DNA of 64,000 nt, from assembly GCF_007752135.1 (NCBI RefSeq), contig NZ_CP036298.1:3720001-3784000 (forward strand). Direction: 5' to 3'. A program made the position numbers and the translations under genes. The DNA is from Aureliella helgolandensis. Lineage in GTDB: Bacteria > Planctomycetota > Planctomycetia > Pirellulales > Pirellulaceae. The notes beneath the pieces are model-generated. The model saw only the letters and a list, made by a program, of their open reading frames with translations. It searched no databases and was not told where the DNA came from. Positions 1 to 64,000 of this stretch are shown here, piece by piece. Position 1 is the stretch's first letter, and each line of letters starts with the position of its first letter.

Positions 1-207
1 GATGACGCGTCCGTCACACTCGACGACAAACTGCCCCTCGGGGAAGTGTTTAAGCTGGCTCTCGATTTGGGCTCGAGTCCACAATTCCATCTCTGGAAAA
101 CACTTCTTCTGAATTTCTACAAGTGTCTCAAAGTCCTCAAGTCGGGTATTTCGGACGACTAGATTCCATTCGAAATCGGCTAAATCGAGATTTGCCTGAT
201 CCTTCAT
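1..207 (-). CDS. GNAT-domain protein, probably GNAT/carbon-nitrogen hydrolase fusion (N-terminal 69 residues only)
   Basis: Reading the minus strand from an ATG at 205-207 gives an uninterrupted frame that runs off the window start. It translates as a GNAT-type N-terminus, with a motif reading CFPEMELWTRAQIESQL followed by HFPEGQFVVECDGRVI. The FPEGQ-x-VE-x-DG-x-V pattern is characteristic of YhcX-type proteins, in which an N-acetyltransferase domain is fused to a nitrilase-like amidohydrolase. Only the acetyltransferase start is visible, so the fusion is inferred from the family. It begins 8 bp after the speA stop codon on the same strand, so the two are very likely co-transcribed. If a nitrilase domain follows, a role in polyamine or amide metabolism beside arginine decarboxylase would make sense. 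Confidence 0.7.
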   Translation of the reverse strand, partial: MKDQANLDLADFEWNLVVRNTRLEDFETLVEIQKKCFPEMELWTRAQIESQLKHFPEGQFVVECDGRVI

Positions 208-215
208 TATTGACT

Positions 216-2138
216 TTACAGTTTGGGACGAGTGGAAAGATAAGTGTAATTGTTGAGGGCGCGTTCGTAATAGGCCACGGTTTCACCCGCTTGTTCGTTA
301 TCGATAGCGCCGGCTTGCACGGCTTGCTCAACGGCCGTCTGCAAATTGTCAAGCAACTCACGGTCTTCATACTGTACATAGCTCAAGACTTCTCGAACAG
401 TATCACCCTTGACGATTGATTTGACTTTGACTCCCTGTTCGTCCAAATCGACGTGAACGGCGTGGGTGTCACCAAATAGATTGTGGAGATCGCCGAGTAT
501 TTCCTGGTAGGCTCCAACCATGAATACGGCCAATTGGTAGGGTTGGTCCGCGACCAATCCATGAAGTTTTAAGGTCGCTTGCCGCTTGCCATTGCAGGTG
601 AAGGCATCGACTTTGCCGTCACTGTCGCAAGTGATATCCCCTAGTACTGCATTGCGAGTTGGGCGTTCGGCGAGACGATGGATGGGCATGATGGGAAACA
701 ACTGATCGATGGCCCAAGAGTCAGGCATCGATTGAAACAGTGAGAAGTTGACGAAATAGATGTCTGAGAGCATGGAGTCGAGGTGCTCGATATCCTCGGG
801 CATGGCATCGAGTGAAGTGCAGTGGTCTTGGATGCGATGGCAGATGGCAAAGTAAAGATTCTCGGCCGCGACGCGTTGCTCCAAGGGTAGATAGCCCCCA
901 CTGAACAAATTCATGCACAGGTCTAAGGAGACCTGAGCGTCGTGAAAGCTTTCACGCATATTCTTTTCGTTCAACCCATCGAAGGCGTACCACAGGTCGT
1001 GGACCGGTTGTTCATAATCTTCTGGTACCGCGACGGGTGTTGATTCCACGTTGCCTTGCGCGGTGACGCCCAGGGTTTCCATGACTAGCAGGCTATGTTG
1101 AGCCGCTACAGCGCGTCCGCTCTCTGACAGGAGTTGGGGATGGGGCACACTCGCCTCGTCACAGACCGTTTGCACGTGGTAGACGACGTCATTGGCATAC
1201 TCTTGCATCGAGTAGTTCATGCTGGATTCGGTGTCGGTTTGGGAACCATCGTAGTCAACTCCCAGTCCGCCACCCACGTCCAGGTATTGCAAGCCGGCAC
1301 CTCTGCGGAACAAGTCGACATAGATTCGCGATGCCTCAAGGATTGCTGATTTTAACTGCCGTATATTGCCGATCTGGCTGCCGACGTGGAAATGCAGCAA
1401 TTGGAAGCAGTCGCCCATACCGCATTCGACCAAGCGATCGAGCTGCCCTAGCATCTCAGACACCGTCAAGCCGAACTTGCTGCGATACCCCCCGCTGGCC
1501 TGCCATCGCCCCGATCCGCGAGTCGCCAATTTGACCCGCATTCCGATGGTGGGACGCACGCCGAGCAGTTCGGATTGCTTGAGGATGAGGTCGAGTTCGC
1601 TAACCTTCTCCACGACGGGAATGACCGTTCGACCAAGCCGCTGCGCCATCAACGCCATGCGGATAAACTCTTCGTCCTTAAAGCCGTTGCAAATGATCGG
1701 CATGTTCGGGTCGGTCATGGCGATCACGGCCATCAGCTCGGGCTTGCTACCCGCTTCCACCCCAAAACCATAGGTGCGGCCATGTTCAATGATCTGTTGG
1801 ATTACCTCGCGTTGCTGGTTGACCTTGATGGGGAAAACGCAGCGGTAGCGATTTTGGTAATCATGATCGGTGATGGCGGTGTGGAAACAATCGTTGAGCC
1901 GTTTGAGGCGATCCGCCAGGATGCCGTTGAATCGAATCAGGACGGGCAATTCCAACCCACGTTGGCTGAGTCGGTCGACGAGTTGTTTGAGGTCGATCGA
2001 ATTGTCTGGATTGCGATCCGGTGAGACGCAAACGGAACCATTGGGGGAAATGTGAAAGTACCCGTCACTCCAACGTCCGATGCCGTAAAGCTCGTTGGAA
2101 TCCTCTATCGTCCATTGTTGCAACGCTGATGCACTCAT
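216..2138 (-). CDS. speA: Biosynthetic arginine decarboxylase SpeA
   Basis: The 640-residue protein should decarboxylate arginine to agmatine using pyridoxal phosphate, the first step of agmatine-route putrescine synthesis in the cytoplasm. The length fits SpeA (about 630-660). The PLP-lysine motif FPIKVNQ lies at residues 102-108 with K105; further on are the barrel motifs HFHVGSQI and DVGGGLGVDYDG and the SESGRA segment, all typical of the family. The start chosen is the ATG at 2136-2138 (MSASALQQW). A longer reading back to 2258 would overlap the end of the sulfatase gene and adds 40 residues with no family resemblance. A GNAT-type gene follows 8 bp downstream, probably in the same operon. 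Confidence 0.95.
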   Translation of the reverse strand: MSASALQQWTIEDSNELYGIGRWSDGYFHISPNGSVCVSPDRNPDNSIDLKQLVDRLSQRGLELPVLIRFNGILADRLKRLNDCFHTAITDHDYQNRYRCVFPIKVNQQREVIQQIIEHGRTYGFGVEAGSKPELMAVIAMTDPNMPIICNGFKDEEFIRMALMAQRLGRTVIPVVEKVSELDLILKQSELLGVRPTIGMRVKLATRGSGRWQASGGYRSKFGLTVSEMLGQLDRLVECGMGDCFQLLHFHVGSQIGNIRQLKSAILEASRIYVDLFRRGAGLQYLDVGGGLGVDYDGSQTDTESSMNYSMQEYANDVVYHVQTVCDEASVPHPQLLSESGRAVAAQHSLLVMETLGVTAQGNVESTPVAVPEDYEQPVHDLWYAFDGLNEKNMRESFHDAQVSLDLCMNLFSGGYLPLEQRVAAENLYFAICHRIQDHCTSLDAMPEDIEHLDSMLSDIYFVNFSLFQSMPDSWAIDQLFPIMPIHRLAERPTRNAVLGDITCDSDGKVDAFTCNGKRQATLKLHGLVADQPYQLAVFMVGAYQEILGDLHNLFGDTHAVHVDLDEQGVKVKSIVKGDTVREVLSYVQYEDRELLDNLQTAVEQAVQAGAIDNEQAGETVAYYERALNNYTYLSTRPKL

Positions 2139-2226
2139 CGATTTATTCCAAGGAGCAAAACGGCTTATTAAATAGTTCCTAGTCCATCGATGAAAGGGGC
2201 CCAACCTGCTCCGGCCCAGAGGATCT

Positions 2227-3627
2227 CTACTTTTTCTGCAGGCTGGGGTGAGCAGCATTGATCAGCCGCTTCCCCGATTCACGGTCAAATCCGTCGGGAG
2301 TCAACTGACTCTGTCCCGGAAATGCATCTTCAGTCTCCATTTGCCAGCCAGCTAACTTGGCACGCATTTCGGCCAGGACTGCCGCAAAACGCGCATCTTG
2401 GGCCAAGTTCACTAGGCAGTTGGGATCCAGCACCGAGTCAAACAAAAACTCCTCAGGACGTGGAGATTCGAAACATTCCAACTGAAAAGCAGTCAAACGA
2501 TCGCTTCCCTTGAGCTCTTGCATCTTGCGGAACGTGGCCCCGGTCACCGCATCAGCGGGAGGAGTGCCCGCCAATTGGGGAAGCCAGTTGCGGACGTAGC
2601 AGTATTGCGTGGTTAAGACACTGCGTTCAAATGCCTGGTAGTCATGCCAGTTATGTTCCGCGAACGCTTCGGTTCGAATTTCAGCCGTCGCGGAGTCGAG
2701 CAGGTCGACAAAACTCTCTCCCTGGAATGTGGCGAGCGGTTCAATGCCGGCTAGTTCCAGAATGGTTGGAGCGATGTCGACAGAGCTGACCAACTGCTGC
2801 GACGTGCGACCTGCTCCAATTTTCGCTGGCCATCGCACGAGAAACGGTGTGCGTACTCCAGGGATGGTTACGCGAGTTTTGCAACTGGGGAAGGGACGCC
2901 CATTGTCGCTTAGGACCAAAACGAACGTGTTTTGGGAGACTCCCTGCGACTCCAACTCCGCTAGCACCATTCCCACATGTTCGTCAAATCTCGCGATCTC
3001 GTCGTAGTACAAGGCTAGATCGCGGCGCACTTCCGGTTCATCGGGCAGGAAAGGGGGCACGACGACATCTCGCATCGCTTCGTGCGGAATCTCAATCGTG
3101 CCACTCGCATAGGGACGATGTGGGTCGGTGTGTGCCGCCCAGAGGAAAAACGGTTGATCGCGCGGCCGCGATTGCAGAGCCTCTACCCACGCCTGTCCCA
3201 TTGCTTCAGGACGCGAATCGCGCCGATAACTGACTTGATCAACAACGGCGCCACCCAAATGCCACTTGCCTACTGCTGCAGTCCAATAGCCCGCTTGCCC
3301 GAGCGGCGACGTCAGCAGTTGGGCATCGGCCGGTAGTGGCAAGTGGAGTTCACCAGCGCCCGTTGCGTGAGGATAGCGTCCCGTAAGGATTGAGCAGCGA
3401 CTGGGGCTGCATGAAGAGCATGTCAAATAAGCCTGGTCAAAGCGGATGCCTGCATCGGCAAGGTTGTCTAGGTTGGGAGTTCGGATGTGGGGGTGCCCGT
3501 AGGCACCGCTATCTTCCCAGGCCATATCATCGGCGACGAAGATAACAAAATTCGGCCGCTCCTGACCGCTTACCGCTCCACAGGTCAGTAGCCCCCACAG
3601 GAAGAGCATGCTCGCACAGCGACTCAT
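2227..3627 (-). CDS. Secreted S1-family sulfatase (heparan N-sulfatase-like)
   Basis: This 466-residue exported enzyme should hydrolyse sulfate esters or N-sulfates of polysaccharides, a common planctomycete trait. A signal peptide (MLFLWGLLTCGAVSG) precedes the mature domain. Metal-binding aspartates lie in VADDMAW (33-34). The formylglycine signature C-S-P-S-R runs from C73 to R77 and continues to LTG. GKWHLGG, HTDPHRPY and SDNGRPFP supply further metal and sulfate ligands. The form DNG-x-PFP-x-CKT followed by GVRTPFLVRWP resembles the sulfamidase-like branch of S1. The start is set at 3625-3627 because the extra upstream 30 residues precede the signal peptide. C73 needs a formylglycine-generating enzyme, and none is in this window. 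Confidence 0.93.
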   Translation of the reverse strand: MSRCASMLFLWGLLTCGAVSGQERPNFVIFVADDMAWEDSGAYGHPHIRTPNLDNLADAGIRFDQAYLTCSSCSPSRCSILTGRYPHATGAGELHLPLPADAQLLTSPLGQAGYWTAAVGKWHLGGAVVDQVSYRRDSRPEAMGQAWVEALQSRPRDQPFFLWAAHTDPHRPYASGTIEIPHEAMRDVVVPPFLPDEPEVRRDLALYYDEIARFDEHVGMVLAELESQGVSQNTFVLVLSDNGRPFPSCKTRVTIPGVRTPFLVRWPAKIGAGRTSQQLVSSVDIAPTILELAGIEPLATFQGESFVDLLDSATAEIRTEAFAEHNWHDYQAFERSVLTTQYCYVRNWLPQLAGTPPADAVTGATFRKMQELKGSDRLTAFQLECFESPRPEEFLFDSVLDPNCLVNLAQDARFAAVLAEMRAKLAGWQMETEDAFPGQSQLTPDGFDRESGKRLINAAHPSLQKK

Positions 3628-3822
3628 CGAAATTCTGCTCCAAGTGAAGTGGTGCTGCTCATCGAAGTTGCACATCGTTGAAAGGGACTTCTGTTTGTGG
3701 GATCTGAGAATGGCCAAACGCCGCTCGAGTGACCTCGTTTGAGTGGGCTTCCACTGCGGGAAGGTAGTTTACGCAATAGGTCAATGCAAAACTACCTGCT
3801 ACAGGCTCCCGCCTGGCAAGGA

Positions 3823-4791
3823 TTAACTCTCTCCACCGAAGTTAAAGAGTTTCATTGCGTTGCCGCCCAGGACCAAGTTTTGTTCCGCGGCGGATAGATG
3901 CGGAAGGTACCTGCGCGCCGTCTCAAAGGCCGCTTGGTAGCTAGTTCCCGTTGCCTCCGCGTTGAATCCACCACCATAGAGCATCCGCTCCGGGCCAAAG
4001 GCTCGGGACAGCTGCAGGATGACCTGGCTAGGGTCTCGGTGGGGATAGGAAGTGGTGGCAGGGATCGACGAGAGCTTGATCACCGTGTTGGGGAGTTCCG
4101 CCCACTTAATGACCACCGCGTGTTCTTGCGGAGTTCCCTGAAAGGGCCTGCCGAGATGATCGATGATCACCGTTGTGTCCGAGAACTCGCGGATCAATGG
4201 TTCAAATCCGGGTGCATAGCGTGGTTCAAAATGGAGTTGCACGGCCAATCCTAAATCGGCGGCCACCTTCCATAGGTCTCGCAGTTCCGGCTGGCCAAAC
4301 GGCGGCAGACGTCCGGGAGCGTAGGCATGGACGCGCGCCGCCACAATGGGCAGGCGAGTGGACAAGTCTCGCAATTTGGCGGCAGCATGGGGGCGATCGG
4401 CAAAGACAAGGCACGTCCCCTTTAGCCTGCCGTTGCCGATCTCTAAGCAGTGCTCTAAATACCGATGGTCGTCTTGATAGGGTTCGGGGTGCACCACCAC
4501 CGCATAGGCGACCCCGGCCTCGTCCATGCACCTGAGCAGATGTTCCGGCGAAGCGACCGCTGTGGGACGGTAGGGAGCCCGTGCGTGGTAAGGAAAGCGA
4601 AGATCCTCGCTGCCAGCGAAACAGTGCAGGTGCGTGTCGACCAGCTTGGAGTTCGAATTTTCACTTGCCAGCAACGCTGGCGTGCCTAGGGGAACCAGCG
4701 CGGCAAGCGTGGATAGTGCGGCCGTTCGCTGGATAAACGCTCGCCGAAAGCTGAGCTTGGATTGCGAGCTTGTTGTCGGATCGTCAGGCAT
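3823..4791 (-). CDS. Tat-exported amidohydrolase_2-type metal-dependent hydrolase
   Basis: The 322-residue protein has a twin-arginine-type leader (SFRRAFIQR, R16-R17, then a hydrophobic stretch) and a TIM-barrel hydrolase domain. The DTHLHCF motif with D52, H54 and H56 supplies the usual metal ligands. IIDHLGRP and the late GGGFNAEATG/NAMKLF segments match the amidohydrolase_2 family, which includes sugar-lactone and carboxylate hydrolases and decarboxylases. The exact substrate cannot be read from the sequence. It stands alone between the sulfatase gene (195 bp away) and the divergently transcribed symporter. A periplasmic role in breakdown of sugar acids or aromatic acids is inference from export and family. 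Confidence 0.85.
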   Translation of the reverse strand: MPDDPTTSSQSKLSFRRAFIQRTAALSTLAALVPLGTPALLASENSNSKLVDTHLHCFAGSEDLRFPYHARAPYRPTAVASPEHLLRCMDEAGVAYAVVVHPEPYQDDHRYLEHCLEIGNGRLKGTCLVFADRPHAAAKLRDLSTRLPIVAARVHAYAPGRLPPFGQPELRDLWKVAADLGLAVQLHFEPRYAPGFEPLIREFSDTTVIIDHLGRPFQGTPQEHAVVIKWAELPNTVIKLSSIPATTSYPHRDPSQVILQLSRAFGPERMLYGGGFNAEATGTSYQAAFETARRYLPHLSAAEQNLVLGGNAMKLFNFGGES

Positions 4792-5052
4792 GGAAGACTA
4801 CTTTTCTAGAGGCCAATATCGTTGGGGAGGAACCGCCGGGAATGGAGGGAGGCCGGTTCAATCGACTTTTGCTGTGGGATTGTCAGGGAGGGCTCCTGAA
4901 GGATCGCTGTGGTGAAGCTCGAATTTTCGCAACAGTGAGGCCGGCGCCACAGAAGGATTGTCCACTATGGTACCTTAAATGCCCTCGGCAGTGCCTGTTC
5001 CCCACGCCATCTCCCTATTATCCATTTCTTATCCATCTCCAGGAAAGTTCGC

Positions 5053-6339
5053 ATGATGCGACCCAACGATGCTTCGCAAGTCAGCCCATCCAAAGGCCTA
5101 ATTGCCAAGTGGAACGCCTTGCAATTGTACTGACGCATCCTTATCGCATTGTTGATCGGAGTGATCACCGGATTGTTGATCGGGCCGCATGCGATTGTCT
5201 TCGACCTGCCGAGTAAGATCATCTTGCAGTTGTTGGGAGCCTTGGCGCCACCTCTAATCTTGATTGCGGTGACTCATGTTTTGATGACAACGGAGATCAG
5301 TGGCCGCACGGCTGGTAGACTTGCCGGTCTCTTACTGCTGAACACGACTGTAGCGATCATGATTGGGCTTGGAGTTGCCAATATTCTACGGCCCGGCAGT
5401 TGGTCAAAACCAGCGGAGATGGGTGGCGGCTCCGCGGAGCATGCTGGCGAAGGTGGCGTTTCGCCGGTAGATTTGCTGGTGCAGAATGTTCCCAAGAGTC
5501 TGTTTGGACCGTTGGGGGATAATTCGAATATTATCGGAGTGATCTTTATTGCCATTGCTTTCGGTCTGGCACTGCGGTCGGTTCGTTCCAAGCCGATTGG
5601 AAACGTTCAAGACTTGGTCGAACTCTCCTACGAAGTGTTGTTGAAAGTCCTGCATTGGATCATTGCGCTCGTTCCTCTAGGGGTGTTTGCGGTCGTGGCT
5701 AAAGTTGTCGGGACGGAAGGCTTTGGACCCTTCAAGGCGATGGGGGTATTTATTGTGGCCGTCCTAGTGGCTTTGGCGTTACAGACCACGTGGTACATGG
5801 TTCGCATTCGGCTCTTCTCCTGGGTTCGGCCGTGGACCATGTTGAGTCAAATGCGCGACGCGTTGGTCATGGCGTTTTCCACGGATAGTTCGACGGTAAC
5901 CATGCCCGTGACCTACGCATGCTTGAAAGACAAAGTGGGCGTTCGCGAAGAGTCTGCCAGCATGGGAGCTCTGGTGGGCGCGAATTTCAACAATGATGGG
6001 ACCGCGCTATACGAAGCGATGGCGGCGCTGTTCATTGCCCAAATGATCGGACAGGACCTCAGTGTCACGCAGCAATTGATTATTGTGCTAACTTCCATTA
6101 TTGCCTCGGTGGGAGCCGCGGGTATTCCGGAAGCTGGGTTGGTGACGATGACCTTGGTCTTTTCCGCCGTTGGCCTGCCGATTGAATACATCGCATTACT
6201 GCTGACCGTGGACTGGTTTCTCGACCGTTGTCGAACCACGATCAATGTATTGGGGGACGTGAATGTTAGCTGTTTGCTCGATGGGAAGACTCGGCATGTT
6301 CCGGCAGCGGACACGCCTCCGCCGAGTGATGCTGCTTAA
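5053..6339 (+). pseudogene. Dicarboxylate/amino acid:cation symporter (DAACS) gene interrupted by an in-frame TGA
   Basis: The family is a sodium- or proton-coupled transporter of C4-dicarboxylates or acidic amino acids in the inner membrane. Conserved features are a TDSSTVTMP serine-rich hairpin, GANFNNDGTALYE, AAGIPEAGL and the C-terminal DWFLDRCRTTINVLGD. An AGGAAAG ribosome site (5041-5047) precedes ATG codons at 5053 and 5056. From there the frame reads KWNALQLY, then TGA at 5131-5133, then RILIALLIGVITG, exactly continuing the first membrane helix. Homologues usually carry a bulky residue, often tryptophan, at this point, so TGG to TGA is the simplest explanation. The remaining frame could restart at TTG 5149 or 5152 and give about 396 residues. 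It may therefore be a recent pseudogene, a sequencing error, or a protein with re-initiated translation. Confidence 0.75.
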
Positions 6340-6676
6340 AATCCTAAGTAGGCCGTTCAGCCGCGAGCTCGCGCAAGTTGAAAGAAGCTGACACCGCCGA
6401 GAGGCGGTGTTGAGGACTAGGATCGCCGAGAAATCCGCCTGCGGCATCGCGTGAGGGACATGAATTCCGCACTCATCCGCATTCGCTTTGGATGCCAAAA
6501 ATCGCACTTCGACTCGGCTGGTAGCCGCAGCCAGTGCGATCGTGCGGGTGTGGCGGATTGCGATAGGAACAGCCACGGCACGCGCGGCTTGCAAAAGCAG
6601 CAATCCCGGCGCGACGTGACGTGATGAAGCGGTTGGACGCGCAGCGCGATCGGCCGTTTCGCAGCGTTTCCGAGTT
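6340..6676. other. Gene-free stretch between convergent genes
   Basis: This 337-bp stretch separates the ends of the symporter and the Gfo/Idh/MocA gene. Apart from the hairpin at 6391-6410 no gene or regulatory motif was recognised. Short frames here have no plausible protein pattern. Confidence 0.5.
6391..6410 (+). terminator. Perfect 8-bp hairpin with GAGA loop between convergent genes
   Basis: ACACCGCC at 6391-6398 pairs perfectly with GGCGGTGT at 6403-6410 around a GAGA tetraloop. It lies between the end of the symporter gene and the end of the oppositely oriented oxidoreductase gene, where a shared terminator would be expected. There is no clear run of T on either side, so a Rho-independent role is uncertain. 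Confidence 0.4.
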
Positions 6677-8074
6677 TTATAGGTCTTCTAATTTCCAGCC
6701 ATCTCGTGGCTGGCGGCTGACAAAGCGATTGGCAGCTTCTACATTGGTAACGCGCATGGCCTTCGCATCCCACTCGATAGGTGCGCCAGTCCGGTAGGCG
6801 ACATTGCCCAAATGGTTGGCTTCGGTCAGAGGACCCGCGTAGCTAAACGGGCTGCCGGTTGGAGTTCCATGCCGGCAGGCATCGAGCCATTCTTGGTGAT
6901 GGCTGACAGGCACCGGCAGCGTTTCTGGTGGCGGTACGAAGTTTTGGAATTGGTCCTCGGGAAGCAAGAGGTGTTTTCCGTAGTCGGATAACAGCATTCC
7001 TTCCGAGCCGATGAAGAGCGCGCCGCTGTTCCACTGCGGAATTTTGCCCATTTCCCAGAGTTCGGGTTTAAGAGCCCCCTGATACCAAGTGAGTCTGCAG
7101 GCAGGCATCGCTCCACGGGGACCGTATTCGTAGGTCGCGGACATTGACGCGGGGGCGAGCTCTGCGTGCGGAGGGGGACCATCGGCTGTGACACTCAATG
7201 GTGCATCGAGGTTCAACGCCCAGAAGGGAAGATCGTTCCAGTGGCTGCCTAGGTCCGACATGGTGCCGCTGCCAAAATCCCACCAGCGGTACCACTTGGG
7301 GCCAGGGAAGTAGACTTCGTGGTAGGGTCTCCATGGAGCAGGTCCCAGCCATAGATCCCAATCCAGAAATTCAGGTGGCTTCATTTTTTGACTGGGTTGT
7401 TCCGTGACATAGACGATGTCGCCATGCTGCTTGGCGTAAGCTTCATTTTGCAACCCCCAAGCGCGGCCGACCCAAACATGGGTCTCATGCACATCGCCGA
7501 TCGCACCGCTTTGGATTAGCTCAACCACGCGGTGATAGTTTGCATTGGCATGAATCTGAGTTCCCATTTGCGTGGCAACCCCCGCTTGCTCAGCAGCCAG
7601 GGTAATCGCTCGCGATTCTGCAATGTTGTGCGTCAACGGCTTTTCGCAGTAGACATGCTTGCCGAGTTTGAGAGCCGGCATCGTGGCAAAGGCATGCGAA
7701 TGTTCGGGAACGCTTACCACGACCGCGTCGATATCATCGGCGTGCTCGTAGAGTTTCCGATAGTCCGTGTACTGGCGCGCGTCGGGATGCAATTTCTGAG
7801 CCGCGTCCAAGCGCCGTTGGTCCACATCGCAGATGGCGACGGCCTCGACGCCAGGATCCTTGGTGACGGACGCGAGGTTGCCACCTCCGCGTCCTCCCAC
7901 GCCGATGAAGGCGACTCTCAAGCGGGTTGGGGCCTTTTCGGCCGCGTGCAGGCCCTTCGATATTCTGGGAAGTGAGCATCCTGCGATGGCACCAACTACA
8001 GCGGATTTGGCGAAATCTCGGCGCAGCGTCTGCTTGGGACTTCTGTCGGGGGTGGGACGATGGGGGGAGTTCAT
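6677..8074 (-). CDS. Tat-exported Gfo/Idh/MocA-family oxidoreductase
   Basis: This 465-residue protein has a twin-arginine leader ([11 protein letters not shown]18-R19) and an N-terminal Rossmann fold with GVGGRGGGN near residues 58-66. The CEKPLTHN motif carries the lysine typical of Gfo/Idh/MocA dehydrogenases, and a C-terminal alpha/beta substrate domain follows. Exported members of this family are very numerous in planctomycetes and are thought to act on sugars or sugar derivatives, some as NAD-dependent hydrolases rather than net dehydrogenases. The substrate is unknown. It is transcribed away from a second family member starting at 8723; the two share the whole domain plan, including WW(D)[21 protein letters not shown], and look like paralogues of one another. 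Confidence 0.9.
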
Positions 8075-8722
8075 GCTTGTTTCCTATGTCGAAATGGAAA
8101 TCGCCAGCGATGGGTGGGGATGTCAGTGGCGGAGGGGAAAATCACAACAGCACCCATTCCCTCAGCCTCGCAGGAGGACCTCATGCAGACTGATCTGAAG
8201 GAAGCCATTGGCCTGGACCGCCTGCACCGCGAGTGGCCTCGGGGCGGAGCTTGAGGAGGGATGCTCTCTCTTGCCTCCGCCTACTGGCGGCGATTTGTCC
8301 AGTGGTGCGGAGACGCGTAGAGTCGCAGCGCAGTATACACGAGCGGCATGCTTGGTTCCAATCGTCATCGTGAGCTTCGCTTCGAGCTCACACGTGCCGC
8401 TTACTCGGCTGACTTTCCTACTGTTCGATGGGGCACTGATACACCGATCGTACTACGGTAGCCAGTCCAGCACTCTGCGAAATATTTGGCTGTTTCGAAA
8501 ATTCCAATACTGAAAGGAGTCAGTACGCCACCGATAATGGTTACGATAGATAAAGTTTAACAGGCCCGGTTTGAAGCATGCGTTAGGAAGTGGGCTTGGC
8601 GAGTTTATGCTTCCTCTCGCCGCATCCCTCGCGTGCCACAAAACGTTGTTAGCTACCGCTTTTATTACCTGAGTAAGCCGCATCCAAATTCTGGCTGTCT
8701 CTATTTTCCATCGGAGCGAAAT
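8075..8722. other. Divergent intergenic region between two Gfo/Idh/MocA genes
   Basis: About 650 bp separate the two divergent oxidoreductase genes and should hold both promoters. No open frame here resembles a protein, and no operator or riboswitch pattern was recognised. Confidence 0.5.
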
Positions 8723-10054
8723 ATGACCGATCCCGCCTCACAGAGTTGTAGTAGTGGTACCAAGAAACTGAGTGCCATTCAGCGTAGAACATTTGTAGCC
8801 ACATCCGCCTCGGTACTGGCCGCTGGTGTGTTTTCCAGTCGTTCGGTGGCGCAGTCGAAATCCGCCAACGAAAAACTGAATTTGGCATGCGTTGGCACCG
8901 CCAATCGCGCGGATGCTGACATTCAAGGAGTTAAGCATGAACAGATCGTTGCACTTTGTGATGTAGATCGCAATTTCCTGTCGGCTAAGTCAAAGGTATT
9001 CCCGGATGCCGCTACCTTTGAGGATTATCGCGAGATGATCGACAAAGAGGGCGATCGCATCGACGCCGTTGTGATTGGTACCACCGATCACCATCATGCA
9101 CCTGCAACCATGCACGCTATTAAAGCTGGCAAGCATGTTTATTGTGAAAAACCATTGACGCACACGGTCGCCGAAGCACGCATGATTGCCGAAGCAGCCA
9201 AGGCCGCTGGTGTGGCGACACAACTCGGTACCCAGATCCATGCTGAGAATAATTATCGTCGAGTCGTGGAAATCGTGCAGGCCGGAGCGCTTGGCACCGT
9301 GACCGACGTCCACGTATGGGTGGGTAAGGGCTGGGGCGGTGGTGATCGTCCCGAGAAAGGCGATCCCGTACCGGAGAGTTTGAACTGGGACTTATGGCTC
9401 GGCCCAGCACCAGTGCGACCGTATGCCAATGGTCGCTATCATCCCGCCCAATGGCGTCGCTGGTGGGACTTTGGTCAAGGAACCCTCGGGGATATGGGGT
9501 GCCACTATATGGACCTCCCATTCTGGGCGCTCAAGTTGCGTCACCCTTCTCATGTAGAAGCAGAAGGCCCCGCTGTGCATCCCGAGACTGCACCCGAAGG
9601 ATTGACCGTACGTTACAAATTCCCTAAGACGGACGTTGCACCGGCGATCAACATGACTTGGTATGACGGAACCAGCACTCCCAACAGAGTCATGGGCCAG
9701 CGCGTGCCAAACAGTGGAGTTATGTTTGTGGGTACCGACGGCATGATGTTCGCCGACTACGGTTCCTACAAGCTGTTTCCGGCGGAAAAATTCGCGGACT
9801 TCCAGCCTCCTGCTAAATCGATCCCTGATTCGATCGGCCACCACCGAGAATGGCTCAAAGCTTGTCGTGACGGTTCGCCGACAACCTGCAACTTTGACTA
9901 TTCCGGTGCGTTGACGGAAACGGTTCTGCTTGGAAATGTAGCCTTCCGCAGCGAAGCCGGCTTTGGCTGGAATGGCAAGGATTTGAAGGCTGACACCGAT
10001 GCGGCACAGAAATTGATTAGCAAGTCGTATCGTGCTGGATGGGAATTGACCTAA
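8723..10054 (+). CDS. Tat-exported Gfo/Idh/MocA-family oxidoreductase
   Basis: A GGAG ribosome site at 8713-8716 precedes the ATG at 8723, which fixes a 443-residue product. The leader has the twin-arginine pair RRTFVATSA (R21-R22) and a hydrophobic stretch ending near VAQ. The Rossmann fold follows, but its glycine motif is degenerate (CVGTANRAD) compared with the neighbour at 6677-8074. The CEKPLTHTVAEAR motif and the WWDFGQGTLGDMGCHYMDLPFWALKL segment are well conserved. It probably acts in the periplasm on a carbohydrate derivative with tightly bound NAD(P). The 3' end is followed by a strong terminator at 10091-10117, suggesting a single-gene transcript. Confidence 0.9.
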   Translation: MTDPASQSCSSGTKKLSAIQRRTFVATSASVLAAGVFSSRSVAQSKSANEKLNLACVGTANRADADIQGVKHEQIVALCDVDRNFLSAKSKVFPDAATFEDYREMIDKEGDRIDAVVIGTTDHHHAPATMHAIKAGKHVYCEKPLTHTVAEARMIAEAAKAAGVATQLGTQIHAENNYRRVVEIVQAGALGTVTDVHVWVGKGWGGGDRPEKGDPVPESLNWDLWLGPAPVRPYANGRYHPAQWRRWWDFGQGTLGDMGCHYMDLPFWALKLRHPSHVEAEGPAVHPETAPEGLTVRYKFPKTDVAPAINMTWYDGTSTPNRVMGQRVPNSGVMFVGTDGMMFADYGSYKLFPAEKFADFQPPAKSIPDSIGHHREWLKACRDGSPTTCNFDYSGALTETVLLGNVAFRSEAGFGWNGKDLKADTDAAQKLISKSYRAGWELT

Positions 10055-10090
10055 TTTCCACAGCTCTGCAATTTTCCTGAATTCAACCCA

Positions 10091-10117
10091 ACGCCCCTTG
10101 AGACATTCAAGGGGCGT
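10091..10117 (+). terminator. Strong 11-bp hairpin terminator
   Basis: ACGCCCCTTGA (10091-10101) pairs perfectly with TCAAGGGGCGT (10107-10117) around a GACAT loop, followed by TTGGCTTT. It begins 37 bp after the stop of the Gfo/Idh/MocA gene. The downstream T-run is weak, but the stem is strong and the stem itself could work for the convergent gene as well. Confidence 0.75.
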
Positions 10118-10164
10118 TTGGCTTTAGTACGAACAGGTTTCCACAATTTCCTAGTTCCGAGTTC

Positions 10165-11553
10165 CTAGGACTCAATCGCTTCGATCACAATGCGATGAGT
10201 TACCGGTTGCATGGCTTGCTGGACTGCTTCTACCAACGGTAGACGGGCTGCTTCGGTTTCCTGCACGGCATGGGGGAAGTTTTCTTTACCCTGTTTACCG
10301 TGGAAGATCTTTTTTACTTGGGTCGTTTCGTAAGCCTGTTTGGCAGCCACCGCCTCATCCACTTGCCGAAACGCTTGGCAAAATGGATTCTGTTCAAAGT
10401 CAGCGGCCAAATTGACTCCCGCAGCGAGTTCCGCTTGGCCATAGACTCGAGAGTTTTCACCCCAAGTGATGCGTGCCTTGGCAGCTTCCAACCCATCGAC
10501 TTGTAAGGTGAACCGATTCAGTTCGGCATCGAAGGGCACCAGCGTCAATCCGGAGCGAATCGAATCATCTCGATCGACTGGTCCCTCGCCGCAGAAAGGG
10601 TAGCGAGAGCTGGTGATCGTCAAGGCATTTCCGCTAAACTCATCGACTGCATGTCCCTCAGAGGCGGTCGCTTGGTTGTTGGTTAGATCGATGTGGAAGT
10701 TGCCGATTTGGCCATCCAGTCCCATCGCATGCAGAAAGCCGTAGGCCATCATGACTTGTCCAGCCCAACCGGGGTGAATGCCGTCCTCGCCAGCCACGTC
10801 GTATTTGTCGTCAGCCGTAGAATACTTTCGATCTGCCAGCACGCTCGCTTGATACATGGGCCAAAAGAGATCGGCAAACCGAACATTGTGTTGCTTGCTG
10901 ACTTGGATGCCAATGTCCCTGAGTGCACAGAGATGGATGTTGTGTTCGTCGAGTGTACCGGCGCGACTCTTAACCCACGTGGCAAGCTTGCCGGCGGGAC
11001 CAGGGGAACCGAGAATGACGCGAGTGCCCGCTTGTTGAAACTTCTGCACAATGGCAGTCAAGTGGTCTTCAAACCATTGTCCGTTCGTGGCATCGTAGGG
11101 GCGGTATCGCGCGTCATTCATGCCGTAGCAAAGCGTCGCTATCGTAGGGTCGAACGTGAGGCAATCGCGATCCATACGACGCAAGAATCCGTCGGTCTTT
11201 TCGCCGCTCCAACCGTACTGGCGCACCGAGATCTCCAGTTGTGGCGCGCAGGCGGCTAAATAGGTTTCAATCAGACGAGAGTACTTTTTCTGCTCGGTGA
11301 TGGAATCACCACAAATTGCCAAACGATCGCCGACCTTCAAATAGAGCGTGCCATCGTGTTGGGGAGCTTTGCGAGGATTGAATTTGTCGAATGCAGGGTC
11401 CGCCGGCTTCGCTTCGTATTCGTAGGGACCGAACGTCACTGCAGTGGAAGCAATCCGTTCCTGGCTCGATGCGGTGCTAAGCAGGCTGGTCCAAGCCATA
11501 CTCAGGCTCAAAGTGAATAATGCCGAACGCTTTAGAAAGGACTTGGATCGCAT
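10165..11553 (-). CDS. Secreted SGNH/GDSL-type hydrolase
   Basis: The 462-residue protein should be an exported esterase or carbohydrate deacetylase-like enzyme. A signal peptide (LFTLSLSMAWTSLLSTASS) is followed by the SGNH blocks: GDSIT at 82-86 with nucleophile S84, the glycine block YGWSGEKT, the asparagine block YGMND, and DGIHPGWAG with the catalytic Asp and His. An additional C-terminal domain of about 170 residues follows the catalytic core. The start at 11551-11553 was chosen because it places the signal peptide at the N-terminus; a longer frame to 11655 adds proline-rich sequence without signal character. No Shine-Dalgarno site is visible. The substrate is unknown. Confidence 0.85.
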   Translation of the reverse strand: MRSKSFLKRSALFTLSLSMAWTSLLSTASSQERIASTAVTFGPYEYEAKPADPAFDKFNPRKAPQHDGTLYLKVGDRLAICGDSITEQKKYSRLIETYLAACAPQLEISVRQYGWSGEKTDGFLRRMDRDCLTFDPTIATLCYGMNDARYRPYDATNGQWFEDHLTAIVQKFQQAGTRVILGSPGPAGKLATWVKSRAGTLDEHNIHLCALRDIGIQVSKQHNVRFADLFWPMYQASVLADRKYSTADDKYDVAGEDGIHPGWAGQVMMAYGFLHAMGLDGQIGNFHIDLTNNQATASEGHAVDEFSGNALTITSSRYPFCGEGPVDRDDSIRSGLTLVPFDAELNRFTLQVDGLEAAKARITWGENSRVYGQAELAAGVNLAADFEQNPFCQAFRQVDEAVAAKQAYETTQVKKIFHGKQGKENFPHAVQETEAARLPLVEAVQQAMQPVTHRIVIEAIES

Positions 11554-11888
11554 AGAAGGTAACTCGTCAGGTGGGGGAAGCGGAGTGGGTGGATGAGCAG
11601 CAAGGCTCAACATATACCGTCGAGGCTTAATGGTCGACAAATGCTCGTCCCTCAAGTCTAAGGTGTTTGGTGGAGCACATGCAATTGGTCAAACGGCACA
11701 ATTTCGGATCTGTCTTGGCGGGCCCCGTCTTCGGGAGGAAGTGCATGAGGGCAGGATCCCGTCGAGGCGATTAGTTTTAGATGGGTTGGACAATTTCGGA
11801 TTGGCACAGTTTTGGTATGATCGCACCTTGAGTGAATCTCACTGGTTGGCTTTGGGGTCATGCGTCGTTCGTCGAGAAGGAGTTGCAG

Positions 11889-12689
11889 GTGTCATTTCGT
11901 AGTTGTGCAATCGCCCTACTGGTCGCTGTTCTTGGGGTACCTACCGGGGCGGCCATGCGCGCCCAGGATAACTCTGCGGAGCAGGACGTAACGTTGCGGG
12001 TGCTGAGTTACAATATTCATCATTGTGAAGGCACGGACGGCGAGCTTTCGGTCAAACGCATTGCAGACATCATTCGCGCATCGAATGCTGACTTGGTCGC
12101 ACTGCAAGAAGTCGATCATACGATGACCCGCAGTGAGCAGGTCGATCAGCTGGCTGAGCTTGCGAAATTGACAGGTTTGGAAGGTCGTTTTGCCAAGGCA
12201 ATTGACATCCAAGGCGGCGAGTATGGACAGGCGGTACTCTCGCGTTTTCCCATTACCGAATTCTCCGTCCATGAGCTGCCTGGTTTGCAAGGTCGAGAAA
12301 CCCGAGTGCTGGGCATTGCTCAAATCGACATTAACGGAAGCCAATTGACGTTCGCCACCACTCATCTTGATCACCAATTGTCCGACGTGCGGCTGAAGCA
12401 GGCGATCGAGATCAACCGTTTAATGCCCAAGACCGATCGGCCAGCCATCATTTGTGGGGACTTCAACGCCGTCCCCACTTCCGCCACCATGCTTGAAATT
12501 CAGAAGCTGTGGACACTGGTTATGGGGGAACAGCCGATAGCCACCATTCCGTCAGGTAAACCAACGCGTCAAATTGACTTTGTAGCGGTCAAGTCTGCCG
12601 AGCGTTTCAAGAGCGTGTCGTTGGAAGCGTTGGACGAGCCGATAGCCTCGGATCATTTGCCTGTCTTAGCGGTGGTCGAGCTTCGTTGA
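11889..12689 (+). CDS. Secreted endonuclease/exonuclease/phosphatase (EEP) family protein
   Basis: A perfect AAGGAG at 11877-11882 lies six bases before a GTG at 11889, so this start is preferred over an ATG at 11832 that lacks such a site. The 266-residue product has a signal peptide followed by the EEP hallmarks YNIHHCEG, LVALQEVD, TTHLDH, CGDFNAVP and SDHLPVLAV, which bind the divalent metal and carry out phosphodiester or phosphomonoester cleavage. Exported members of this family include nucleases, phosphatases and sphingomyelinase-like enzymes; the substrate cannot be chosen from sequence. It is divergent from the SGNH hydrolase gene and has no visible operon partner. Confidence 0.88.
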   Translation: MSFRSCAIALLVAVLGVPTGAAMRAQDNSAEQDVTLRVLSYNIHHCEGTDGELSVKRIADIIRASNADLVALQEVDHTMTRSEQVDQLAELAKLTGLEGRFAKAIDIQGGEYGQAVLSRFPITEFSVHELPGLQGRETRVLGIAQIDINGSQLTFATTHLDHQLSDVRLKQAIEINRLMPKTDRPAIICGDFNAVPTSATMLEIQKLWTLVMGEQPIATIPSGKPTRQIDFVAVKSAERFKSVSLEALDEPIASDHLPVLAVVELR

Positions 12690-13296
12690 AAGACGACCTG
12701 AGCTAGGGCCGTTACGCGGAACTGCTGAAATCACACAATGTCTCTTCGCGGACACTTCTAAGCTGCTCTTCTGGGATGCGGCCAATTTGCCGATTGCGCC
12801 GCGCCCAATCCGTTTTCGTCCTAGTGAATGGGGTCAGCCAGGATTGCGCGTTGGCGGTAGATCTTTAGCGGCTCGTCTGGTTCCGCAAATGTTCGGGGCG
12901 ACCAAGATCGTCCTTGAAAGTCGCCTTCCCAATCTTTGGAGTGGCAGCAGCCACCCCGGTCATGCTGGCGCCGCGGCCTCATATCTGGGGAAGCTGTTCT
13001 TCGAGGAGTCGGCCTGTGTTGCGAGGCTCTTTCGTGGTGAAATGGCGAAGCGTGGCCTACAAGTGTGAGTGCAACCTCCCCAGCTGGAAGCCGGCCCCCC
13101 TTCCATTTGCCGAACCTCTGCACCTCACTAGCGCCGTCCCTAAAGACGTCTTCGCAGGACCGGTTGAGCGGCACTTAGGAAAATTTTGAAATTAGAGGGA
13201 TTTTGCGCGGCGGTATGGAAAACGTTTCGCAACTGTCCTAGTAGGAGCGGTTCGACCACTGATTATCCTTCTCGTCAAATTTTCGGAAACAATACT
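12690..13296. other. Gene-free stretch upstream of cotH-like operon
   Basis: About 600 bp with no protein-like reading frame on either strand. It should contain the promoter of the downstream operon, but no clear promoter elements or repeats were recognised. Confidence 0.45.
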
Positions 13297-15324
13297 ATGC
13301 GCAAAATCTTCAAAGCTTCGCTGCCCTTGCTCGTCTTTACGTTGCCCAGTCTGGCGTGTGCCCAGCCGCCCGGCGGCCCCGGTGGTGAGGAGGTGAAGCT
13401 GGTCGAGCAATTTGACCAGGATCAGAACGGTTGGCTGAATGTTGAGGAGCGAGCGGAAGCTCGGGAGTACCTCAACGAAAATCCAATTGCGCGGGGAGGA
13501 CCGGGAGGCGGCCCCCGGGGACCCGGCGGATTTGGTGGACCTGGTGGCCCTGGAGGACCTGGAGGCCCCGGAGAATTTGGTGGCCCTGGCCGTGGAGGCC
13601 CTGGAGGACGGTTCGGGCCACCGGATGGCGAGCCAGGGTTTGGTGAAGAGGGTTTTCCACCTCCTGGCTTCATTCCGCCAGAGGGTGGGTTTGGTCCTCC
13701 TCCCGGCGCTGGTTTTGGCCCGCCTGGCGGACGCCGAGGTGGTCCTCCTGGCGGCATGGGAGGCAATCGGCCCGAAGCCAAGCCAGGGAAATCCATTGCA
13801 AAGTCTAGTGTGCAGCCCCTGACCGGTGAGCTTTACGATGCGTCGGTGTTGCGAACGGTCTTCATCGATTTTGCTAGTGAAGACTGGGAAGCTGAACTTG
13901 AGCAATTTCATGGGACCGATGTGGATGTGGAAGCCACCATCACCGTGGATGGTAAGGAATATCCGAACTGCGGAATTCACTTTCGTGGGATGTCTTCCTA
14001 CTTCATGGTTCCCACCGGTTACAAGCGGTCGCTCAATGTCTCTATGGATATGGCCGACTCGGAACAAAAGCTGTTGGGCTATCAAACGCTGAATCTGCTC
14101 AATTGCAGTGGTGATGCATCGATGCTCAGCTCGGTCCTCTATTCTCATATCGCACGGAAGTATACGACGGCCCCGAAAGTGAATTTCGTGCGCGTCGTCA
14201 TCAACGGTGAGAACTGGGGGATTTACTCGAATGCTCAACAATTCAACAAGACCCTGCTCAAAGAGAACTACGGCTCGGGCAAAGGCGCTCGCTGGAAGGT
14301 AAGTGGCTCGCCACGAGGCCAGGGAGGCCTGGAGTATTTGGGAGAGGATGTCTCCGAATACGAAAGCCGCTATGAAATGAAGTCAGGTAAGGATGAAGCG
14401 TGGAGCAAGCTCATTCATTTTTGCCGCGTACTCAACGAGACACCAATCGAAGAATTGCCAGTCGCACTGGAGCCGATCTGCGATGTTGACGAATTGCTTT
14501 GGTTCCTAGCGCTCGACAACGCGCTGATCAATAGCGACGGATACTGGATTCGTGCTAGTGACTACAGTCTGTATCTGGACAAAGACGATCGGCTGCATTT
14601 CATCCCGCATGATATGAACGAGGGCTTTCGGCAGGCTGGCGGACCCGGCGGACCCGGCGGACCCGGCGGACGGCGGGGGCCTGGAGGCGGCATGCGTGGC
14701 GGACGACCCGGGGAAGATGAACGAGGTGGTGAACGAGGTGGTGAACGAGGTGGTGAACGAGGACGCGGCGGTCGTGGCGTTGGAGAAGCGGCTCCGCGAG
14801 ATCTGGCCGGAGAACCTCCACGTGGCGGTCCCGGTTTGGGTGCCCCAGGTGGACGAGGCCCTGGATTCGGAGGTCCTGGATTTGGTGGGCCCGGATTTGG
14901 TGGACCCGGAGCTGGTGGTCCTGGAGCAGGGGGGGGATTGGAGCTTGATCCGTTGATCGGACTCGACGATCCGTCCAAGCCACTACGCAGCCGAGTTCTG
15001 GCGGTGGACAGCTACCGTCAGCAGTACTTGCAGAACGTGCGGCAAATTGCAGAGGAGTCGCTGGACTGGAAGGAATTGGCCCCATTCGTCAAGTCTCAAG
15101 TGGCACTGATTCGCAACGAAGTCAAGGCCGACACACGAAAGCTGTCCACGTTCGAAGAGTTCATTTCGCTGAACAGTGAGCGCGACGCAGCGGCCAGTGC
15201 TACGGAGGAATCAACGGGACACGGGCCAGGGCACGGTGCGATGAATCTTCGCGAGTTCGCGGAGGGGCGACGCGCCTACCTGCTCAAAGCGACTGAGGAA
15301 ATAGGCCGCTCTGATGAGGAATAG
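13297..15324 (+). CDS. CotH-like kinase-fold protein with EF-hand and collagen-like PGG repeats
   Basis: The 675-residue exported protein starts with a signal peptide ending at ACAQPP. A single EF-hand-like loop, DQDQNGWLNVEE, lies around residues 42-53. A long Pro/Gly-rich stretch of PGGPGG and FGGPG repeats follows to about residue 165. The CotH domain then runs from LYDASVLRTVFIDF to FIPHDMNEGFR, ending in the acidic metal/ATP-binding segment of the fold. A second Gly-rich insertion with PGG and ERGGERGG repeats (DNA near 14640-14935) precedes a helical C-terminus. CotH proteins are atypical protein kinases known from Bacillus spore coats. VTC and DUF4956 genes follow in the same direction, a recurrent bacterial association whose joint role is not established. 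The ATG at 13297 is chosen because the signal peptide begins there. Confidence 0.85.
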   Translation: MRKIFKASLPLLVFTLPSLACAQPPGGPGGEEVKLVEQFDQDQNGWLNVEERAEAREYLNENPIARGGPGGGPRGPGGFGGPGGPGGPGGPGEFGGPGRGGPGGRFGPPDGEPGFGEEGFPPPGFIPPEGGFGPPPGAGFGPPGGRRGGPPGGMGGNRPEAKPGKSIAKSSVQPLTGELYDASVLRTVFIDFASEDWEAELEQFHGTDVDVEATITVDGKEYPNCGIHFRGMSSYFMVPTGYKRSLNVSMDMADSEQKLLGYQTLNLLNCSGDASMLSSVLYSHIARKYTTAPKVNFVRVVINGENWGIYSNAQQFNKTLLKENYGSGKGARWKVSGSPRGQGGLEYLGEDVSEYESRYEMKSGKDEAWSKLIHFCRVLNETPIEELPVALEPICDVDELLWFLALDNALINSDGYWIRASDYSLYLDKDDRLHFIPHDMNEGFRQAGGPGGPGGPGGRRGPGGGMRGGRPGEDERGGERGGERGGERGRGGRGVGEAAPRDLAGEPPRGGPGLGAPGGRGPGFGGPGFGGPGFGGPGAGGPGAGGGLELDPLIGLDDPSKPLRSRVLAVDSYRQQYLQNVRQIAEESLDWKELAPFVKSQVALIRNEVKADTRKLSTFEEFISLNSERDAAASATEESTGHGPGHGAMNLREFAEGRRAYLLKATEEIGRSDEE

Positions 15325-15383
15325 TCGTCTCGCCTGAGACTTGACTGGTTCCCAACACACCTTCTAGCACAGAGATTTCACCC

Positions 15384-16157
15384 ATGATTGCAAGCATGAT
15401 GCACTCAGCAGACTCCCTCGGACTTACGAGCCTCGCTCAACGCAGGATTGAATTAAAGTACACGGTCGACGCTCGCCTGGCGTCTGAAGTTCAGCAATGG
15501 GCGCGTGAGCATTTGGAAGCTGACGAGCACTGCAGCCCGCAGAGTCTCGACAGCTACGAGGTCAGCACCCTGTATTTCGATTCGCCCGCGTTGGATATTT
15601 ACCATCGGACCCCTCAATCCGATATTTCAAAGCGACGCATTCGCCGGTATGGAGCGGAATCCACTCTGTGGCTGGAAGTTAAATCGAAAAAGCAGAACGT
15701 TGTGAAGAAGCGACGTTCTGCTATCGCGGCCGAACAACTGCAACCGCTTGCGGTAGCAACGCAAGAATCAAGGCTGGAGTCCGAGGGGGAGGAATGGGAC
15801 TGGTTCGCACAACTTCTGATCGAAAAGCAGCTTCAACCGATGGTGCTTGTCCATTACCGCCGGTTTGCGCGTGCAAGGTGCGCCGACGGTGAGAGCCTGC
15901 GATTGACCATCGATACGCATATGCAGGCCAGCACTTGTCGCGAATGGAACGTCCATCACCGTGGGGCCAGCCCAGCTTATGATTTGGGCGATACGCAGAT
16001 ACTGGAACTGAAGTTCAATAACAATATGCCGTTTCTATTCAAGCAACTGCTGCAAGCCTTTCCAATCCTCTCCGCCAATTTTTCAAAGTATCGAACGGCT
16101 GTAGGGAAGTGTGAAATCGCTTCTGCTCCTCTGCTTGGAAGGGACACGGATGCCTGA
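15384..16157 (+). CDS. VTC-domain polyphosphate polymerase-like protein
   Basis: The 257-residue cytoplasmic protein matches the VTC catalytic tunnel fold, which in yeast Vtc4 makes polyphosphate from ATP. Key motifs in order are RRIELKYTVDA, STLYFDSPALDIYH, KRRIRRYG, LWLEVKSKKQNVVKKRR, VHYRRFARA, LRLTIDTH, ILELKFNNNMP and the late FSKY. The basic residues in these motifs line the tunnel and bind the triphosphate. It lies 59 bp after the cotH-like gene and overlaps the DUF4956 gene by 8 bp (ATGCCTGA), so the last two are translationally coupled. Membrane attachment is probably supplied by that partner. Confidence 0.88.
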   Translation: MIASMMHSADSLGLTSLAQRRIELKYTVDARLASEVQQWAREHLEADEHCSPQSLDSYEVSTLYFDSPALDIYHRTPQSDISKRRIRRYGAESTLWLEVKSKKQNVVKKRRSAIAAEQLQPLAVATQESRLESEGEEWDWFAQLLIEKQLQPMVLVHYRRFARARCADGESLRLTIDTHMQASTCREWNVHHRGASPAYDLGDTQILELKFNNNMPFLFKQLLQAFPILSANFSKYRTAVGKCEIASAPLLGRDTDA

Positions 16158-16866
16158 ATGGCTGACAGTCGAAGTGAGTGCGACCAATGTGAGTCTGCCG
16201 ACGCTTGTGCTCCGCTTGACACTGGCTTGGCTCGGTGGGCTGATTGTGGCTGCCATAGCGGTCCGGCATCGCGAGTCGCGCACCGACGCAACTTTGTCCT
16301 TGACTCTCGTGCTGATGTCGATTTTGATCGCCATGGCGACCCAGATTATCGGGGACAACGTCGCCCGAGCCTTCAGTCTGGTCGGCGCTTTGTCGATCGT
16401 GCGATTTCGGACCGCAGTGTCAACGACTCGCGATGTGGCGTTTGTGTTGGCCGCCGTGGTCGTCGGGATGGCCATCGGTGCTGGACAATATACCGTCGCC
16501 GCCCTAGGCTTGCTGATCGTCGGATGCGCAACGCTCATCCCTATGGGAGCCAGAATTCGCGAGGGTGCAGCGCAGGCTTCGAGCAGCCCATCTAAGCAGG
16601 GACGCGGCGGTAGCGGGGCCGCCTCTCCCGCACCCGGCGAAATGGAGTTGCGGCTTCAGGTCGGGCTCCATGGTGATCAGAATTGGACGGAAGAATTGCA
16701 ACGGCGAACGAGCTACTGCGAATTGATCGCCGCCGAAACGACTCGCAAGGGAAGCGCTCTGGAGTTTCTGTATCGCGTGCGATTGCTGGAGAATTCCGAC
16801 GCAGGACAGTTGGTCGCAGCCCTCAATTGCCTGCCTTTGGTCGAATCGGTCGCGCTCAAAGTCTAG
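16150..16866 (+). CDS. DUF4956 membrane protein
   Basis: The 238-residue protein has four hydrophobic segments between about residues 15 and 125, including the conserved motif ARAFSLVGALSIVRFRTAV typical of DUF4956. A Ser/Gly/Ala-rich linker and a cytoplasmic C-terminal domain of about 70 residues follow. Its ATG at 16150 lies inside the end of the VTC gene, so it is translated by coupling. The family commonly neighbours VTC and CotH genes and may anchor or export the polyphosphate product; that role is inference. It ends 68 bp before the convergent CrtI-like gene. Confidence 0.88.
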   Translation: MPEWLTVEVSATNVSLPTLVLRLTLAWLGGLIVAAIAVRHRESRTDATLSLTLVLMSILIAMATQIIGDNVARAFSLVGALSIVRFRTAVSTTRDVAFVLAAVVVGMAIGAGQYTVAALGLLIVGCATLIPMGARIREGAAQASSSPSKQGRGGSGAASPAPGEMELRLQVGLHGDQNWTEELQRRTSYCELIAAETTRKGSALEFLYRVRLLENSDAGQLVAALNCLPLVESVALKV

Positions 16867-16934
16867 AGCGGCCCTTCCACGCGCGGGATGGTTGAATCTC
16901 TCGCGCCACATGAGGCGTGGGATGCCGTCGGTGG

Positions 16935-18449
16935 CTATCGCGAAGCTTCGCCTAAACCGAGCTGGGGGAGCAGCTGGCGACAGGTAATTCGCGAAGATTC
17001 ATAGATAACGGGCAGCCCGCTGCCGGGATGGGTTCCCCCGCCCGTCAGGTACACGTTTTCTAGGTCTTCGAAGCGATTGTGGGGGCGGAGGTGCAGCATT
17101 TGTCGCAGGTTGTGTGCGAGATTGAAGGTGGCACCTCGGTACAATCCAAAGTCCTCCTCCCAGATCTGCGGAGTGATGATGCGTTCGGTAACGATGCGTT
17201 CGCGAACGTCCGACAGCCCCTCGCGTGCGAGTTGATCGAGGGTCAGCTCGCGGAACTTCGCGATGGTAGCCGCGTCCCATTGCACATTCTGATGCATATG
17301 GGGCACCGGGACCAACACGTACAGCCCGCTGTGCCCTGCCGGTGCCAGAGTGTCGTCGGTTACGCTGGCATTCTGAATGTAGAAGCTGGGGGCGTCGGGC
17401 AATTGGAAATCGGTTTCAATCTGCCGTAGATTGCGTCCGTAATCATCTGCAAGGTGGATGGTATGATGCGGTAGATTGTCGTACTGTCCGCGAATCCCGA
17501 GATACAGCATAAACGTGGAGCAAGAGAATTTCTTGCGGCTTATGCGTCGGTCGGTCCAACGCCGCCGGAGCGAGTCAGGAACTAAAGTTTGCATTGCCTG
17601 GGCGAAGTCGGCGTTGATGACGACGGCATCAGCGGGATAGCGGCCCCTATCGGTGATGACCTCGGTTGGTCGGCGTCCGGAGAATTGAAAACCTGTAACC
17701 GCTTCATCCAGTCGAATTTCGACTCCCCGCTCGCGGGCCAATTCTCCCATGCGTTGACTGACTTGACCACAACCACCTCGCGGATGGAACACCCCATGTT
17801 CGTATTCAAGGTACGAGAGGATCGAGAACAGGCTGGGGCACTTGAAGGGAGACATCCCCAGGTACTTCGATTGAAAGGAGAAGGCGATAGCCAGCCGCGG
17901 ATCAACAAAATAGCTTTCGAGTTCGCGGCCCAAGGAACGCCACGGCTTCAAATACCGAGCCGCGTTTAGAAGGTCTTTGGAGAGTAGGTCTCTCCAGCTG
18001 TTGAAGGGAGACTCTAGAATGGGGCGGAAGTACTTGAGCTTTTGACGATTGTCGGTCAGGTAACGCTCAAAGGCTCCTTGATCGGCCGGTGAAATCTTAG
18101 CAATCTGGGCTTCCATGGCTGCGATGTCCGGCGTCGCATCCAATCGCTCCTTGCCACCAAAGCTGATGCGGTACTGCGGATCGAGACGTTGCATGGGGAT
18201 CTCTGCTTCGAGATCAAGCCCGACCGATGCAAAAATTTCTTGCAACACGCGTGGGTAGAGAAAGAAGGTTGGCCCAATATCAAACTTGAACCCAGCCTGG
18301 GTGAAGGTAGCGGTTCTTCCTCCTACCCAGGCTTGTTTCTCTAGAATCGTGACGCGTGTGCCCGCGTGTGCCAACTGCAGAGCAGATGCTAGCCCACCGG
18401 GGCCAGCACCAACGATCACAACATGTGGGGGGGACGGCATCGTCGACAT
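16935..18449 (-). CDS. CrtI/CrtN-type phytoene desaturase-family FAD oxidoreductase
   Basis: The 504-residue protein begins with the dinucleotide-binding motif VVIVGAGPGGLASALQLAHAG and EKQAWVGGRTATF, binding FAD. It ends with the bacterial carotenoid desaturase signature YLTGGGTHPGSGLPVIYESSRIT. The length is right for CrtI (about 490-510). The likely reaction is desaturation or isomerisation of a C30 or C40 polyene at the membrane. Which carotenoid precursor is used cannot be told; in planctomycetes such genes often belong to a C30 squalene-derived route, which is inference here because no other carotenoid gene is in the window. An unrecognised small gene (18572-18919) lies upstream on the same strand. 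Confidence 0.9.
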   Translation of the reverse strand: MSTMPSPPHVVIVGAGPGGLASALQLAHAGTRVTILEKQAWVGGRTATFTQAGFKFDIGPTFFLYPRVLQEIFASVGLDLEAEIPMQRLDPQYRISFGGKERLDATPDIAAMEAQIAKISPADQGAFERYLTDNRQKLKYFRPILESPFNSWRDLLSKDLLNAARYLKPWRSLGRELESYFVDPRLAIAFSFQSKYLGMSPFKCPSLFSILSYLEYEHGVFHPRGGCGQVSQRMGELARERGVEIRLDEAVTGFQFSGRRPTEVITDRGRYPADAVVINADFAQAMQTLVPDSLRRRWTDRRISRKKFSCSTFMLYLGIRGQYDNLPHHTIHLADDYGRNLRQIETDFQLPDAPSFYIQNASVTDDTLAPAGHSGLYVLVPVPHMHQNVQWDAATIAKFRELTLDQLAREGLSDVRERIVTERIITPQIWEEDFGLYRGATFNLAHNLRQMLHLRPHNRFEDLENVYLTGGGTHPGSGLPVIYESSRITCRQLLPQLGLGEASR

Positions 18450-18571
18450 CTACTTCTTGACGGAATGGAACGGCTCAATCAACTGGGCATTCTAACCACC
18501 AAGTCAAGGCCGACCACCTCAAGCCGCATGGACTCCGGTCCCCGAGCTCCCTGGATGAGCTCAACCGAGCT

Positions 18572-18919
18572 CTAGATCTCGACTTCGCTCGTCTCGACTT
18601 GAGGGGCGGAAGTCGCATCCACCGCTTCTGGTGCAGCCGTACGCCGCCGTCGACGCTTGACCTTGGCACTGCTCCACTCCTTGGTTACCGTCTCAAAGAC
18701 TTCAGGAGATTCGTAGCGGACGATGTTCTTGCCTTCGGGCAGCGGTCCGATTAGTCCACGAAACACCGGCATGCCCCGCAACTCTAGATCAGCACTGCTG
18801 TCATCCACTCCGATTTGCGTGTGCATCTGCAACAGTGGGTCGGTGGTTGGGAAATCGCGAATGCGAAACGAACCATCGCTACCACGGGTTACGATGCGAA
18901 ATGTGTCCTTTTTGGGCAT
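18572..18919 (-). CDS. Hypothetical protein with basic KVKRRRRR tail
   Basis: I do not recognise this 115-residue frame. It has a coherent look: an N-terminal beta-rich half (FRIVTRGSDGSFRIRDF), a middle segment with GMPVFRGLIGPLPEGKNIVRYESPEVFE, then a strongly basic stretch KVKRRRRRTAA and an acidic end. There is no signal peptide or membrane segment. It lies 122 bp upstream of the CrtI-like gene on the same strand. The basic tract could bind nucleic acid, but nothing else supports that. It could still be a chance frame in GC-rich DNA. Confidence 0.5.
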   Translation of the reverse strand: MPKKDTFRIVTRGSDGSFRIRDFPTTDPLLQMHTQIGVDDSSADLELRGMPVFRGLIGPLPEGKNIVRYESPEVFETVTKEWSSAKVKRRRRRTAAPEAVDATSAPQVETSEVEI

Positions 18920-19640
18920 GTTTCAATTCACTCCATGGAGTACTAGGGGTTGAACGTTGTCGGCATTCAATTCAAAAACTATTCCTCAACCCTTGGAATG
19001 CAGAAAGTCGCTGCGTCTCCGAGGTCCATTCACGTAACTCATTGACGAAATTTCCATGACCAATCCATGGAGCTGCTAGGCAGCATGGTTCGGACGGCTG
19101 AGTCATCCGCTACTGAAGTGCATCGACGCTCCGCACACTCAAAGTGTTGCGATTCCCAATTGCGCCTTGCGTTAGGTAAGACACGCAGAACGTGCATCAG
19201 TGGCTCCCTTGGAACTACCGGCACAAGTGGTTCTTCAGCTCCATTGCATTGAGAATCTTCGGGGGGGGGCATTTGCTATTTACTAAATGCGCATCAATGC
19301 CCCAGAGCCCTGCGGTTGGTTGCCGATCCGTTGGTTACCGATCAGCGGGGGCCGGCAGTGGCAGGCTCAATTGCAACCCAGTTAGTACAGCCCAGGCAGA
19401 CAGACGTCGAATAGTGATGCTCCGTTTCGTCATGGAGTGGAAACAACTCCAGCAACGCGCAACCGTCGGTTTCAAATTTGATGAAATTCTGTGAGGTCGG
19501 GTCGCTCCTGTTCTAGCGGCCATCCGGGGTGGGAGGTCGCGAATCGTCAACGTCCCACGGCAGGGAGCAAATGGATGTGGTAACCTATTGCTCGATTCCA
19601 TTCCAATCTCTTCCTTTACCTTTAACAGGTGATGAATTCC
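18920..19640. other. Gene-free stretch
   Basis: About 720 bp between the divergent small hypothetical gene and the FAH-family gene. It contains a run of nine or ten G near 19261 and no convincing coding frame, RNA gene or repeat. Confidence 0.45.
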
Positions 19641-20498
19641 ATGTTTCAATTGATACGTTTCCAAGTTCCTGGGCAAGCTGAATCTTGGGGCATGCAGAGC
19701 GACGAAGGCATGCGGGATTTGGGGCGTAGTTTTCCTGAGGTCGGTACCTTGCTGGAAGCCATCGGCCAGTGGGATTCCCTGCGTCCAAGGATCGAAGCGG
19801 CGCTCAAGGATGCGCCCCTTGCTCCTGCTGGCGCCCGTTTACTGTGTCCCGTTCCTCCGCATGGCAAGACAATCTGCATTGGATTGAACTATCGGGATCA
19901 TGCCCTCGAAAGCGGCATGGACATCCCCAGTGAACCCGTGGTGTTCAACAAGCTGCCCGGTGCCTTGTGTGGTCCTAACGACGAGGTGCCGCTGCCGAGC
20001 TGCAGTTCTAAAGTCGATTATGAAGCCGAGCTGGTCATGGTCATCGGCAAACGAGCCTGGCAAGTTAGCGAGGCCGACGCAGCTGACTACATTTTCGGCT
20101 ACACATGTGGACACGATGTTTCCGCACGTGACTGGCAATTGGGGCGCCCCGGAGGACAGTGGTTGCTAGGAAAAAGCTTTCCGAACTTTGCACCGATCGG
20201 GCCAGCGATCGTGCCTTCGGAATTCGTGCCACAGCCAACAAATTTGCCCATCTCGCTGCGAATCAATGGAGAGACACTCCAAGATTCTTCCACGAAACAG
20301 CTGATTTTCAATCCGAATGAATTGGTAGCGTTTCTTTCACAGTGCTGTGTGCTGGAACCGGGAGACGTTATCTTTACCGGGACGCCTCCGGGAGTCGGGG
20401 CGGCTCGCAAGCCTCCACGCTTCCTGGCTGCGGGCGACGTGGTGGAAGTCGAGATTAAGGGGATTGGAGTACTCACCAATCGCTTTGTCCCAGGATGA
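19641..20498 (+). CDS. Fumarylacetoacetate hydrolase (FAH) family protein
   Basis: The 285-residue protein has the FAH catalytic fold. The segment [37 protein letters not shown] is diagnostic, [14 protein letters not shown] supplies the metal-binding glutamates, and [22 protein letters not shown] and [13 protein letters not shown] follow in order. Members hydrolyse or decarboxylate 2-oxo acids in aromatic or sugar acid breakdown; the family resembles 2-hydroxyhepta-2,4-diene-1,7-dioate isomerases and oxaloacetate decarboxylases. The substrate is not identifiable. Three in-frame starts exist at 19629 (GTG), 19632 and 19641. The last is preferred because the weak AGG at 19626 is too close to the others. 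Confidence 0.9.
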
Positions 20499-20547
20499 TG
20501 GAGAACACTCTGGCACATCGAGCTAGTCCTTTCAAAACCCTCGTGCA

Positions 20548-20568
20548 GGCGGGATCTGCTATCCCGCC
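20548..20568 (+). terminator. Perfect hairpin downstream of the FAH-family gene
   Basis: GGCGGGAT pairs perfectly with ATCCCGCC around CTGCT, 50 bp after the stop codon. There is no T-run. It may be a terminator or a REP-like repeat, since similar GC-rich inverted motifs follow it. Confidence 0.4.
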
Positions 20569-20783
20569 GGTAGCACGGTTGCCCCAGACCGTGTACAGCC
20601 TCTCTTTCACGCGTTGAGAACCCAATTCTCCCGGTAGCATGGTCCCCCGGACCGTGTGCGTGCATCGTTACTCGTCCGCCACCAGCCACCAGCCACTAGC
20701 CAACCGCTGGTCGAAATCGCAACCCACAGCGTGACGGCTTGTGGATTCAAGACCGTTTGGGTTTTTACTGAGCGGTCGTACCT

Positions 20784-20848
20784 CTAATTGCCCTGTAGCG
20801 GCAGCCCTCGATCCTTGCTCACGCGGCGGGTAACATTTTCAACAGGCC
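20784..20848 (+). repeat. Truncated copy of the MITE-like repeat
   Basis: The segment reading AATTGCCCTGTAGCG, then CCTTGCTCACGCGGCGGGTAAC and TTTTCAACAGGCC matches the right two-thirds of the 114-bp element found at 26443 and 31750. The left terminal repeat is not recognisable, so this is a decayed copy. Confidence 0.65.
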
Positions 20849-21147
20849 GGTTAACAATCGAGAGGGAATTTGCTCGCGATCGAGCAATGGGGCTGCCAAA
20901 TCGTCCGGCTCCTATCAACAAGCCGGTTGGCAATCGAGACGGAAATGACTGCTACGGATTGATCGGGTGTGAAACCTTGGCGGCAAAACGGAAAACGCTT
21001 TTGAATTGGCAAGATTGCCAGCATCGGGTACTTGTCCGCTAACCGTGGGCAAGCCCTCGGTGGCTGGTAGCTAGTACTCGAAAACCGAGGAAATCGACAC
21101 ACCTAGCACTCTCCATCCTTCGAGAAAGAAGTGCCCTAGTTTTCCTG

Positions 21148-23514
21148 CTACTTCCCCGCCGCCTTTTCGATGGTGACGGCGGTGTGTTTGAACGAGGGGC
21201 AATTGCTGGATGCGTCGGTGCTGCCCATTGGGATGAGCGGATTCGCTTCGGGGTAATACATGGCGACACACCGTCGCGGTATGGGGTACTCGACTGCTTG
21301 GAAATCAAGAAGGACCCGGGTTTCGCCTTGATGATGGCTGGTCACATTAATTTTTTCGCGAGCAGACAGTCCTAGCGCTTGCATGTCGGCGGCATTCATC
21401 ATCACGACGCGCCGAGCGTTAAAAATTCCACGATAGCGATCATGTTTACCGTAGATGGTGGTGTTGAATTGGTCATGGCTGCGGACGGTTGTCATAGCGA
21501 ATTGATTGGGCAATAGTGTCTCTTCGGGGACCGGGTTGACGGTAAAGTTGGCCTTGCCTGTGGGAGTGTTGAAGACCCGTTCTCGGGCTGCATTGGGCAG
21601 GTAAAAACCACCCGGTTGCCGCACTTTCTCGTTGTAGCCCTGGCAACCTCCGATGGTGCTGGCAATGCCGTCGCGGATCAAATCGTAGTTGTCTGCCCAG
21701 GCTCGCCAATCGTTCTTGGCGCGATCGCCCACGACGGCCGCCGCCATTTCGCAAATGATCGCAACTTCATTGCGTAAACCGCTTGCGGCTGGTTTCAATC
21801 TGCCCCTCGAGGACTGAACGACTCCCATGGAATTTTCGGTGCTTGTGAATTGTGCCTGCTGGCCGTCTGCAGTAGAGCTCTGCCGAAGGTCGACTTCCGT
21901 GCGACCCAAGCAGGGGAGAAGCAGTGATTGGGCACCGGCCACCAAATCGGCGCGGTTCAGCTTGGTGCCAATGCGGACGTTCAGCCGAGTTTTGGCGAGT
22001 CCCTCAGCAGCGAAACGAGTGTCGGGGAGCGCCATGAGGAAGTTACCTCCCAGCGAAACGAAGACGTCGATGTCTCCGCGATGCAGCGCGAGGGAGGTTC
22101 GTTGGGAATCGAATCCTGCGTGACGCGGCGGCTCAAAGTCAAAGACGGTTTGGAGTTGATCGAGCAGCGCTTGGGTGGGTTGCTCCCAGACGCCCATCGT
22201 GCGGTCGCCTTGGACATTGCTATGCCCACGCACGCAGCAGGGACCGGCGCCGGGTTTGCCAATTGCACCCCGCAGGAGCAGCAAATTCATCAGCTCGCAG
22301 ACGTTCTGCGTGCCATTGGTGTGCTGGGTGATGCCTAGGCACCAACAGATGATGATTTTTTCCGTCGACCGCGTCCAATCAGCGGCGGTGCGAATCGATT
22401 CTCGGTCAATACCACTACGCTCGACCAACGTATCCCAATCGGCGGCGCGCAGATCGGTAAGCAATTCCTCAGCACCAGATGAATACTGGGCGATGAAATC
22501 ATGATCAATCGCGGAGCCGGGTTGGGCATCATCCCACTCCAGCAACTGTTTCATGATGCCTTTCAGGAGCGGAATGTCGCCATTGATTTTGACTTGCAGA
22601 AACAAGTCGCACAGCTGAGTGGCAACGCCCAGCATGCCGCTGATCTCCTGAGGGTTCATGAAACCCATCAAGCCGGCTTCGGGCAGCGGATTGATCGCAA
22701 TGATTTTCGCTCCATTGCGTTTCGATTCTTGAAGGGCGGTCAACTGCCGCGGGTGATTGGTGCCCGGGTTCTGGCCGAGGACGAAAACCAATTCGGCCTT
22801 GCCGAAATCTTCGAGCTTGACGGTACCCTTGCCGATGCCGATCATCTTGGTCAGGGCTCGGCCGCTGGATTCATGGCACATGTTGGAACAATCCGGCAAG
22901 TTGTTGGTGCCGTATTGCCGCGCGAACAATTGGTAGGCAAAGGCAGCTTCGTTGGTCGCTTTGCCGGATGTGTAAAAGGCAGCGCGGTCGGGCGAGGCGA
23001 GTGAGTGGAGTTCGTTGGCGATGACCGCATAGGCGTCTTCCCACGCAATGGGTTCATAATGTGTCGCCCCTGGGCGAAGGATCATGGGCTCCGTCAGCCG
23101 TCCCTGCTGTTCAAGCCAATAATCGGTGTGCGCAGATAGCTCTGCGACCGAGTGCTTTCGGAAGAAATCGGCCGTCACGGTTCGCGTATCGATTTCATGG
23201 GCGACCGCTTTGGCACCGTTTTCGCAGAAATCGAACGAGGATCGCTTGCCATCCGGATCGGGCCATGCGCAACCTGGACAGTCGAATCCATCCTTCTGAT
23301 TCACTTGCAGGAGGGGCAGCGTGCCGCGGACCAAACCTGCCTCACCCCAAGCGTAGCGCAAGCTCGTGACTACCGCGGAGAGTCCAGACGCCTTCTGCTT
23401 GGGAGGTTTTTGAGTAAGGTCATCACCGGAATCATCGGGTAACAACCAAATTTCGCCATGGGATGTTGGGATCGGGGAGGCAACAACATTGGGAGTCGCA
23501 GGTATGCCGGACAT
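21148..23514 (-). CDS. FdhF/YdeP-family molybdopterin oxidoreductase
   Basis: The 788-residue protein belongs to the bis-MGD molybdoenzyme superfamily, the formate dehydrogenase-like YdeP branch. It has the segment DGFDCPGCAWPDPDGKRSSFDFCENG near the N-terminus, characteristic of YdeP, in place of the usual iron-sulfur cluster motif. SNMCHESSGRAL follows as the cofactor-binding region, and later GHSNVQGDRTMGVWEQP. Nothing suggests selenocysteine. The fdhD gene directly upstream on the same strand (78 bp) encodes the sulfurtransferase that activates such enzymes. No membrane or electron-transfer subunit is nearby. The substrate is unproven; formate oxidation or an acid-resistance role as in E. 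coli YdeP are the alternatives. The start at 23512-23514 is chosen to leave a short, family-like N-terminus. Confidence 0.88.
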   Translation of the reverse strand: MSGIPATPNVVASPIPTSHGEIWLLPDDSGDDLTQKPPKQKASGLSAVVTSLRYAWGEAGLVRGTLPLLQVNQKDGFDCPGCAWPDPDGKRSSFDFCENGAKAVAHEIDTRTVTADFFRKHSVAELSAHTDYWLEQQGRLTEPMILRPGATHYEPIAWEDAYAVIANELHSLASPDRAAFYTSGKATNEAAFAYQLFARQYGTNNLPDCSNMCHESSGRALTKMIGIGKGTVKLEDFGKAELVFVLGQNPGTNHPRQLTALQESKRNGAKIIAINPLPEAGLMGFMNPQEISGMLGVATQLCDLFLQVKINGDIPLLKGIMKQLLEWDDAQPGSAIDHDFIAQYSSGAEELLTDLRAADWDTLVERSGIDRESIRTAADWTRSTEKIIICWCLGITQHTNGTQNVCELMNLLLLRGAIGKPGAGPCCVRGHSNVQGDRTMGVWEQPTQALLDQLQTVFDFEPPRHAGFDSQRTSLALHRGDIDVFVSLGGNFLMALPDTRFAAEGLAKTRLNVRIGTKLNRADLVAGAQSLLLPCLGRTEVDLRQSSTADGQQAQFTSTENSMGVVQSSRGRLKPAASGLRNEVAIICEMAAAVVGDRAKNDWRAWADNYDLIRDGIASTIGGCQGYNEKVRQPGGFYLPNAARERVFNTPTGKANFTVNPVPEETLLPNQFAMTTVRSHDQFNTTIYGKHDRYRGIFNARRVVMMNAADMQALGLSAREKINVTSHHQGETRVLLDFQAVEYPIPRRCVAMYYPEANPLIPMGSTDASSNCPSFKHTAVTIEKAAGK

Positions 23515-23592
23515 GACGGTTCTTCCGTGGAAGCGCAAGTTGAGGTTGGTTGGGGATCGTTTTACAATTGGGGGACCGGAAATTGGACGTCA

Positions 23593-24438
23593 CTACAAGA
23601 TCCGATTCGAGTCGTTGTAGACGTTGAATCGGTCCGGTTTGGCGAACCCAACTAGCGTCATGCCGTGGCGTTGGGCTAGCTCAATTGCCAAGCTTGAGGG
23701 AGCTCCCACAGCAATCACGATCGGAATGCCAACCACCAAAGCCTTCTGCACCAATTCGAAACTAATCCGACCACTCAAGACGAGCACCGATTGGGGAAAA
23801 AGTTGAGCGTCCTTTAGCCACTGCCCTCCAATGAGTTTGTCGAGTGCATTGTGCCGGCCAACGTCCTCTTCGACTTCCAGCAGGTTGCCTGAAGTTTCAA
23901 ACAAACCACTCGCATGAAGTCCACCCGTGCGCTCGAAAAGAGATTGTGCGGTTCGCAGTCGTTCTGGAAGCTGCCCCAACAAATCGGCTTGGATGGTGGG
24001 CATGCCGCTTTGCAGCGGAGTTTGGATTTGTACGCTGACGGCGTCGATTGACGCTTTGCCGCAGACTCCACAGCTACTGCTGGTATAAAAGTGCCGCTGT
24101 AGCCTGTCTAGATCAAGTTGCAGTCCCGCGCGAAGTTTGACCCGAACCACAGAACCGCTGCGGCAGACACGCGTCGCTACGACATCCTCCTGACGCTGTA
24201 GTATTCCCTCGGTAACTAAGAAACCAATCGCCAGTTTCGCATCTTGGCCTGGAGTGCGCATCGTGATCGAAATCGCATGCTCATGGGGCTTGCCGCTTTG
24301 GTTGGCAATAATGCGTATTTCGAGCGGTTGTTCAATCGCAATATCGTCCAGTTCGCTACACATGGCGTTATGGCGAAAACGCTGCACCGAAAACTCTCGA
24401 ATTCCCGCGGGCGGTTCAGTGTTGCTCATAGAACTCAT
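23593..24438 (-). CDS. fdhD: Formate dehydrogenase accessory sulfurtransferase FdhD
   Basis: The 281-residue cytoplasmic protein passes sulfur from a cysteine desulfurase to the molybdenum cofactor of formate dehydrogenase-like enzymes. The key motif SSSCGVCGK carries the two functional cysteines. MRTPGQDAKLAIGFLVTEGIL, TGGLHASGLF, EDVGRHNALDKLIG and SGRISFELVQKAL complete the family pattern, and the length is normal. It precedes the FdhF/YdeP gene by 78 bp on the same strand, and the two are almost certainly an operon. ATG codons at 24438 and 24429 are both possible starts. Confidence 0.93.
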   Translation of the reverse strand: MSSMSNTEPPAGIREFSVQRFRHNAMCSELDDIAIEQPLEIRIIANQSGKPHEHAISITMRTPGQDAKLAIGFLVTEGILQRQEDVVATRVCRSGSVVRVKLRAGLQLDLDRLQRHFYTSSSCGVCGKASIDAVSVQIQTPLQSGMPTIQADLLGQLPERLRTAQSLFERTGGLHASGLFETSGNLLEVEEDVGRHNALDKLIGGQWLKDAQLFPQSVLVLSGRISFELVQKALVVGIPIVIAVGAPSSLAIELAQRHGMTLVGFAKPDRFNVYNDSNRIL

Positions 24439-25588
24439 GGCGGTTCGATCTCTTTAGTGGACGGTGTTCGCCGCCAATGAATTTCGTGAAACTTAGATAC
24501 CTGTCCCGAGCATTGGCCCCTCAAACTCATCGTTGCAGCAACCGCAAGTAAATTGCTTGCCAGGCTACCGATGGGAGCTGTGCCGCCTTGCCCTCCGAAA
24601 CCGTATTATGGAACGCGCCAGCAATTGTGTGGTTGGCCGAATCGACAAGCCGTTTTGTGCGGGGCCCCTAATCCTGACGCCGCCAATTCCCAGCCCCACT
24701 AGCCCGAGCCGCTGGGAGTTTCCATTTACTCTGACGCAACGCGCTGTTTCGAGCGAGCAATCCTGCGCGAGGTAGGAGCCAATCGACTCCGACAACTGCC
24801 GCAGAGACTGCAGTGCGCAGTATAAGGGATCACAGCTTTCGGCAGCACCACAGCACTGAAATCCAAAGCTTGGGGCAAACTCGAAAGTATAGCGGTTTTA
24901 TTTAGCAATTGACTACCCAGCAGCGGCTATCGAGCGGGCGGGAGTGAGCTAGAAATCGGGGTGTAGTGTACCCTAAGAGGGGTGGGGTGTCTTCAGGGAT
25001 TAGCTTCTTGGGGGGCGGCGTACAGCCTGGTGTCCAGGCGGAGAATCGGATCGCGAGTTGACTTGCTGGGATGCCTGGGGAGTGGCGGGCGATGCGAAGT
25101 TTGGTCCAAGATCGAGGGGCCAGGAAAGCTTGAATCGTGCCAGACCAGATCGCCTTAACATCTCGGTGGAAGTTCAGAAGGACCGCTGGGCGACTCTCTC
25201 GACTCTAGTGCGGGAAATCGCCCGCGACAACTCCAACTCCAACTCCCTCGAACGCGCTGGGGCGGATTGGGGAGGCGGATTGGGGACACAGTTGCGTTCG
25301 CATTTGCAACCGCTGATTAGGAAATTAAGGGGGCCAGGCAGTCTGCGGAGTCCCACTGCGCAATTTTTCGAGGTCGCTCCTGAGAGAAATTCTTAGTGCA
25401 ATTTTCCATAGTAGCTCGACGTCCAGAATTGATAAAATATCCTCGTTGCCACCGAGTTTCTTGCGACTCGTCGAGTTACACTGTATCGCAAGCTGAGAAG
25501 CTGTGGCGGCGAAGGCTCCGTTCTTGCCGTGCAACCTCTCCGCTACCCCCTGCAACACTCCGACCTCCACCCCATAGGATTCTCTCTC
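24439..25588. other. 1.1-kb stretch without recognised genes
   Basis: The frames in this stretch read as arginine- and serine-rich nonsense and none resembles a protein. No repeat family, RNA gene or clear promoter was recognised. It separates fdhD from the divergently oriented TIM-barrel gene. Confidence 0.45.
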
Positions 25589-26440
25589 ATGATGCACCAC
25601 GTTTCTCGCCGATCTTTTCTGGCAGCGACAGCCGCCGTCGCCGCAGCTTCTCGCATGGCTTCGCAAAATGCGTGGGCCGCTGCACCAGCCAGCGGTTTGC
25701 AATTAGGGATTCAGCTGTATTCTCTGCGGAATTATGACGTCGATGCTGCGTTAAAGCATGCTTCGGACGTTGGGTTTAAGCAGGTTGAATTCTACAGCGG
25801 GATGTTGCCCATCAATGCAAGTGCCGAGCAGTTGGCGGAAGTCAAGCAGAAGGTTGCGGATCTGGGGATGACCATTTCCGCGCACGGCGTCAATGCGTTC
25901 AATCAGAACGAAGCCGCCAATCGCAAGATTTTCGAATTTGCGAAGGCTTTGGGCGTTAAGAATATTTCAGCAGACCCTTCGCCCGAGTCGTTTGCGCAGT
26001 TAGATGAGCTCGTCCAAGAGTTCGATATCCGGATTGCAATTCACAATCATGGACCGCGCCATCGATACAATCGCGTGATCGATGTATTGCGCGCGATCGA
26101 GAATCACGACGAGCGGATTGGCGCTTGCGCTGATTTGGGACACTTCATTCGATCGGGGGAGAATGCTACCGAAGTCGTAAGGCTGCTCAAGGGACGGTTG
26201 TATGGCGTCCACTTGAAAGATTTCGCAGAGATGCAAGACAAGACCGAGGGAGTCATTCTCGGTAAGGGGCATTTGGATGTCGCGGGCGTGATCGACGCTT
26301 TAATCGCCGTCGACTTCCCCTCTGACGGCGCGTTGTCGCTTGAGTACGAAGAGAATCCCGAAGATCCGATCGCAGACATCACCCAATGTTACAAAATTGC
26401 TGCGGCAGCCATTGATAGCGCCAATCAAGCCCGCAGCTAG
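25589..26440 (+). CDS. Tat-exported sugar phosphate isomerase/epimerase-type TIM barrel
   Basis: The 283-residue protein has a twin-arginine leader (VSRRSFLAATAAVAAASRM) and an AP-endonuclease-2-like TIM barrel. LGIQLYSLRNYDVDAALKHASDVGFKQVEFYSG, ISAHGVNAF, AIHNHGPRHRYN, CADLGHFIRSGE, YGVHLKDF and LSLEYEENPEDP carry the His, Glu and Asp residues that bind the metal in this fold. Exported members are abundant in planctomycetes and are usually annotated as sugar isomerases; the substrate is unknown. Start codons at 25589 and 25592 are adjacent and equivalent. A MITE-like element begins three bases after the stop codon. Confidence 0.88.
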   Translation: MMHHVSRRSFLAATAAVAAASRMASQNAWAAAPASGLQLGIQLYSLRNYDVDAALKHASDVGFKQVEFYSGMLPINASAEQLAEVKQKVADLGMTISAHGVNAFNQNEAANRKIFEFAKALGVKNISADPSPESFAQLDELVQEFDIRIAIHNHGPRHRYNRVIDVLRAIENHDERIGACADLGHFIRSGENATEVVRLLKGRLYGVHLKDFAEMQDKTEGVILGKGHLDVAGVIDALIAVDFPSDGALSLEYEENPEDPIADITQCYKIAAAAIDSANQARS

Positions 26441-26442
26441 TC

Positions 26443-26556
26443 GGGCTGTTGATTTAATAGCAATTTGAATTTTAACGCGGCGGTAGCATCCTTAATTGAC
26501 TTGTAGCGGAGATTACCTTTCCTTGCTCACGCGGCGGGTTACTATTTCAACAGCCC
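26443..26556 (+). repeat. MITE-like 114-bp element, near-complete copy
   Basis: The element has terminal inverted repeats GGGCTGTTGA at 26443-26452 and TCAACAGCCC at 26547-26556. The interior contains TGTAGCGGAGATTACC and CCTTGCTCACGCGGCGGGTTAC, shared with the copies at 31750 and in both tandem arrays. No coding capacity. Part of the right end is duplicated at once downstream (GACGCGGCGGGTTAATATTTC to 26587), giving two tandem right ends. It abuts the end of the TIM-barrel gene. Confidence 0.8.
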
Positions 26557-26587
26557 GTGACGCGGCGGGTTAATATTTCAACAGCCC

Positions 26588-27050
26588 GTAGTGCGGGAAG
26601 ATATCGCTCCTGTCAGACTAGAGTCGATCCTACCCCGCGGGATGGACGACTCGGGGGAGCTAGGGCCGCCGCCGTTGTACCGTCTAAGCCGGAATTCGTG
26701 CGCGGCAGCCTCGCTCAGCAGGCTGGTTGCACTCCTGTAGTGCTAATGATTCTACTGGTTGATGACCGTTGAAGTACTTTACGACGCATCGATCAACTAG
26801 GTCTCTGCTCCGTCGCCCCCCGCGGGGACCCAAACGCCCCTGTTGGGAATCGCTCTGCGAATTGGGGTATGAGCCCAGAGGCGAAAATTACGGCGTCGTG
26901 TCCACACGCTTGCGAAGGAGGCTAAGTTCACCGATGCTTTCTGCGAGCGTAAATGCAGTAGCCCACCCGCTCTTTCTATTGCCGAACGCAAAATCACTCG
27001 CCAGTCGTTGGCAACTCGCACCCCTTTCTCAACGGCTACCACGAACTTGG
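26588..27050. other. Gene-free stretch
   Basis: About 460 bp between the MITE-like element and the metallopeptidase stop codon. No coding frame, RNA gene or repeat was recognised. Confidence 0.45.
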
Positions 27051-28088
27051 TCAAACGGCGTGTGAAGAGGCTATTTCGGGACTCAGTTCCTTACTTCGCA
27101 ATGCATGCACGTAGTTCAGTTTGGTGAGCACTGCTTTGGGAAGTTTCTCGGGTAACAGCGGTTGGAGTCCCAGGTCGAAATTGTATTCGCTAGCTTCGAT
27201 TACGATCTTGAGGACTTCGCGGACCAAACCCCCGACATCCGCTTGGGGAGAAAGGTCAAAGTTCGCACGTCCCTGATCGTTGGCGGTCGATGCAATCGCC
27301 ATGATGTCGAGATAAACATTGACGGTTTCCGCAAAGTCCTCCCAGGGATGCATGGTTGCGTATTGGCTGACAAAGGAGGTTGCCCAATCGGCCGGCGCAC
27401 CGTTGGCATAATGGTTCTGCATTGCTTGTTCATAATCAACTGCAAAGGGATCCCCAAAGAGGTCGTGATAATCTTTCAATGCCACTCGGCTTGCAAAACT
27501 CCAGTCGATGTAATGCCCGATCTCGTGCCTCAAATGGCCAATGAGCGTTCGCTGCGGTTCGCCGAGCCGCACGCGAAGCGATTCGCGTTGCACGCTGTCG
27601 GCCTCCACCATATTGATCACGACCACGCCGTCCTCGTGCCCTGTGAACGCTTGGTGAACTTTGCCATCGGAATCGATCCTGTCCTCCAGAAATTCAAAGC
27701 GTAGTGGATGAGTCTCCTGGAGGTTGCCGACGAAAGGAGGCATGCCCAGATGCTGAAGTTGTACGAGCAATTGACGCTTTGCCGTTTCGAGAGCCGCCCA
27801 ACGAGGTTGTGCTTCCGGCGCGGACAGATCTGGGATGACGGTGGTGAACTCGCACCAGTGACAGAGCGATCCGGCGCTCGAGTTGAATGAATTGCAGACG
27901 CCATACGATTGATTCAAACAGCGATGGGCGACCGATCCGCATCGATCGCAGCTTAACTGCTCTGCCTCACCTTGGAAGCTTGCTAAACTGCCGCAAGAGG
28001 TGCATCTTCCCAGCACTGACTGACAACCGACGCAGACGCTGTTATTAAAATAGATGCGGTTGCCGCAGCGACATTTGCTTGTCTTCAT
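27051..28088 (-). CDS. Zinc-ribbon putative metallopeptidase (Peptidase_Mx type)
   Basis: The 345-residue protein begins with a zinc-ribbon region containing paired cysteines (C6xC8, C19xxC22, C29xxC32, C47xxC50). A metalloprotease-like domain follows with the HExxH motif HEIGHY at 188-193, and a later segment PWEDFAETVNVYLDIMA that could supply a third ligand. The order of domains and the length match the family of putative zinc-binding metallopeptidases with an N-terminal zinc ribbon. There is no signal peptide, so it is probably cytoplasmic. The substrate is unknown. It stands alone between the TIM-barrel gene and katE. Confidence 0.88.
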   Translation of the reverse strand: MKTSKCRCGNRIYFNNSVCVGCQSVLGRCTSCGSLASFQGEAEQLSCDRCGSVAHRCLNQSYGVCNSFNSSAGSLCHWCEFTTVIPDLSAPEAQPRWAALETAKRQLLVQLQHLGMPPFVGNLQETHPLRFEFLEDRIDSDGKVHQAFTGHEDGVVVINMVEADSVQRESLRVRLGEPQRTLIGHLRHEIGHYIDWSFASRVALKDYHDLFGDPFAVDYEQAMQNHYANGAPADWATSFVSQYATMHPWEDFAETVNVYLDIMAIASTANDQGRANFDLSPQADVGGLVREVLKIVIEASEYNFDLGLQPLLPEKLPKAVLTKLNYVHALRSKELSPEIASSHAV

Positions 28089-28418
28089 TTGTATTCGATC
28101 TCAGTAAGTGAATTGTAGCCTGGCACAGGCTGTGTCCCGGCATGTCCAACGTCCCCGCTTGTCCAACGCGGGCAATTCTCTGCAGCAACTTCTCCCGAAG
28201 TGCCGGCGTCTTTAGCGGCAATTGACTGGGCGCGGGGCTTCCCCATACCGACCCACTGCAACCTGCTGCAAACCGTGCACAGCTGGCGCACTGCGGATTT
28301 ATGGGGCCTCCCGCACGTGCGACCGTCTGCTTGTCGGCAGTATGGGTAGACCGAAAACCGCTTCCCTGACTCAGCACTAGCGGAACTCGGAACTCGGGCC
28401 GTGGACTTCCGCAGCGCC
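28089..28418. other. Gene-free stretch
   Basis: About 330 bp between the end of katE and the start of the metallopeptidase gene, both on the minus strand. No convincing frame or motif. Confidence 0.45.
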
Positions 28419-30509
28419 TTAGCGGACTTTGGACTCCCGGTCCCAGATCCGATGCATTTTGGCTGCCTCGATGAAATCGTCGACTTTACCTTTTGCCAGT
28501 TCGAGGACTCCCGGTTCATTGTCGAACGGCACGGAGCCCTTCTCAAAGAGTGGCCGGGATTCGGCTGTGAATCCGACTACCTTCAAGTGTGCATAAGCAT
28601 CGCGAACCCAGTCAGTGGCAGACGCCTGTTCCGCCAGCGAGGGGACCTGTGACGATTCCGGTGCGATGATGACGCAATCAAACATGCAGGAGGGAGCTCC
28701 GTCGAGGAAGTGATCAGGGTGTAATTCCTTTCCTTTGCTATCCTCGGTTGTTCCGATCTTGGGAGCGATAAGCTCCACCGTTGCCTGTTCGGCTTTGGCT
28801 GCCTTCTTAATCGCAGCGATGAGAGTTGCGTCGGATCCGTTGGTGACCAGAACGCCAATCTTTTTCCCCGCGATTGATTTTGGAGCGACCGAATATTGCG
28901 ACAGCGGCTTGGATGGCTGCGTCTCCTTACAGGGAACATGAGGCTTCAGCTTCTCAGCTTGGCCCGACATACCCAACTTGTTGCCCACCACGTCCGCCAG
29001 CGTTGGGTCGATGTTCTGCAAGTGCCCCAGCATCCGCCTGCGAATCTTGGCTTCGTTGCATTTGCCGAGTTCAAACGCGAATGCATTTGCCAGGTGTCGC
29101 TGTTCAGGCTCCGTCAGTGAAGTGAAGAACAGCTTCGCTTGCGTATAGTGGTCCGCGAAACTCTCTGGTCGGATGCGCAGCTTGGAACCTGCCTCTGCCG
29201 CTGGATACGAATGAAATCCGTGGGTTGGGTTTTCGCGAATACTGCCATCGTCCAGACTATTGGGGTCATTCGCCACTTGGCCGTTCGGTACTTGCATTTG
29301 CATGTGACCGTCCCGTTGGAAATTGGCGAAAGGGCACTTCGGTTGGTTGATGGGGATCTGGTGGAAGTTCGGGCTGCCGAGTCTTGAAAGCTGGGTATCT
29401 AGATAGGAGAACAACCGACCTTGCAGCAGCGGATCGTTGGAGAAGTCGATGCCGGGAACCAGGTGCGAGGGACAGAAGGCAACTTGCTCGGTCTCTGCAA
29501 AGAAGTTGTCAATGTTTCGATTGAGAACCATTTTCCCGAGCGGCTTCAGTGGAACCAGCTCTTCAGGAATGAGTTTGGTGGGGTCGAGGACATCAAAATC
29601 GAATTCATTTGCCTCGTCTTCCGAAAAGGCCTGTACCGACAGTTCCCATTCGGGGAAATCACCGCTTGCGATAGCGTTGAATAGGTCGCGACGGTGAAAA
29701 TCGGGATCCGCTCCGCCAAGCTTAACGGCTTCGTCCCAAATCAATGAGAACGTGCCCAGAGAGGGACGCCAATGGAATTTGACAAACTTCGCTTCACCAC
29801 GCTCGTTAATCATGCGGAAGGTATGGATACCGAACCCCTCCATCATGCGAAGGGAGCGGGGGATGCCACGGTCAGACATTACCCACATCAGTGTGTGCAT
29901 CGCTTCGGAGTTGAGTGATACAAAATCCCAGAAGGTGTCATGCGCGGATTGTGCTTGCGGAAACCCCTTATTGGGCTCCGGTTTTACAGCGTGGATGAGG
30001 TCCGGGAACTTGATCGCATCTTGAATAAAGAAGACCGGGATGTTGTTTCCAACCAAGTCGTAGTTGCCTTGGCTGGTGTAAAATTTGACCGAAAACCCTC
30101 GCACGTCACGCGCAGTATCGAACGATCCCGCGCTGCCCGCGACGGTTGAAAAGCGGCAGAAAACCGGCGTCTTCGTCTGCGGAGTATTGAGGAAGGCGGC
30201 TTGAGTTAAATCGGAATTTCCCTCGTAGGCTTGAAAATATCCGTGAGCAGCATAACCACGTGCATGGACGACTCGCTCGGGAATGCGTTCGTGGTCAAAG
30301 TGCGTGATCTTTTCACGAAGAATGAAGTCTTCGAGGAGTTGTGGGCCGCGTGGTCCGATCGAGAGTGTGTTCTGGTTGTCCGCAATCGGTAACCCTTGAT
30401 TCGTCGTCAAGCATTCGTTTGAGCTGACGGATTGATGCAATTCGCCTCCGCTACCGGCCTGAGACATAATTCGAACACTTTTCTTCTTCGAAGTACTTTT
30501 CTTATTCAT
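28419..30509 (-). CDS. katE: Large-subunit haem catalase (HPII type)
   Basis: The 696-residue enzyme converts hydrogen peroxide to water and oxygen in the cytoplasm. The active-site signature [15 protein letters not shown] is near residue 72, with the catalytic His. The distal Asn is in the VGNNIPVFF segment, and the haem-ligand signature [14 protein letters not shown] with the proximal Tyr lies further on. A C-terminal flavodoxin-like domain ([22 protein letters not shown] onward) marks the large clade II subunit, as in E. coli KatE. The basic, lysine-rich N-terminus is an extension beyond the core. The ferritin-like gene follows 240 bp upstream in the same direction, so the pair may belong to one stress response. 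Confidence 0.96.
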
Positions 30510-30750
30510 GTTGGGACAACCGTTCTATCTGTATTCTACTGAGCAATTAGCTGACTGGTTCTTCGATGCAGATCGCCACCAGCGTTCCAACAAGATTGAC
30601 ACTCGCATTCGGTCGGAACGCTGGCGAGTCGCGTTGGGGGAGGTTTCGACATGAATACGCACGCGAGAGATAACCTCAATCCTCGCCAGAGTCGCACGTA
30701 TCTGATATGTAGGTGGCCTTCATTGCCACGCGGCACTCAATGGACCTAAC

Positions 30751-31242
30751 TCAAGCCATTGCGGCCTTATTGGCTGCTTTACTTAGCTTGGTCAGCCCCT
30801 CGTCGGTCTTTTCTTCTTCATCGAGATTCTCCCCCAGGCATTGTTTGGCTTGGGAGTATCCGAGTTGGTCAGCCCACGTACAGAGCGTGCCGTAGGTAGC
30901 GATTTCGTAGTGCTCGACCTTCTGTGCCAATGCGATCAAGATAGCATCCATTACTTCTGGATCAGCTTCCTCTTTCATCATCGATTCAGCTTCGGTAATG
31001 AGACCTTTCATGGCTTCACAAGTCTTCGACTTGGCAGCTTTACCGGTCTCCTCGAACGCCTGTTCAACTCGCTCGACTTGCTTTTTGGTCTGCTCAAGGT
31101 GCTCTTCAAACGCTGCGGTCAGCTTCTCGCACGACGCCTTTTTCGCCATCTTGGGGATCGCCTTGAGTAATTGCTTCTCGGCGCTGTACATATCTTGAAG
31201 CTCATCGTAGAAAGCGTCAGCCAGGGTTTTCAGCTTGGACAT
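30751..31242 (-). CDS. YciE-type ferritin-like (DUF892) stress protein
   Basis: The 163-residue helical protein matches the YciE/DUF892 ferritin-like family: [37 protein letters not shown], then [23 protein letters not shown], and [20 protein letters not shown]. The Glu and His residues spaced along these helices form the di-iron site. The family is induced by osmotic or oxidative stress in other bacteria. The ATG at 31240-31242 gives the normal length; an upstream frame to 31362 adds unrelated residues. It lies 241 bp upstream of katE on the same strand. Confidence 0.93.
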
Positions 31243-31749
31243 GTCGGTCCCATTCTTTAAGAAGTAGAGGTGGATTAGAGCAAAAACGTTCGCTCGACAC
31301 GAGCATTTACAGAAGCACGTCGTGTGCCAATTTTGAATAAGCGACGGTTGTTGCAAATCCACAGGTGCCCAAGACTCCTAGCCCCCAGCGTTCTCGACCA
31401 AAAAACGCGAACGCGGCCTCTCACGACCGCAGCGAGGGGCGGAGGGAGTGATAAGGTGTCGCTCAAGTTGGTGGATTATCGAGCAGGACAAAGTACGCAA
31501 TGGTCGATCATCGTGACCTCTGGTGCGCGGGCTCAAGGTTTGGGCGCGTCAGGTCGAATGCTCTATAATTGCCGAATGCGTGTTAATTCAGAATGTTAGC
31601 GGACCACGACTTGCGATCATCCGCTTCCTAATCGGCTGAAGTGGTCGGCGTTGCATGCAGTCGACGTTGATCCAATGTGCTGCTGGTGAACCGTATGAGC
31701 CGTGGGCTGCAACGGTAGCGAGGAATCGTGCCATGACACGCCACGAGCC
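31243..31749. other. Gene-free stretch before the first repeat array
   Basis: About 500 bp upstream of the ferritin-like gene, expected to hold its promoter. No gene or clear regulatory motif was recognised before the MITE-like element begins at 31750. Confidence 0.45.
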
Positions 31750-31863
31750 GGGCTGTTGATCTTTGTAGCAATTTGAATTTTCGCGCGGAGGTTGCGTCCG
31801 CAATTGCCCTGTAGCGACAACCTTCTTTCTTGCTCACGCAGCGGGGGCCTATTTCAGCAGCCC
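31750..31863 (+). repeat. MITE-like 114-bp element, near-complete copy
   Basis: Terminal repeats GGGCTGTTGA (31750-31759) and TCAGCAGCCC (31854-31863) bound the element, exactly 114 bp like the copy at 26443. The interior reads GCAATTTGAATTTTCGCGCGG, then GCAATTGCCCTGTAGCG and CTTGCTCACGCAGCGGG. It opens the first tandem array, and the DNA that follows has the same order of parts as the later composite units but is more diverged. Confidence 0.8.
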
Positions 31864-32194
31864 GTGAAGCGGCGGTTGACGCTGCCTGGTGGTTGAGGAA
31901 GGACGTGAAGGAGCGGATGAAATACTTCGCATTGGTGATCTTGCTTGGTATTAGTCCTCACCGTTGAGTTTGGAAGAGGGCGAATCTGGTGTAGTAGAGA
32001 ATGTTGTTGGCAGGAAGATGTTGGCAGGAAGATGTTGACAGAAAGATGTTGACAGAAAGATGTTGACAGAAAAATGGAGGCAGGAAGATAGCTGGAGTAT
32101 TTCATCTTCCTGCCTCCATTTTGCTGTCAAAATGTCCGCCTGGATGCTTCGAGCTGATCACGAATGCCTGCAACTTGCAGAATCCAACCTGAAG

Positions 32195-32307
32195 CGGCTA
32201 TTGATTCATTAGCCATTTCAATTTCAGCGTAGTGGTTGCGTCGGCAATGGCCCTGTAGCGAGAACACCTTTCCTTGCTCACGCGGCGGGTTGCTATTTCA
32301 ACAGCCT
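32195..32307 (+). repeat. MITE-like element within array 1, second copy
   Basis: This copy starts GCGGCTATTGATT and ends TTTCAACAGCCTG, with one or two changes in each terminal repeat relative to the copy at 26443. The interior GTAGCGAGAACACCTTTCC and TTGCTCACGCGGCGGG is nearly identical to the copies at 32585 and 39437. Confidence 0.75.
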
Positions 32308-32584
32308 GTGAGGCGGTGGGGGCGGGGAGCTGCCTGCTGCCTGAGAATGGTCGCGAACGAGCGGCTGAAATGCTTCGCAGTGGTGCGCTTGCTTGGTATT
32401 GCCCCTCGCCGTTGAGTTTGATTGGGGGCGAGGCTGGTGCAGCACAGAGTGTTGCTGGCAGGAAGATGTTGGCAGGAAGATAGCTGGAGTATTTCATCTT
32501 CCTGCCTCCATCTTCCTGTCAAAATGTCCGCCTGGATGCTTTGAACCAATCACGAATTCCTGCAACTCCCAATCCAACCTGAAG

Positions 32585-32697
32585 CGGCTATTGATTTATT
32601 AGCCATTTCAATTGCAGCGTAGTGGTTGCGTCGGCAATGGCCCTGTAGCGACAACACCTTTCCTTGCTCACGCGGCGGGTTGCTATTTCAACAGCCT
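32585..32697 (+). repeat. MITE-like element within array 1, third copy
   Basis: A 113-bp copy almost identical to the one at 32195, differing at a few positions (GCGGCTATTGATTTATTAGCC; GTAGCGACAACACC). It begins the second full composite unit, exactly 390 bp after the preceding one. Confidence 0.75.
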
Positions 32698-33031
32698 GTG
32701 AGGCGGTGGGGGGCGGGGAGCTGCCTGCTGGTTGAGAATGGTCGCGAACGAGCGGCTGAAATGCTTCGCAGTGGTGCGCTTGCTTGGTATTGCCCCTCGC
32801 CGTTGAGTTTGATTGGGGGCGAGGCTGGTGCAGCACAGAGTGTTGCTGGCAGGAAGATGCTGGCAGGAAGATGTTGGCAGGAAGATGTTGACAGAAAGAT
32901 AGAGGCAGGAAGATAGAGGCAGGAAGATAGCTGGAGAAATTTATCTTCCTGCCTTCATTTTCCTGTCGGCATGTCTGCCTGGATGCTTTGAACCGATCAC
33001 GAATGCCTGCAACTCAAAATCCAACCTGAAG

Positions 33032-33144
33032 CGGCTGTTGATTCATTAGCCATTTCAATTTCAGCGTAGTGGTTGCGTCCGCAATTGCCCTGTAGCGACA
33101 ACACCTTTCCTTGCGCACGCAGCGGGTTACTATTCCAGCAACCC
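33032..33144 (+). repeat. MITE-like element within array 1, terminal copy
   Basis: This copy starts GCGGCTGTTGATT and ends CCAGCAACCCG. It is the last part of array 1: the composite unit stops here and unique DNA near the alkD-like gene follows, so the array boundary coincides with the MITE end. Confidence 0.7.
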
Positions 33145-33200
33145 GTTGCCCGGTGGGAGGTTTGGGACGATAGCTTCGGTTTCTGGAACCTACGAGGGGC

Positions 33201-33926
33201 TCACCGATGCATCCATTTTGCGCGGACTTCTTTGGACAACTTTTCAATCGAATATCGCAACATCGTTCGCGGCATTACCCTCGCATACTTCTTCAGGAAG
33301 TTTTCCAACTGGGATGGATCGCGCTTGCCCATTTCGCGGAGCATCCATCCAATGGCCTTGTGCATCAGGTCGTGAGTGTCGTCCAGCAAGTGTTCTGCTA
33401 GGCGGAGAATCTCAGTGAACTCTTGCTTGCGAATCAACGGAAACGTGGCAAGCACCGCCACTCGGCGTTCCCAGAGCACTTGACTGGCACCGAGTCGCTC
33501 TAGAACATCGCGCTCACTCGGGTGCTCAACTAACCAAGCCCCCAAGATTTTGGGGGCTGTGGAGTCGACGAGATCCCAGTTGTTGACGGCCGTGAGGTTT
33601 GCCAAATAGAACTCGACGATGATCCGGCAGTCGGAGACGCGAGTGGGATTTTTGGGCTTTGCTGCTTGTTCAAATTGATCCACCAGGATCAGGAGGCCGG
33701 TTAGACGACACTCATGCCATGGCGAGGCCAACAGCTTCTCGATTTCGTTTGTTGGCAGTTCACGAAATTGCCGAGCGATCTTTCGCTGGTCTGGCACCGT
33801 GCAACCCAGCAACCGATCGCCTTCGCCGTAGCCGCCAGGTACGGCTTGCACGAACCGCTCCAACGAGGCCGCTCTCTCGCCGCATGCCAACGCACGCAGC
33901 GATGCGTAGACCTGTTTCGCCGTCAT
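33201..33926 (-). CDS. DNA alkylation repeat (AlkD-like) protein
   Basis: The 241-residue all-helical protein resembles AlkD-type HEAT-repeat DNA glycosylases: VPDQRKIARQF near the start, then NWDLVDSTAPKILG, LWERRVAVLATFPLIRKQEF and DTHDLMHKAIGWMLREMGKRD. The NWDLVD and HKAIGWMLRE motifs are typical and include residues that contact DNA and the damaged base. It probably removes alkylated bases such as 3-methyladenine. The ATG at 33924-33926 is preferred because it lies one base past the stop of the upstream 78-residue gene, which indicates an operon. The end of the gene lies 55 bp from array 1. Confidence 0.9.
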   Translation of the reverse strand: MTAKQVYASLRALACGERAASLERFVQAVPGGYGEGDRLLGCTVPDQRKIARQFRELPTNEIEKLLASPWHECRLTGLLILVDQFEQAAKPKNPTRVSDCRIIVEFYLANLTAVNNWDLVDSTAPKILGAWLVEHPSERDVLERLGASQVLWERRVAVLATFPLIRKQEFTEILRLAEHLLDDTHDLMHKAIGWMLREMGKRDPSQLENFLKKYARVMPRTMLRYSIEKLSKEVRAKWMHR

Positions 33927-33927
33927 T

Positions 33928-34164
33928 CTAGCGTCTCCGAGTGCCAGCTCGCTTGAGTCCCTTGGTGACAAATTCGAAGGCTTCTACAGGCTTGTAGTTT
34001 TCGAGAACATCGAAGAAGCAGGCGAGAATGTGTTTGGTTTCTGCCACGTTGAGTTTGACGCCGCGCTTGTTGGCGAGAACGGCGACTTGGTTGTAGATGT
34101 CGCTAAGTGTGGCGGACTTGGGAGCAGTGGTCGACTTTTTCGTGGTTGCTTTCTTCTTGGCCAT
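33928..34164 (-). CDS. Small Lys-rich hypothetical protein upstream of alkD-like gene
   Basis: I do not recognise this 78-residue protein. It starts with a basic tail (AKKKATTKKSTTAPKSA) reminiscent of histone-like proteins, followed by a compact helical part: SDIYNQVAVLANKRGVKLNVAETKHILACFFDVLENYKPVEAFEFVTKGLKRAG. Its stop is separated by one base from the alkD-like start, so both are co-transcribed and probably coupled. Binding to DNA, perhaps assisting the repair protein, would be consistent, but it is inference. Confidence 0.75.
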   Translation of the reverse strand: MAKKKATTKKSTTAPKSATLSDIYNQVAVLANKRGVKLNVAETKHILACFFDVLENYKPVEAFEFVTKGLKRAGTRRR

Positions 34165-34383
34165 AATGGATTTCTTGCATTCTTGTTGAAATTGAGGGGA
34201 GAGTTTCCTGGTGACAGTTTTAACTGCTGAGCGGAAGATTGAGAATGCTAGCGCATGTTCCGGTTTGGACGACTCGAAGATGGCGTCGGCAAAGCCAGCG
34301 ATCGACCGGAGAATTCGCTGGAGCGCATCAGAATAGTCCCGGGAGTGTGGGATCCATAAGCGAAGCCCCTAATTTGTGGAGCT

Positions 34384-34420
34384 CACCTTACCTCTCTTAA
34401 AAAGCGGCCCGAGAGAAGGT
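34384..34420 (+). terminator. Hairpin just before the group II intron-like segment
   Basis: ACCTTACCTCTC pairs with GAGAGAAGGT around a 14-base loop, with a two-base bulge. It sits directly against the GTGCGAC start of the intron-like sequence. Some group II introns insert beside terminator hairpins, so this may be an insertion target or part of the element. Confidence 0.35.
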
Positions 34421-34610
34421 GCGACGTTGGGCGAGGAGTCGCGGTGCATCTCCTGTGAGAAGCTAGCCAGCATCGTGGGGCGGCAACACCGCAGAGTAGG
34501 TGGAAAGCGTGGCCCGGTCCGTTCTGAGGCAGACAGCCGCTGCACCACAAGCGTTTGCCTTAAGAAGCGAAGGATGGTCGGTTAGAAATCCATACCTCAG
34601 CGATTGAGGC
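34419..34610 (+). mobile_element. Probable group II intron remnant (5' domain I part)
   Basis: The segment opens with GTGCGAC, the usual 5' boundary of bacterial group II introns. It continues with motifs I recognise from domain I: GTGAGAAGCTAGCCAGCATCG, GGGCGGCAACACCGC (a short hairpin), AGGTGGAAAGCGTGGC, GTCCGTTCTGAGGCAGACAG and CCACAAGCG. No reverse transcriptase frame, domain V or 3' boundary is present; the sequence runs straight into the end of the sdhB-like gene on the other strand. It is therefore a truncated copy. The identification is from pattern memory and would need a covariance-model search. Confidence 0.45.
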
Positions 34611-34623
34611 CCAGCGGACGTGG

Positions 34624-35451
34624 CTAGCCGTCAAAGAGCTTCTTGATACTGTGGAGCGTCGCCGCTCGGTTCGCCCGTCCCCAGGAATGCATCAGCGGAA
34701 TCTCTTTGGGGCAGACCGCTTGGCAGTTGCCCGCATTGCCGCAATTTTGGATTCCACCCGGCGCGATCATCGCTTCGACGCGTTGGGGGGCGTGTGATTG
34801 ACCGGTCGGATTCGCATTCATCAACACCGCTTGGCTCATGGCAGCGGCGCCAATGAAGTGACGATCGAGCTCTGCATCGCGACGTTCTTCATAAGCCTCC
34901 GCCGACTCGCCATCTAGGCGGTAGACCGTAACTTCTTGGTACTGGGGACAGGCTTCCAAACAACAGCCGCAACTCATGCATTGACTCAGCGGGTAGTTCT
35001 GTTCCTGTTGGGCGGGAGACTGCCGCGGGCCGGCTCCCAAGTCGTAGTAGCCATCCACGGGAACCCAGCACTGCAGCTTTTCCAATGCCCTGAAAACCCG
35101 ATAGCGATCGACGCACAGGTCACGCACGACCGGGAATTTGCTCATCGGGCGGAGTTCAATTCCGGTCGGATTCTCCGTGAGCAATTGATCGACGAGCGCC
35201 GAGCATGCTTGCCGCACTTTGCCATTGATACGCATCGTGCACGAGCCGCAAACCTCTTCCAAGCAACCCGAATCGTAGGCGATTGGGGCTACCCTAACAC
35301 CGTCGGCCGTGGTGGGATTGGCAGCGATGCGTTGCAGCAAACTAGTGACGTTCAATCCCGGTTCGTGATCCAAGAGGAAGGTTTGCCAATAGGGCGGCTG
35401 CGAGGGGTGATTTTGACGTTCGATACGAACCGCGAATGAGGTTGGCGACAT
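34624..35451 (-). CDS. sdhB: Succinate dehydrogenase/fumarate reductase iron-sulfur protein
   Basis: The 275-residue protein carries three clusters in the usual order: a plant-ferredoxin-type [2Fe-2S] site with CLEEVCGSCTMRINGKVRQAC, a [4Fe-4S] site CMSCGCCLEACP and a [3Fe-4S] site CGNAGNCQAVCPKEIP. It would pass electrons between a flavoprotein and a quinone-reducing membrane subunit. No sdhA or sdhC lies next to it in the window, which is unusual because these genes normally form an operon. It may serve subunits encoded elsewhere or be a second copy. The start at 35449-35451 gives the standard length; the longer frame reaching 35667 adds 72 unrelated residues. It is divergent from the gene at 35556. 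Confidence 0.92.
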   Translation of the reverse strand: MSPTSFAVRIERQNHPSQPPYWQTFLLDHEPGLNVTSLLQRIAANPTTADGVRVAPIAYDSGCLEEVCGSCTMRINGKVRQACSALVDQLLTENPTGIELRPMSKFPVVRDLCVDRYRVFRALEKLQCWVPVDGYYDLGAGPRQSPAQQEQNYPLSQCMSCGCCLEACPQYQEVTVYRLDGESAEAYEERRDAELDRHFIGAAAMSQAVLMNANPTGQSHAPQRVEAMIAPGGIQNCGNAGNCQAVCPKEIPLMHSWGRANRAATLHSIKKLFDG

Positions 35452-35555
35452 GGAATCTACCGATAGCCAGAGCTGTGTGAAACGTGCACCTGTTGGTGTA
35501 CAATACTCAAGCGTTGTTGAGATGTCCAGTATGGCCTGAGGTTGGGAAGCAAAAG

Positions 35556-36005
35556 ATGAATCAACCAAACACGATCTTTGATATTTTGGTGATGCTAGCC
35601 GACTACCACCGGCAGCGAGCAGCGCAGTACGAGAAGCTGGGCGTTGCAAGTGAAGATCCGAGAGCAAAAATTTTGTTGGAGCGCCTAGTCGAGTTGGAAA
35701 CGCAGTCGATGAAAGTGATCCAGTCCGAGATGCAGCACATTACGCCGGACCACTCGACTTATCTGCTCTCCGGTCCGAAGCTGAGTGTCGCTGCGCTTCA
35801 CGCCTCCGAGTGCTGTTGTGCGGGCGAACCGAATTTTCAAGAGACGCTCGCTTGCGCCCTGACGTCGGACGGACGAGTCGATGAATTGCTGGATCGAATT
35901 GAGGACTGTAGCGCCGCACCCTCCGTTCTGGAACTAGCCCAACGTCTACGGGAGTTGGAGCATACGAAAGTTCTGCAGATTGCAAAATTCACGCGAGAGG
36001 ATTGA
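35556..36005 (+). CDS. Small helical protein, possibly ferritin-like
   Basis: I do not firmly recognise this 149-residue protein. A GGGAAG ribosome site precedes the ATG at 35556. The N-terminal part, DILVMLADYHRQRAAQYEKLG, AKILLERLVELETQSMKVIQSEMQHI, looks like two long helices with Glu and His at positions that could bind iron, as in ferritin-like stress proteins. A cysteine triplet, HASECCCAG, follows, and the end is again helical (VLELAQRLRELEHTKVLQIAKFTRED). It is transcribed away from the sdhB-like gene. No signal peptide. A redox or iron role is only a guess. Confidence 0.65.
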   Translation: MNQPNTIFDILVMLADYHRQRAAQYEKLGVASEDPRAKILLERLVELETQSMKVIQSEMQHITPDHSTYLLSGPKLSVAALHASECCCAGEPNFQETLACALTSDGRVDELLDRIEDCSAAPSVLELAQRLRELEHTKVLQIAKFTRED

Positions 36006-36358
36006 CGGTATAGCCATCGAGCAAGACCGCGCAGGTGAAGGTCGAGTCGAAAGTTGCATCCTTGGGGATCGAAATGCTCGCATCGCTGTAGCAGTGACGC
36101 AAGCATCTACTGGGAATTAACTACCTTTCCCGCTGCGGGCAGCGTGTGTGCCAGTACTCATTGAGCGCGCATCACCCTCTCGCTGTAGTGTTTCCAACAC
36201 GCGATTGGGATGGTGCATCTTTTTCCTTGTCGCGTTCGTCGGTACTGGGGCGGCGGTCGGCTTTCGCAAACCATGAGGGCTGAGCCCATCTGAGCCCCAC
36301 TAAGCCCGGTCGGAGAGCTTGAGGGTTGACGCGATAGGCCCAGCCTGAGACGCGGACG
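36006..36358. other. Gene-free stretch between convergent genes
   Basis: About 350 bp between the helical protein and the cupin gene. No coding frame or clear terminator was recognised. Confidence 0.45.
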
Positions 36359-36694
36359 CTAATGCGTTTTATTGAGGATCAGGGTAACCAACACTGAGGA
36401 GTCTGTGAGGGCTTCGACCGCGTGGGGTTGGGCGGCTTCGAGGTAAAGCAAGTCTCCGGCGGTCATCTCATGTGTGGTTTCACCGACTGAGAACTTGACG
36501 CACCCTTCCAAGCATTGAACTGTGATTTCTCCGGGCGCCTTATGCTCGGCAATCTGCTTGCCGGCGGGAAGCACAAGTCGTATGGCTTCCATCACGTCAG
36601 TCTTGAACAGCGTGTGCGTTTTGAGGCTGCCAATCTGGGCGCCGAGTGGTTGCAAATGGATGATTTCGGCAGGGGGAGCATGGTTAATAGCCAT
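36359..36694 (-). CDS. Small cupin-domain protein
   Basis: The 111-residue protein is a single beta-barrel cupin: AIRLVLPAGKQIAEHKAPGEITVQCLEGCVKFSVGE is motif 1, with His and Glu metal ligands, and MTAGDLLYLEAAQPHAVEAL is motif 2. Such small cupins bind a metal or small ligand and are often regulatory or act in quinone or oxidative chemistry. The start lies 3 bp after the P450 stop on the same strand, so the two are one operon. A shared pathway step with the P450 is likely, but the substrate is unknown. Confidence 0.85.
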   Translation of the reverse strand: MAINHAPPAEIIHLQPLGAQIGSLKTHTLFKTDVMEAIRLVLPAGKQIAEHKAPGEITVQCLEGCVKFSVGETTHEMTAGDLLYLEAAQPHAVEALTDSSVLVTLILNKTH

Positions 36695-36697
36695 CGT

Positions 36698-37873
36698 TTA
36701 GGTCTCGATTTGCAGGTGAATAGGGATGGACGCATAGCCGCTCTCCGGATCGGTTGCCGGCACGACTGTCGCCTGGGGTTGGAAACGAAATGATTGGGTG
36801 TGTGCGAATAATTCTTGCAGGAAGACTCGCATTTCCATACGCGCAAGTGGTGCGCCGGGGCAGACATGGATGCCGGCGCCGTACAGCAGGTTGTCTTTCG
36901 GGTCGCGATCGAACTTTACGGTGCCCGCATCCTCGAACACCGACTCATCGCGGTTCGCGGAGATCCAGTTCAAGTAGATGCGCTCACCGGCGGCTATGGA
37001 ATGCTTGTCAAGTTTCACTGGACAGGTGGTCACGCGGCGGTTGCCATGCAATGGATTGTGAACTCTCAAAATTTCATCAATCGCGGCAGGCAATAACGAG
37101 GAATCGCGACGTAGGGCCGTTTGATGCTCCGGATGCACAGCGAGGTGATGGATCAAAATACCAATCGACGCCGATATCGTGCCCACTTCGCCGACCGTCC
37201 AGTTTCGCAGGATGCTGGAGATCTCCTGGTTGTTGAGCTTCCGCCCGTCAACGCGCTCGTGCATTAAAGCCGCGGTAAGGTCGCTGTCTGCTTTCGATTT
37301 GGAGTCGCGTCGTTGCCTGAGTTGCTTTTCGATGAGCAAATCTAACTCGCACGCCAGCGCCGCAAGAACTTCGCGATCAGCCCGGCGGGTCGCATCGTGA
37401 TGAGCGTCAACCCAACGGACAAGAGTTTCGTGTAGGCTAAGCGGCCAGCCTAAGAACGCACATTGAATTCGCGCTGCAAACGGTTTGGCTAAGGCCCCCA
37501 TGGCCTCAACGGCACAGCCGCGATGGATATTTTTGACGACCAGTTCAGAGGCGACGATTCGGCAGGTCGGCTCAAAGGCATCCATCCGGTCGTGATTGAA
37601 GTACGGTTCGATGATCTGTCGGTAGGTGGCGTGTTCAGGCGGGTCCATGCCATTGGGGACTGAGATGTGCCGAGATACTAGGTTGCTGTACGTTTCATGA
37701 TCGTGGAGAATTCGCCTCACATCGGCATGCCGAAACACGGACCATCCATGACTTTCGCTGTAAGCCACCGGACAACGGCGTCGCATCGCATCGTATGCGG
37801 CGACTTGATCAGTGTCGCCTGGATCGGATGCAGAGGCCCAATCGCGCGAGTTTTCTGAAGAATTCGTATTCAT
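36698..37873 (-). CDS. Cytochrome P450
   Basis: The 391-residue soluble-type P450 has the haem-thiolate motif YGAGIHVCPGAPLARME with C338, the ExxR pair in DEILR, and HATYRQIIEPYF in the N-terminal half. The I-helix segment is unusual: it reads NWTVGEVGTISASIG rather than the common AGxDT, so the acid-alcohol pair for oxygen activation is altered. That resembles atypical P450s such as peroxygenase or reductase-linked forms, though this cannot be settled here. No ferredoxin or reductase gene is adjacent. It is followed 3 bp later by the cupin gene, probably co-translated. Confidence 0.93.
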   Translation of the reverse strand: MNTNSSENSRDWASASDPGDTDQVAAYDAMRRRCPVAYSESHGWSVFRHADVRRILHDHETYSNLVSRHISVPNGMDPPEHATYRQIIEPYFNHDRMDAFEPTCRIVASELVVKNIHRGCAVEAMGALAKPFAARIQCAFLGWPLSLHETLVRWVDAHHDATRRADREVLAALACELDLLIEKQLRQRRDSKSKADSDLTAALMHERVDGRKLNNQEISSILRNWTVGEVGTISASIGILIHHLAVHPEHQTALRRDSSLLPAAIDEILRVHNPLHGNRRVTTCPVKLDKHSIAAGERIYLNWISANRDESVFEDAGTVKFDRDPKDNLLYGAGIHVCPGAPLARMEMRVFLQELFAHTQSFRFQPQATVVPATDPESGYASIPIHLQIET

Positions 37874-38097
37874 TGGCTTACGCAGAAAAGATGTTGGCCG
37901 GTACGCAGGAGTAAACGATGGCTCGCAACTGCAATACCATAAACCATCGGATCACTGTAAGAAAAAATCTATTTGATGTAACTGGCTTTCGGGCACGCCC
38001 GCGAACACTTTTTCAGGGCCCGTCTTGGAAGCCGCTTGAACGGCCGGAATGGTGTTGGCCTCGTGCTGCTTCTTTGTGGTCTTCGTGCTGCTTGCAT

Positions 38098-38340
38098 GGA
38101 TTGGGCGTCGTAAAGTTGGTTGCGAACGCATTGATCGTATTCATCGCCGGGACGAAGAATGACAGTGAATCCGTTCTGCACTACGAAGTATACCAATTGC
38201 TCACCGTCGGCTCGGGTGATACCGACTGCGGACGCCCAACACGAATTCCCAATGCGTTTGGCGAATCGCTGCTTACCGATGTCTTGATCGATGCAGTATA
38301 ACATTCCAACCTTGTTGACGTAGTAGACCAGCCAGCGAAA
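38098..38340 (-). pseudogene. Fragment of a PQQ-like beta-propeller protein
   Basis: The minus-strand frame reads WLVYYVNKVGMLYCIDQDIG, then KQRFAKRIGNSCWASAV, then LVYFVVQNGFTVILRPGDEY. This is the repeat pattern of WD40-like PQQ propellers, in which blades read G-x-LYCxDxxTGxxxW and then SCWASP with VYFxxxxGTTxVLxPG. Only about two blades remain and neither end is a natural start or stop; the frame opens into unrelated sequence on both sides. It sits just left of the second repeat array and is likely debris from rearrangement there. Confidence 0.65.
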
Positions 38341-38596
38341 GCGAGTGGTGGGGGAGTCGTACGAATTTTCCGCTCGGCTCCCCAACGAACTTTACAGCCC
38401 GGCTGGCAGTGAGGCTGGTGCAGCACACAGTCTCGTGCAGCACAGAGTGTTGTTGCCAGAGTGTTGTTGCCAGGAAGATGTTGCCAGGAAGATAGCTGGA
38501 GTATTTCATCTTCCTGCCTCCATCTTCCTGTCAAAATGTCCGCCTGTGTGCTTTGAACCGATCACGAATGCCTGCAACTCCCAATCCAACCTGAAG

Positions 38597-38709
38597 CGGC
38601 TATTGATCTATTAGCCATTTCAATTTCAGCGTAGTGGTTGCGTCGGCAATGGCCCTGTAGCGACAACACCTTTCCTTGCTCACGCGGCGGGTTGCTATTT
38701 CAACAGCCT
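38597..38709 (+). repeat. MITE-like element within array 2, first copy
   Basis: 113 bp from GCGGCTATTGATC to TTCAACAGCCTG, nearly identical to the copies in array 1. It is followed by an unusually long run of G in the spacer. Confidence 0.75.
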
Positions 38710-39016
38710 GTGAGGCGGGGGGGGGGCGGGGAGCTGCCTGCTGGTTGAGAATGGTCGCGAACGAGCGGCTGAAATGCTTCGCAGTGGTGCGTTTGCTTGG
38801 TATTGCCCCTCGCCGTTGAGTTTGATTGGGGGCGAGGCTGGTGCAGCACAGAGTGTTGCTGGCAGGAAGATGTTGACAGAAAAATGTTGACAGAAAGATA
38901 GAGGCAGGAAGATAGCTGGAGAAATTTATCTTCCTGCCTTCATTTTCCTGTCAGCATGTCTGCCTGGATGCTTTGAACCAATCACGAATTCCTGCAACTC
39001 CCAATCCAACCTGAAG

Positions 39017-39129
39017 CGGCTATTGATTTATTAGCCATTTCAATTGCAGCGTAGTGGTTGCGTCGGCAATGGCCCTGTAGCGAGAACACCTTTCCTTGCT
39101 CACGCGGCGGGTTGCTATTTCAACAGCCT
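39017..39129 (+). repeat. MITE-like element within array 2, second copy
   Basis: 113 bp, 420 bp after the preceding copy, almost identical to the copy at 32585 in its left part (GATTTATTAGCC). Confidence 0.75.
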
Positions 39130-39436
39130 GTGAGGCGGTGGGGGCGGGGAGCTGCCTGCTGGTTGAGAATGGTCGCGAACGAGCGGCTGAAATGCTTCGC
39201 AGTGGTGCGCTTGCTTGGTATTGCCCCTCGCCGTTGAGTTTGATTGGGGGCGAGTCTGGTGCAGCACAGAGTGTTGCTGGCAGGAAGATGTTGGCAGGAA
39301 GATGTTGACAGAAAAATGGAGGCAGGAAGATAGCTGGAGTATTTCATCTTCCTGCCTCCATCTTCCTGCCAAAATGTCCGCCTGGATGCTTTGAACCGAT
39401 CACGAATGCCTGCAACTTTCAGAATCCAACCTGAAG

Positions 39437-39549
39437 CGGCTATTGATTCATTAGCCATTTCAATTTCAGCGTAGTGGTTGCGTCGGCAATGGCCCTGTAG
39501 CGAGAACACCTTTCCTTGCTCACGTGGCGGGTTGCTATTTCAACAGCCT
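39437..39549 (+). repeat. MITE-like element within array 2, last copy
   Basis: 113 bp, 420 bp after the preceding copy. It ends in TTCAACAGCCTGTGAGG and joins the spacer start to the nitric oxide reductase fragment within about 40 bp, so the array breaks off here. Confidence 0.75.
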
Positions 39550-39587
39550 GTGAGGTGGTGGAGCTGCCTGCTGCCTGCCTTCCACCG

Positions 39588-39788
39588 GGGCAGTGGATCG
39601 GAGGCAGCGACGCTGTCGGCTTTATCTTCCTCCTCGCGACGCGACGCGTACCACCAAGCCATGCCGGAGATTCCCGCCAACAACACGATTACGCTGACGC
39701 CAGTCCACACAATATTGTCGCCAGTGGGACGGTTGTCGACGAGTGGCTCATGCGGCCAGTTATTGGTATAGCTGAATGTCTGGAGGGC
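39588..39788 (-). pseudogene. Fragment of quinol-dependent nitric oxide reductase (qNOR/NorB)
   Basis: The minus strand encodes LQTFSYTNNWPHEPLVDN, then RPTGDNIVWTGVSVIVLLAG, then ISGMAWWYASRREEDK. YTNNWPHEPLV and the following membrane helix are a well-known part of single-subunit quinol nitric oxide reductases, roughly residues 180-240 of about 760. A stop (TAA at 39789-39791) bounds it upstream and the frame runs into the repeat array downstream, so most of the gene is missing. The next gene upstream, hmp, also detoxifies nitric oxide, so the fragment is probably what remains of a nitrosative-stress cluster cut by the repeats. Confidence 0.75.
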
Positions 39789-39809
39789 TTAGGCAAGCCA
39801 CGACATGGA

Positions 39810-41036
39810 TCAAGCCGGTTGCAGGTCTTCCTTGGGGCCAAAGAACTCGTAGCGCACTCGGTGTTCGTCGACTCCCAGTTGTTGCAAGCTGGCGTGGAGA
39901 TTCTGCATAAAGGGTTTCGGACCGCAGAAGTAGAAGTCGGCTTCCGAAAACGGTGTCCACTCGCGAAGCAAGTCTGTCGTAATAAAGCCGGTGCCATCGC
40001 ACTTGCCCTGTTCGACATCACCAGGCAGCGGAGCGTCATAGATGACTTTGGTGTGCAAGTTGGGGCCAGCATCCGACAGATTCCTCAGCTCATCGGCGAA
40101 CGCGTGTACCTTGCTATTGCGGGCCGCTTGAATGAAATACACCGACGCGTTTGAGTTGGCATGAATGATCGATTTTGCCATCGACAGTAGCGGAGTCACT
40201 CCGATTCCTCCCGCAATCAAAACGACCGGCTTCGCAACTGCGGTTGGATCAATCGTGAACTCGCCACAGGGAGGCCCCAGTTGGATGCGGTGACCTTCTT
40301 CTATATCATTGTGCAAGTGGCTGGAAATCAACCCATCGGGCGCATCGGCGGCAAGTCGCTCTTCGCGTTTGACACTGATGCGGTAATGCGGTTGACTGGC
40401 GCAGTCGGACAAACTGTAATTGCGCGGCGACGTCGGAGTATGAGGGTGGTCGATGTGCACGGTAATGTACTGGCCGGGTTTGAAAGGCGGCAGCGGGCCC
40501 TCGTCCTCAGGCTTCAAATAGAAGGACGTTACAATGTCACTTTCGGGAACTTTCTTAGCCACCACGAAGGTGCGTGTACCGTTCCATCCGCCGGGCTGGG
40601 ACGCTTGCTCATCGTAGATCGCCACTTCTCGGCCGATAAAGATGTCCGCCAAGAATCCGTAGGCCTGCGCGACAGCTTCGATGATTTCGTCGGTCGCCCC
40701 ATCGCCCATTACGTCTTTGATGGCGGCGAGCAGGTTGGCGCCGACGATCGGATAGTGCTCGGGCTTGATGCCCAGTGAAACGTGCTTCTGCGCGATGAGT
40801 TCGACCGCTGGCATTAGCACCGCAGGGTTGTCGATGTGAGTGAAGTAGGCGCAGATCGCTCCGGCCAAGGCCTTCTGTTGGCCGCCAGTGTGCTGGTGTG
40901 CCTGGTTGAAGAACGCTTTCACTTCCGGATTGGCCTCGAACATCCGTTCGTAAAACCGTCGCGTGATCGTTTCAGCGTTAGCAGCTACCAACGGGGTGAT
41001 TTCCTTGACAATCCGTATCGTTTTTTCACTTAGCAT
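39810..41036 (-). CDS. hmp: Flavohaemoglobin / nitric oxide dioxygenase
   Basis: The 408-residue protein oxidises nitric oxide to nitrate using NAD(P)H and oxygen. It has an N-terminal globin domain (residues 1-140) with the proximal His in QKHVSLGI and the distal pocket residues. A ferredoxin-NADP reductase-type domain follows, with [22 protein letters not shown] for FAD and [15 protein letters not shown] for NAD(P), and the C-terminal [13 protein letters not shown]. The length is normal. The fragment of a nitric oxide reductase gene begins 22 bp after its stop, pointing to a former joint role. A diverged Rrf2-like frame is transcribed away from it; Rrf2 members such as NsrR regulate hmp elsewhere. 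Confidence 0.95.
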
Positions 41037-41112
41037 GGGCAGGGTTCTCGCGGAGGGATGTCGGAGAGACTATCGGCAGGGATCAAAAGTGTGACTTCCT
41101 GATGTGCACCTA

Positions 41113-41153
41113 AAAGTATAGGTTTGCAATCTGCACGTCAAGGTGTATGTTTG
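41113..41153. promoter_or_regulatory. Possible operator upstream of hmp
   Basis: Two near-direct repeats, AAAGTATAGGTTTG (41113-41126) and AAGGTGTATGTTTG (41140-41153), agree at 11 of 14 positions and start 27 bp apart. A short palindrome, ACCTA..TAGGT, covers the first. They lie 77 bp upstream of the hmp start in the divergent promoter region, where a nitric oxide-responsive regulator could bind. No consensus was matched. Confidence 0.25.
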
Positions 41154-41189
41154 TTGGCTGGCGGAATTTTTCTTCAACCTGGGTGCCCG

Positions 41190-41618
41190 ATGCCTGCCAA
41201 GACAATCCTTTACGCAGTGCGCTTGGTCTTCTGCTTGATTCAGCGAGGGGACTGCGGCAAAACGTCATGGTCGACGGCCGCGTGCGCGACCATCACGCCC
41301 ATCCCGGCCCGCAATCTGCATCAACCGCGGCGATACCTACCGTCTTCCATTTTGCTGGAATCGAGTGGTGAGGCGAGCGTCTGCAGCCCGCTTGCTGCAC
41401 TAGCGGGCGTCCTTACGAGCTCGGATGGCAGTGGTGCTTTCGACGCCTTGGGGAGACGGTGTCTCAGCTCGGTGCGTCTTGAATCTCAAGCTGCGTTCGC
41501 TTTGCGGCACGCTCCGTTTGCTCGTCTCTGCTGGACAACGGAAGCGACGCTTCTGGAGGGTGCCTCTGCGGGCCCGCTCCCCGGCCAGCGTGGAGTCGCT
41601 CTATGGGGCAGTTCATGA
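41190..41618 (+). CDS. Possible diverged Rrf2-family regulator
   Basis: A 142-residue frame starts MPAKTILYAVRLVFCLIQRG, which resembles the Rrf2 start M-x-x-KTxxYAxRAxxxLA. Later ITPIPARNLHQ is like the IPARYLxQ of the recognition helix, and AFDALGRRCLSSVRL..ALRHAPFARLCWTTEATLL is like the C-terminal FDALGRRCLL..CALHARFA..TEAFL pattern. The length is typical of Rrf2 (about 140-150). The middle is poor, the cluster-binding cysteines are not clear, and part may be in another frame, so the gene could be intact but divergent, or decayed. It overlaps the TDT transporter start by 16 bp. Position beside hmp fits an NsrR-like role, as inference. Confidence 0.35.
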   Translation: MPAKTILYAVRLVFCLIQRGDCGKTSWSTAACATITPIPARNLHQPRRYLPSSILLESSGEASVCSPLAALAGVLTSSDGSGAFDALGRRCLSSVRLESQAAFALRHAPFARLCWTTEATLLEGASAGPLPGQRGVALWGSS

Positions 41619-42661
41619 TGACACGCAGCCTCCCAAGCACTGTGGCGACGCTCGATCCCGCATGCTTTTCGATCGTGATGGCAACCGGTATTGTTTCGCT
41701 GGCGTGTTGGTACCACGGCACCGCTGGTTCCTGGTGGCACTGCATTGCAATCCTGCTCCTGTGGGCAAATGTTTTGACCTTCAGCCTGCTCACCGGTTTG
41801 ACAATCGTCCGGATCTCAACTTACTTCCGAAGAGTGATCAACGATCTGCAGGATCCGCGTCGATCTTTCGGAGCGTTCTCCATGGTTGCGGCCAGCTGCG
41901 TGCTTGGCAGCCAGCTCTTGTCGATCGCGCAAATGCCGATGGCGGCGATCGCCCTCTGGTGCTGCGGAATCGTGGGCTGGTTTCTGCTGACCTACGGGAT
42001 TTTCTACAGCCTCACCTTGCAGAAGAGCAAGCCGAACTTGAGAGACGGTGTGCATGGCGGATGGCTATTGGCCGTCGTGGCAGCTCAGGCGGTGTCACTC
42101 TTGGGATCCCTGTTGAGCGCGCAATTCAGCTCCAGCCGGGACCTGGTACTATTCTTCTCGCTGACGATGTGGCTGGCCGCCGGGATGCTCTACGTGTGGA
42201 TCATCGTTTTCGTCTTCTATCGCTACTGCTTTGAACCGGTGGATGTAGATTCCATGACACCTCCCTATTGGATCAACATGGGCGCCATGGCTATTTCGAC
42301 ACTCGCCGGATGTTCCTTGATGGAGGCTTCTGCGAGCTCGGACGCGATGCTCCAGTTCGTCCCGTTTCTCAAGGGCGGGGCACTACTCTGTTGGGCCACG
42401 GCGACTTGGTGGATCCCCTTGTTGATTGCCTTTGGCATCTGGCGTCACGCAGGCAATAGGGTTCCGTTTAAATACGATCTGAGCTATTGGAGCATGGTCT
42501 TCCCGCTCGGAATGTACTGCGTCGCAACTCACGCAGCGAGCCAGTGTTTTGAGCTCCGCTTTTTGGAACCCGTCAGCTCGGTATTCATGTATGTTGCCCT
42601 GGCGGCGTGGACAATGACGGGTGTGGGCATGGCTACAGATCAGCCGGCTGTAAACGAATGA
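41603..42661 (+). CDS. TDT-family transporter (tellurite resistance/C4-dicarboxylate type)
   Basis: The 352-residue membrane protein has about ten hydrophobic segments. It starts DPACFSIVMATGIVSLACWYHG, the family pattern near the first helix, and has later motifs PYWINMGAMAISTLAG and YWSMVFPLGMYCVATHA, typical of the TehA/Mae1/SLAC1 superfamily. Such proteins move C4-dicarboxylates, anions or related solutes, and some confer tellurite resistance. It follows the Rrf2-like frame, is divergent from hmp, and may be under the same control. Confidence 0.85.
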   Translation: MGQFMMTRSLPSTVATLDPACFSIVMATGIVSLACWYHGTAGSWWHCIAILLLWANVLTFSLLTGLTIVRISTYFRRVINDLQDPRRSFGAFSMVAASCVLGSQLLSIAQMPMAAIALWCCGIVGWFLLTYGIFYSLTLQKSKPNLRDGVHGGWLLAVVAAQAVSLLGSLLSAQFSSSRDLVLFFSLTMWLAAGMLYVWIIVFVFYRYCFEPVDVDSMTPPYWINMGAMAISTLAGCSLMEASASSDAMLQFVPFLKGGALLCWATATWWIPLLIAFGIWRHAGNRVPFKYDLSYWSMVFPLGMYCVATHAASQCFELRFLEPVSSVFMYVALAAWTMTGVGMATDQPAVNE

Positions 42662-43122
42662 ACGGTAATGCCGTTTTTAGTTCCACACTTGTACAAGCCT
42701 ACGGCTCTTGGCAAGTCCGATTCCCATGCGTCTGTACTGGAACTTCAACCCGAGAGGCTCGAACTCTCCGCTGTTTTGCTGTTCTTTGCTAAGGGTTGGT
42801 AGTTGCAGGAGATGCTTGTTCGGCTGAAGTGCGGTCCTGGATGGGCTAGAGCTCCGCTTCCGGTGAGCGCCTCGGTCGGCGTGCGTTGCGGCTACCGCAG
42901 GAATCGTGCCACGCCTCCCTGCAGCCACTGCTGGAACCAACACGTGTCTTCACCGCAGACGGTGCGAGAAGCGTGGCGCCGCCGGGGTGTGAGTGGAGCA
43001 AACGCCCAATCCGGGCACCGCCTGAGGCGACAGTCGCAGTGAGTGCCCGCTCAACTCAACGCGTCGTTCACTTCACGCGTCACGCGTCGCAGAAATTTCC
43101 TGGGCAGCAGTGTCGAAAAATT
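42662..43122. other. Gene-free stretch
   Basis: About 460 bp with only short frames of no recognisable character. No RNA gene or repeat was identified. Confidence 0.4.
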
Positions 43123-43389
43123 CTAGCGAGGGTTGATGTCGTACTGGAAAGCGTCAGGATTGAAAATGAGGTAGAGGAGCATCAAAGCCGCAGGCAGGAC
43201 AAGAAGGAGCAGCATCATCAACACGAGTCTAAAAATGTAGCGTTCCTCTGCGTCCGCGGATTCCTCCCATTGGCGCATTTCGCTCGAGGATGCGATAGCC
43301 GCCGCACTCTTGCGTGGTGGTCGCTCGAAACCGGCGTTCGTGGAATGCCGTTGTGCAATCAGGCACGGAATCATTAAACATGGAATCAT
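43123..43389 (-). CDS. Small predicted single-span membrane protein
   Basis: I do not recognise this 88-residue frame. It has a charged N-terminal half and one strong hydrophobic segment near the C-terminus, IFRLVLMMLLLLVLPAALMLLYLIF, followed by NPDAFQYDINPR. It has no clear ribosome-binding site and no neighbours that would suggest a role. The membrane segment makes coding plausible, but chance is possible. Confidence 0.4.
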   Translation of the reverse strand: MIPCLMIPCLIAQRHSTNAGFERPPRKSAAAIASSSEMRQWEESADAEERYIFRLVLMMLLLLVLPAALMLLYLIFNPDAFQYDINPR

Positions 43390-44259
43390 GGTCTATGGCT
43401 CCCTAGGTAGCGAAACGGGGGAGGACGCCTCTGCCGCACTATCACGCAAGACGCAACGACTCTCGCTACTGTTCCAACGATGCAAAGGACGGACCATCCA
43501 AGAAAAGTAGGCGCCGGGGCGTTTTCCGGCAGGAGTTGAGCATCCTGGGCGTCACTACCTCCGCGGTCGTGACAACGCCAGTTGACGGGGCACGTCCCTT
43601 GGCCAACGGTGCTACGGATACCCACGCATAAGGGACTGAGAGGGGGAGGTCACTTGCGTCGCGAACTGGGTACCGCCAAAGGTCAAGATTCTGCGGATGG
43701 AAACGGTCGGTCTCGGGCCTCCGATTCGTTCCGAAAATTGTCGGTTGGTCGAATCGGCACGCCGCACGTGTGAATGGGCGGACGGTTGCTATTGCAATTG
43801 ATTCCGCTGGAGAGGACAGCCTGTGGGCCGTCGAGGGAGTTGCCTGTGGTTCCACCGATCGGGACAAGCCTAGCCTAGGCAAATGGATCTGGCAGACAGT
43901 CCCGCAACTGGGGCGTCAACATCATCCTCGACCCGCACGAAGGGCGAACTGCAACGAATCGACCGCCTGCATGCTGGCAACGGAGTGCATGCTTCATGGC
44001 CAGCTTGGCGTGCCAGCCTTGTCAGCTAAGGACGGTCGGAACCATTATTGGCGGATAGTCGCCGAACCGCTCCGCCGGTTCGTTCGGGAAAATGCCGATC
44101 GGCGTAGCGGGCTGGTGACACTTATTATTCCGATTATTCCGACGGTCCCGAGCGGCTCTCAATATGTCTTTCGAGTTCCCTCTTGCTTTCAGCTCAAGAG
44201 CGGGGAATTGCCAGTGTACTGGAACGAGAATTAGCAGGAGGCAAACAAGTGAAGGCAAG
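43390..44259. other. Gene-free stretch
   Basis: About 870 bp before the metallophosphoesterase stop codon. Frames of 130-150 codons exist on both strands, but their composition shows no protein pattern and none was accepted. No repeat or RNA gene was recognised. Confidence 0.4.
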
Positions 44260-45228
44260 TCATCCGGCTTTGCGTTGACCAGAAAGCATTTCGTAGTCGA
44301 GCGAAAACGTTTCACTCTCGTCATCGTTTCGCTTATTCAACAGAGGCGAATAGGTGCGGACGTGGATCTTGTTCTCGGCGGGCACAAACTCCAGGGAGCG
44401 AAGCCAACCGTCGCCGCCGTTAGGCAGGCCTTGGTAATCGGTAAGCATTTCCAAGACCTTTCCGCCAGCATCGTTGACGCTGGTCTGCAGCCCCACGCCC
44501 AGCACATGGCCACTGACAACGAGAAAAATATTCGGTTGCTTGCGAACGAATTTCTGCCAAATCTGCTCGCCACTGTTGCCGGCGATGCTGTAAGCCGTGG
44601 CGCATCCGGTGTCTCGCTGATCGGGACGCATGTAGCAATGCGTTGCTACAATTACACGATGGTTGGGGTATTGCTCGGTGACTCCCGCCGCCCATTCCAG
44701 TGTTTCATCGCGAGGCGCAAATTCTAGATTCAGTATCATGAACTGCATGCCACTCGCCTCAAAAAAGCAATAGTTGTTGTCGTTGGTTTCGCCCATGTGC
44801 CCACCGTACCACTGTTTATTTTCGAAGCGCGCGGGCGAGTAGTACTGGTTGAATAACCTTGAGTCGCGACTCTTCAACAGCATGTCATGATTGCCGGGTG
44901 CTACACTGTAGGGCACGACTCCATCGAGGAGCCGCATGGCTCGATCTGCGTTTTCCCATTCCACGGTTTGCGTAGGCGTTTGCACAATGTCACCCAGGTG
45001 GATGACGAATTTGATATTGTCCTGTTGGACCTGTTGCCGAATCCACAGTGCCTGGGCGACGTACGTGTCGGGATACTTCTCTGAATAGTTTTGAGTGTCA
45101 GGAAGCAACACGACCGAAAAATTCTGCTCGGCAGTTTGATGGTCCTCAGCGAGCGTGGTGAACCGACTTGCGAATACAATTGCTACGAAGCAGACGAAGG
45201 GTGTCGCTCGTCGAAGGGGTTTTAGCAT
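44260..45228 (-). CDS. Secreted metallophosphoesterase
   Basis: The 322-residue exported enzyme has a signal peptide (FVCFVAIVFASRFTTLAED) and the calcineurin-like metal-binding blocks in order: VVLLPDTQNYSEKYP, IHLGDIVQ, APGNHD, VATHCYM and SGHVLG. These bind two metal ions and hydrolyse phosphoesters. The LPDTQNYSEKYP form is common in planctomycete proteins. The start at 45226-45228 puts the signal peptide first; a longer frame runs through the inverted repeat at 45271-45346 and is not credible. The substrate is unknown. Confidence 0.88.
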   Translation of the reverse strand: MLKPLRRATPFVCFVAIVFASRFTTLAEDHQTAEQNFSVVLLPDTQNYSEKYPDTYVAQALWIRQQVQQDNIKFVIHLGDIVQTPTQTVEWENADRAMRLLDGVVPYSVAPGNHDMLLKSRDSRLFNQYYSPARFENKQWYGGHMGETNDNNYCFFEASGMQFMILNLEFAPRDETLEWAAGVTEQYPNHRVIVATHCYMRPDQRDTGCATAYSIAGNSGEQIWQKFVRKQPNIFLVVSGHVLGVGLQTSVNDAGGKVLEMLTDYQGLPNGGDGWLRSLEFVPAENKIHVRTYSPLLNKRNDDESETFSLDYEMLSGQRKAG

Positions 45229-45270
45229 GTTTACTGTCCTGGGCGGTATGGGGTGGGAGGCTTCGTGCCC

Positions 45271-45346
45271 GAAAAAAGGTGTCCGACACCAAGAGCCGGA
45301 ACGGCCCTTCGGGTGCTTTGCACTTTTGGTGTCGGACACCTTTTTC
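45271..45346. repeat. Inverted repeat with GGTGTCCGACACC arms
   Basis: The left arm at 45271-45292 reads GAAAAAAGGTGTCCGACACC and the right arm at 45325-45346 is nearly its exact complement, TTGGTGTCGGACACCTTTTT. The loop of about 32 bp contains a second pair, CCGGAACGGC and GCCCTTCGGG. Each arm is itself partly palindromic (GGTGTC..GACACC). It lies between the divergent metallophosphoesterase and BNR-protein genes and may be a bidirectional terminator-like or REP-type element. Confidence 0.7.
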
Positions 45347-45533
45347 CGCATGCCTAGCGATCAAGGGAGTTTACGTTGGGCGTCCGCGACAATTTTTCGC
45401 GCATTCTACCATCGGCCAACGCACAGGGCGACGGTAAGTGAGCATGCGGTAGCATCGCGTCAAGTTCGATGGTAGTGGCCTGCCGTACTTCAAGCATCCT
45501 TCGCCCTATTCCCAACAACTGGCAATCCAAAAA

Positions 45534-46742
45534 ATGATTCTGCTTAACCGTTCACTCTTCCTCGCCGCGATCCTGCTCGCTAGCGCCCTGCCCTCGGCCA
45601 CTGCGGACGAACCGGATTACTCCGTTCCGCACGCGGAAACCAATCCGGGCAGCCCCCTGATGCTCAACCTCGTGACCACTGGGACGGACCCGAACAAGAT
45701 CGACTTCCACAAGCTCGCCCGCGTCCCTTCCCAGCACTCCATTCTCAGCGATGTCCGCGACCAAGGTGGGAATTGGGTACATCAGCACGCCTACCTTGCG
45801 CACCACGACGGCCGCTACTGGGCGATATGGAGCGACGGTCCTGGCGTTCCGCTCTCCGGTGTTACTTTCGACGCGCATCGCAATCGGGTCCCTGGTCACG
45901 ATCGCCCCGGTACCCGGAACTCGTATGCGACTAGCATCGATGGCGTCAGTTGGAGCAAGCCCGCCGACCTCACTGGTCCGCCTCGCACCGAGGGGTTCGG
46001 CTGGATCGCCCGCGGCCTGTGGGTTCGCGAGGGTGAACTCCTGGCACTGGCGGCCCATTTCAACGCACCTGGCTACTCGGGCGCAGGCCTCAGCTTGGAG
46101 GCGTTCCGTTGGGACAAGTCCGCCAAGCAGTGGCTGGCCCACGGGACCGTCCTGGACGATTCCATGAACAATTTTCCTCCCAAGCAGCTCCCTAGCGGCC
46201 AGTGGATGATGACCCGCCGCGATCACCATCGCCAGGTCTCCGTCATGGTCGGCGGTGTCGAGGGATTTGATCAGTGGACGATTCACTCCCTGGCTAGTTA
46301 CGATGGGAAGGGCCGCCCCGAGGAGCCCTACTGGTACACGCTTCCGGATGGGAAGAACATCGTCGGTTTGATTCGCGATAATGGTAATTCCAAGCGAATA
46401 CTGCGCACCTTCTCTAGCGACAATGGCAAGAGTTGGAGTCCGATTGTGCGCACCAATTTCCCTGACGCCATGAGCAAGTTCTTCGCCCTGCGGACCTCAC
46501 GGGGATACCACGTCCTTGTATCCAACGCGAACCCGACAACTCGCGATCCCCTAACCCTCGCGATCAGCGTCGACGGACTGGTCTACACGCACCTCTTCTA
46601 CCTCGTCGGCGATCGCCACGTCGACTACCCTCATGTGATCGAGCACGACGGCCACCTGCTCGTCGCCTTCTCCGGCGCCAAGCAAACCATGGAAGTCCTC
46701 AAAATTTCCCTAGATGACATTGACCGCCTCATCGCCGACTGA
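45534..46742 (+). CDS. Secreted BNR-repeat (sialidase-like fold) protein
   Basis: The 402-residue protein has a signal peptide (LFLAAILLASALPSATADE) and a six-bladed propeller-type domain with Asp-box-like repeats: SIDGVSWSKP near 135 and SSDNGKSWSP near 295. QHAYLAHHDGRYWAIWSDGPG and YPHVIEHDGHLLVAFSG are also typical of exo-alpha-sialidase-like proteins. The family includes glycosidases and polysaccharide-binding proteins; catalytic residues are not certain. The ATG at 45534 opens directly on the signal peptide. It precedes the protease fusion by 128 bp but shows no sign of a shared operon. Confidence 0.8.
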   Translation: MILLNRSLFLAAILLASALPSATADEPDYSVPHAETNPGSPLMLNLVTTGTDPNKIDFHKLARVPSQHSILSDVRDQGGNWVHQHAYLAHHDGRYWAIWSDGPGVPLSGVTFDAHRNRVPGHDRPGTRNSYATSIDGVSWSKPADLTGPPRTEGFGWIARGLWVREGELLALAAHFNAPGYSGAGLSLEAFRWDKSAKQWLAHGTVLDDSMNNFPPKQLPSGQWMMTRRDHHRQVSVMVGGVEGFDQWTIHSLASYDGKGRPEEPYWYTLPDGKNIVGLIRDNGNSKRILRTFSSDNGKSWSPIVRTNFPDAMSKFFALRTSRGYHVLVSNANPTTRDPLTLAISVDGLVYTHLFYLVGDRHVDYPHVIEHDGHLLVAFSGAKQTMEVLKISLDDIDRLIAD

Positions 46743-46870
46743 AGAAATCCACACCCTCCATCGCGCAAGATTCGCCATATGGCCGAACCTGCCTGGAGGA
46801 ACTCCTGGATTGAATTGTCCGCCGCGTTGCCGAGCGGTTAAGCTAGATACCTCACCTTCAAGGAATAGAT

Positions 46871-49096
46871 ATGTTGCGATTTTGTTGGATCTCGATGTTC
46901 ATGTTGGGCTTGGTCCCTGCAGGTCTGCCGGTGTCGTGGGCGGACGATGGGAGAGCCCCGGGGATGCAGGATACGTCCACGCAGTCGCTGATCGAGCAGG
47001 TGGGACCATCGGTGCTCACCATCAAAGTGAGTGGACGCGATGGCGACCAACTCCAGATGGGAACTGGATTCGTGATTGACCCCGAGGGTTTGATCGCGAC
47101 GAACTTTCACGTGATCGGTGAGGGCCGATCCTTCACGGTGGAAACTCGCTCGGGGCGCAAATTGCCGGTGACCGGAGTGGAGTCCTCCGATCGGCCGAGC
47201 GACCTGGCACTGATACGAGTCGACGTCGCCGGGGACCCGCTACCCGCCCTGTCGCTGGCGAACGGCGAGCTTCCGCGGCAAGGGATGCAGGTACTGGCTT
47301 TCGGAAATCCGCTCGGACTGCAGGACAGTGTGGTGAGCGGAATTGTATCGGCGGTCCGCGAGGTGGAAGGACGCGAGATGATTCAGTTGGCGATACCCGT
47401 TCAGCCCGGCAATAGCGGCGGCCCACTCGTCGATTCTCAGGGCTCGGTGATTGGGATCATCAATATGAAATCGGCCATCGACGACAATCTCGGCTTTGCA
47501 ATTCCCATCGGACAGCTCGCAATGCTGCGCGAGAATCCCAATCCGGTCACCATCGACCGCTGGGTGCGTTTGGGGAGAATTGACGAGAAGAGATGGACGC
47601 CGATCTTCGGCGCCACCTGGGAGCAGCGTGGAGGATTGGTTTCAGCTCGGGGCCTGGGCGACGGGTTCGGTGGACGCTCACTTTGCCTGTTCCGTGAGAT
47701 GCCAGACGCGTCTCCGAAGGATATCGCAGTGGAGGTTCGGCTGGATGACGAATCGGGGGCGGCCGGGTTGGCCTTTCATTCCGACGGACTGCATCGGCAC
47801 TACGGTTTCTACGCGAGCAATGGTCGCCTGCGTCTAACCTGTTTCAAAGGAGCATCGGTCTATTCCTGGCAAGTATTGGAGGAGGTCGGATCGGAGCACT
47901 ACCTGCCTGGTCAGTGGAACCGCTTGCGCGTGCGGCTCGAACCGGGGCAATTGAAGTGTTTTGTGAATGGCCATCTGGTGATCGAATCGATCGACCAACA
48001 GCTGACATCAGGTAAGTTCGGTTTGGTGAAATTCCGTGACACCAATCCCGATTTCAGAGGTTTTCAATTTGGTGAGAATCTTCCGGCTCTGTCGCTCTCC
48101 GACCAGGCCAAAGAATTGCTCAACGAACTCGTTGAGCAACCGGACAATCTGTCTGCGGTCGGTGCGTCCCAAGTCTCGCTGCTTGGCCAGTCGGGCGACG
48201 CTGTGTCACGCGAACTTCAGCATCAGGCCGTGCAATGGGAACAGCGTGCCGAGCGATTGCGAAAGCTGGCCGCCGATGTGCAAATGGCACCAACGCTGGA
48301 GCGTTTGGCCGAATTGATGGCGGCTCCCTCCGCCGCCGACTCGCAACTCTTGCAGGGAAGTTTGCTGATCGCAAAACTTGACAATCCCGACATCGATGTC
48401 GACGCCTATGTGGGGCGAGTGGATGCGATGGCTGCGGAGATTCGTGAGAGCTTTCCCGAGGACGCCGATGCGGTTGAGCGTCGGGATGCTCTGCACCGGT
48501 ATCTGTTTGAGGAGAACGGATTTCATGGCGATCGTGCCGAATATGACCATCCCGCCAACAGCCATTTGAACAGTGTGATCGACGACCGCGAGGGGCTGCC
48601 GATCACACTGTCGATTCTTTACATGGAGCTGGGAAAGCGTCTGGGCCTGTCCCTCGAGGGAGTCGGCCTGCCAGGACATTTCGTCGTCAAGCATGTGATC
48701 GAGGATAGCGCGGAACAGCTGGTCGATGTCTTTGAGCGGGGCAGGCTGCTGTCCCGCGAAGATGCGGCAGCCATTGTCGCGGCCTACGTGCACCGGGCGC
48801 TGACCGACGAGGATTTGCGTGGTCAGACGGTTGACCAGATTCTGGCCCGTGTACTCAATAATTTGATTGGGGTTGCAGGTCGAACGCAAGACGGCGAATC
48901 GATCCACCGCTACTGCGGCGCGCTGATCGCGGTGCGGCCCACATCGATTGAGGCGAGGCTACTGCGTTCGCAGGTCCGCGCGGTAACCGATCGACGTGGT
49001 GGGGCGATCGAGGATCTCGATTGGCTGATCGAACAGAATCCGGCAGGAATTGACCATGAGGCGGTGATGCGAATGCGTGAATCGCTGCTTCCATAG
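46871..49096 (+). CDS. Secreted trypsin-like protease / jelly-roll / SirB1-like transglutaminase fusion
   Basis: The 741-residue protein starts after an AAGGA ribosome site and has a signal peptide ending near VSWADD. Domain one is an HtrA-type trypsin-like protease with H80 (TNFHVIGEG), D111 (SDLALIRV) and S182 (GNSGGPL). Domain two (about 235-395) reads like a concanavalin-type jelly-roll, with AGLAFHSDGLHRHYGFYAS and GQWNRLRVRLEPGQLKCFVNGH. A coiled helical linker follows. Domain three (about 470-740) matches the SirB1/transglutaminase_9 family: SHLNSVIDDREGLPITLSILYMELGKRLGL and GVGLPGHFVVKH. Fusion of an exported protease to this domain is unusual; partners are not known. The family role of SirB1-like proteins is not settled. 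Confidence 0.85.
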   Translation: MLRFCWISMFMLGLVPAGLPVSWADDGRAPGMQDTSTQSLIEQVGPSVLTIKVSGRDGDQLQMGTGFVIDPEGLIATNFHVIGEGRSFTVETRSGRKLPVTGVESSDRPSDLALIRVDVAGDPLPALSLANGELPRQGMQVLAFGNPLGLQDSVVSGIVSAVREVEGREMIQLAIPVQPGNSGGPLVDSQGSVIGIINMKSAIDDNLGFAIPIGQLAMLRENPNPVTIDRWVRLGRIDEKRWTPIFGATWEQRGGLVSARGLGDGFGGRSLCLFREMPDASPKDIAVEVRLDDESGAAGLAFHSDGLHRHYGFYASNGRLRLTCFKGASVYSWQVLEEVGSEHYLPGQWNRLRVRLEPGQLKCFVNGHLVIESIDQQLTSGKFGLVKFRDTNPDFRGFQFGENLPALSLSDQAKELLNELVEQPDNLSAVGASQVSLLGQSGDAVSRELQHQAVQWEQRAERLRKLAADVQMAPTLERLAELMAAPSAADSQLLQGSLLIAKLDNPDIDVDAYVGRVDAMAAEIRESFPEDADAVERRDALHRYLFEENGFHGDRAEYDHPANSHLNSVIDDREGLPITLSILYMELGKRLGLSLEGVGLPGHFVVKHVIEDSAEQLVDVFERGRLLSREDAAAIVAAYVHRALTDEDLRGQTVDQILARVLNNLIGVAGRTQDGESIHRYCGALIAVRPTSIEARLLRSQVRAVTDRRGGAIEDLDWLIEQNPAGIDHEAVMRMRESLLP

Positions 49097-49489
49097 CGTT
49101 TTCGGTAACGCAGCAAATTGCGCGACGCTGTCCACGATCCAGCCCGACCGAAAACGAGCGGCTGAGAATCAGGGCAAGTGACTAGGGCTGGCGGTATGTC
49201 TTTGGCGCCCCTGGTGGGAGATGGCGGCGAAGCTGCTGAGGCAGCAGCATTCCAGTTAGGCCGGACTGGGGAGATCTGCGGCTGCATTGAGGGACTCTGG
49301 CGGGAGCAGGTGCGCAAGAGCAGCGGAACAGTGGACTGGAACAGTGGCAGCGTTTTACGTTGGCGACTTGCTGCACGGACTGGCAGTTCGTTTTTTCACC
49401 TTCTTGGTCCAAAAAATTAGAGAGAATCGAGTTTGTCTTTCGATTCTGCACTATCCTTGGTCAACCACCTTTGGAAAGCGAATCGTACT

Positions 49490-50137
49490 ATGAAGAAGCA
49501 TGTGATCGGCCAACTTTCGTTCCTGCGCGCCACGGCTATCGGGGGCGTGTTTTTTCTGTTGCCCCTGGTGGTGCTGCTGTTCTTTCTGGGGCAGATCGGT
49601 CAGCTTGTCTTTGCCGTCGCAGTTCAGGTCCAGCCTTTGTTGGGGGACTACTTAGGCATCAACAACGCCATGGGGTACGCGCTTGTTTTCGCAATTGCGG
49701 TACTGCTAATCGTGCTGGCCTGTTTCGTGGCGGGAATCTTGGCCAGTCGCTCGATGGCCCGGCAATTCACCGGTTGGGTAGAAAAGTACCTGCTGATGAT
49801 GTTCCCTCGCTACGCAATCTTCAAAGAACAGCTCAGCGGAAACATTGGCGGCGACATTGCGAAGAATCGACTCAAGCCGGTCAAAGTTCGCTTGGAGGGC
49901 TATTCGCGTCTGGCATTTGAGGTGGAACGGTTCCCTAAGACGGCCTTGGACGCCTCCGCTTCGGTAACTCTATTTCTGCCCGGCGCCCCCGACCCCTGGT
50001 CCGGCACGGTGATATACACCACCGGCGACCGAGTGGAACCCGTTACCGCCCCCTTTCCCGACGTGCTGGGCGCCTTTGAAAAGCTAGGCACGGACACCCA
50101 AAAGATCTTGCAAGGCATCTCCGTCCACGACTCGTGA
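49490..50137 (+). CDS. DUF502-family membrane protein
   Basis: The 215-residue protein has two N-terminal membrane helices (FLLPLVVLLFFLGQIGQLVFAVAV and YALVFAIAVLLIVLACFVAGILA) followed by a cytoplasmic or periplasmic domain with PDPWSGTVIYTTGDRVEPV. This plan matches the DUF502 family of uncharacterised membrane proteins. The ATG at 49490 is used because the longer frame adds 19 residues before the charged start of the first helix. No role is known. Confidence 0.85.
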   Translation: MKKHVIGQLSFLRATAIGGVFFLLPLVVLLFFLGQIGQLVFAVAVQVQPLLGDYLGINNAMGYALVFAIAVLLIVLACFVAGILASRSMARQFTGWVEKYLLMMFPRYAIFKEQLSGNIGGDIAKNRLKPVKVRLEGYSRLAFEVERFPKTALDASASVTLFLPGAPDPWSGTVIYTTGDRVEPVTAPFPDVLGAFEKLGTDTQKILQGISVHDS

Positions 50138-50882
50138 GCCACAGACACTCCCCACTCCAAAACGCTACGCTGACTTTAGCAGGCAACTGCGCTTCCCGCT
50201 AAAGCAGTGAAGCCAATTTGCGGTGTCGAACTCCCCTTCTCCGCCTCTGTCCCGCAGAGCTACCAAGCGTACTTTGCAAACAGTGAGACGGAACGCGGCG
50301 GGCATCATCAAGCCCCAAAAGCGTTGCCGATCTACACACGGCGGTGTCAACAACTGGGGTATAAAATGCGGAGCATTCGCGTTCACGATAAGAGCTCCGT
50401 CTTCCCAAACCGATGGTCGATTCTCTACCACCTCGACTATAAGCGTAGGCGTGGAGTAGTAACGGAGCAGGAAATACTCAACTTCTTCCGACATTCCGTT
50501 CCGGGCCAGAAAATGGTGCATGCTGGCCAACCTTAAAAGTTCAGCCAACAGCAGCTCCCATTGCAGTTTGTCTTATTTTCGAGCGTGCCCCGCACTTGCC
50601 GACGCAGCGTAAAGAGGACGCAACGCCGAGCTACCTCTAGTTCGCTCATACTTGAGCCTCGCTGTCTTTAAGGACAAGCCCACGCTCTCCATATTCAAAC
50701 TGTACACCCGGCCAATTGCTTCGTCTGACTGTTGGGACGCCCCACTTATTTTTCTTTGCAAAACGCTAGGCGAAAGTATTTGTGGAAAACAGGCTATTCG
50801 GCTGCAAACAAACCTAAGTCGGTTGCATGCTCGATACCAATCATCGCGAGCCCAAGTCACTCAAACGCTGTGCAATGTTCAT
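50138..50882. other. Gene-poor stretch before the defence island
   Basis: About 745 bp. A minus-strand frame of 127 codons (50165-50548) has no recognised pattern and was not accepted. This stretch marks the change from chromosomal genes to the dnd-containing island, but no tRNA, att-like repeat or integrase was found. Confidence 0.45.
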
Positions 50883-51122
50883 TTAGGCGAGCGTGAACTG
50901 CCCATTGGAGGCCATCATGAAGATGGCTTTGGAAGCCTGATGAGCACCGGACACGTTTGTGGAATGGCGGCGAAGTTGGTTTCGCAAAACGTTCTTCGGA
51001 TTCTGAGCCTTGAATTCATAGAGGCCGCCAGCCACGATTACGCCATAAATTTCGTCAGCAGTCATTGGCTTCTTGTGCTCAGACAGAATGTCTGCGGCGA
51101 TTTCGTGGATGGCTTTCTTCAT
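50883..51122 (-). CDS. HARE-HTH (winged-helix) small protein
   Basis: The 79-residue protein is a single winged-helix domain of the HARE-HTH type: KKAIHEIAADILSEHKKPMTADEIYGVIVAGGLYEFKAQNPKNVLRNQLRRHS, ending ASKAIFMMASNGQFTLA. This domain is known from restriction enzymes, the RNA polymerase delta subunit and chromatin proteins and is often tied to DNA modification. It is transcribed away from dndA with 119 bp between the starts. A regulator of the dnd operon or a reader of the modified DNA are both plausible; neither is shown. Confidence 0.85.
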   Translation of the reverse strand: MKKAIHEIAADILSEHKKPMTADEIYGVIVAGGLYEFKAQNPKNVLRNQLRRHSTNVSGAHQASKAIFMMASNGQFTLA

Positions 51123-51186
51123 GATTCTGCTTGGTTAGGATTAGGCCGGGAATGGGCCGCAATGGCAAAAGGTAACTTCCCGTGGT

Positions 51187-51204
51187 AGTGTACACTCGTA
51201 GAAT
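51187..51204 (+). promoter_or_regulatory. Palindrome and -10-like motif in the HARE-HTH/dndA divergent region
   Basis: AGTGTACACT at 51187-51196 is a perfect 10-bp palindrome and is followed by TAGAAT, a possible -10 hexamer, about 40 bp before the dndA start. A regulator dimer could bind here and control both directions. Experimental support is lacking. Confidence 0.35.
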
Positions 51205-51241
51205 GAAAGTTTAAAGCAGCAAAGCACTTGCGGAGATTGCA

Positions 51242-52432
51242 ATGCCGACACAGCCAATTTATCTCGACAATAACGCATCAACGCGTTTGGACCCGGCTGT
51301 ACTGGAGGCGATGCTTCCTTTCTTGACTGAACAATACGGCAACTCTTCGAGTACCTCTCATGTCTTCGGGCAAATTGCTGAAAAGGCTGTCAGCGACGCC
51401 AGAGAGAATGTCGCCAGGCTTCTGAACTGCCGAACACAGGAAATTGTGTTCACAAGCGGCGCGACGGAATCAAATAACCTTGCAATTCTTGGTGCGATGC
51501 GTGCGTCACCGGTGGGTCGGAAACTGATTATTGCGGCTGCAGAGCATAAGGCCGTAATTGACCCGGCAGAGAGATTGTCTGCTGAAGGCTACAACGTCTG
51601 CGTATTGCCAGTCGACAAACATGGATGTGTTTCCGCAGAGCAAGTCGCTACTGAATTGGATGAAACGACGATTCTCGTGTCCATAATGCATGGCAACAAT
51701 GAAGTCGGTTCGATTAACCCAATTAGTGAAATTGCAGCGTTGTGCAGGGTGCACAATGTTCTGTTCCACACCGATGCGACGCAGACCGTTGGCAAGATCC
51801 CGTTGGACCTTTCGCGACTCGAAGTAGACATGCTCAGCCTCTCGGCTCACAAGATGTACGGTCCAAAGGGAATCGGAGCGCTCTTCATTCGAAAACGTTT
51901 TCCTAAGACTAGTCTGGAGCCGCTCGTCTTTGGCGGTGGGCACGAACGGAAAATTCGCAGTGGAACACTCCCGGTTCATCAAATTGTCGGTTTGGGAGCG
52001 GCGTGTTCAATCTGTTCGAGCAATATAGTGTCCGAAGCTAAGCAGATTAGTGCATTGCGTGAACTTTTGAAGCAGAAGATTGCCGAAAGAGTGCCTAACA
52101 TTCAATTCAACGGACACTCGGACAATCGGCTGCCAGGAAGCTTGCATGTCAGTATCCCAGGTGCAAACGCTGAAGCCGTAATGATGAAGCTCCGCAATCA
52201 GTTGGCGATGAGCTCCGGCTCTGCGTGCACTATGTCATCACCGGAACCAAGCCATGTGCTCAAGGCAATTGGCCTTGAAGCCTCGTGCTTAACAACGAGT
52301 TTGCGGTTCGGAATCGGTCGATTTAACACCGAATCGGAAGTTTGCACTGCTGCCGACATACTAAGTCCCGCAGTCGAAGCGTGCCGACAACTCTCAGGCT
52401 ACTTAGAAAAACTGAAAAACCCAGTCCAATAG
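51242..52432 (+). CDS. dndA: Cysteine desulfurase DndA
   Basis: The 396-residue PLP enzyme takes sulfur from cysteine as a persulfide for DNA phosphorothioation. The PLP lysine K204 lies in SAHKMYGPKG, and H102 in AAAEHKAV. The active cysteine C329 is in MSSGSACTMSS, on the flexible loop that passes sulfur on. An IscS-type housekeeping role is possible from sequence alone, but the location directly ahead of dndB-E on the same strand supports DndA. A GGAG site precedes the ATG. In some hosts dndA is divergent from dndBCDE; here all are in line. Confidence 0.9.
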   Translation: MPTQPIYLDNNASTRLDPAVLEAMLPFLTEQYGNSSSTSHVFGQIAEKAVSDARENVARLLNCRTQEIVFTSGATESNNLAILGAMRASPVGRKLIIAAAEHKAVIDPAERLSAEGYNVCVLPVDKHGCVSAEQVATELDETTILVSIMHGNNEVGSINPISEIAALCRVHNVLFHTDATQTVGKIPLDLSRLEVDMLSLSAHKMYGPKGIGALFIRKRFPKTSLEPLVFGGGHERKIRSGTLPVHQIVGLGAACSICSSNIVSEAKQISALRELLKQKIAERVPNIQFNGHSDNRLPGSLHVSIPGANAEAVMMKLRNQLAMSSGSACTMSSPEPSHVLKAIGLEASCLTTSLRFGIGRFNTESEVCTAADILSPAVEACRQLSGYLEKLKNPVQ

Positions 52433-52443
52433 CCCCAATGCCA

Positions 52444-52496
52444 TTTGACTTCCCCTGCGATATGATTTAACTTCCTGGTAGTACCTTTTAACTTCC
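52444..52496 (+). promoter_or_regulatory. Three TTTRACTTCC iterons upstream of dndB
   Basis: TTTGACTTCC at 52444, TTTAACTTCC at 52466 and TTTAACTTCC at 52487 are spaced 22 and 21 bp apart, that is about two helical turns, which places them on one face of the DNA. The second and third extend to CCTGG and CCAGG. The third merges with the AGGAGG ribosome site (52497-52502) of dndB. Such iterons suggest a multimeric DNA-binding protein, possibly DndB itself, which is known to act as a regulator of dnd genes in other bacteria. Confidence 0.6.
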
Positions 52497-52509
52497 AGGA
52501 GGTTGTGCC

Positions 52510-53607
52510 ATGTCGCTAGATGACAACGTTCTGACATTTACCGCGATTCAAGGGATTCAAGCGGGCAGGCAGTATTACAGCGTTATGTGCCCGCTCAAAG
52601 TTGTGCCGCGAATATTCGTTTTCGATGAGGAGGAAGTGCCTCCAGAATTACGTGCTCAGCGGACTCTCAATAAGAGCAGAATACCAGAAATAGCTCGGTA
52701 TATTGTCGACAATCCGAAGGACTATATCTTCTCATCGATTACCGCGTCCGTTGACGGAAAGTTCGAGTTCGTACCATATGGCCAAGATGGCACCAGCCGA
52801 AATCTCGGTACACTGAAAATACCAATGACCGCTAGGTTCTTGATCAACGATGGCCAGCATCGAAGGGCGGCGATAGAATTGGCCCTCAAAGAGCGTCCTG
52901 AACTTGGCGACGAGACTCTTTCAGTCGTGTTTCTTCACGATGCGGGGCTGAAACGTAGTCAGCAGATGTTCGCCGATCTCAATCGTCATGCCATCCGACC
53001 AACCAAGTCGCTAGGGATTCTATACGATCGCCGCGAGCCAATGGCTGAACTTTGTCGGCAAGTAGTGGACGATGTAACGGTGTTCCGAGACTTGACAGAG
53101 GTCGAGAAAACTACCATTTCGAATCGCTCGAACAAGCTGCACACTCTGTCGGCAATTTACCAAGCGACACAAACGCTATTGGGTAAAACCAAGAGATCGA
53201 AAGTCAATGCAGAGGAAGTAAAACTTGCAGTCGAATTCTGGGAAGAAGTCGGGAAGAACGTTCCTGATTGGCAATTAGCGGTCAAGAAGTCTGTCGGCTG
53301 CGCTGAACTCCGGCGCGACTACATTCACGCTCACGGGATTGCGATTCAGGCACTGGGCGGCGCCGGAGCCGCACTACTAGCAGAAGAGCCAAAACAATGG
53401 AAAAAGCGACTGACGGCACTTCGCAAAATCAATTGGTCACGAAGTAATCCAGAGTGGGAAGGTCGAGCTCTGGTCAATGGGAGAGTTAGCAAGGCTCTGG
53501 TGAACGTGACTCGAACTACCAACTTCGTAAAGCAAACGCTTGGTGTCGCTGCTACGAGTAAAGAGCGACAAGCAGAGAACCAGGTCAAATCGAAAAAACG
53601 CGCGTAG
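52510..53607 (+). CDS. dndB: DndB, DGQHR-domain regulator of DNA phosphorothioation
   Basis: The 365-residue protein has the DGQHR motif at 114-118 within FLINDGQHRRAAIELALKE, and LHDAGLKRSQQMFADLNRHAIRPTKSLGILYDRR, both diagnostic of DndB. It regulates and limits modification and is a DNA-binding repressor in known systems. The gene has a perfect AGGAGG ribosome site with 7-bp spacing, preceded by the iterons at 52444-52496, and ends 24 bp before dndC. The basic C-terminal tail KSKKRA fits DNA contact. Confidence 0.95.
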   Translation: MSLDDNVLTFTAIQGIQAGRQYYSVMCPLKVVPRIFVFDEEEVPPELRAQRTLNKSRIPEIARYIVDNPKDYIFSSITASVDGKFEFVPYGQDGTSRNLGTLKIPMTARFLINDGQHRRAAIELALKERPELGDETLSVVFLHDAGLKRSQQMFADLNRHAIRPTKSLGILYDRREPMAELCRQVVDDVTVFRDLTEVEKTTISNRSNKLHTLSAIYQATQTLLGKTKRSKVNAEEVKLAVEFWEEVGKNVPDWQLAVKKSVGCAELRRDYIHAHGIAIQALGGAGAALLAEEPKQWKKRLTALRKINWSRSNPEWEGRALVNGRVSKALVNVTRTTNFVKQTLGVAATSKERQAENQVKSKKRA

Positions 53608-53631
53608 GAATTCAAAAGGAGATGGACTCTG

Positions 53632-55116
53632 ATGGATGTTGAGGTACCGAGTGTGGCGAGCGAAGCCACGGTGTTTGAGAATAAACCTATTAGCGAATTC
53701 TATTCGGAGGTTCAGGCCGTCTACTTGGAAGACACAAAACCATGGGTGCTCGGCTATAGCGGTGGGAAGGATTCAACTGCGACGTTGCAGGTGGTCTGGA
53801 CTGCGGTGTCCATGCTTCCGCCCGAGAAACGTCACAAGCATGTGTTCGTGATTTCGTCGGATACCTACGTTGAAACCCCCGTAATTGTCAATCACATCGA
53901 TAGCAATCTTGATGCCATCAACCGAGCTGCGAAAGAGCAAGGGCTTCCATTTAGCGCCGACAAGGTTGTTCCGAAACTGACGGATACCTTTTGGGTTTGC
54001 CTCCTCGGTAAAGGGTATCCGGCTCCTACGACGCGATTTCGCTGGTGCACGGAACGAATGAAGATTAGCCCTGCCGATGTGTTTATTCTTGATCGTGTCG
54101 CGGAAAGCGGCGAGGTCGTGATGGTCTTGGGCGCAAGAAAAGGAGAGAGTGCTTCACGCGACCAGGTACTGAAGAATCGTGAGATTAAGGGGTCACTGCT
54201 TCGCAAACATTCGTCACTTCTGAACGCATATGTTTACGCCCCCATCGAAGACTTCACGACCAACGATGTATGGCAATATATCTTGTCGGCCGATTCTCCC
54301 TGGGGCGGCGACAATTCCGAATTAGTCGGCATGTACAAGAGCGCCGCTGGAGGTGAGTGCCCGCTCGTTGTTGACAAGAGTACGCCATCGTGCGGAAACA
54401 GCCGCTTTGGTTGCTGGGTTTGTCCGGTCGTTGATAAAGACCATTCGATGGAATCGATGGTTGACAATGGCGAAGACTGGATGGAACCGCTTTTGGAAAT
54501 TCAGCGAGAACTCGCCTCGCACAAAGACCCAGAAATCAAGAAGAAGATCCGCGAAATAAAACGCCGCGATGGTAGAGTCTGGCGAGCGAAGAGTAAAGAA
54601 GATCGCAAACGCGGCTCACGCAACTGGTCTAAGGAAGAGGGCGAGTACATTCCTGGACCCTACAAAATTGCCTACCGCAAAGATCTACTTCAGAAGATCC
54701 TGATCGCCCAAAAATCGATTCGCGAGAATGGCCCGGATTCCAAGGCGTGCTTAATCCGTGAGGACGAGCTCAAGGCGATTCGTGACATATGGCGAACTGA
54801 ATCACAGGAATGGGAAGACTCAATTCCCAAGATCTACAACGATATCTTCGGAGACCGAGAAATCCTTTGGGAAAACGAAGACGTCACTTCGCTGCGCATG
54901 AATGATGGGCAGTTGTTGAAAAGTATATGTGACGGCCACGATGTTCCCATGCACCTGGTTGTGAAGCTTGTTTCGCTTGAGCGGAATATGCAAGGAATGA
55001 CCAAACGCGCTGGTATCTTCAACAAAATTGACAAGATCTTTGCTGAGGACTGGAAAGAGGAGCGAGAAATCCAAGAGATCCTCGAAATGGAGGCAGCAGA
55101 ACAAAGTGAAAATTAA
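53632..55116 (+). CDS. dndC: DndC, PAPS reductase-like sulfurtransferase
   Basis: The 494-residue protein has an ATP pyrophosphatase P-loop SGGKDS at 43-48, typical of the PAPS reductase/DndC family, which activates the DNA backbone for sulfur insertion. TRFRWCTERMKISPAD, CGNSRFGCWVCPVVDKD and a further cysteine form the iron-sulfur site. The long C-terminal extension with RKRGSRNWSKEEG is normal for DndC. An AGGAG site precedes the ATG. The dndD start (GTG 55106) overlaps its end by 11 bp, showing coupling. Confidence 0.95.
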   Translation: MDVEVPSVASEATVFENKPISEFYSEVQAVYLEDTKPWVLGYSGGKDSTATLQVVWTAVSMLPPEKRHKHVFVISSDTYVETPVIVNHIDSNLDAINRAAKEQGLPFSADKVVPKLTDTFWVCLLGKGYPAPTTRFRWCTERMKISPADVFILDRVAESGEVVMVLGARKGESASRDQVLKNREIKGSLLRKHSSLLNAYVYAPIEDFTTNDVWQYILSADSPWGGDNSELVGMYKSAAGGECPLVVDKSTPSCGNSRFGCWVCPVVDKDHSMESMVDNGEDWMEPLLEIQRELASHKDPEIKKKIREIKRRDGRVWRAKSKEDRKRGSRNWSKEEGEYIPGPYKIAYRKDLLQKILIAQKSIRENGPDSKACLIREDELKAIRDIWRTESQEWEDSIPKIYNDIFGDREILWENEDVTSLRMNDGQLLKSICDGHDVPMHLVVKLVSLERNMQGMTKRAGIFNKIDKIFAEDWKEEREIQEILEMEAAEQSEN

Positions 55117-57163
55117 GAAACTCGTTCTCGATAACTTTGGGCTGTTCCGCGGTCACAATGAAATCGACCTCGATACGCGGGTCGTTCGTGGCAAGGTTAA
55201 GCCGATAGTTCTCATCGGTGGCAAAAACGGCTCGGGAAAAACGTCGATCCTAGAATCGATTCGCCTGTGCCTTTACGGATCTCAAGGAATCGCGGATCGC
55301 ATCTCAGTCAAAGGATATGAACAATACCTGCGTGGCCGCGTCCATCGCGACGACAGCCTGCTAATTAACCCAACTTCAGCGGCAGTCACACTTATATTTG
55401 AGCATGCTCACATTGGCGCCAAACATGAGTTCACGGTGACGCGCAGCTGGGATGTTAAAGAAAACAGCGTGAGTTCTTCTCTTGAAGTTTTTCGAGATGG
55501 CACCCCGCTTGACGAGATCGACCGTGAGAACGCAGAAGAGTTTCTGCGAGACCTCGTACCGCCAGGCGTTGCACAACTCTACTTCTTTGACGGCGAAAAG
55601 ATTCAGGAACTCGCCGAAGCCGAGGACGTCGATGCCGCACTTTCAGACGCAATCAAGAACTTGCTCGGATTAGAGTTAGTGGATCGCTTGCAGGCTGATC
55701 TTCGCATCTATAAGAACCGTATCGATAACGAAGATGCCAATGCGGATGTAGTCAAGACAATTGAAGCAATGGACAATGAGCTTCTGGAGCGACGTAGCGA
55801 GCTTGTTGAATTGCGAAAGTCACATGACGCAGCCGTGTCCCAATCCGATTCGATTCGCAAAGACATCGCAAGGCAGGAAGCCAGAATTGCGAAAGAGGGC
55901 GGAGCTTACGCAAACAAACGCGAAGAGCTTGAAGTTCAGAAGCGGAGCCATACTGCACGAATCGAGGAACTCGAGAACGAAATTCGAAGACATGCGGAGA
56001 ACCTGTTGCCGTTCACCATCGTTCCACAGCTGTGCAACGAAGTAGAGTTCCAACTTTCCGCCGAACGCAAAATACAAGAATGGAACGCGGTTGAGAAAGT
56101 TGTCGAAGACCGAGGGAGCAAGTTCCAGATTACTGTTAAGAAGCTCCTCCGACAGCATGAGAAAGACATCGGCGCAGAAATACTCAGTGGGATCGAATCA
56201 GAGATATTGGTTGCACTCATGCACTTTGTAGAGAAACCCAAGGAGCTCAGCACTGCGTCAGCTATTCACAACCTCTCAAGCGACCAGCAAGCGCGGCTGC
56301 TAACTGGAATTGAACGTGCTCGAACCGAAGTGCCTGGACAGATTGAGAAACTGCGAAAGTCACTCGAAAAGGAAACTCGCTCGCTACTGAAAGCTGAACA
56401 GGCACTCAAAAAAGTACCGAGCGAAGATCAACTGAAACCGATGGTCGAAGCGATCAACGAACTGAACCAGCAACTTGGCGCCTCCCAGACTATCGTGAGA
56501 CAAAAAGAGTCGGCACTTGGTAGCGCCGATTTCGCAATCAAGGAGCTCGAGCGCAAGCTTGAGAAGGCCGAGAAACTCAAACGCGAGTCGGGCAAGTTGC
56601 ACCAAAAACAAGAATTTGCAGAGCGCGTGCAAGCAGTGCTTGAAGAGTATCACAAGAAACTACTCCAAGCGAAATCGACAGAGCTTGGCGAGGCATTGAT
56701 AAAACGCTTCTCACAGCTTTGGCGAAAAGGCGACCGGGCCAAGCGAATCGAGATAAATCCTACGACATACGAAGTCGTTTTGTACGATCGACATGACCGT
56801 GCAGTTCCTAAGAAAGAACTTTCCGCGGGTGAAAAGCAAATCTACGCGATTGCCATTTTATGGGCACTCGCTGACGTCTCCGGCCGACCGTTACCTATGG
56901 TAATCGATACGCCACTCGGTCGCCTAGACGGAGATCACCGAAATCACCTTGTAGAACGCTACTTCCCACATGCAAGCCACCAAGTCATCATCCTCAGTAC
57001 GGATACCGAGATCGACGAAGAATATTTCAACGATCTTTCCCCCTCAGTTAGTCACGCGATCCACCTGCATTATGCCAAGGATGATGCGAGGACGATTGTC
57101 GAAGACGGCTATTTTTGGAAACGCCGATCAACCAAGAAGGAGTTAGCCGGTGCAACTCAATAA
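55106..57163 (+). CDS. dndD: DndD, SMC-like ATPase of the phosphorothioation complex
   Basis: The 685-residue protein has Walker A GGKNGSGKTS near residues 38-47, a long coiled-coil centre (SELVELRKSHDAAVSQ, ARIEELENEIRRHAEN and others), the ABC signature ELSAGEKQIYAIAILW near 571 and Walker B MVIDTPLGRLDGDH near 598. DndD nicks or reshapes DNA for sulfur insertion together with DndC and DndE. No central CxxC hook is seen. The GTG at 55106 gives KIKKLVLDNFGLFRGHNEI at the start, as in homologues; the longer frame overlaps dndC in a non-homologous way. Confidence 0.95.
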   Translation: MKIKKLVLDNFGLFRGHNEIDLDTRVVRGKVKPIVLIGGKNGSGKTSILESIRLCLYGSQGIADRISVKGYEQYLRGRVHRDDSLLINPTSAAVTLIFEHAHIGAKHEFTVTRSWDVKENSVSSSLEVFRDGTPLDEIDRENAEEFLRDLVPPGVAQLYFFDGEKIQELAEAEDVDAALSDAIKNLLGLELVDRLQADLRIYKNRIDNEDANADVVKTIEAMDNELLERRSELVELRKSHDAAVSQSDSIRKDIARQEARIAKEGGAYANKREELEVQKRSHTARIEELENEIRRHAENLLPFTIVPQLCNEVEFQLSAERKIQEWNAVEKVVEDRGSKFQITVKKLLRQHEKDIGAEILSGIESEILVALMHFVEKPKELSTASAIHNLSSDQQARLLTGIERARTEVPGQIEKLRKSLEKETRSLLKAEQALKKVPSEDQLKPMVEAINELNQQLGASQTIVRQKESALGSADFAIKELERKLEKAEKLKRESGKLHQKQEFAERVQAVLEEYHKKLLQAKSTELGEALIKRFSQLWRKGDRAKRIEINPTTYEVVLYDRHDRAVPKKELSAGEKQIYAIAILWALADVSGRPLPMVIDTPLGRLDGDHRNHLVERYFPHASHQVIILSTDTEIDEEYFNDLSPSVSHAIHLHYAKDDARTIVEDGYFWKRRSTKKELAGATQ

Positions 57164-57509
57164 GATAAAACTCACAACCGATTCCTCGGAACGCTTGAAG
57201 CAGTTAAAAGCGAAGACTGGGCTCACACCAAACATTCTGTGCCGCATCGGCTTTTGCCTGTCACTAAAAGACAACATCGTTCCAGATCCGGAGAAGTACC
57301 CCGAGGAGGACCGCGAATTCAACCGTTACACGCTGCTCGGTGAGTGGGATTCGCTCTATGTTGCCCTGCTTCGCCAGCGACTGGCCGCTGACGGCGTCAC
57401 CGACCATCCGGAGGAGGCATATTTTCGAGCTCATCTGAACCGCGGAGTTTACACCCTCAGCCGGCTCGTGAGGTCCGTCGCAGACTTGGCAAATCTCACA
57501 ATCTATTGA
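57150..57509 (+). CDS. dndE: DndE, phosphorothioation complex subunit
   Basis: The 119-residue protein starts at a GTG (57150) after an AAGGAG site and overlaps the dndD end by 14 bp. Its pattern, LTTDSSERLKQLKAKTGLTPNILCRIGFCLSLKD, then EFNRYTLLGEWDSLYVALLRQRL and HLNRGVYTLSRLVRSVADLA, matches DndE, which binds DNA, including nicked DNA, and completes the DndCDE complex. The length is as expected. The accessory module starts 126 bp downstream on the same strand. Confidence 0.95.
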   Translation: MQLNKIKLTTDSSERLKQLKAKTGLTPNILCRIGFCLSLKDNIVPDPEKYPEEDREFNRYTLLGEWDSLYVALLRQRLAADGVTDHPEEAYFRAHLNRGVYTLSRLVRSVADLANLTIY

Positions 57510-57523
57510 TTCTGTTGTTGAAC

Positions 57524-57543
57524 TCTATCGAAACTACGATAGA
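57524..57543 (+). promoter_or_regulatory. Perfect inverted repeat and downstream -10-like motif after dndE
   Basis: TCTATCG and CGATAGA pair across six bases at 57524-57543, and TATAAT lies at 57582-57587 with no obvious -35. The inverted repeat could be an operator or weak terminator between the dnd operon and the accessory module, and the TATAAT could be an independent promoter for that module. Confidence 0.35.
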
Positions 57544-57635
57544 TACAAACGCCCCAGTCTAGCGGGTAAACAAGCCCTGACTATAATGGTAATTCTCAGA
57601 TTTGACATGCTATTTCTAGCGAGTTAGGGTGAACG

Positions 57636-60107
57636 TTGTCTGAAGTAAGCGAAACGCAGCGATTAGATTGTGTATGCGGGAAGAAGCTCCGCATTCCTGC
57701 GAACGTATCTTCAACAGCCAAGGCGGGGAAATGCCCGAAGTGTCAAGCTCCGTTCGAATATCGCGACGGAACTTGGTTTTGTGTTGCGTCGGATGTTGAC
57801 ATCTCAGCCATTTCGCTGGTGTCGCCGAAACCTAACATTCTGCCCACTAATAAGTTGGTCAAACTATCTGAATATACGGTTGCAAAAAATGCTTCCCTCA
57901 CTGACGGTCAGGCCTCTGAACCTGTAATCGCAGATCAGTATCAGCCACCGATCGGATCGCCAGATCGCAGCCATTTGCCGATTGTCGTATCTGCCAGTCC
58001 TCTCTCTAGGGTTTTTGCCGAACTGGTGACTACGCAGTTCACCGATGGCGACTCCGGAACTCCATTCTACATTGCTAGAACGGAAGGAGATGCTAACTCC
58101 AATTTGTGCGGCGAGTCAGAGAATGTCGGAATCCATGAGGCGATTCGTGATTCGCTTGCACTTGCTTTGGGATTAACATCGCGTTACCCGAAGACGGTTG
58201 TTTCTGCCATTACACTTGCTTGTCATCCCTGGCCAGATTCAGCTATTTCGCGGAGTGAAATCGCAACAATTGCTGCTGAGATGTGCCCGGGGCTGAACAT
58301 CGCCCATCCGAGTATGTGCGAGATAGCTATTGACCGCCTACTACGACTCGCAGATGCAATGCGGTTTCAAGACGCAAAAGAGCTTGAGCTACTGTTTGCA
58401 AATGCAGCGGCGACGATTGAATCTTACGCAGCAGAGGTCCCAGGAATGCGGCTGGGAAGAGAGTTTGAATGCAGCAACATCGCATTGGTGCAATCGCCAA
58501 TTGGGATTGGCGTTCAGACGCTTGGAGTAGAGAAAAAGAAATTCTCCAACTCACCAGCAACAAAGCCAAACTTTTGGCGGACCACAATTCTTGCATTTCT
58601 TTCTTCTTCTGCTTTACGTGGTTCCCGTGACACAGGGGGCGCGATTGGCGGCGAGAAGACAGGCGTTTCTATTGAACAGCTAGCTCGACATCTTGGTGTT
58701 GAACTACCAGAATGCGAGTTTGATGCATATATCAATAGGCTTGATGATCGCGTACTTGATATTTTTCGTTGCAGGACTTTTCGGATTGGTATTCCAGACA
58801 CCCTCGAAGAAATTGCATCGCGTTGGAATATTACAAGAGAGCGTGTGAGACAAATCGAAGTAAAGGCGAGCGAGCGACTGAAGCGGCAGTTTGGAGAAAC
58901 TTTAAAGGGAATAGGAAAGCAGGCTTTCGTTTCCCTAACTCACTATGTTGTTCGAAAAAATCTATTCCACGAAATCACATTAGCAATAGTAAAACAGAGC
59001 AGCCACAGAGAAATTTTGACTGGATTCTTAGCTGAAGTGTTCGGTCCCTGGCAAACGGCTGGAGCGTGGCTTTATCACAAGTCACTCGAAGAATCAGTCT
59101 GCACATTGCGTAATCTATCAATTGAACGAGCAGACTCCTACGGGGTCCTCGATCGAGATACACTCGAATCTCACTGTGAAGAATTATTCCTTTCCCACAC
59201 TGACCGCGATGATTTTCTAAGGGAAGAGCTTGGGCTCGGTAACTACTTTGGGATATGGACTAATAAAAACACTTTGCGATGCCAAGTTGCTGCCGCCTTG
59301 AGACATGTTGGTCGCTCTTCAACTAAGGAAGAGATTGCGGATTTAATTGGGCATCCTGCCGAGTGTGTTGGAAGCATTCTTGCGAATTTGGATGGTGTCG
59401 TTAGAGCGGATCGCTATCGTTGGGGATTTCATGGGTGGATTGATGATGTTTACGACGGAATCGTTGGAGAGATCGAACAACGGATTGACGCCTACAGCGG
59501 CTCAGTACCTATTCACATTTTGCTCAGCGAGATCCCATCGCAGTTTAATGTGGCGGAAGGATCCGTACGGGCCTACCTCGCATCCACAGCATTCAAAGTC
59601 GAGAATGGCATTGTTCGTCGAGCAGGCATTGAAGAATATACGCCTCGAAATCCCGAGAATTGCAGAGATGCTGTCCGCATAGGCGACCGGTGGGCTTATC
59701 GGTCGCTCGTTCATCAGCGTCACTTCAATGGCTATTCACTCGGTGTCAATTTTGATGTTGCGTACGCGAATGGTTTGAGACCTGGAGACAATTTAGTTGT
59801 TTCGATTGATGGTTGCGAGTCTCACGCAAGTCTAATTTGGCGCCCTCACAATTTGAATCGTTTGGTCGACGTTGGACGAATTAGTGAATTCCTCCTGACG
59901 CAAGGCTACAAGGCTGGCGACACCGTATTTCTAATCCCGAGTAGAGAAGGGATTGCGATAGTAGACGAGCAGAAACTGTTTAAGGACTATGGTGAGTTGA
60001 AATCGCTTCCATCAACTTCCATTGATGACGAAGACTGTACTCGCAACCGCGAGGATTTGAAACTCGAAGTAAACGATCCATTGCTTGATCTACTCGGAGA
60101 ATTCTAG
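57636..60107 (+). CDS. 823-aa zinc-ribbon and sigma-70 region 4-like HTH protein of the dnd accessory module
   Basis: Not assigned to a named family. The start is a TTG with an AGGGT-type site, the only start near the frame opening. Residues 12-36 form a zinc ribbon (C12xC14, C33xxC36). The middle holds no known enzyme motif. Residues about 386-418 read DTLEEIASRWNITRERVRQIEVKASERLKR, a near-textbook sigma-70 region 4.2 helix-turn-helix. Two further winged-helix-like segments follow (SSTKEEIADLIGHPAECVGSIL near 570; GSVPIHILLSEIPSQFNVAEGSVRAYL near 625), then a beta-rich end (GDNLVVSIDG, GDTVFLIPSREGIAIVD). It may bind DNA or RNA polymerase; sensing phosphorothioated DNA is possible. It abuts the helicase gene with zero gap. 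Base composition looks more AT-rich than the upstream chromosome. Confidence 0.85.
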   Translation: MSEVSETQRLDCVCGKKLRIPANVSSTAKAGKCPKCQAPFEYRDGTWFCVASDVDISAISLVSPKPNILPTNKLVKLSEYTVAKNASLTDGQASEPVIADQYQPPIGSPDRSHLPIVVSASPLSRVFAELVTTQFTDGDSGTPFYIARTEGDANSNLCGESENVGIHEAIRDSLALALGLTSRYPKTVVSAITLACHPWPDSAISRSEIATIAAEMCPGLNIAHPSMCEIAIDRLLRLADAMRFQDAKELELLFANAAATIESYAAEVPGMRLGREFECSNIALVQSPIGIGVQTLGVEKKKFSNSPATKPNFWRTTILAFLSSSALRGSRDTGGAIGGEKTGVSIEQLARHLGVELPECEFDAYINRLDDRVLDIFRCRTFRIGIPDTLEEIASRWNITRERVRQIEVKASERLKRQFGETLKGIGKQAFVSLTHYVVRKNLFHEITLAIVKQSSHREILTGFLAEVFGPWQTAGAWLYHKSLEESVCTLRNLSIERADSYGVLDRDTLESHCEELFLSHTDRDDFLREELGLGNYFGIWTNKNTLRCQVAAALRHVGRSSTKEEIADLIGHPAECVGSILANLDGVVRADRYRWGFHGWIDDVYDGIVGEIEQRIDAYSGSVPIHILLSEIPSQFNVAEGSVRAYLASTAFKVENGIVRRAGIEEYTPRNPENCRDAVRIGDRWAYRSLVHQRHFNGYSLGVNFDVAYANGLRPGDNLVVSIDGCESHASLIWRPHNLNRLVDVGRISEFLLTQGYKAGDTVFLIPSREGIAIVDEQKLFKDYGELKSLPSTSIDDEDCTRNREDLKLEVNDPLLDLLGEF

Positions 60108-62342
60108 GTGCCTGAGCTCCTAACATCGTGGGATCCGAAATGGAAGCGTCGCTATAACTCGCCGCCGGACAATCTAATTGACGGTTTCTACTCACCCGCA
60201 TTAATTCGCAGTCACCAATACGACCGTGCAGTTGGATTTTTCTCATCGTCGCTGCTCGCCGCAATCTCACCCGCGTTGGATACATTTGTCTCGAACGGCG
60301 GTACCATGCGTTTGATTACATCGCCGGCAAACCTGAGCGATGAAGATTTGGAGGCAATGGGTAAGGGGGAATTATTCAAGGCGAAGCTACAAGACGATTT
60401 GCAGTCAGAGATTTACCGCTCAATTCCCAGCGCGGTTCAGCTGGACCGTCTCAAATTATTGACATGGATGGTCGCTTCAGGACGCCTCGAAATTAGGATC
60501 GCACTTCGTGAGCATGCGGACCACTACTCGCTGTTTCATGAAAAGATTGGAGTATTCACCGACTTAGCTGGTAATTGGATGTCATTCTCGGGCAGCCCTA
60601 ATGAAACCGTTGGTGGTGCATGCAAACATTCAGAATCGTTTCCGTTACACCGCAGTTGGGCAAGCGAAGATCAAAAGGCCTACGCGGAGGAGGAACGTGA
60701 TCGCATCAATGATGTTTGGAATGAACAAATAGATGGTGTCAAGACTTGGACCGTAAATGAATGGATTGAAGATCCGATGCAGCTTAGTTTCGGTGTACGC
60801 GAGCCGAAGGTACAATACAGCGTTAAAAAACAATTTCGTCGGACGTTCCTTCCGCCGATTGAGGAGGCCGACGTTCTTGTGAATTTACCCTTTGAAAGAA
60901 TATCCCTAGTTCCGCGGCTTCCTGAGAAGTTAGAGCTTCACGATTACCAGCGGAACGCAGTAAATAAATGGCTTGTAGCCGGTGGCCGAGGCATATTTGC
61001 AATGGCAACGGGAACTGGCAAGACGATTACGGCTTTAGCGGGAGCAACACAGGCTTCATTACATGCGGCAACAAACCATCGCCCACTACTGATTTTGGTG
61101 ATAGTTCCGTTGATCGATTTGGTACACCAGTGGAGGAAGAACGCGGAATGGTTCGGCTTTCGTCCCGTTGTCTGTCACGGTAATCTCAACAAAGCCGAAC
61201 AGGATGCTTTGAAAGCGGCTTTCTCTGCTGTTCGTTCTGCCCATGCACAGCGTTCAGAGATGGTCATCACGACGGCTGGCAGTCTAACTCCTCTGGGTAG
61301 GTCGAATCCATCCGATCATTTTCTTCAGCGCCAACTTGCCCGTCACAATGGATCGTTGCTGGTGATTGGCGACGAAATGCATTCTCTTGGTACTCAGGAT
61401 AGAATAGATGCGTTACCGAAGGCTCCAAGCTTCACGCTCGGGTTGTCCGCAACTCCCAAACGCTATGGTGATGAAGAGGGGACTGCAGCCTTGCTTCGAT
61501 ACTTCGGTGACCCCGTTGTTACCATTGACATTAAGGATGCGATTTATACGTACAAAACCCTCGTCGAGTATGACTACTACCCTATAAGAATCGACCTAAC
61601 ATTCGACGAAGCAGGCGAATATCGAAAGCTATCGGCAAGAATCGCTGCTGCGTATGCTGGTAATGATCTGCAAACTGCGGAGAAGCTCATCCGATTTCGA
61701 AACCGATTAAAACAACATGCAATTAATAAGCTGAGCCGGCTTCGGGAGCTAATGCGGTCAGGCTTGAAGGATCAAACGCACCAAATCATCTACGTTGCCG
61801 AAGGACGTCATCCTGAGAGCGATCTAGGCCAGCTCGACCAAGTCGAACAATTGCTGCGAAATGAGTTCGACATGAAGGTAGCACGCTATTACGGCGAAAC
61901 AAGCTCGGATCAGCGCGAGGCGCTTCAACAGAGTCTTGCACGCGGCGACATTCAGGCACTATTGGCCATGAAGTGCTTGGACGAAGGTGTGGATATTCCA
62001 TCAGTGCGCGTCGGAATTATCACAGCTTCAACTCAAAACCCTCGACAATTTGTTCAGCGACGCGGTCGCCTGCTCCGACGCGACCCGAATAGTCCGAAGT
62101 CTCATGCTGTGATCTACGATTTCATCGTTTTGCCGCCACTTACTAACGGGGTGAATCTTGAATCTGAGAAAACGTTAATTGGAGCAGAGTTATCACGTTC
62201 TGCGGAGTTGGCCGACGCCGCGCGGAACCGCGAGGTGCTGTTCGACATTCGCGAGTGGGCCTATCATTATCAACTTGATCCAGAGAAATACACTTGGATG
62301 GAACTTTCAGGCCAAGAACCAATGCAGGAGTGGATACCATGA
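60108..62342 (+). CDS. PLD-nuclease and SF2 helicase fusion of the dnd accessory module
   Basis: The GTG at 60108 follows the preceding stop directly, with GGAG eight bases upstream. The 744-residue protein starts with a phospholipase D-like domain (FYSPALIRSHQYDRAVGFFSSS; LFHEKIGVF near 142, then SFSGSPNET), an HxK and GSxN active-site pattern found in nucleases. A superfamily 2 helicase follows: Walker A ATGTGKT near 300, VIGDEMHSLG as the DExH box near 420, GLSATPKR, and QRRGRLLRR as motif VI. It could unwind and cut DNA. It overlaps the 60-aa gene by 4 bp (ATGA). Confidence 0.9.
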   Translation: MPELLTSWDPKWKRRYNSPPDNLIDGFYSPALIRSHQYDRAVGFFSSSLLAAISPALDTFVSNGGTMRLITSPANLSDEDLEAMGKGELFKAKLQDDLQSEIYRSIPSAVQLDRLKLLTWMVASGRLEIRIALREHADHYSLFHEKIGVFTDLAGNWMSFSGSPNETVGGACKHSESFPLHRSWASEDQKAYAEEERDRINDVWNEQIDGVKTWTVNEWIEDPMQLSFGVREPKVQYSVKKQFRRTFLPPIEEADVLVNLPFERISLVPRLPEKLELHDYQRNAVNKWLVAGGRGIFAMATGTGKTITALAGATQASLHAATNHRPLLILVIVPLIDLVHQWRKNAEWFGFRPVVCHGNLNKAEQDALKAAFSAVRSAHAQRSEMVITTAGSLTPLGRSNPSDHFLQRQLARHNGSLLVIGDEMHSLGTQDRIDALPKAPSFTLGLSATPKRYGDEEGTAALLRYFGDPVVTIDIKDAIYTYKTLVEYDYYPIRIDLTFDEAGEYRKLSARIAAAYAGNDLQTAEKLIRFRNRLKQHAINKLSRLRELMRSGLKDQTHQIIYVAEGRHPESDLGQLDQVEQLLRNEFDMKVARYYGETSSDQREALQQSLARGDIQALLAMKCLDEGVDIPSVRVGIITASTQNPRQFVQRRGRLLRRDPNSPKSHAVIYDFIVLPPLTNGVNLESEKTLIGAELSRSAELADAARNREVLFDIREWAYHYQLDPEKYTWMELSGQEPMQEWIP

Positions 62343-62521
62343 GCGCTTTCCAAGAACGAATGAAGAAGCTCGCGAGCGAGCTATCACCAGAAGCGAAGGA
62401 TATTGTGAAAAAGGTCGTTACGGCCGAACATCATAAGCGTTTCAGTGACCGCAGCAATCTTCCAGATGAATTTGCAACTGCAGCGTTGCAAGCAGCCAAA
62501 CGCAAAGAAGCGACATCATGA
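62339..62521 (+). CDS. 60-aa helical protein of the dnd accessory module
   Basis: A very small charged protein whose start overlaps the helicase stop (ATGA) and whose own stop overlaps the next start (ATGA). It reads AFQERMKKLASELSPEAKDIV, KKVVTAEHHKRFSDRSNLPDEF and ATAALQAAKRKEA, mostly helix-forming. No family is recognised. The strict coupling to both neighbours suggests a stoichiometric subunit or adaptor of the helicase or ATPase. Because of its size it could easily be missed by gene callers. Confidence 0.8.
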   Translation: MSAFQERMKKLASELSPEAKDIVKKVVTAEHHKRFSDRSNLPDEFATAALQAAKRKEATS

Positions 62522-64000
62522 AGTTTATCTCACTGAGAATGAGAAACTGGCGATCTTTCCAAGGTCAGCATGAGATCGAGTTTTCCGTTGATCCAGAACG
62601 CCCCGTAACGTTACTGCTGGGCCCCAACGGTGCTGGCAAAACGGCACTACTGAACGCCTTCACTTGGGCGATATATGGTGAATTCACTGAGGGCTTCGAT
62701 CACACGGATCGCTTGGTGAATCTTGCAGCAGCGGAGCTCGACAAATCGGCGGATGCATTCGTTGAGATTCGACTGCAACATGAGGAAGACGAATATAGCG
62801 TTCGACGATCCACTAACGCACAGCGACAATTGACGGCGGATAACGACTTGGTCGTTACGCGAAACGGCGAGCGCGCGGTCGAAGCCGATATTCATCGCAT
62901 CCTTCCCAAGCCGTTAAAGGACTTGTTCTTCTTCCCGGCTGAGACCTTCAGCACAGCAAGCGTGTTGAAGGGGGACAATGGCAGAGAGGGAACATCGTTT
63001 GATGTGGGCAGGGCAATCCGGTCGCTGCTCTCTGGCGACATCTATCAGAATGCAAGCCAAGACATCCGCGACGCAATTAACAGCAATACGTTAAAGCCAC
63101 CCAAAAGGGGGCACGGGCAAGAGGCTGTCGATTCCGCGCGACATCAGTATGAACAAGCGGAGGCGGACCTCAATGCGATCGAGTCACGCAAGGATGAGTT
63201 GCCGAACTTACTCTCGACGGCGACAAAGCAGGCAGCGAAGGCGAAGTCTGAAGCTGAGCGATACGATCCAAAGGAAATCCAGAAATGGAGCCTACAGAAT
63301 GACCGCCTCAATAAGTCGGTCGACGCAGCCAAAGAACTTGTTCAGCGAGCTGATTCTATCTATATGGATTTATCGAGGAGCTCCCACCTTCATTTGGCAC
63401 AGTACGCGTGCGAATCAGCAATTCGGAGGCTGGATCTCGCCGAAACGGCTGGCCTGATGCCTCCACGTATTCATGAGTCGGTTCTTGAAAAAACGCTGGA
63501 AACAGGACAGTGCACTCTGTGCAGAACTCCTCTCACAATCCAAACAAGAGAACGCATCCAGATGCTGAGAGACCGCGTGGGTGATGCTCAAATCGCAGTC
63601 CGCGGTTTGGAAGCGCGCTCAATGTTGAAGCAGTATCTGGTGCGAAGAGAATCGGAAGTTGATCGGCTACGCGGAGAAATTGAAAAACTCGCAACTGAAC
63701 TCGAAATACCATCTCCAGCGAAAGATGCCAATTTTAAGATTCTCGCAGCAGTAGCCCGATCTTGTATTACGGTCAGTAATGGGCTCCAACGGCAAGCGAG
63801 AATGGATCTCGACAAGTTCATTGCAGAAGCAAATATAGAGCGACCGGCGGATGGCAGAAGCCCGGTTGAAATCGCGATCAACGCTCAGAACCGTGTAGAT
63901 ACAATTGACAATGAACTCGCCAGGATCGATTCACTCGTGGACTCAGCGAAGAAGTCACGGGATGAAACGTTCAAAAACTATAAGGAAAAGTCTGGTAAGT
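62518..64000 (+). CDS. SMC/Rad50-like AAA ATPase of the dnd accessory module (N-terminal part only)
   Basis: The frame is open to the window edge for 494 codons. It has the N-terminal start MKFISLRMRNWRSFQGQHEIEF, Walker A GPNGAGKTALLNA at about 34-46, and LKDLFFFPAETFS. A long coiled coil follows, with a CxxC hook-like motif GQCTLCRTPL near 331 as in Rad50. The signature and Walker B motifs would lie beyond the edge. Such ATPases bridge or load on DNA in defence systems. The four-base overlap with the 60-aa gene shows it is in the same operon. It is distinct from DndD, which lacks the hook and has another N-terminus. Confidence 0.9.
   Translation, partial: MKFISLRMRNWRSFQGQHEIEFSVDPERPVTLLLGPNGAGKTALLNAFTWAIYGEFTEGFDHTDRLVNLAAAELDKSADAFVEIRLQHEEDEYSVRRSTNAQRQLTADNDLVVTRNGERAVEADIHRILPKPLKDLFFFPAETFSTASVLKGDNGREGTSFDVGRAIRSLLSGDIYQNASQDIRDAINSNTLKPPKRGHGQEAVDSARHQYEQAEADLNAIESRKDELPNLLSTATKQAAKAKSEAERYDPKEIQKWSLQNDRLNKSVDAAKELVQRADSIYMDLSRSSHLHLAQYACESAIRRLDLAETAGLMPPRIHESVLEKTLETGQCTLCRTPLTIQTRERIQMLRDRVGDAQIAVRGLEARSMLKQYLVRRESEVDRLRGEIEKLATELEIPSPAKDANFKILAAVARSCITVSNGLQRQARMDLDKFIAEANIERPADGRSPVEIAINAQNRVDTIDNELARIDSLVDSAKKSRDETFKNYKEKSGK

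Follow-up and report, generated by a model that had tools for sequence, protein, structure and literature searches.

Gene content of the dnd–pbe locus

The last part of the window (the whole 64,000-nt stretch of Aureliella helgolandensis DNA analysed here) carries the following genes, given in window numbering with strand and supporting evidence.

51242..52432, + strand: dndA, 396-aa cysteine desulfurase with SGSAC as its active-site loop (PADLOC DndA, 1.2e-151; Pfam Aminotran_5; motif)
52510..53607, + strand: dndB, 365-aa regulator or NTPase of the ParB/DGQHR family, with the DGQHR motif (Pfam DndB, 2e-139; TIGR03233, above cut-off)
53632..55116, + strand: dndC, PP-loop sulfurtransferase, 494 aa, SGGKDS motif (TIGR03183, 556.9 bits; cut-off 290.4)
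55106..57163, + strand: dndD, ABC ATPase with Walker A and LSAGE motifs (TIGR03185, 545.8 bits; cut-off 245.85)
57150..57509, + strand: dndE, 119 aa (TIGR03184, 89.3 bits; cut-off 71.85)
57636..60107, + strand: SigL (a name used only in the present analysis), 823 aa, TTG start, between dndE and pbeA (Pfam Sigma70_r4, 5.2e-10)
60108..62342, + strand: pbeA, PLD/HKD-type nuclease region fused to an SF2 helicase, 744 aa, GTG start (PADLOC PbeA, 7.7e-200; motifs)
62339..62521, + strand: putative pbeB cognate, 60 aa, overlapping both neighbours (position and by-eye resemblance to some small proteins between pbeA and pbeC)
62518..64000, continuing to 64650, + strand: pbeC, 710-aa ABC ATPase of the CxC/DndD kind, hook CTLC (PADLOC PbeC, 2.4e-66 for the completed protein; motifs)
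about 64664-65209, beyond the window: pbeD, DndE-like (model of 18 PbeD proteins)

The completeness and common strand of dndABCDE, reported in the initial annotation, were confirmed by profile matches for all five genes, and the expected motifs are present in DndA, DndB, DndC and DndD. For DndA, the PADLOC SspA model scored nearly equally (1.2e-150 vs. 1.2e-151), and NCBIfam TIGR03235 gave 442 bits, short of the 480 required by that model. The GTG start of dndD at 55106 is a proposal picked by eye, and the profile searches were run on 55088-57160. The coupling by overlaps that had been described holds for dndC/dndD and dndD/dndE, but not for dndA/dndB and dndB/dndC, which are separated by gaps of 77 and 24 nt, respectively. 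A gap of 126 nt lies between dndE and the SigL gene.

The four genes after dndE are present as first described, on the same strand, with zero gap between SigL and pbeA followed by two 4-nt overlaps. They had been proposed to form an interference module distinct from DndFGH, and the profile searches support this and identify the module as the PbeABCD set. The four genes correspond to SigL, PbeA, PbeB and PbeC; SigL lies outside the published four-gene Pbe set, and PbeD was cut off by the window edge. Since PADLOC and NCBIfam identify PbeA and PbeC, a wholly new restriction module was ruled out. The earlier mention of PbeABCD as a possible type is borne out by the PADLOC matches to PbeA and PbeC, but its label as archaeal had to be dropped, because the text of PMC6459918 counts 235 pbeAC sets from bacteria and the system is therefore not peculiar to archaea.

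PbeA contains the motifs HEKIGVFTD...GSPN (HxK...D and GSxN) and DEMH. Pfam (E ≤ 0.01) matched the helicase and no PLD family, TIGR04095 gave 417 bits where its cut-off is 600, and a PbeA search of viral contigs gave no match. The 60-aa protein had no match in the profile searches, including Pfam and PADLOC, and appears PbeB-like by its position and likeness, PbeB being a small protein that evolves rapidly. Completion of the truncated ATPase from the genome gave a protein of 710 aa, of which a second PADLOC PbeC model covers residues 1-676 (E = 5.9e-58), and the following gene encodes the DndE-like PbeD. The latter scored 34.9 bits against a model built from 18 PbeD proteins that were assigned by position in Pbe loci (best of 200 shuffles, 7.1) and matched TIGR04062 with E = 5.6e-5, yet below the cut-off of that model; PADLOC and Pfam gave no match.

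Judged from these matches, the locus is of the known Dnd–PbeABCD type with an extra, putatively DNA-reading gene, SigL. Dnd–PbeABCD (Xiong et al., 2019; PMC6459918) is the same system as CxC-ABC-ATPase/DndE (Rakesh et al., 2024; PMC10853773). Systems of this type are characterised by phosphorothioate-dependent exclusion of virus DNA lacking the modification, for which each of the four Pbe genes is needed. The window shares with it the A-B-C-D arrangement next to dnd, made up of a PLD/HKD-SF2 helicase, a small protein, a CxC-type ABC ATPase and a DndE-like protein, and the lack of dndFGH. It differs in the 823-aa sigma-region-4 protein between dndE and pbeA, in the zinc hook of PbeC, which is CxxC (CTLC) and not CxC as in the six relatives compared, and in a complete bacterial dndA-E set including dndB.

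No dndFGH gene was found among the scanned genes after pbeC, in agreement with the initial annotation. DndFGH and DptFGH likewise partner dndABCDE, but DptH was not found in the whole genome of the window, whereas the same search was positive in two of the four genomes given (G800 and G814), both of the same family as the window genome and both carrying DptH beside dnd; DptF and DptG next to DptH were confirmed in G814 only. Ssp systems (SspABCD with SspE or SspFGH) share the phosphorothioate (PT) modification, but the window locus carries Dnd and not Ssp genes.

Domains and C-terminal tail of SigL

SigL comprises an N-terminal zinc ribbon (Cys 12, 14, 33 and 36, assigned by eye), a sigma-70 region 4 helix-turn-helix (residues 366-416), a C-terminal module (residues 478-775) that includes a putative winged helix, and the C-terminal tail NDPLLDLLGEF; both the ribbon and the tail are kept in the same-family genome G959. 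No sigma region 2 or 3 was found in the 13 SigL-type proteins scanned (Pfam, E ≤ 0.01-0.05), and SigL as a true sigma factor was rejected for lack of these regions. Sigma70_r4 was the sole sigma family in the window protein and 11 of the 12 relatives scanned, the twelfth having none; in the relative L043, NCBIfam sigma matches extend weakly upstream of region 4.

The window SigL has no recognisable alpha-CTD. Region 4 and alpha-CTD occur together in the SigL-type proteins of Arthrobacter, G528, G582, Pontibrevibacter, Ruegeria and Aurantiacibacter, the alpha-CTD of the Pontibrevibacter and Ruegeria proteins falling below the Pfam cut-off. Since region 4 and alpha-CTD-like parts are the only ones recognised in the proteins of Alphaproteobacteria and Lactiplantibacillus, these may be analogues. 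The Lactiplantibacillus protein was also considered as a source of the PLD nuclease missing from a short 455-458-aa helicase, which was rejected as it has no PLD profile match and no convincing HKD motif. As read, SigL-type proteins are 437-1297 aa long, with the exception of a 418-aa C-terminal relative in G591.

Structure predictions of SigL were mostly unusable (mean pLDDT of 35.1 and 48.6 in two models), and the winged helix at about residues 601-662 was the only part near pLDDT 80. Foldseek matched it to the MCM C-terminal structure 2ma3 with a probability of 0.99 but an E-value of 0.35 (rmsd 2.2 over 59 columns; sequence E = 0.06), which weakly supports the predicted winged-helix shape of the C-terminal module. 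HARE-HTH (PF05066), predicted to read modified DNA, matched two of six members of this module (best E = 0.2), that of the window being absent among the matches listed. The HARE-HTH study of Aravind and Iyer from 2012 reportedly describes bacterial proteins combining RNA polymerase alpha and sigma features.

A sigma-region-4 protein, MzaA, also belongs to a named anti-phage gene set, the MZA system (NCBIfam NF041931, PADLOC). Its likeness to SigL is limited to region 4, about 50 aa, with 30.1 bits vs. a cut-off of 800, and it is no full-length match. No other Mza protein was named among the PADLOC and NCBIfam matches listed for the locus proteins.

The tails of SigL and PbeD both contain DPLLDLL in the window, and in G959 they read DPLLDLL and DPLLDML, respectively. 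Between the window and G959, 9 of the last 11 residues of SigL are identical, compared with 9 of 37 in the preceding linker. The SigL/PbeD tail score of the window pair was 41, and none of 210 mismatched pairs exceeded 32 (mean, 15). The likeness is striking in the window and G959 only; elsewhere, four actinomycete pairs scored 21-26 and the other ten 11-17.

SigL-type genes beside Pbe cassettes

Of 13 sampled PbeA loci, 8 have SigL or a region-4/C-terminal relative next to the Pbe cassette; without the two seed loci (the window and Arthrobacter G392), the count is 6 of 11. Such a neighbour was found in three of the six PbeA loci from 392 genomes of the window's phylum and in five of the seven from 394 genomes of the class to which Arthrobacter G392 belongs. 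Six of the eight neighbours combine region 4 with the C-terminal module; that of G361 has region 4 only and that of G591 C-terminal parts only. Among 172 ORFs of at least 150 aa at the 13 loci, these domains are restricted to the eight proteins, each of which adjoins the Pbe cassette. In addition, a region-4 protein lies next to PbeA in 9 of 24 plasmid records, two of the nine being taken from the match listing alone.

In G959, dndA-E, SigL, pbeA, pbeC and pbeD lie in the same order as in the window. The SigL-type gene overlaps pbeA by 1 or 4 nt in the Arthrobacter, G361, G582, G591, G959, Pontibrevibacter, Ruegeria and Lactiplantibacillus loci; it lies downstream of pbeD in G389 and Aurantiacibacter and is convergent in G503. 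In G389 and G503, the SigL–Pbe cassette adjoins Ssp modification genes, an association that points to a Pbe arm not bound to Dnd chemistry. Among three Arthrobacter loci obtained by a search of genome contigs, that of Bi26 (L024) has a broken SigL, and the Bi26 genome is without PbeA.

Pbe genes occur without a SigL-type gene in 5 of the 13 sampled loci and in at least 11 of the 24 plasmid records, including all five haloarchaeal plasmid loci opened, four of which were judged by annotation only. According to the text of PMC6459918, dndCDEA-pbeABCD alone protects in the tested archaeal system. Therefore, SigL is not universally required. Furthermore, because it was seen in none of the five haloarchaeal loci, the archaeal-based definition of Pbe may have missed it.

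Possible roles of SigL

We consider it probable that this is a Dnd–PbeABCD locus with a recurrently recruited fifth Pbe subunit, the DNA-reading SigL. DndA-E would introduce sulfur, as PT, at a single motif of the DNA backbone, and PbeABCD would block DNA without this modification. SigL would be co-produced with PbeA and would read DNA through its zinc ribbon (in relatives, alpha-CTD-like repeats), sigma region 4 and winged-helix parts, docking through the DPLLDLL tail onto a partner surface also used by PbeD. PbeC and PbeD would scan the DNA and SigL would read a site or modification state, and the physical complex would license the nuclease-helicase PbeA against unmodified invading DNA, presumably with antiviral activity in the host.

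Regulators are commonly encoded next to their targets, and SigL, made of transcription-type DNA-binding parts and encoded directly upstream of pbeA in most loci that have it, could regulate the neighbouring Pbe genes; a promoter could fit in the 126-nt gap ahead of the window gene. However, a regulator has no need for a tail in common with PbeD, SigL-type proteins are large, and their genes are also found downstream of pbeD or convergent. A promoter/terminator scan, which is weak evidence, gave no outstanding promoter-like site and no excess (6 found vs. 9.2 expected). On balance, a regulatory role seems unlikely.

That SigL acts on its own, as a defence or regulatory gene that is a mere fellow traveller in the same defence island, is rather improbable. 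Relatives of the C-terminal module do lie mostly away from Pbe, being present in 34 of the 394 genomes from the Arthrobacter G392 class and beside Pbe in five (PbeA was detected in just seven), and copies with no surrounding Pbe genes are found on plasmids of M. avium and M. chubuense. However, hitch-hiking is hard to reconcile with the exact adjacency, with overlaps of 1 or 4 nt, seen in distant bacteria on separate tree branches, or with the gene order kept in G959. A 22-row tree, in which the window row is on a very long branch, requires at least two changes of the Pbe label, four by parsimony.

Sigma region 4 and alpha-CTD are promoter-binding parts of RNA polymerase. It is improbable that SigL marks transcription in this manner, its sigma-4/alpha-CTD-like parts recognising -35/UP-like promoter DNA and thereby directing Pbe to invading DNA that is being transcribed: the co-occurrence of the two domains in SigL-type proteins and the arrest of viral replication by PbeABCD with cleavage undetected (text of PMC6459918) would fit, but promoter binding is a prediction, the helix-turn-helix may be repurposed for any sequence, and archaeal Pbe arrests replication from a cloned fragment without SigL.

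For SigL as a fifth subunit, a broader and more tentative version is conceivable, though we hold it to be rather doubtful, in which many bacterial Pbe systems would consist of five proteins. The fifth would be an RNA-polymerase mimic with alpha-CTD or zinc-ribbon, sigma-4 and winged-helix readers, recruited several times independently and clamped by a PbeD-type C-terminal tail, giving target or modification recognition such that Pbe could arrest invading DNA under any modification (Dnd, Ssp or methylation).

No sigma-region-4 or sigma-like protein in phosphorothioation defence was found in open-licence PMC papers, among them the texts of PMC6459918 and PMC10853773; the one sigma passage found in the text of PMC10853773 concerns DndH. 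According to these two texts, it is unsettled how PbeABCD discriminates between DNA with and without PT and by what means viral replication is halted without visible cleavage. As a recurrent DNA-reading neighbour with a PbeD-type tail, SigL is a concrete suspect for Pbe recognition. Proteins of this kind often adjoin Pbe genes in distant bacteria, and SigL may be an overlooked subunit of Pbe defence.

Dnd operon and the cassette that follows it

The window's genome is one contig of 8.44 Mb. The locus comprises the features below, where numbering beyond 64000 lies outside the window and SigL is a working name, used only here, for the gene between dndE and pbeA.

51242-57509, plus strand: dndA, dndB, dndC, dndD and dndE, all complete, with family matches and the expected motifs in A-D
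57636-60107: SigL, 823 aa, TTG start, 126 nt after dndE
60108-62342: PLD-helicase gene (pbeA), zero gap after SigL
62339-62521: 60-aa gene, 4-nt overlap with the preceding gene
62518 onwards: ATPase gene (pbeC), 4-nt overlap with the 60-aa gene
About 64664-65209, outside the window: pbeD, after pbeC, recognised with a model of 18 PbeD proteins

As initially annotated, dndA-E are complete and run in one direction, and the next four genes are tightly packed, abutting once and overlapping by 4 nt twice. The proposed coupling of the dnd genes by overlaps held at dndC/dndD and dndD/dndE, but the remaining dnd junctions are gaps.

Profile matches, and position for the 60-aa protein, indicated that the accessory module after SigL is PbeABCD. 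The PLD-helicase matched PADLOC PbeA at 7.7e-200. The ATPase, truncated by the window, was completed from the genome as a 710-aa protein (PbeC, 2.4e-66), and the gene after it encodes PbeD, which reached 34.9 bits with the 18-protein PbeD model, 200 shuffles giving at most 7.1, and matched TIGR04062 at 5.6e-5, under its cut-off. The 60-aa protein occupies the pbeB position; 17 of 18 excised loci, the window included, have a small ORF separating pbeA from pbeC (none was recovered in L040), and some of these ORFs resemble the 60-aa protein by eye. The module is distinct from DndFGH, as the initial annotation stated, but it is not new.

In the available sections of PMC6459918, archaeal pbeABCD genes adjoin dndCDEA, three of the four are absolutely required and pbeA partly required for phosphorothioate (PT)-dependent defence, replication is arrested with no visible cleavage, and 235 pbeAC sets are counted in bacteria. 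PMC10853773 revises these assignments: PbeA combines an HKD nuclease with an SF2 helicase, PbeB is small and disordered, PbeC belongs to the CxC ABC ATPases and PbeD is a DndE cognate.

The reported lack of dndFGH was borne out: DndFGH was not found among the scanned neighbour genes of the locus, nor DptH in the window's genome by a search that did detect DptH in two of the four genomes supplied, namely G800 and G814 of the same family. In these two relatives, no Pbe gene was found in the stretches read beside the dnd and Dpt genes. Within a single bacterial family, interference arms seem to be swapped. DptF, DptG and DptH were confirmed with the dnd genes in G814 (L106, L107), and DptH in G800 (L104, L105).

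An IS21-type istA/istB pair (L002:14961-17340 of the extended window locus; window numbering 65960-68339) separates pbeD from further PT-associated genes, namely a DGQHR/DndB paralogue, a PT-DNA-binding HNH restriction endonuclease (L002:18797-19846; about 69796-70845) and a dnd-related methyltransferase (TIGR04096, 2.3e-169). In G959, a genome of the same family, the HNH endonuclease directly follows pbeD (L111:2772-3779). NCBIfam NF045808 scored 363 and 377 bits against the window and G959 enzymes (cut-off 180). Judged by this family assignment, a PT-DNA-cutting enzyme would be paradoxical in a PT-modifying host unless its sequence specificity differs.

Domain make-up of SigL and its recurrence beside Pbe cassettes

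SigL is not part of the published Pbe gene set. It carries an N-terminal zinc ribbon (by eye), sigma-70 region 4 (Pfam 5.2e-10) and, at the C-terminus, a module of ~300 aa for which all Pfam families fell under cut-off. A working sigma factor was ruled out because neither region 2 nor region 3 was found in SigL or 12 scanned relatives. In relatives, alpha-CTD-like helix-hairpin-helix parts precede region 4; no alpha-CTD was recognisable in the window protein, which has the zinc ribbon. The C-terminal module is predicted to include a winged helix, as the AF2 model (poor overall, mean 48.6) contains a helix-strand-helix-helix-wing unit at residues ~601-662 with pLDDT near 80. The best structural lead was the MCM winged helix 2ma3, with a non-significant E-value, and HARE-HTH, a predicted modified-DNA reader, came up for 2 of 6 members (best E=0.2). 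MZA (NCBIfam MzaA) also has a region-4 protein, but its likeness to SigL is confined to region 4.

PbeA (TIGR04095 at 1e-60 or better) was found in 6 of 392 genomes of the window's phylum, and SigL or a region-4 relative adjoins the cassette in three (window, G389 and G361, the last with region 4 only); neither was found at the PbeA loci of G206, G136 and G247. In the class of Arthrobacter G392, PbeA occurs in 7/394 genomes and SigL adjoins it in five (G392, G528, G582, G503 and G591, the last with C-terminal parts only) but not at the loci of G701 and G539. Without the two seeds, window and G392, the count is 6/11. Among 172 non-overlapping ORFs of at least 150 aa scanned at the 13 loci, SigL domains occurred in eight, every one cassette-adjacent. 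The SigL-pbeA junction is usually a 1- or 4-nt overlap; SigL follows pbeD in G389 and Aurantiacibacter and is convergent in G503.

PbeA also matched in 24 plasmid records. A region-4 protein adjoins it in nine, from Arthrobacter, Pontibrevibacter, Ruegeria, Aurantiacibacter and five Lactiplantibacillus plantarum plasmids (two of these five known from listing alone, a third with its Pfam region-4 match under cut-off). None was seen in 11 (7 profile-scanned, 4 by annotation only), including all five haloarchaeal records opened; the other four, three unopened and one clipped at the record start, are outside both counts. The Alphaproteobacteria and Lactiplantibacillus proteins may be analogues, because the window-type C-terminal module is not recognisable in them. 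In Lactiplantibacillus plasmids L043, L059 and L060, the PbeA homologue is only ~455-458 aa, without the PLD nuclease part, and the SigL-like partner is 1080-1141 aa.

Several Pbe cassettes adjoin Ssp modification genes in place of dnd genes: in G389 (L012; SspA-D all matched in PADLOC), in G503 (L042), G136 (L027; only SspD and SspC seen) and G247 (L028; only SspD seen), these three by blastp only, and on Rhizobium and Sphingomonadaceae plasmids (L045, L049). This pairing is not described in the available sections of PMC10853773, PMC12707154 and PMC11662687.

A shared tail and the place of SigL

G959, the closest relative, has dndA-dndB-dndC-dndD-dndE-SigL-pbeA-pbeC-pbeD in the window's order. 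PbeA, PbeC and PbeD are 73-75% identical between the two loci, but SigL only 44% over 815 aligned residues, with residues 561-767 (145/207) and the last 11 residues (9/11) well kept and the linker between them at 9/37. The C-terminal ends of SigL and PbeD are NDPLLDLLGEF and RDPLLDLLDMQL in the window, and SDPLLDLLGGF and RDPLLDMLDMQL in G959. Over the last 14 residues, the window pair scored 41, against a maximum of 32 and a mean of 15 for 210 mismatched pairs, many of them mutually related; four actinomycete pairs (VDEILDLL vs VDELL...) scored 21-26 and the other ten 11-17. The common tail may serve SigL and PbeD alike as a docking peptide, strongly suggested only for the window-G959 branch, and SigL would then belong to the Pbe complex. 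SigL as a regulator of pbe appeared unlikely.

The C-terminal module is also common away from Pbe. Within the same family, three of the 241 genomes searched carry it (window, G959 and G1016, where no Pbe gene was recognised within the 20 kb read), and it occurs in 34/394 genomes of the G392 class, Pbe-adjacent in five of the 34. In ten further opened loci no Pbe cassette was seen, two holding a weakly PbeA-like helicase; two mycobacterial plasmid copies had no surrounding Pbe gene, and Arthrobacter Bi26 carries a broken SigL copy in a genome without PbeA. We consider it improbable that SigL is a bystander. A promoter-seeking reader is given a slimmer chance still, and it overlaps with SigL as a fifth subunit. 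Two SigL-like proteins (776 and 621 aa) lie a few kb apart in L091 (G481) with a 686-aa gene between them, and in 15 genomes of the class search two such matches lie near each other on a single contig; these pairs are possibly another conserved system.

Overall, the locus is probably a Dnd-Pbe exclusion system in which SigL serves as a fifth, DNA-reading subunit. Systems of the Dnd-Pbe type are known; the additional component, and the fact that it recurs beside Pbe, are unreported within the open-licence PMC literature searched. In a 22-row tree, built without G959 and with a very long branch leading to the window, the Pbe label changes at least twice (four times by parsimony). Since the module also occurs away from Pbe, SigL-type proteins seem, from these comparisons, to form a broader class of DNA readers that joined Pbe more than once.
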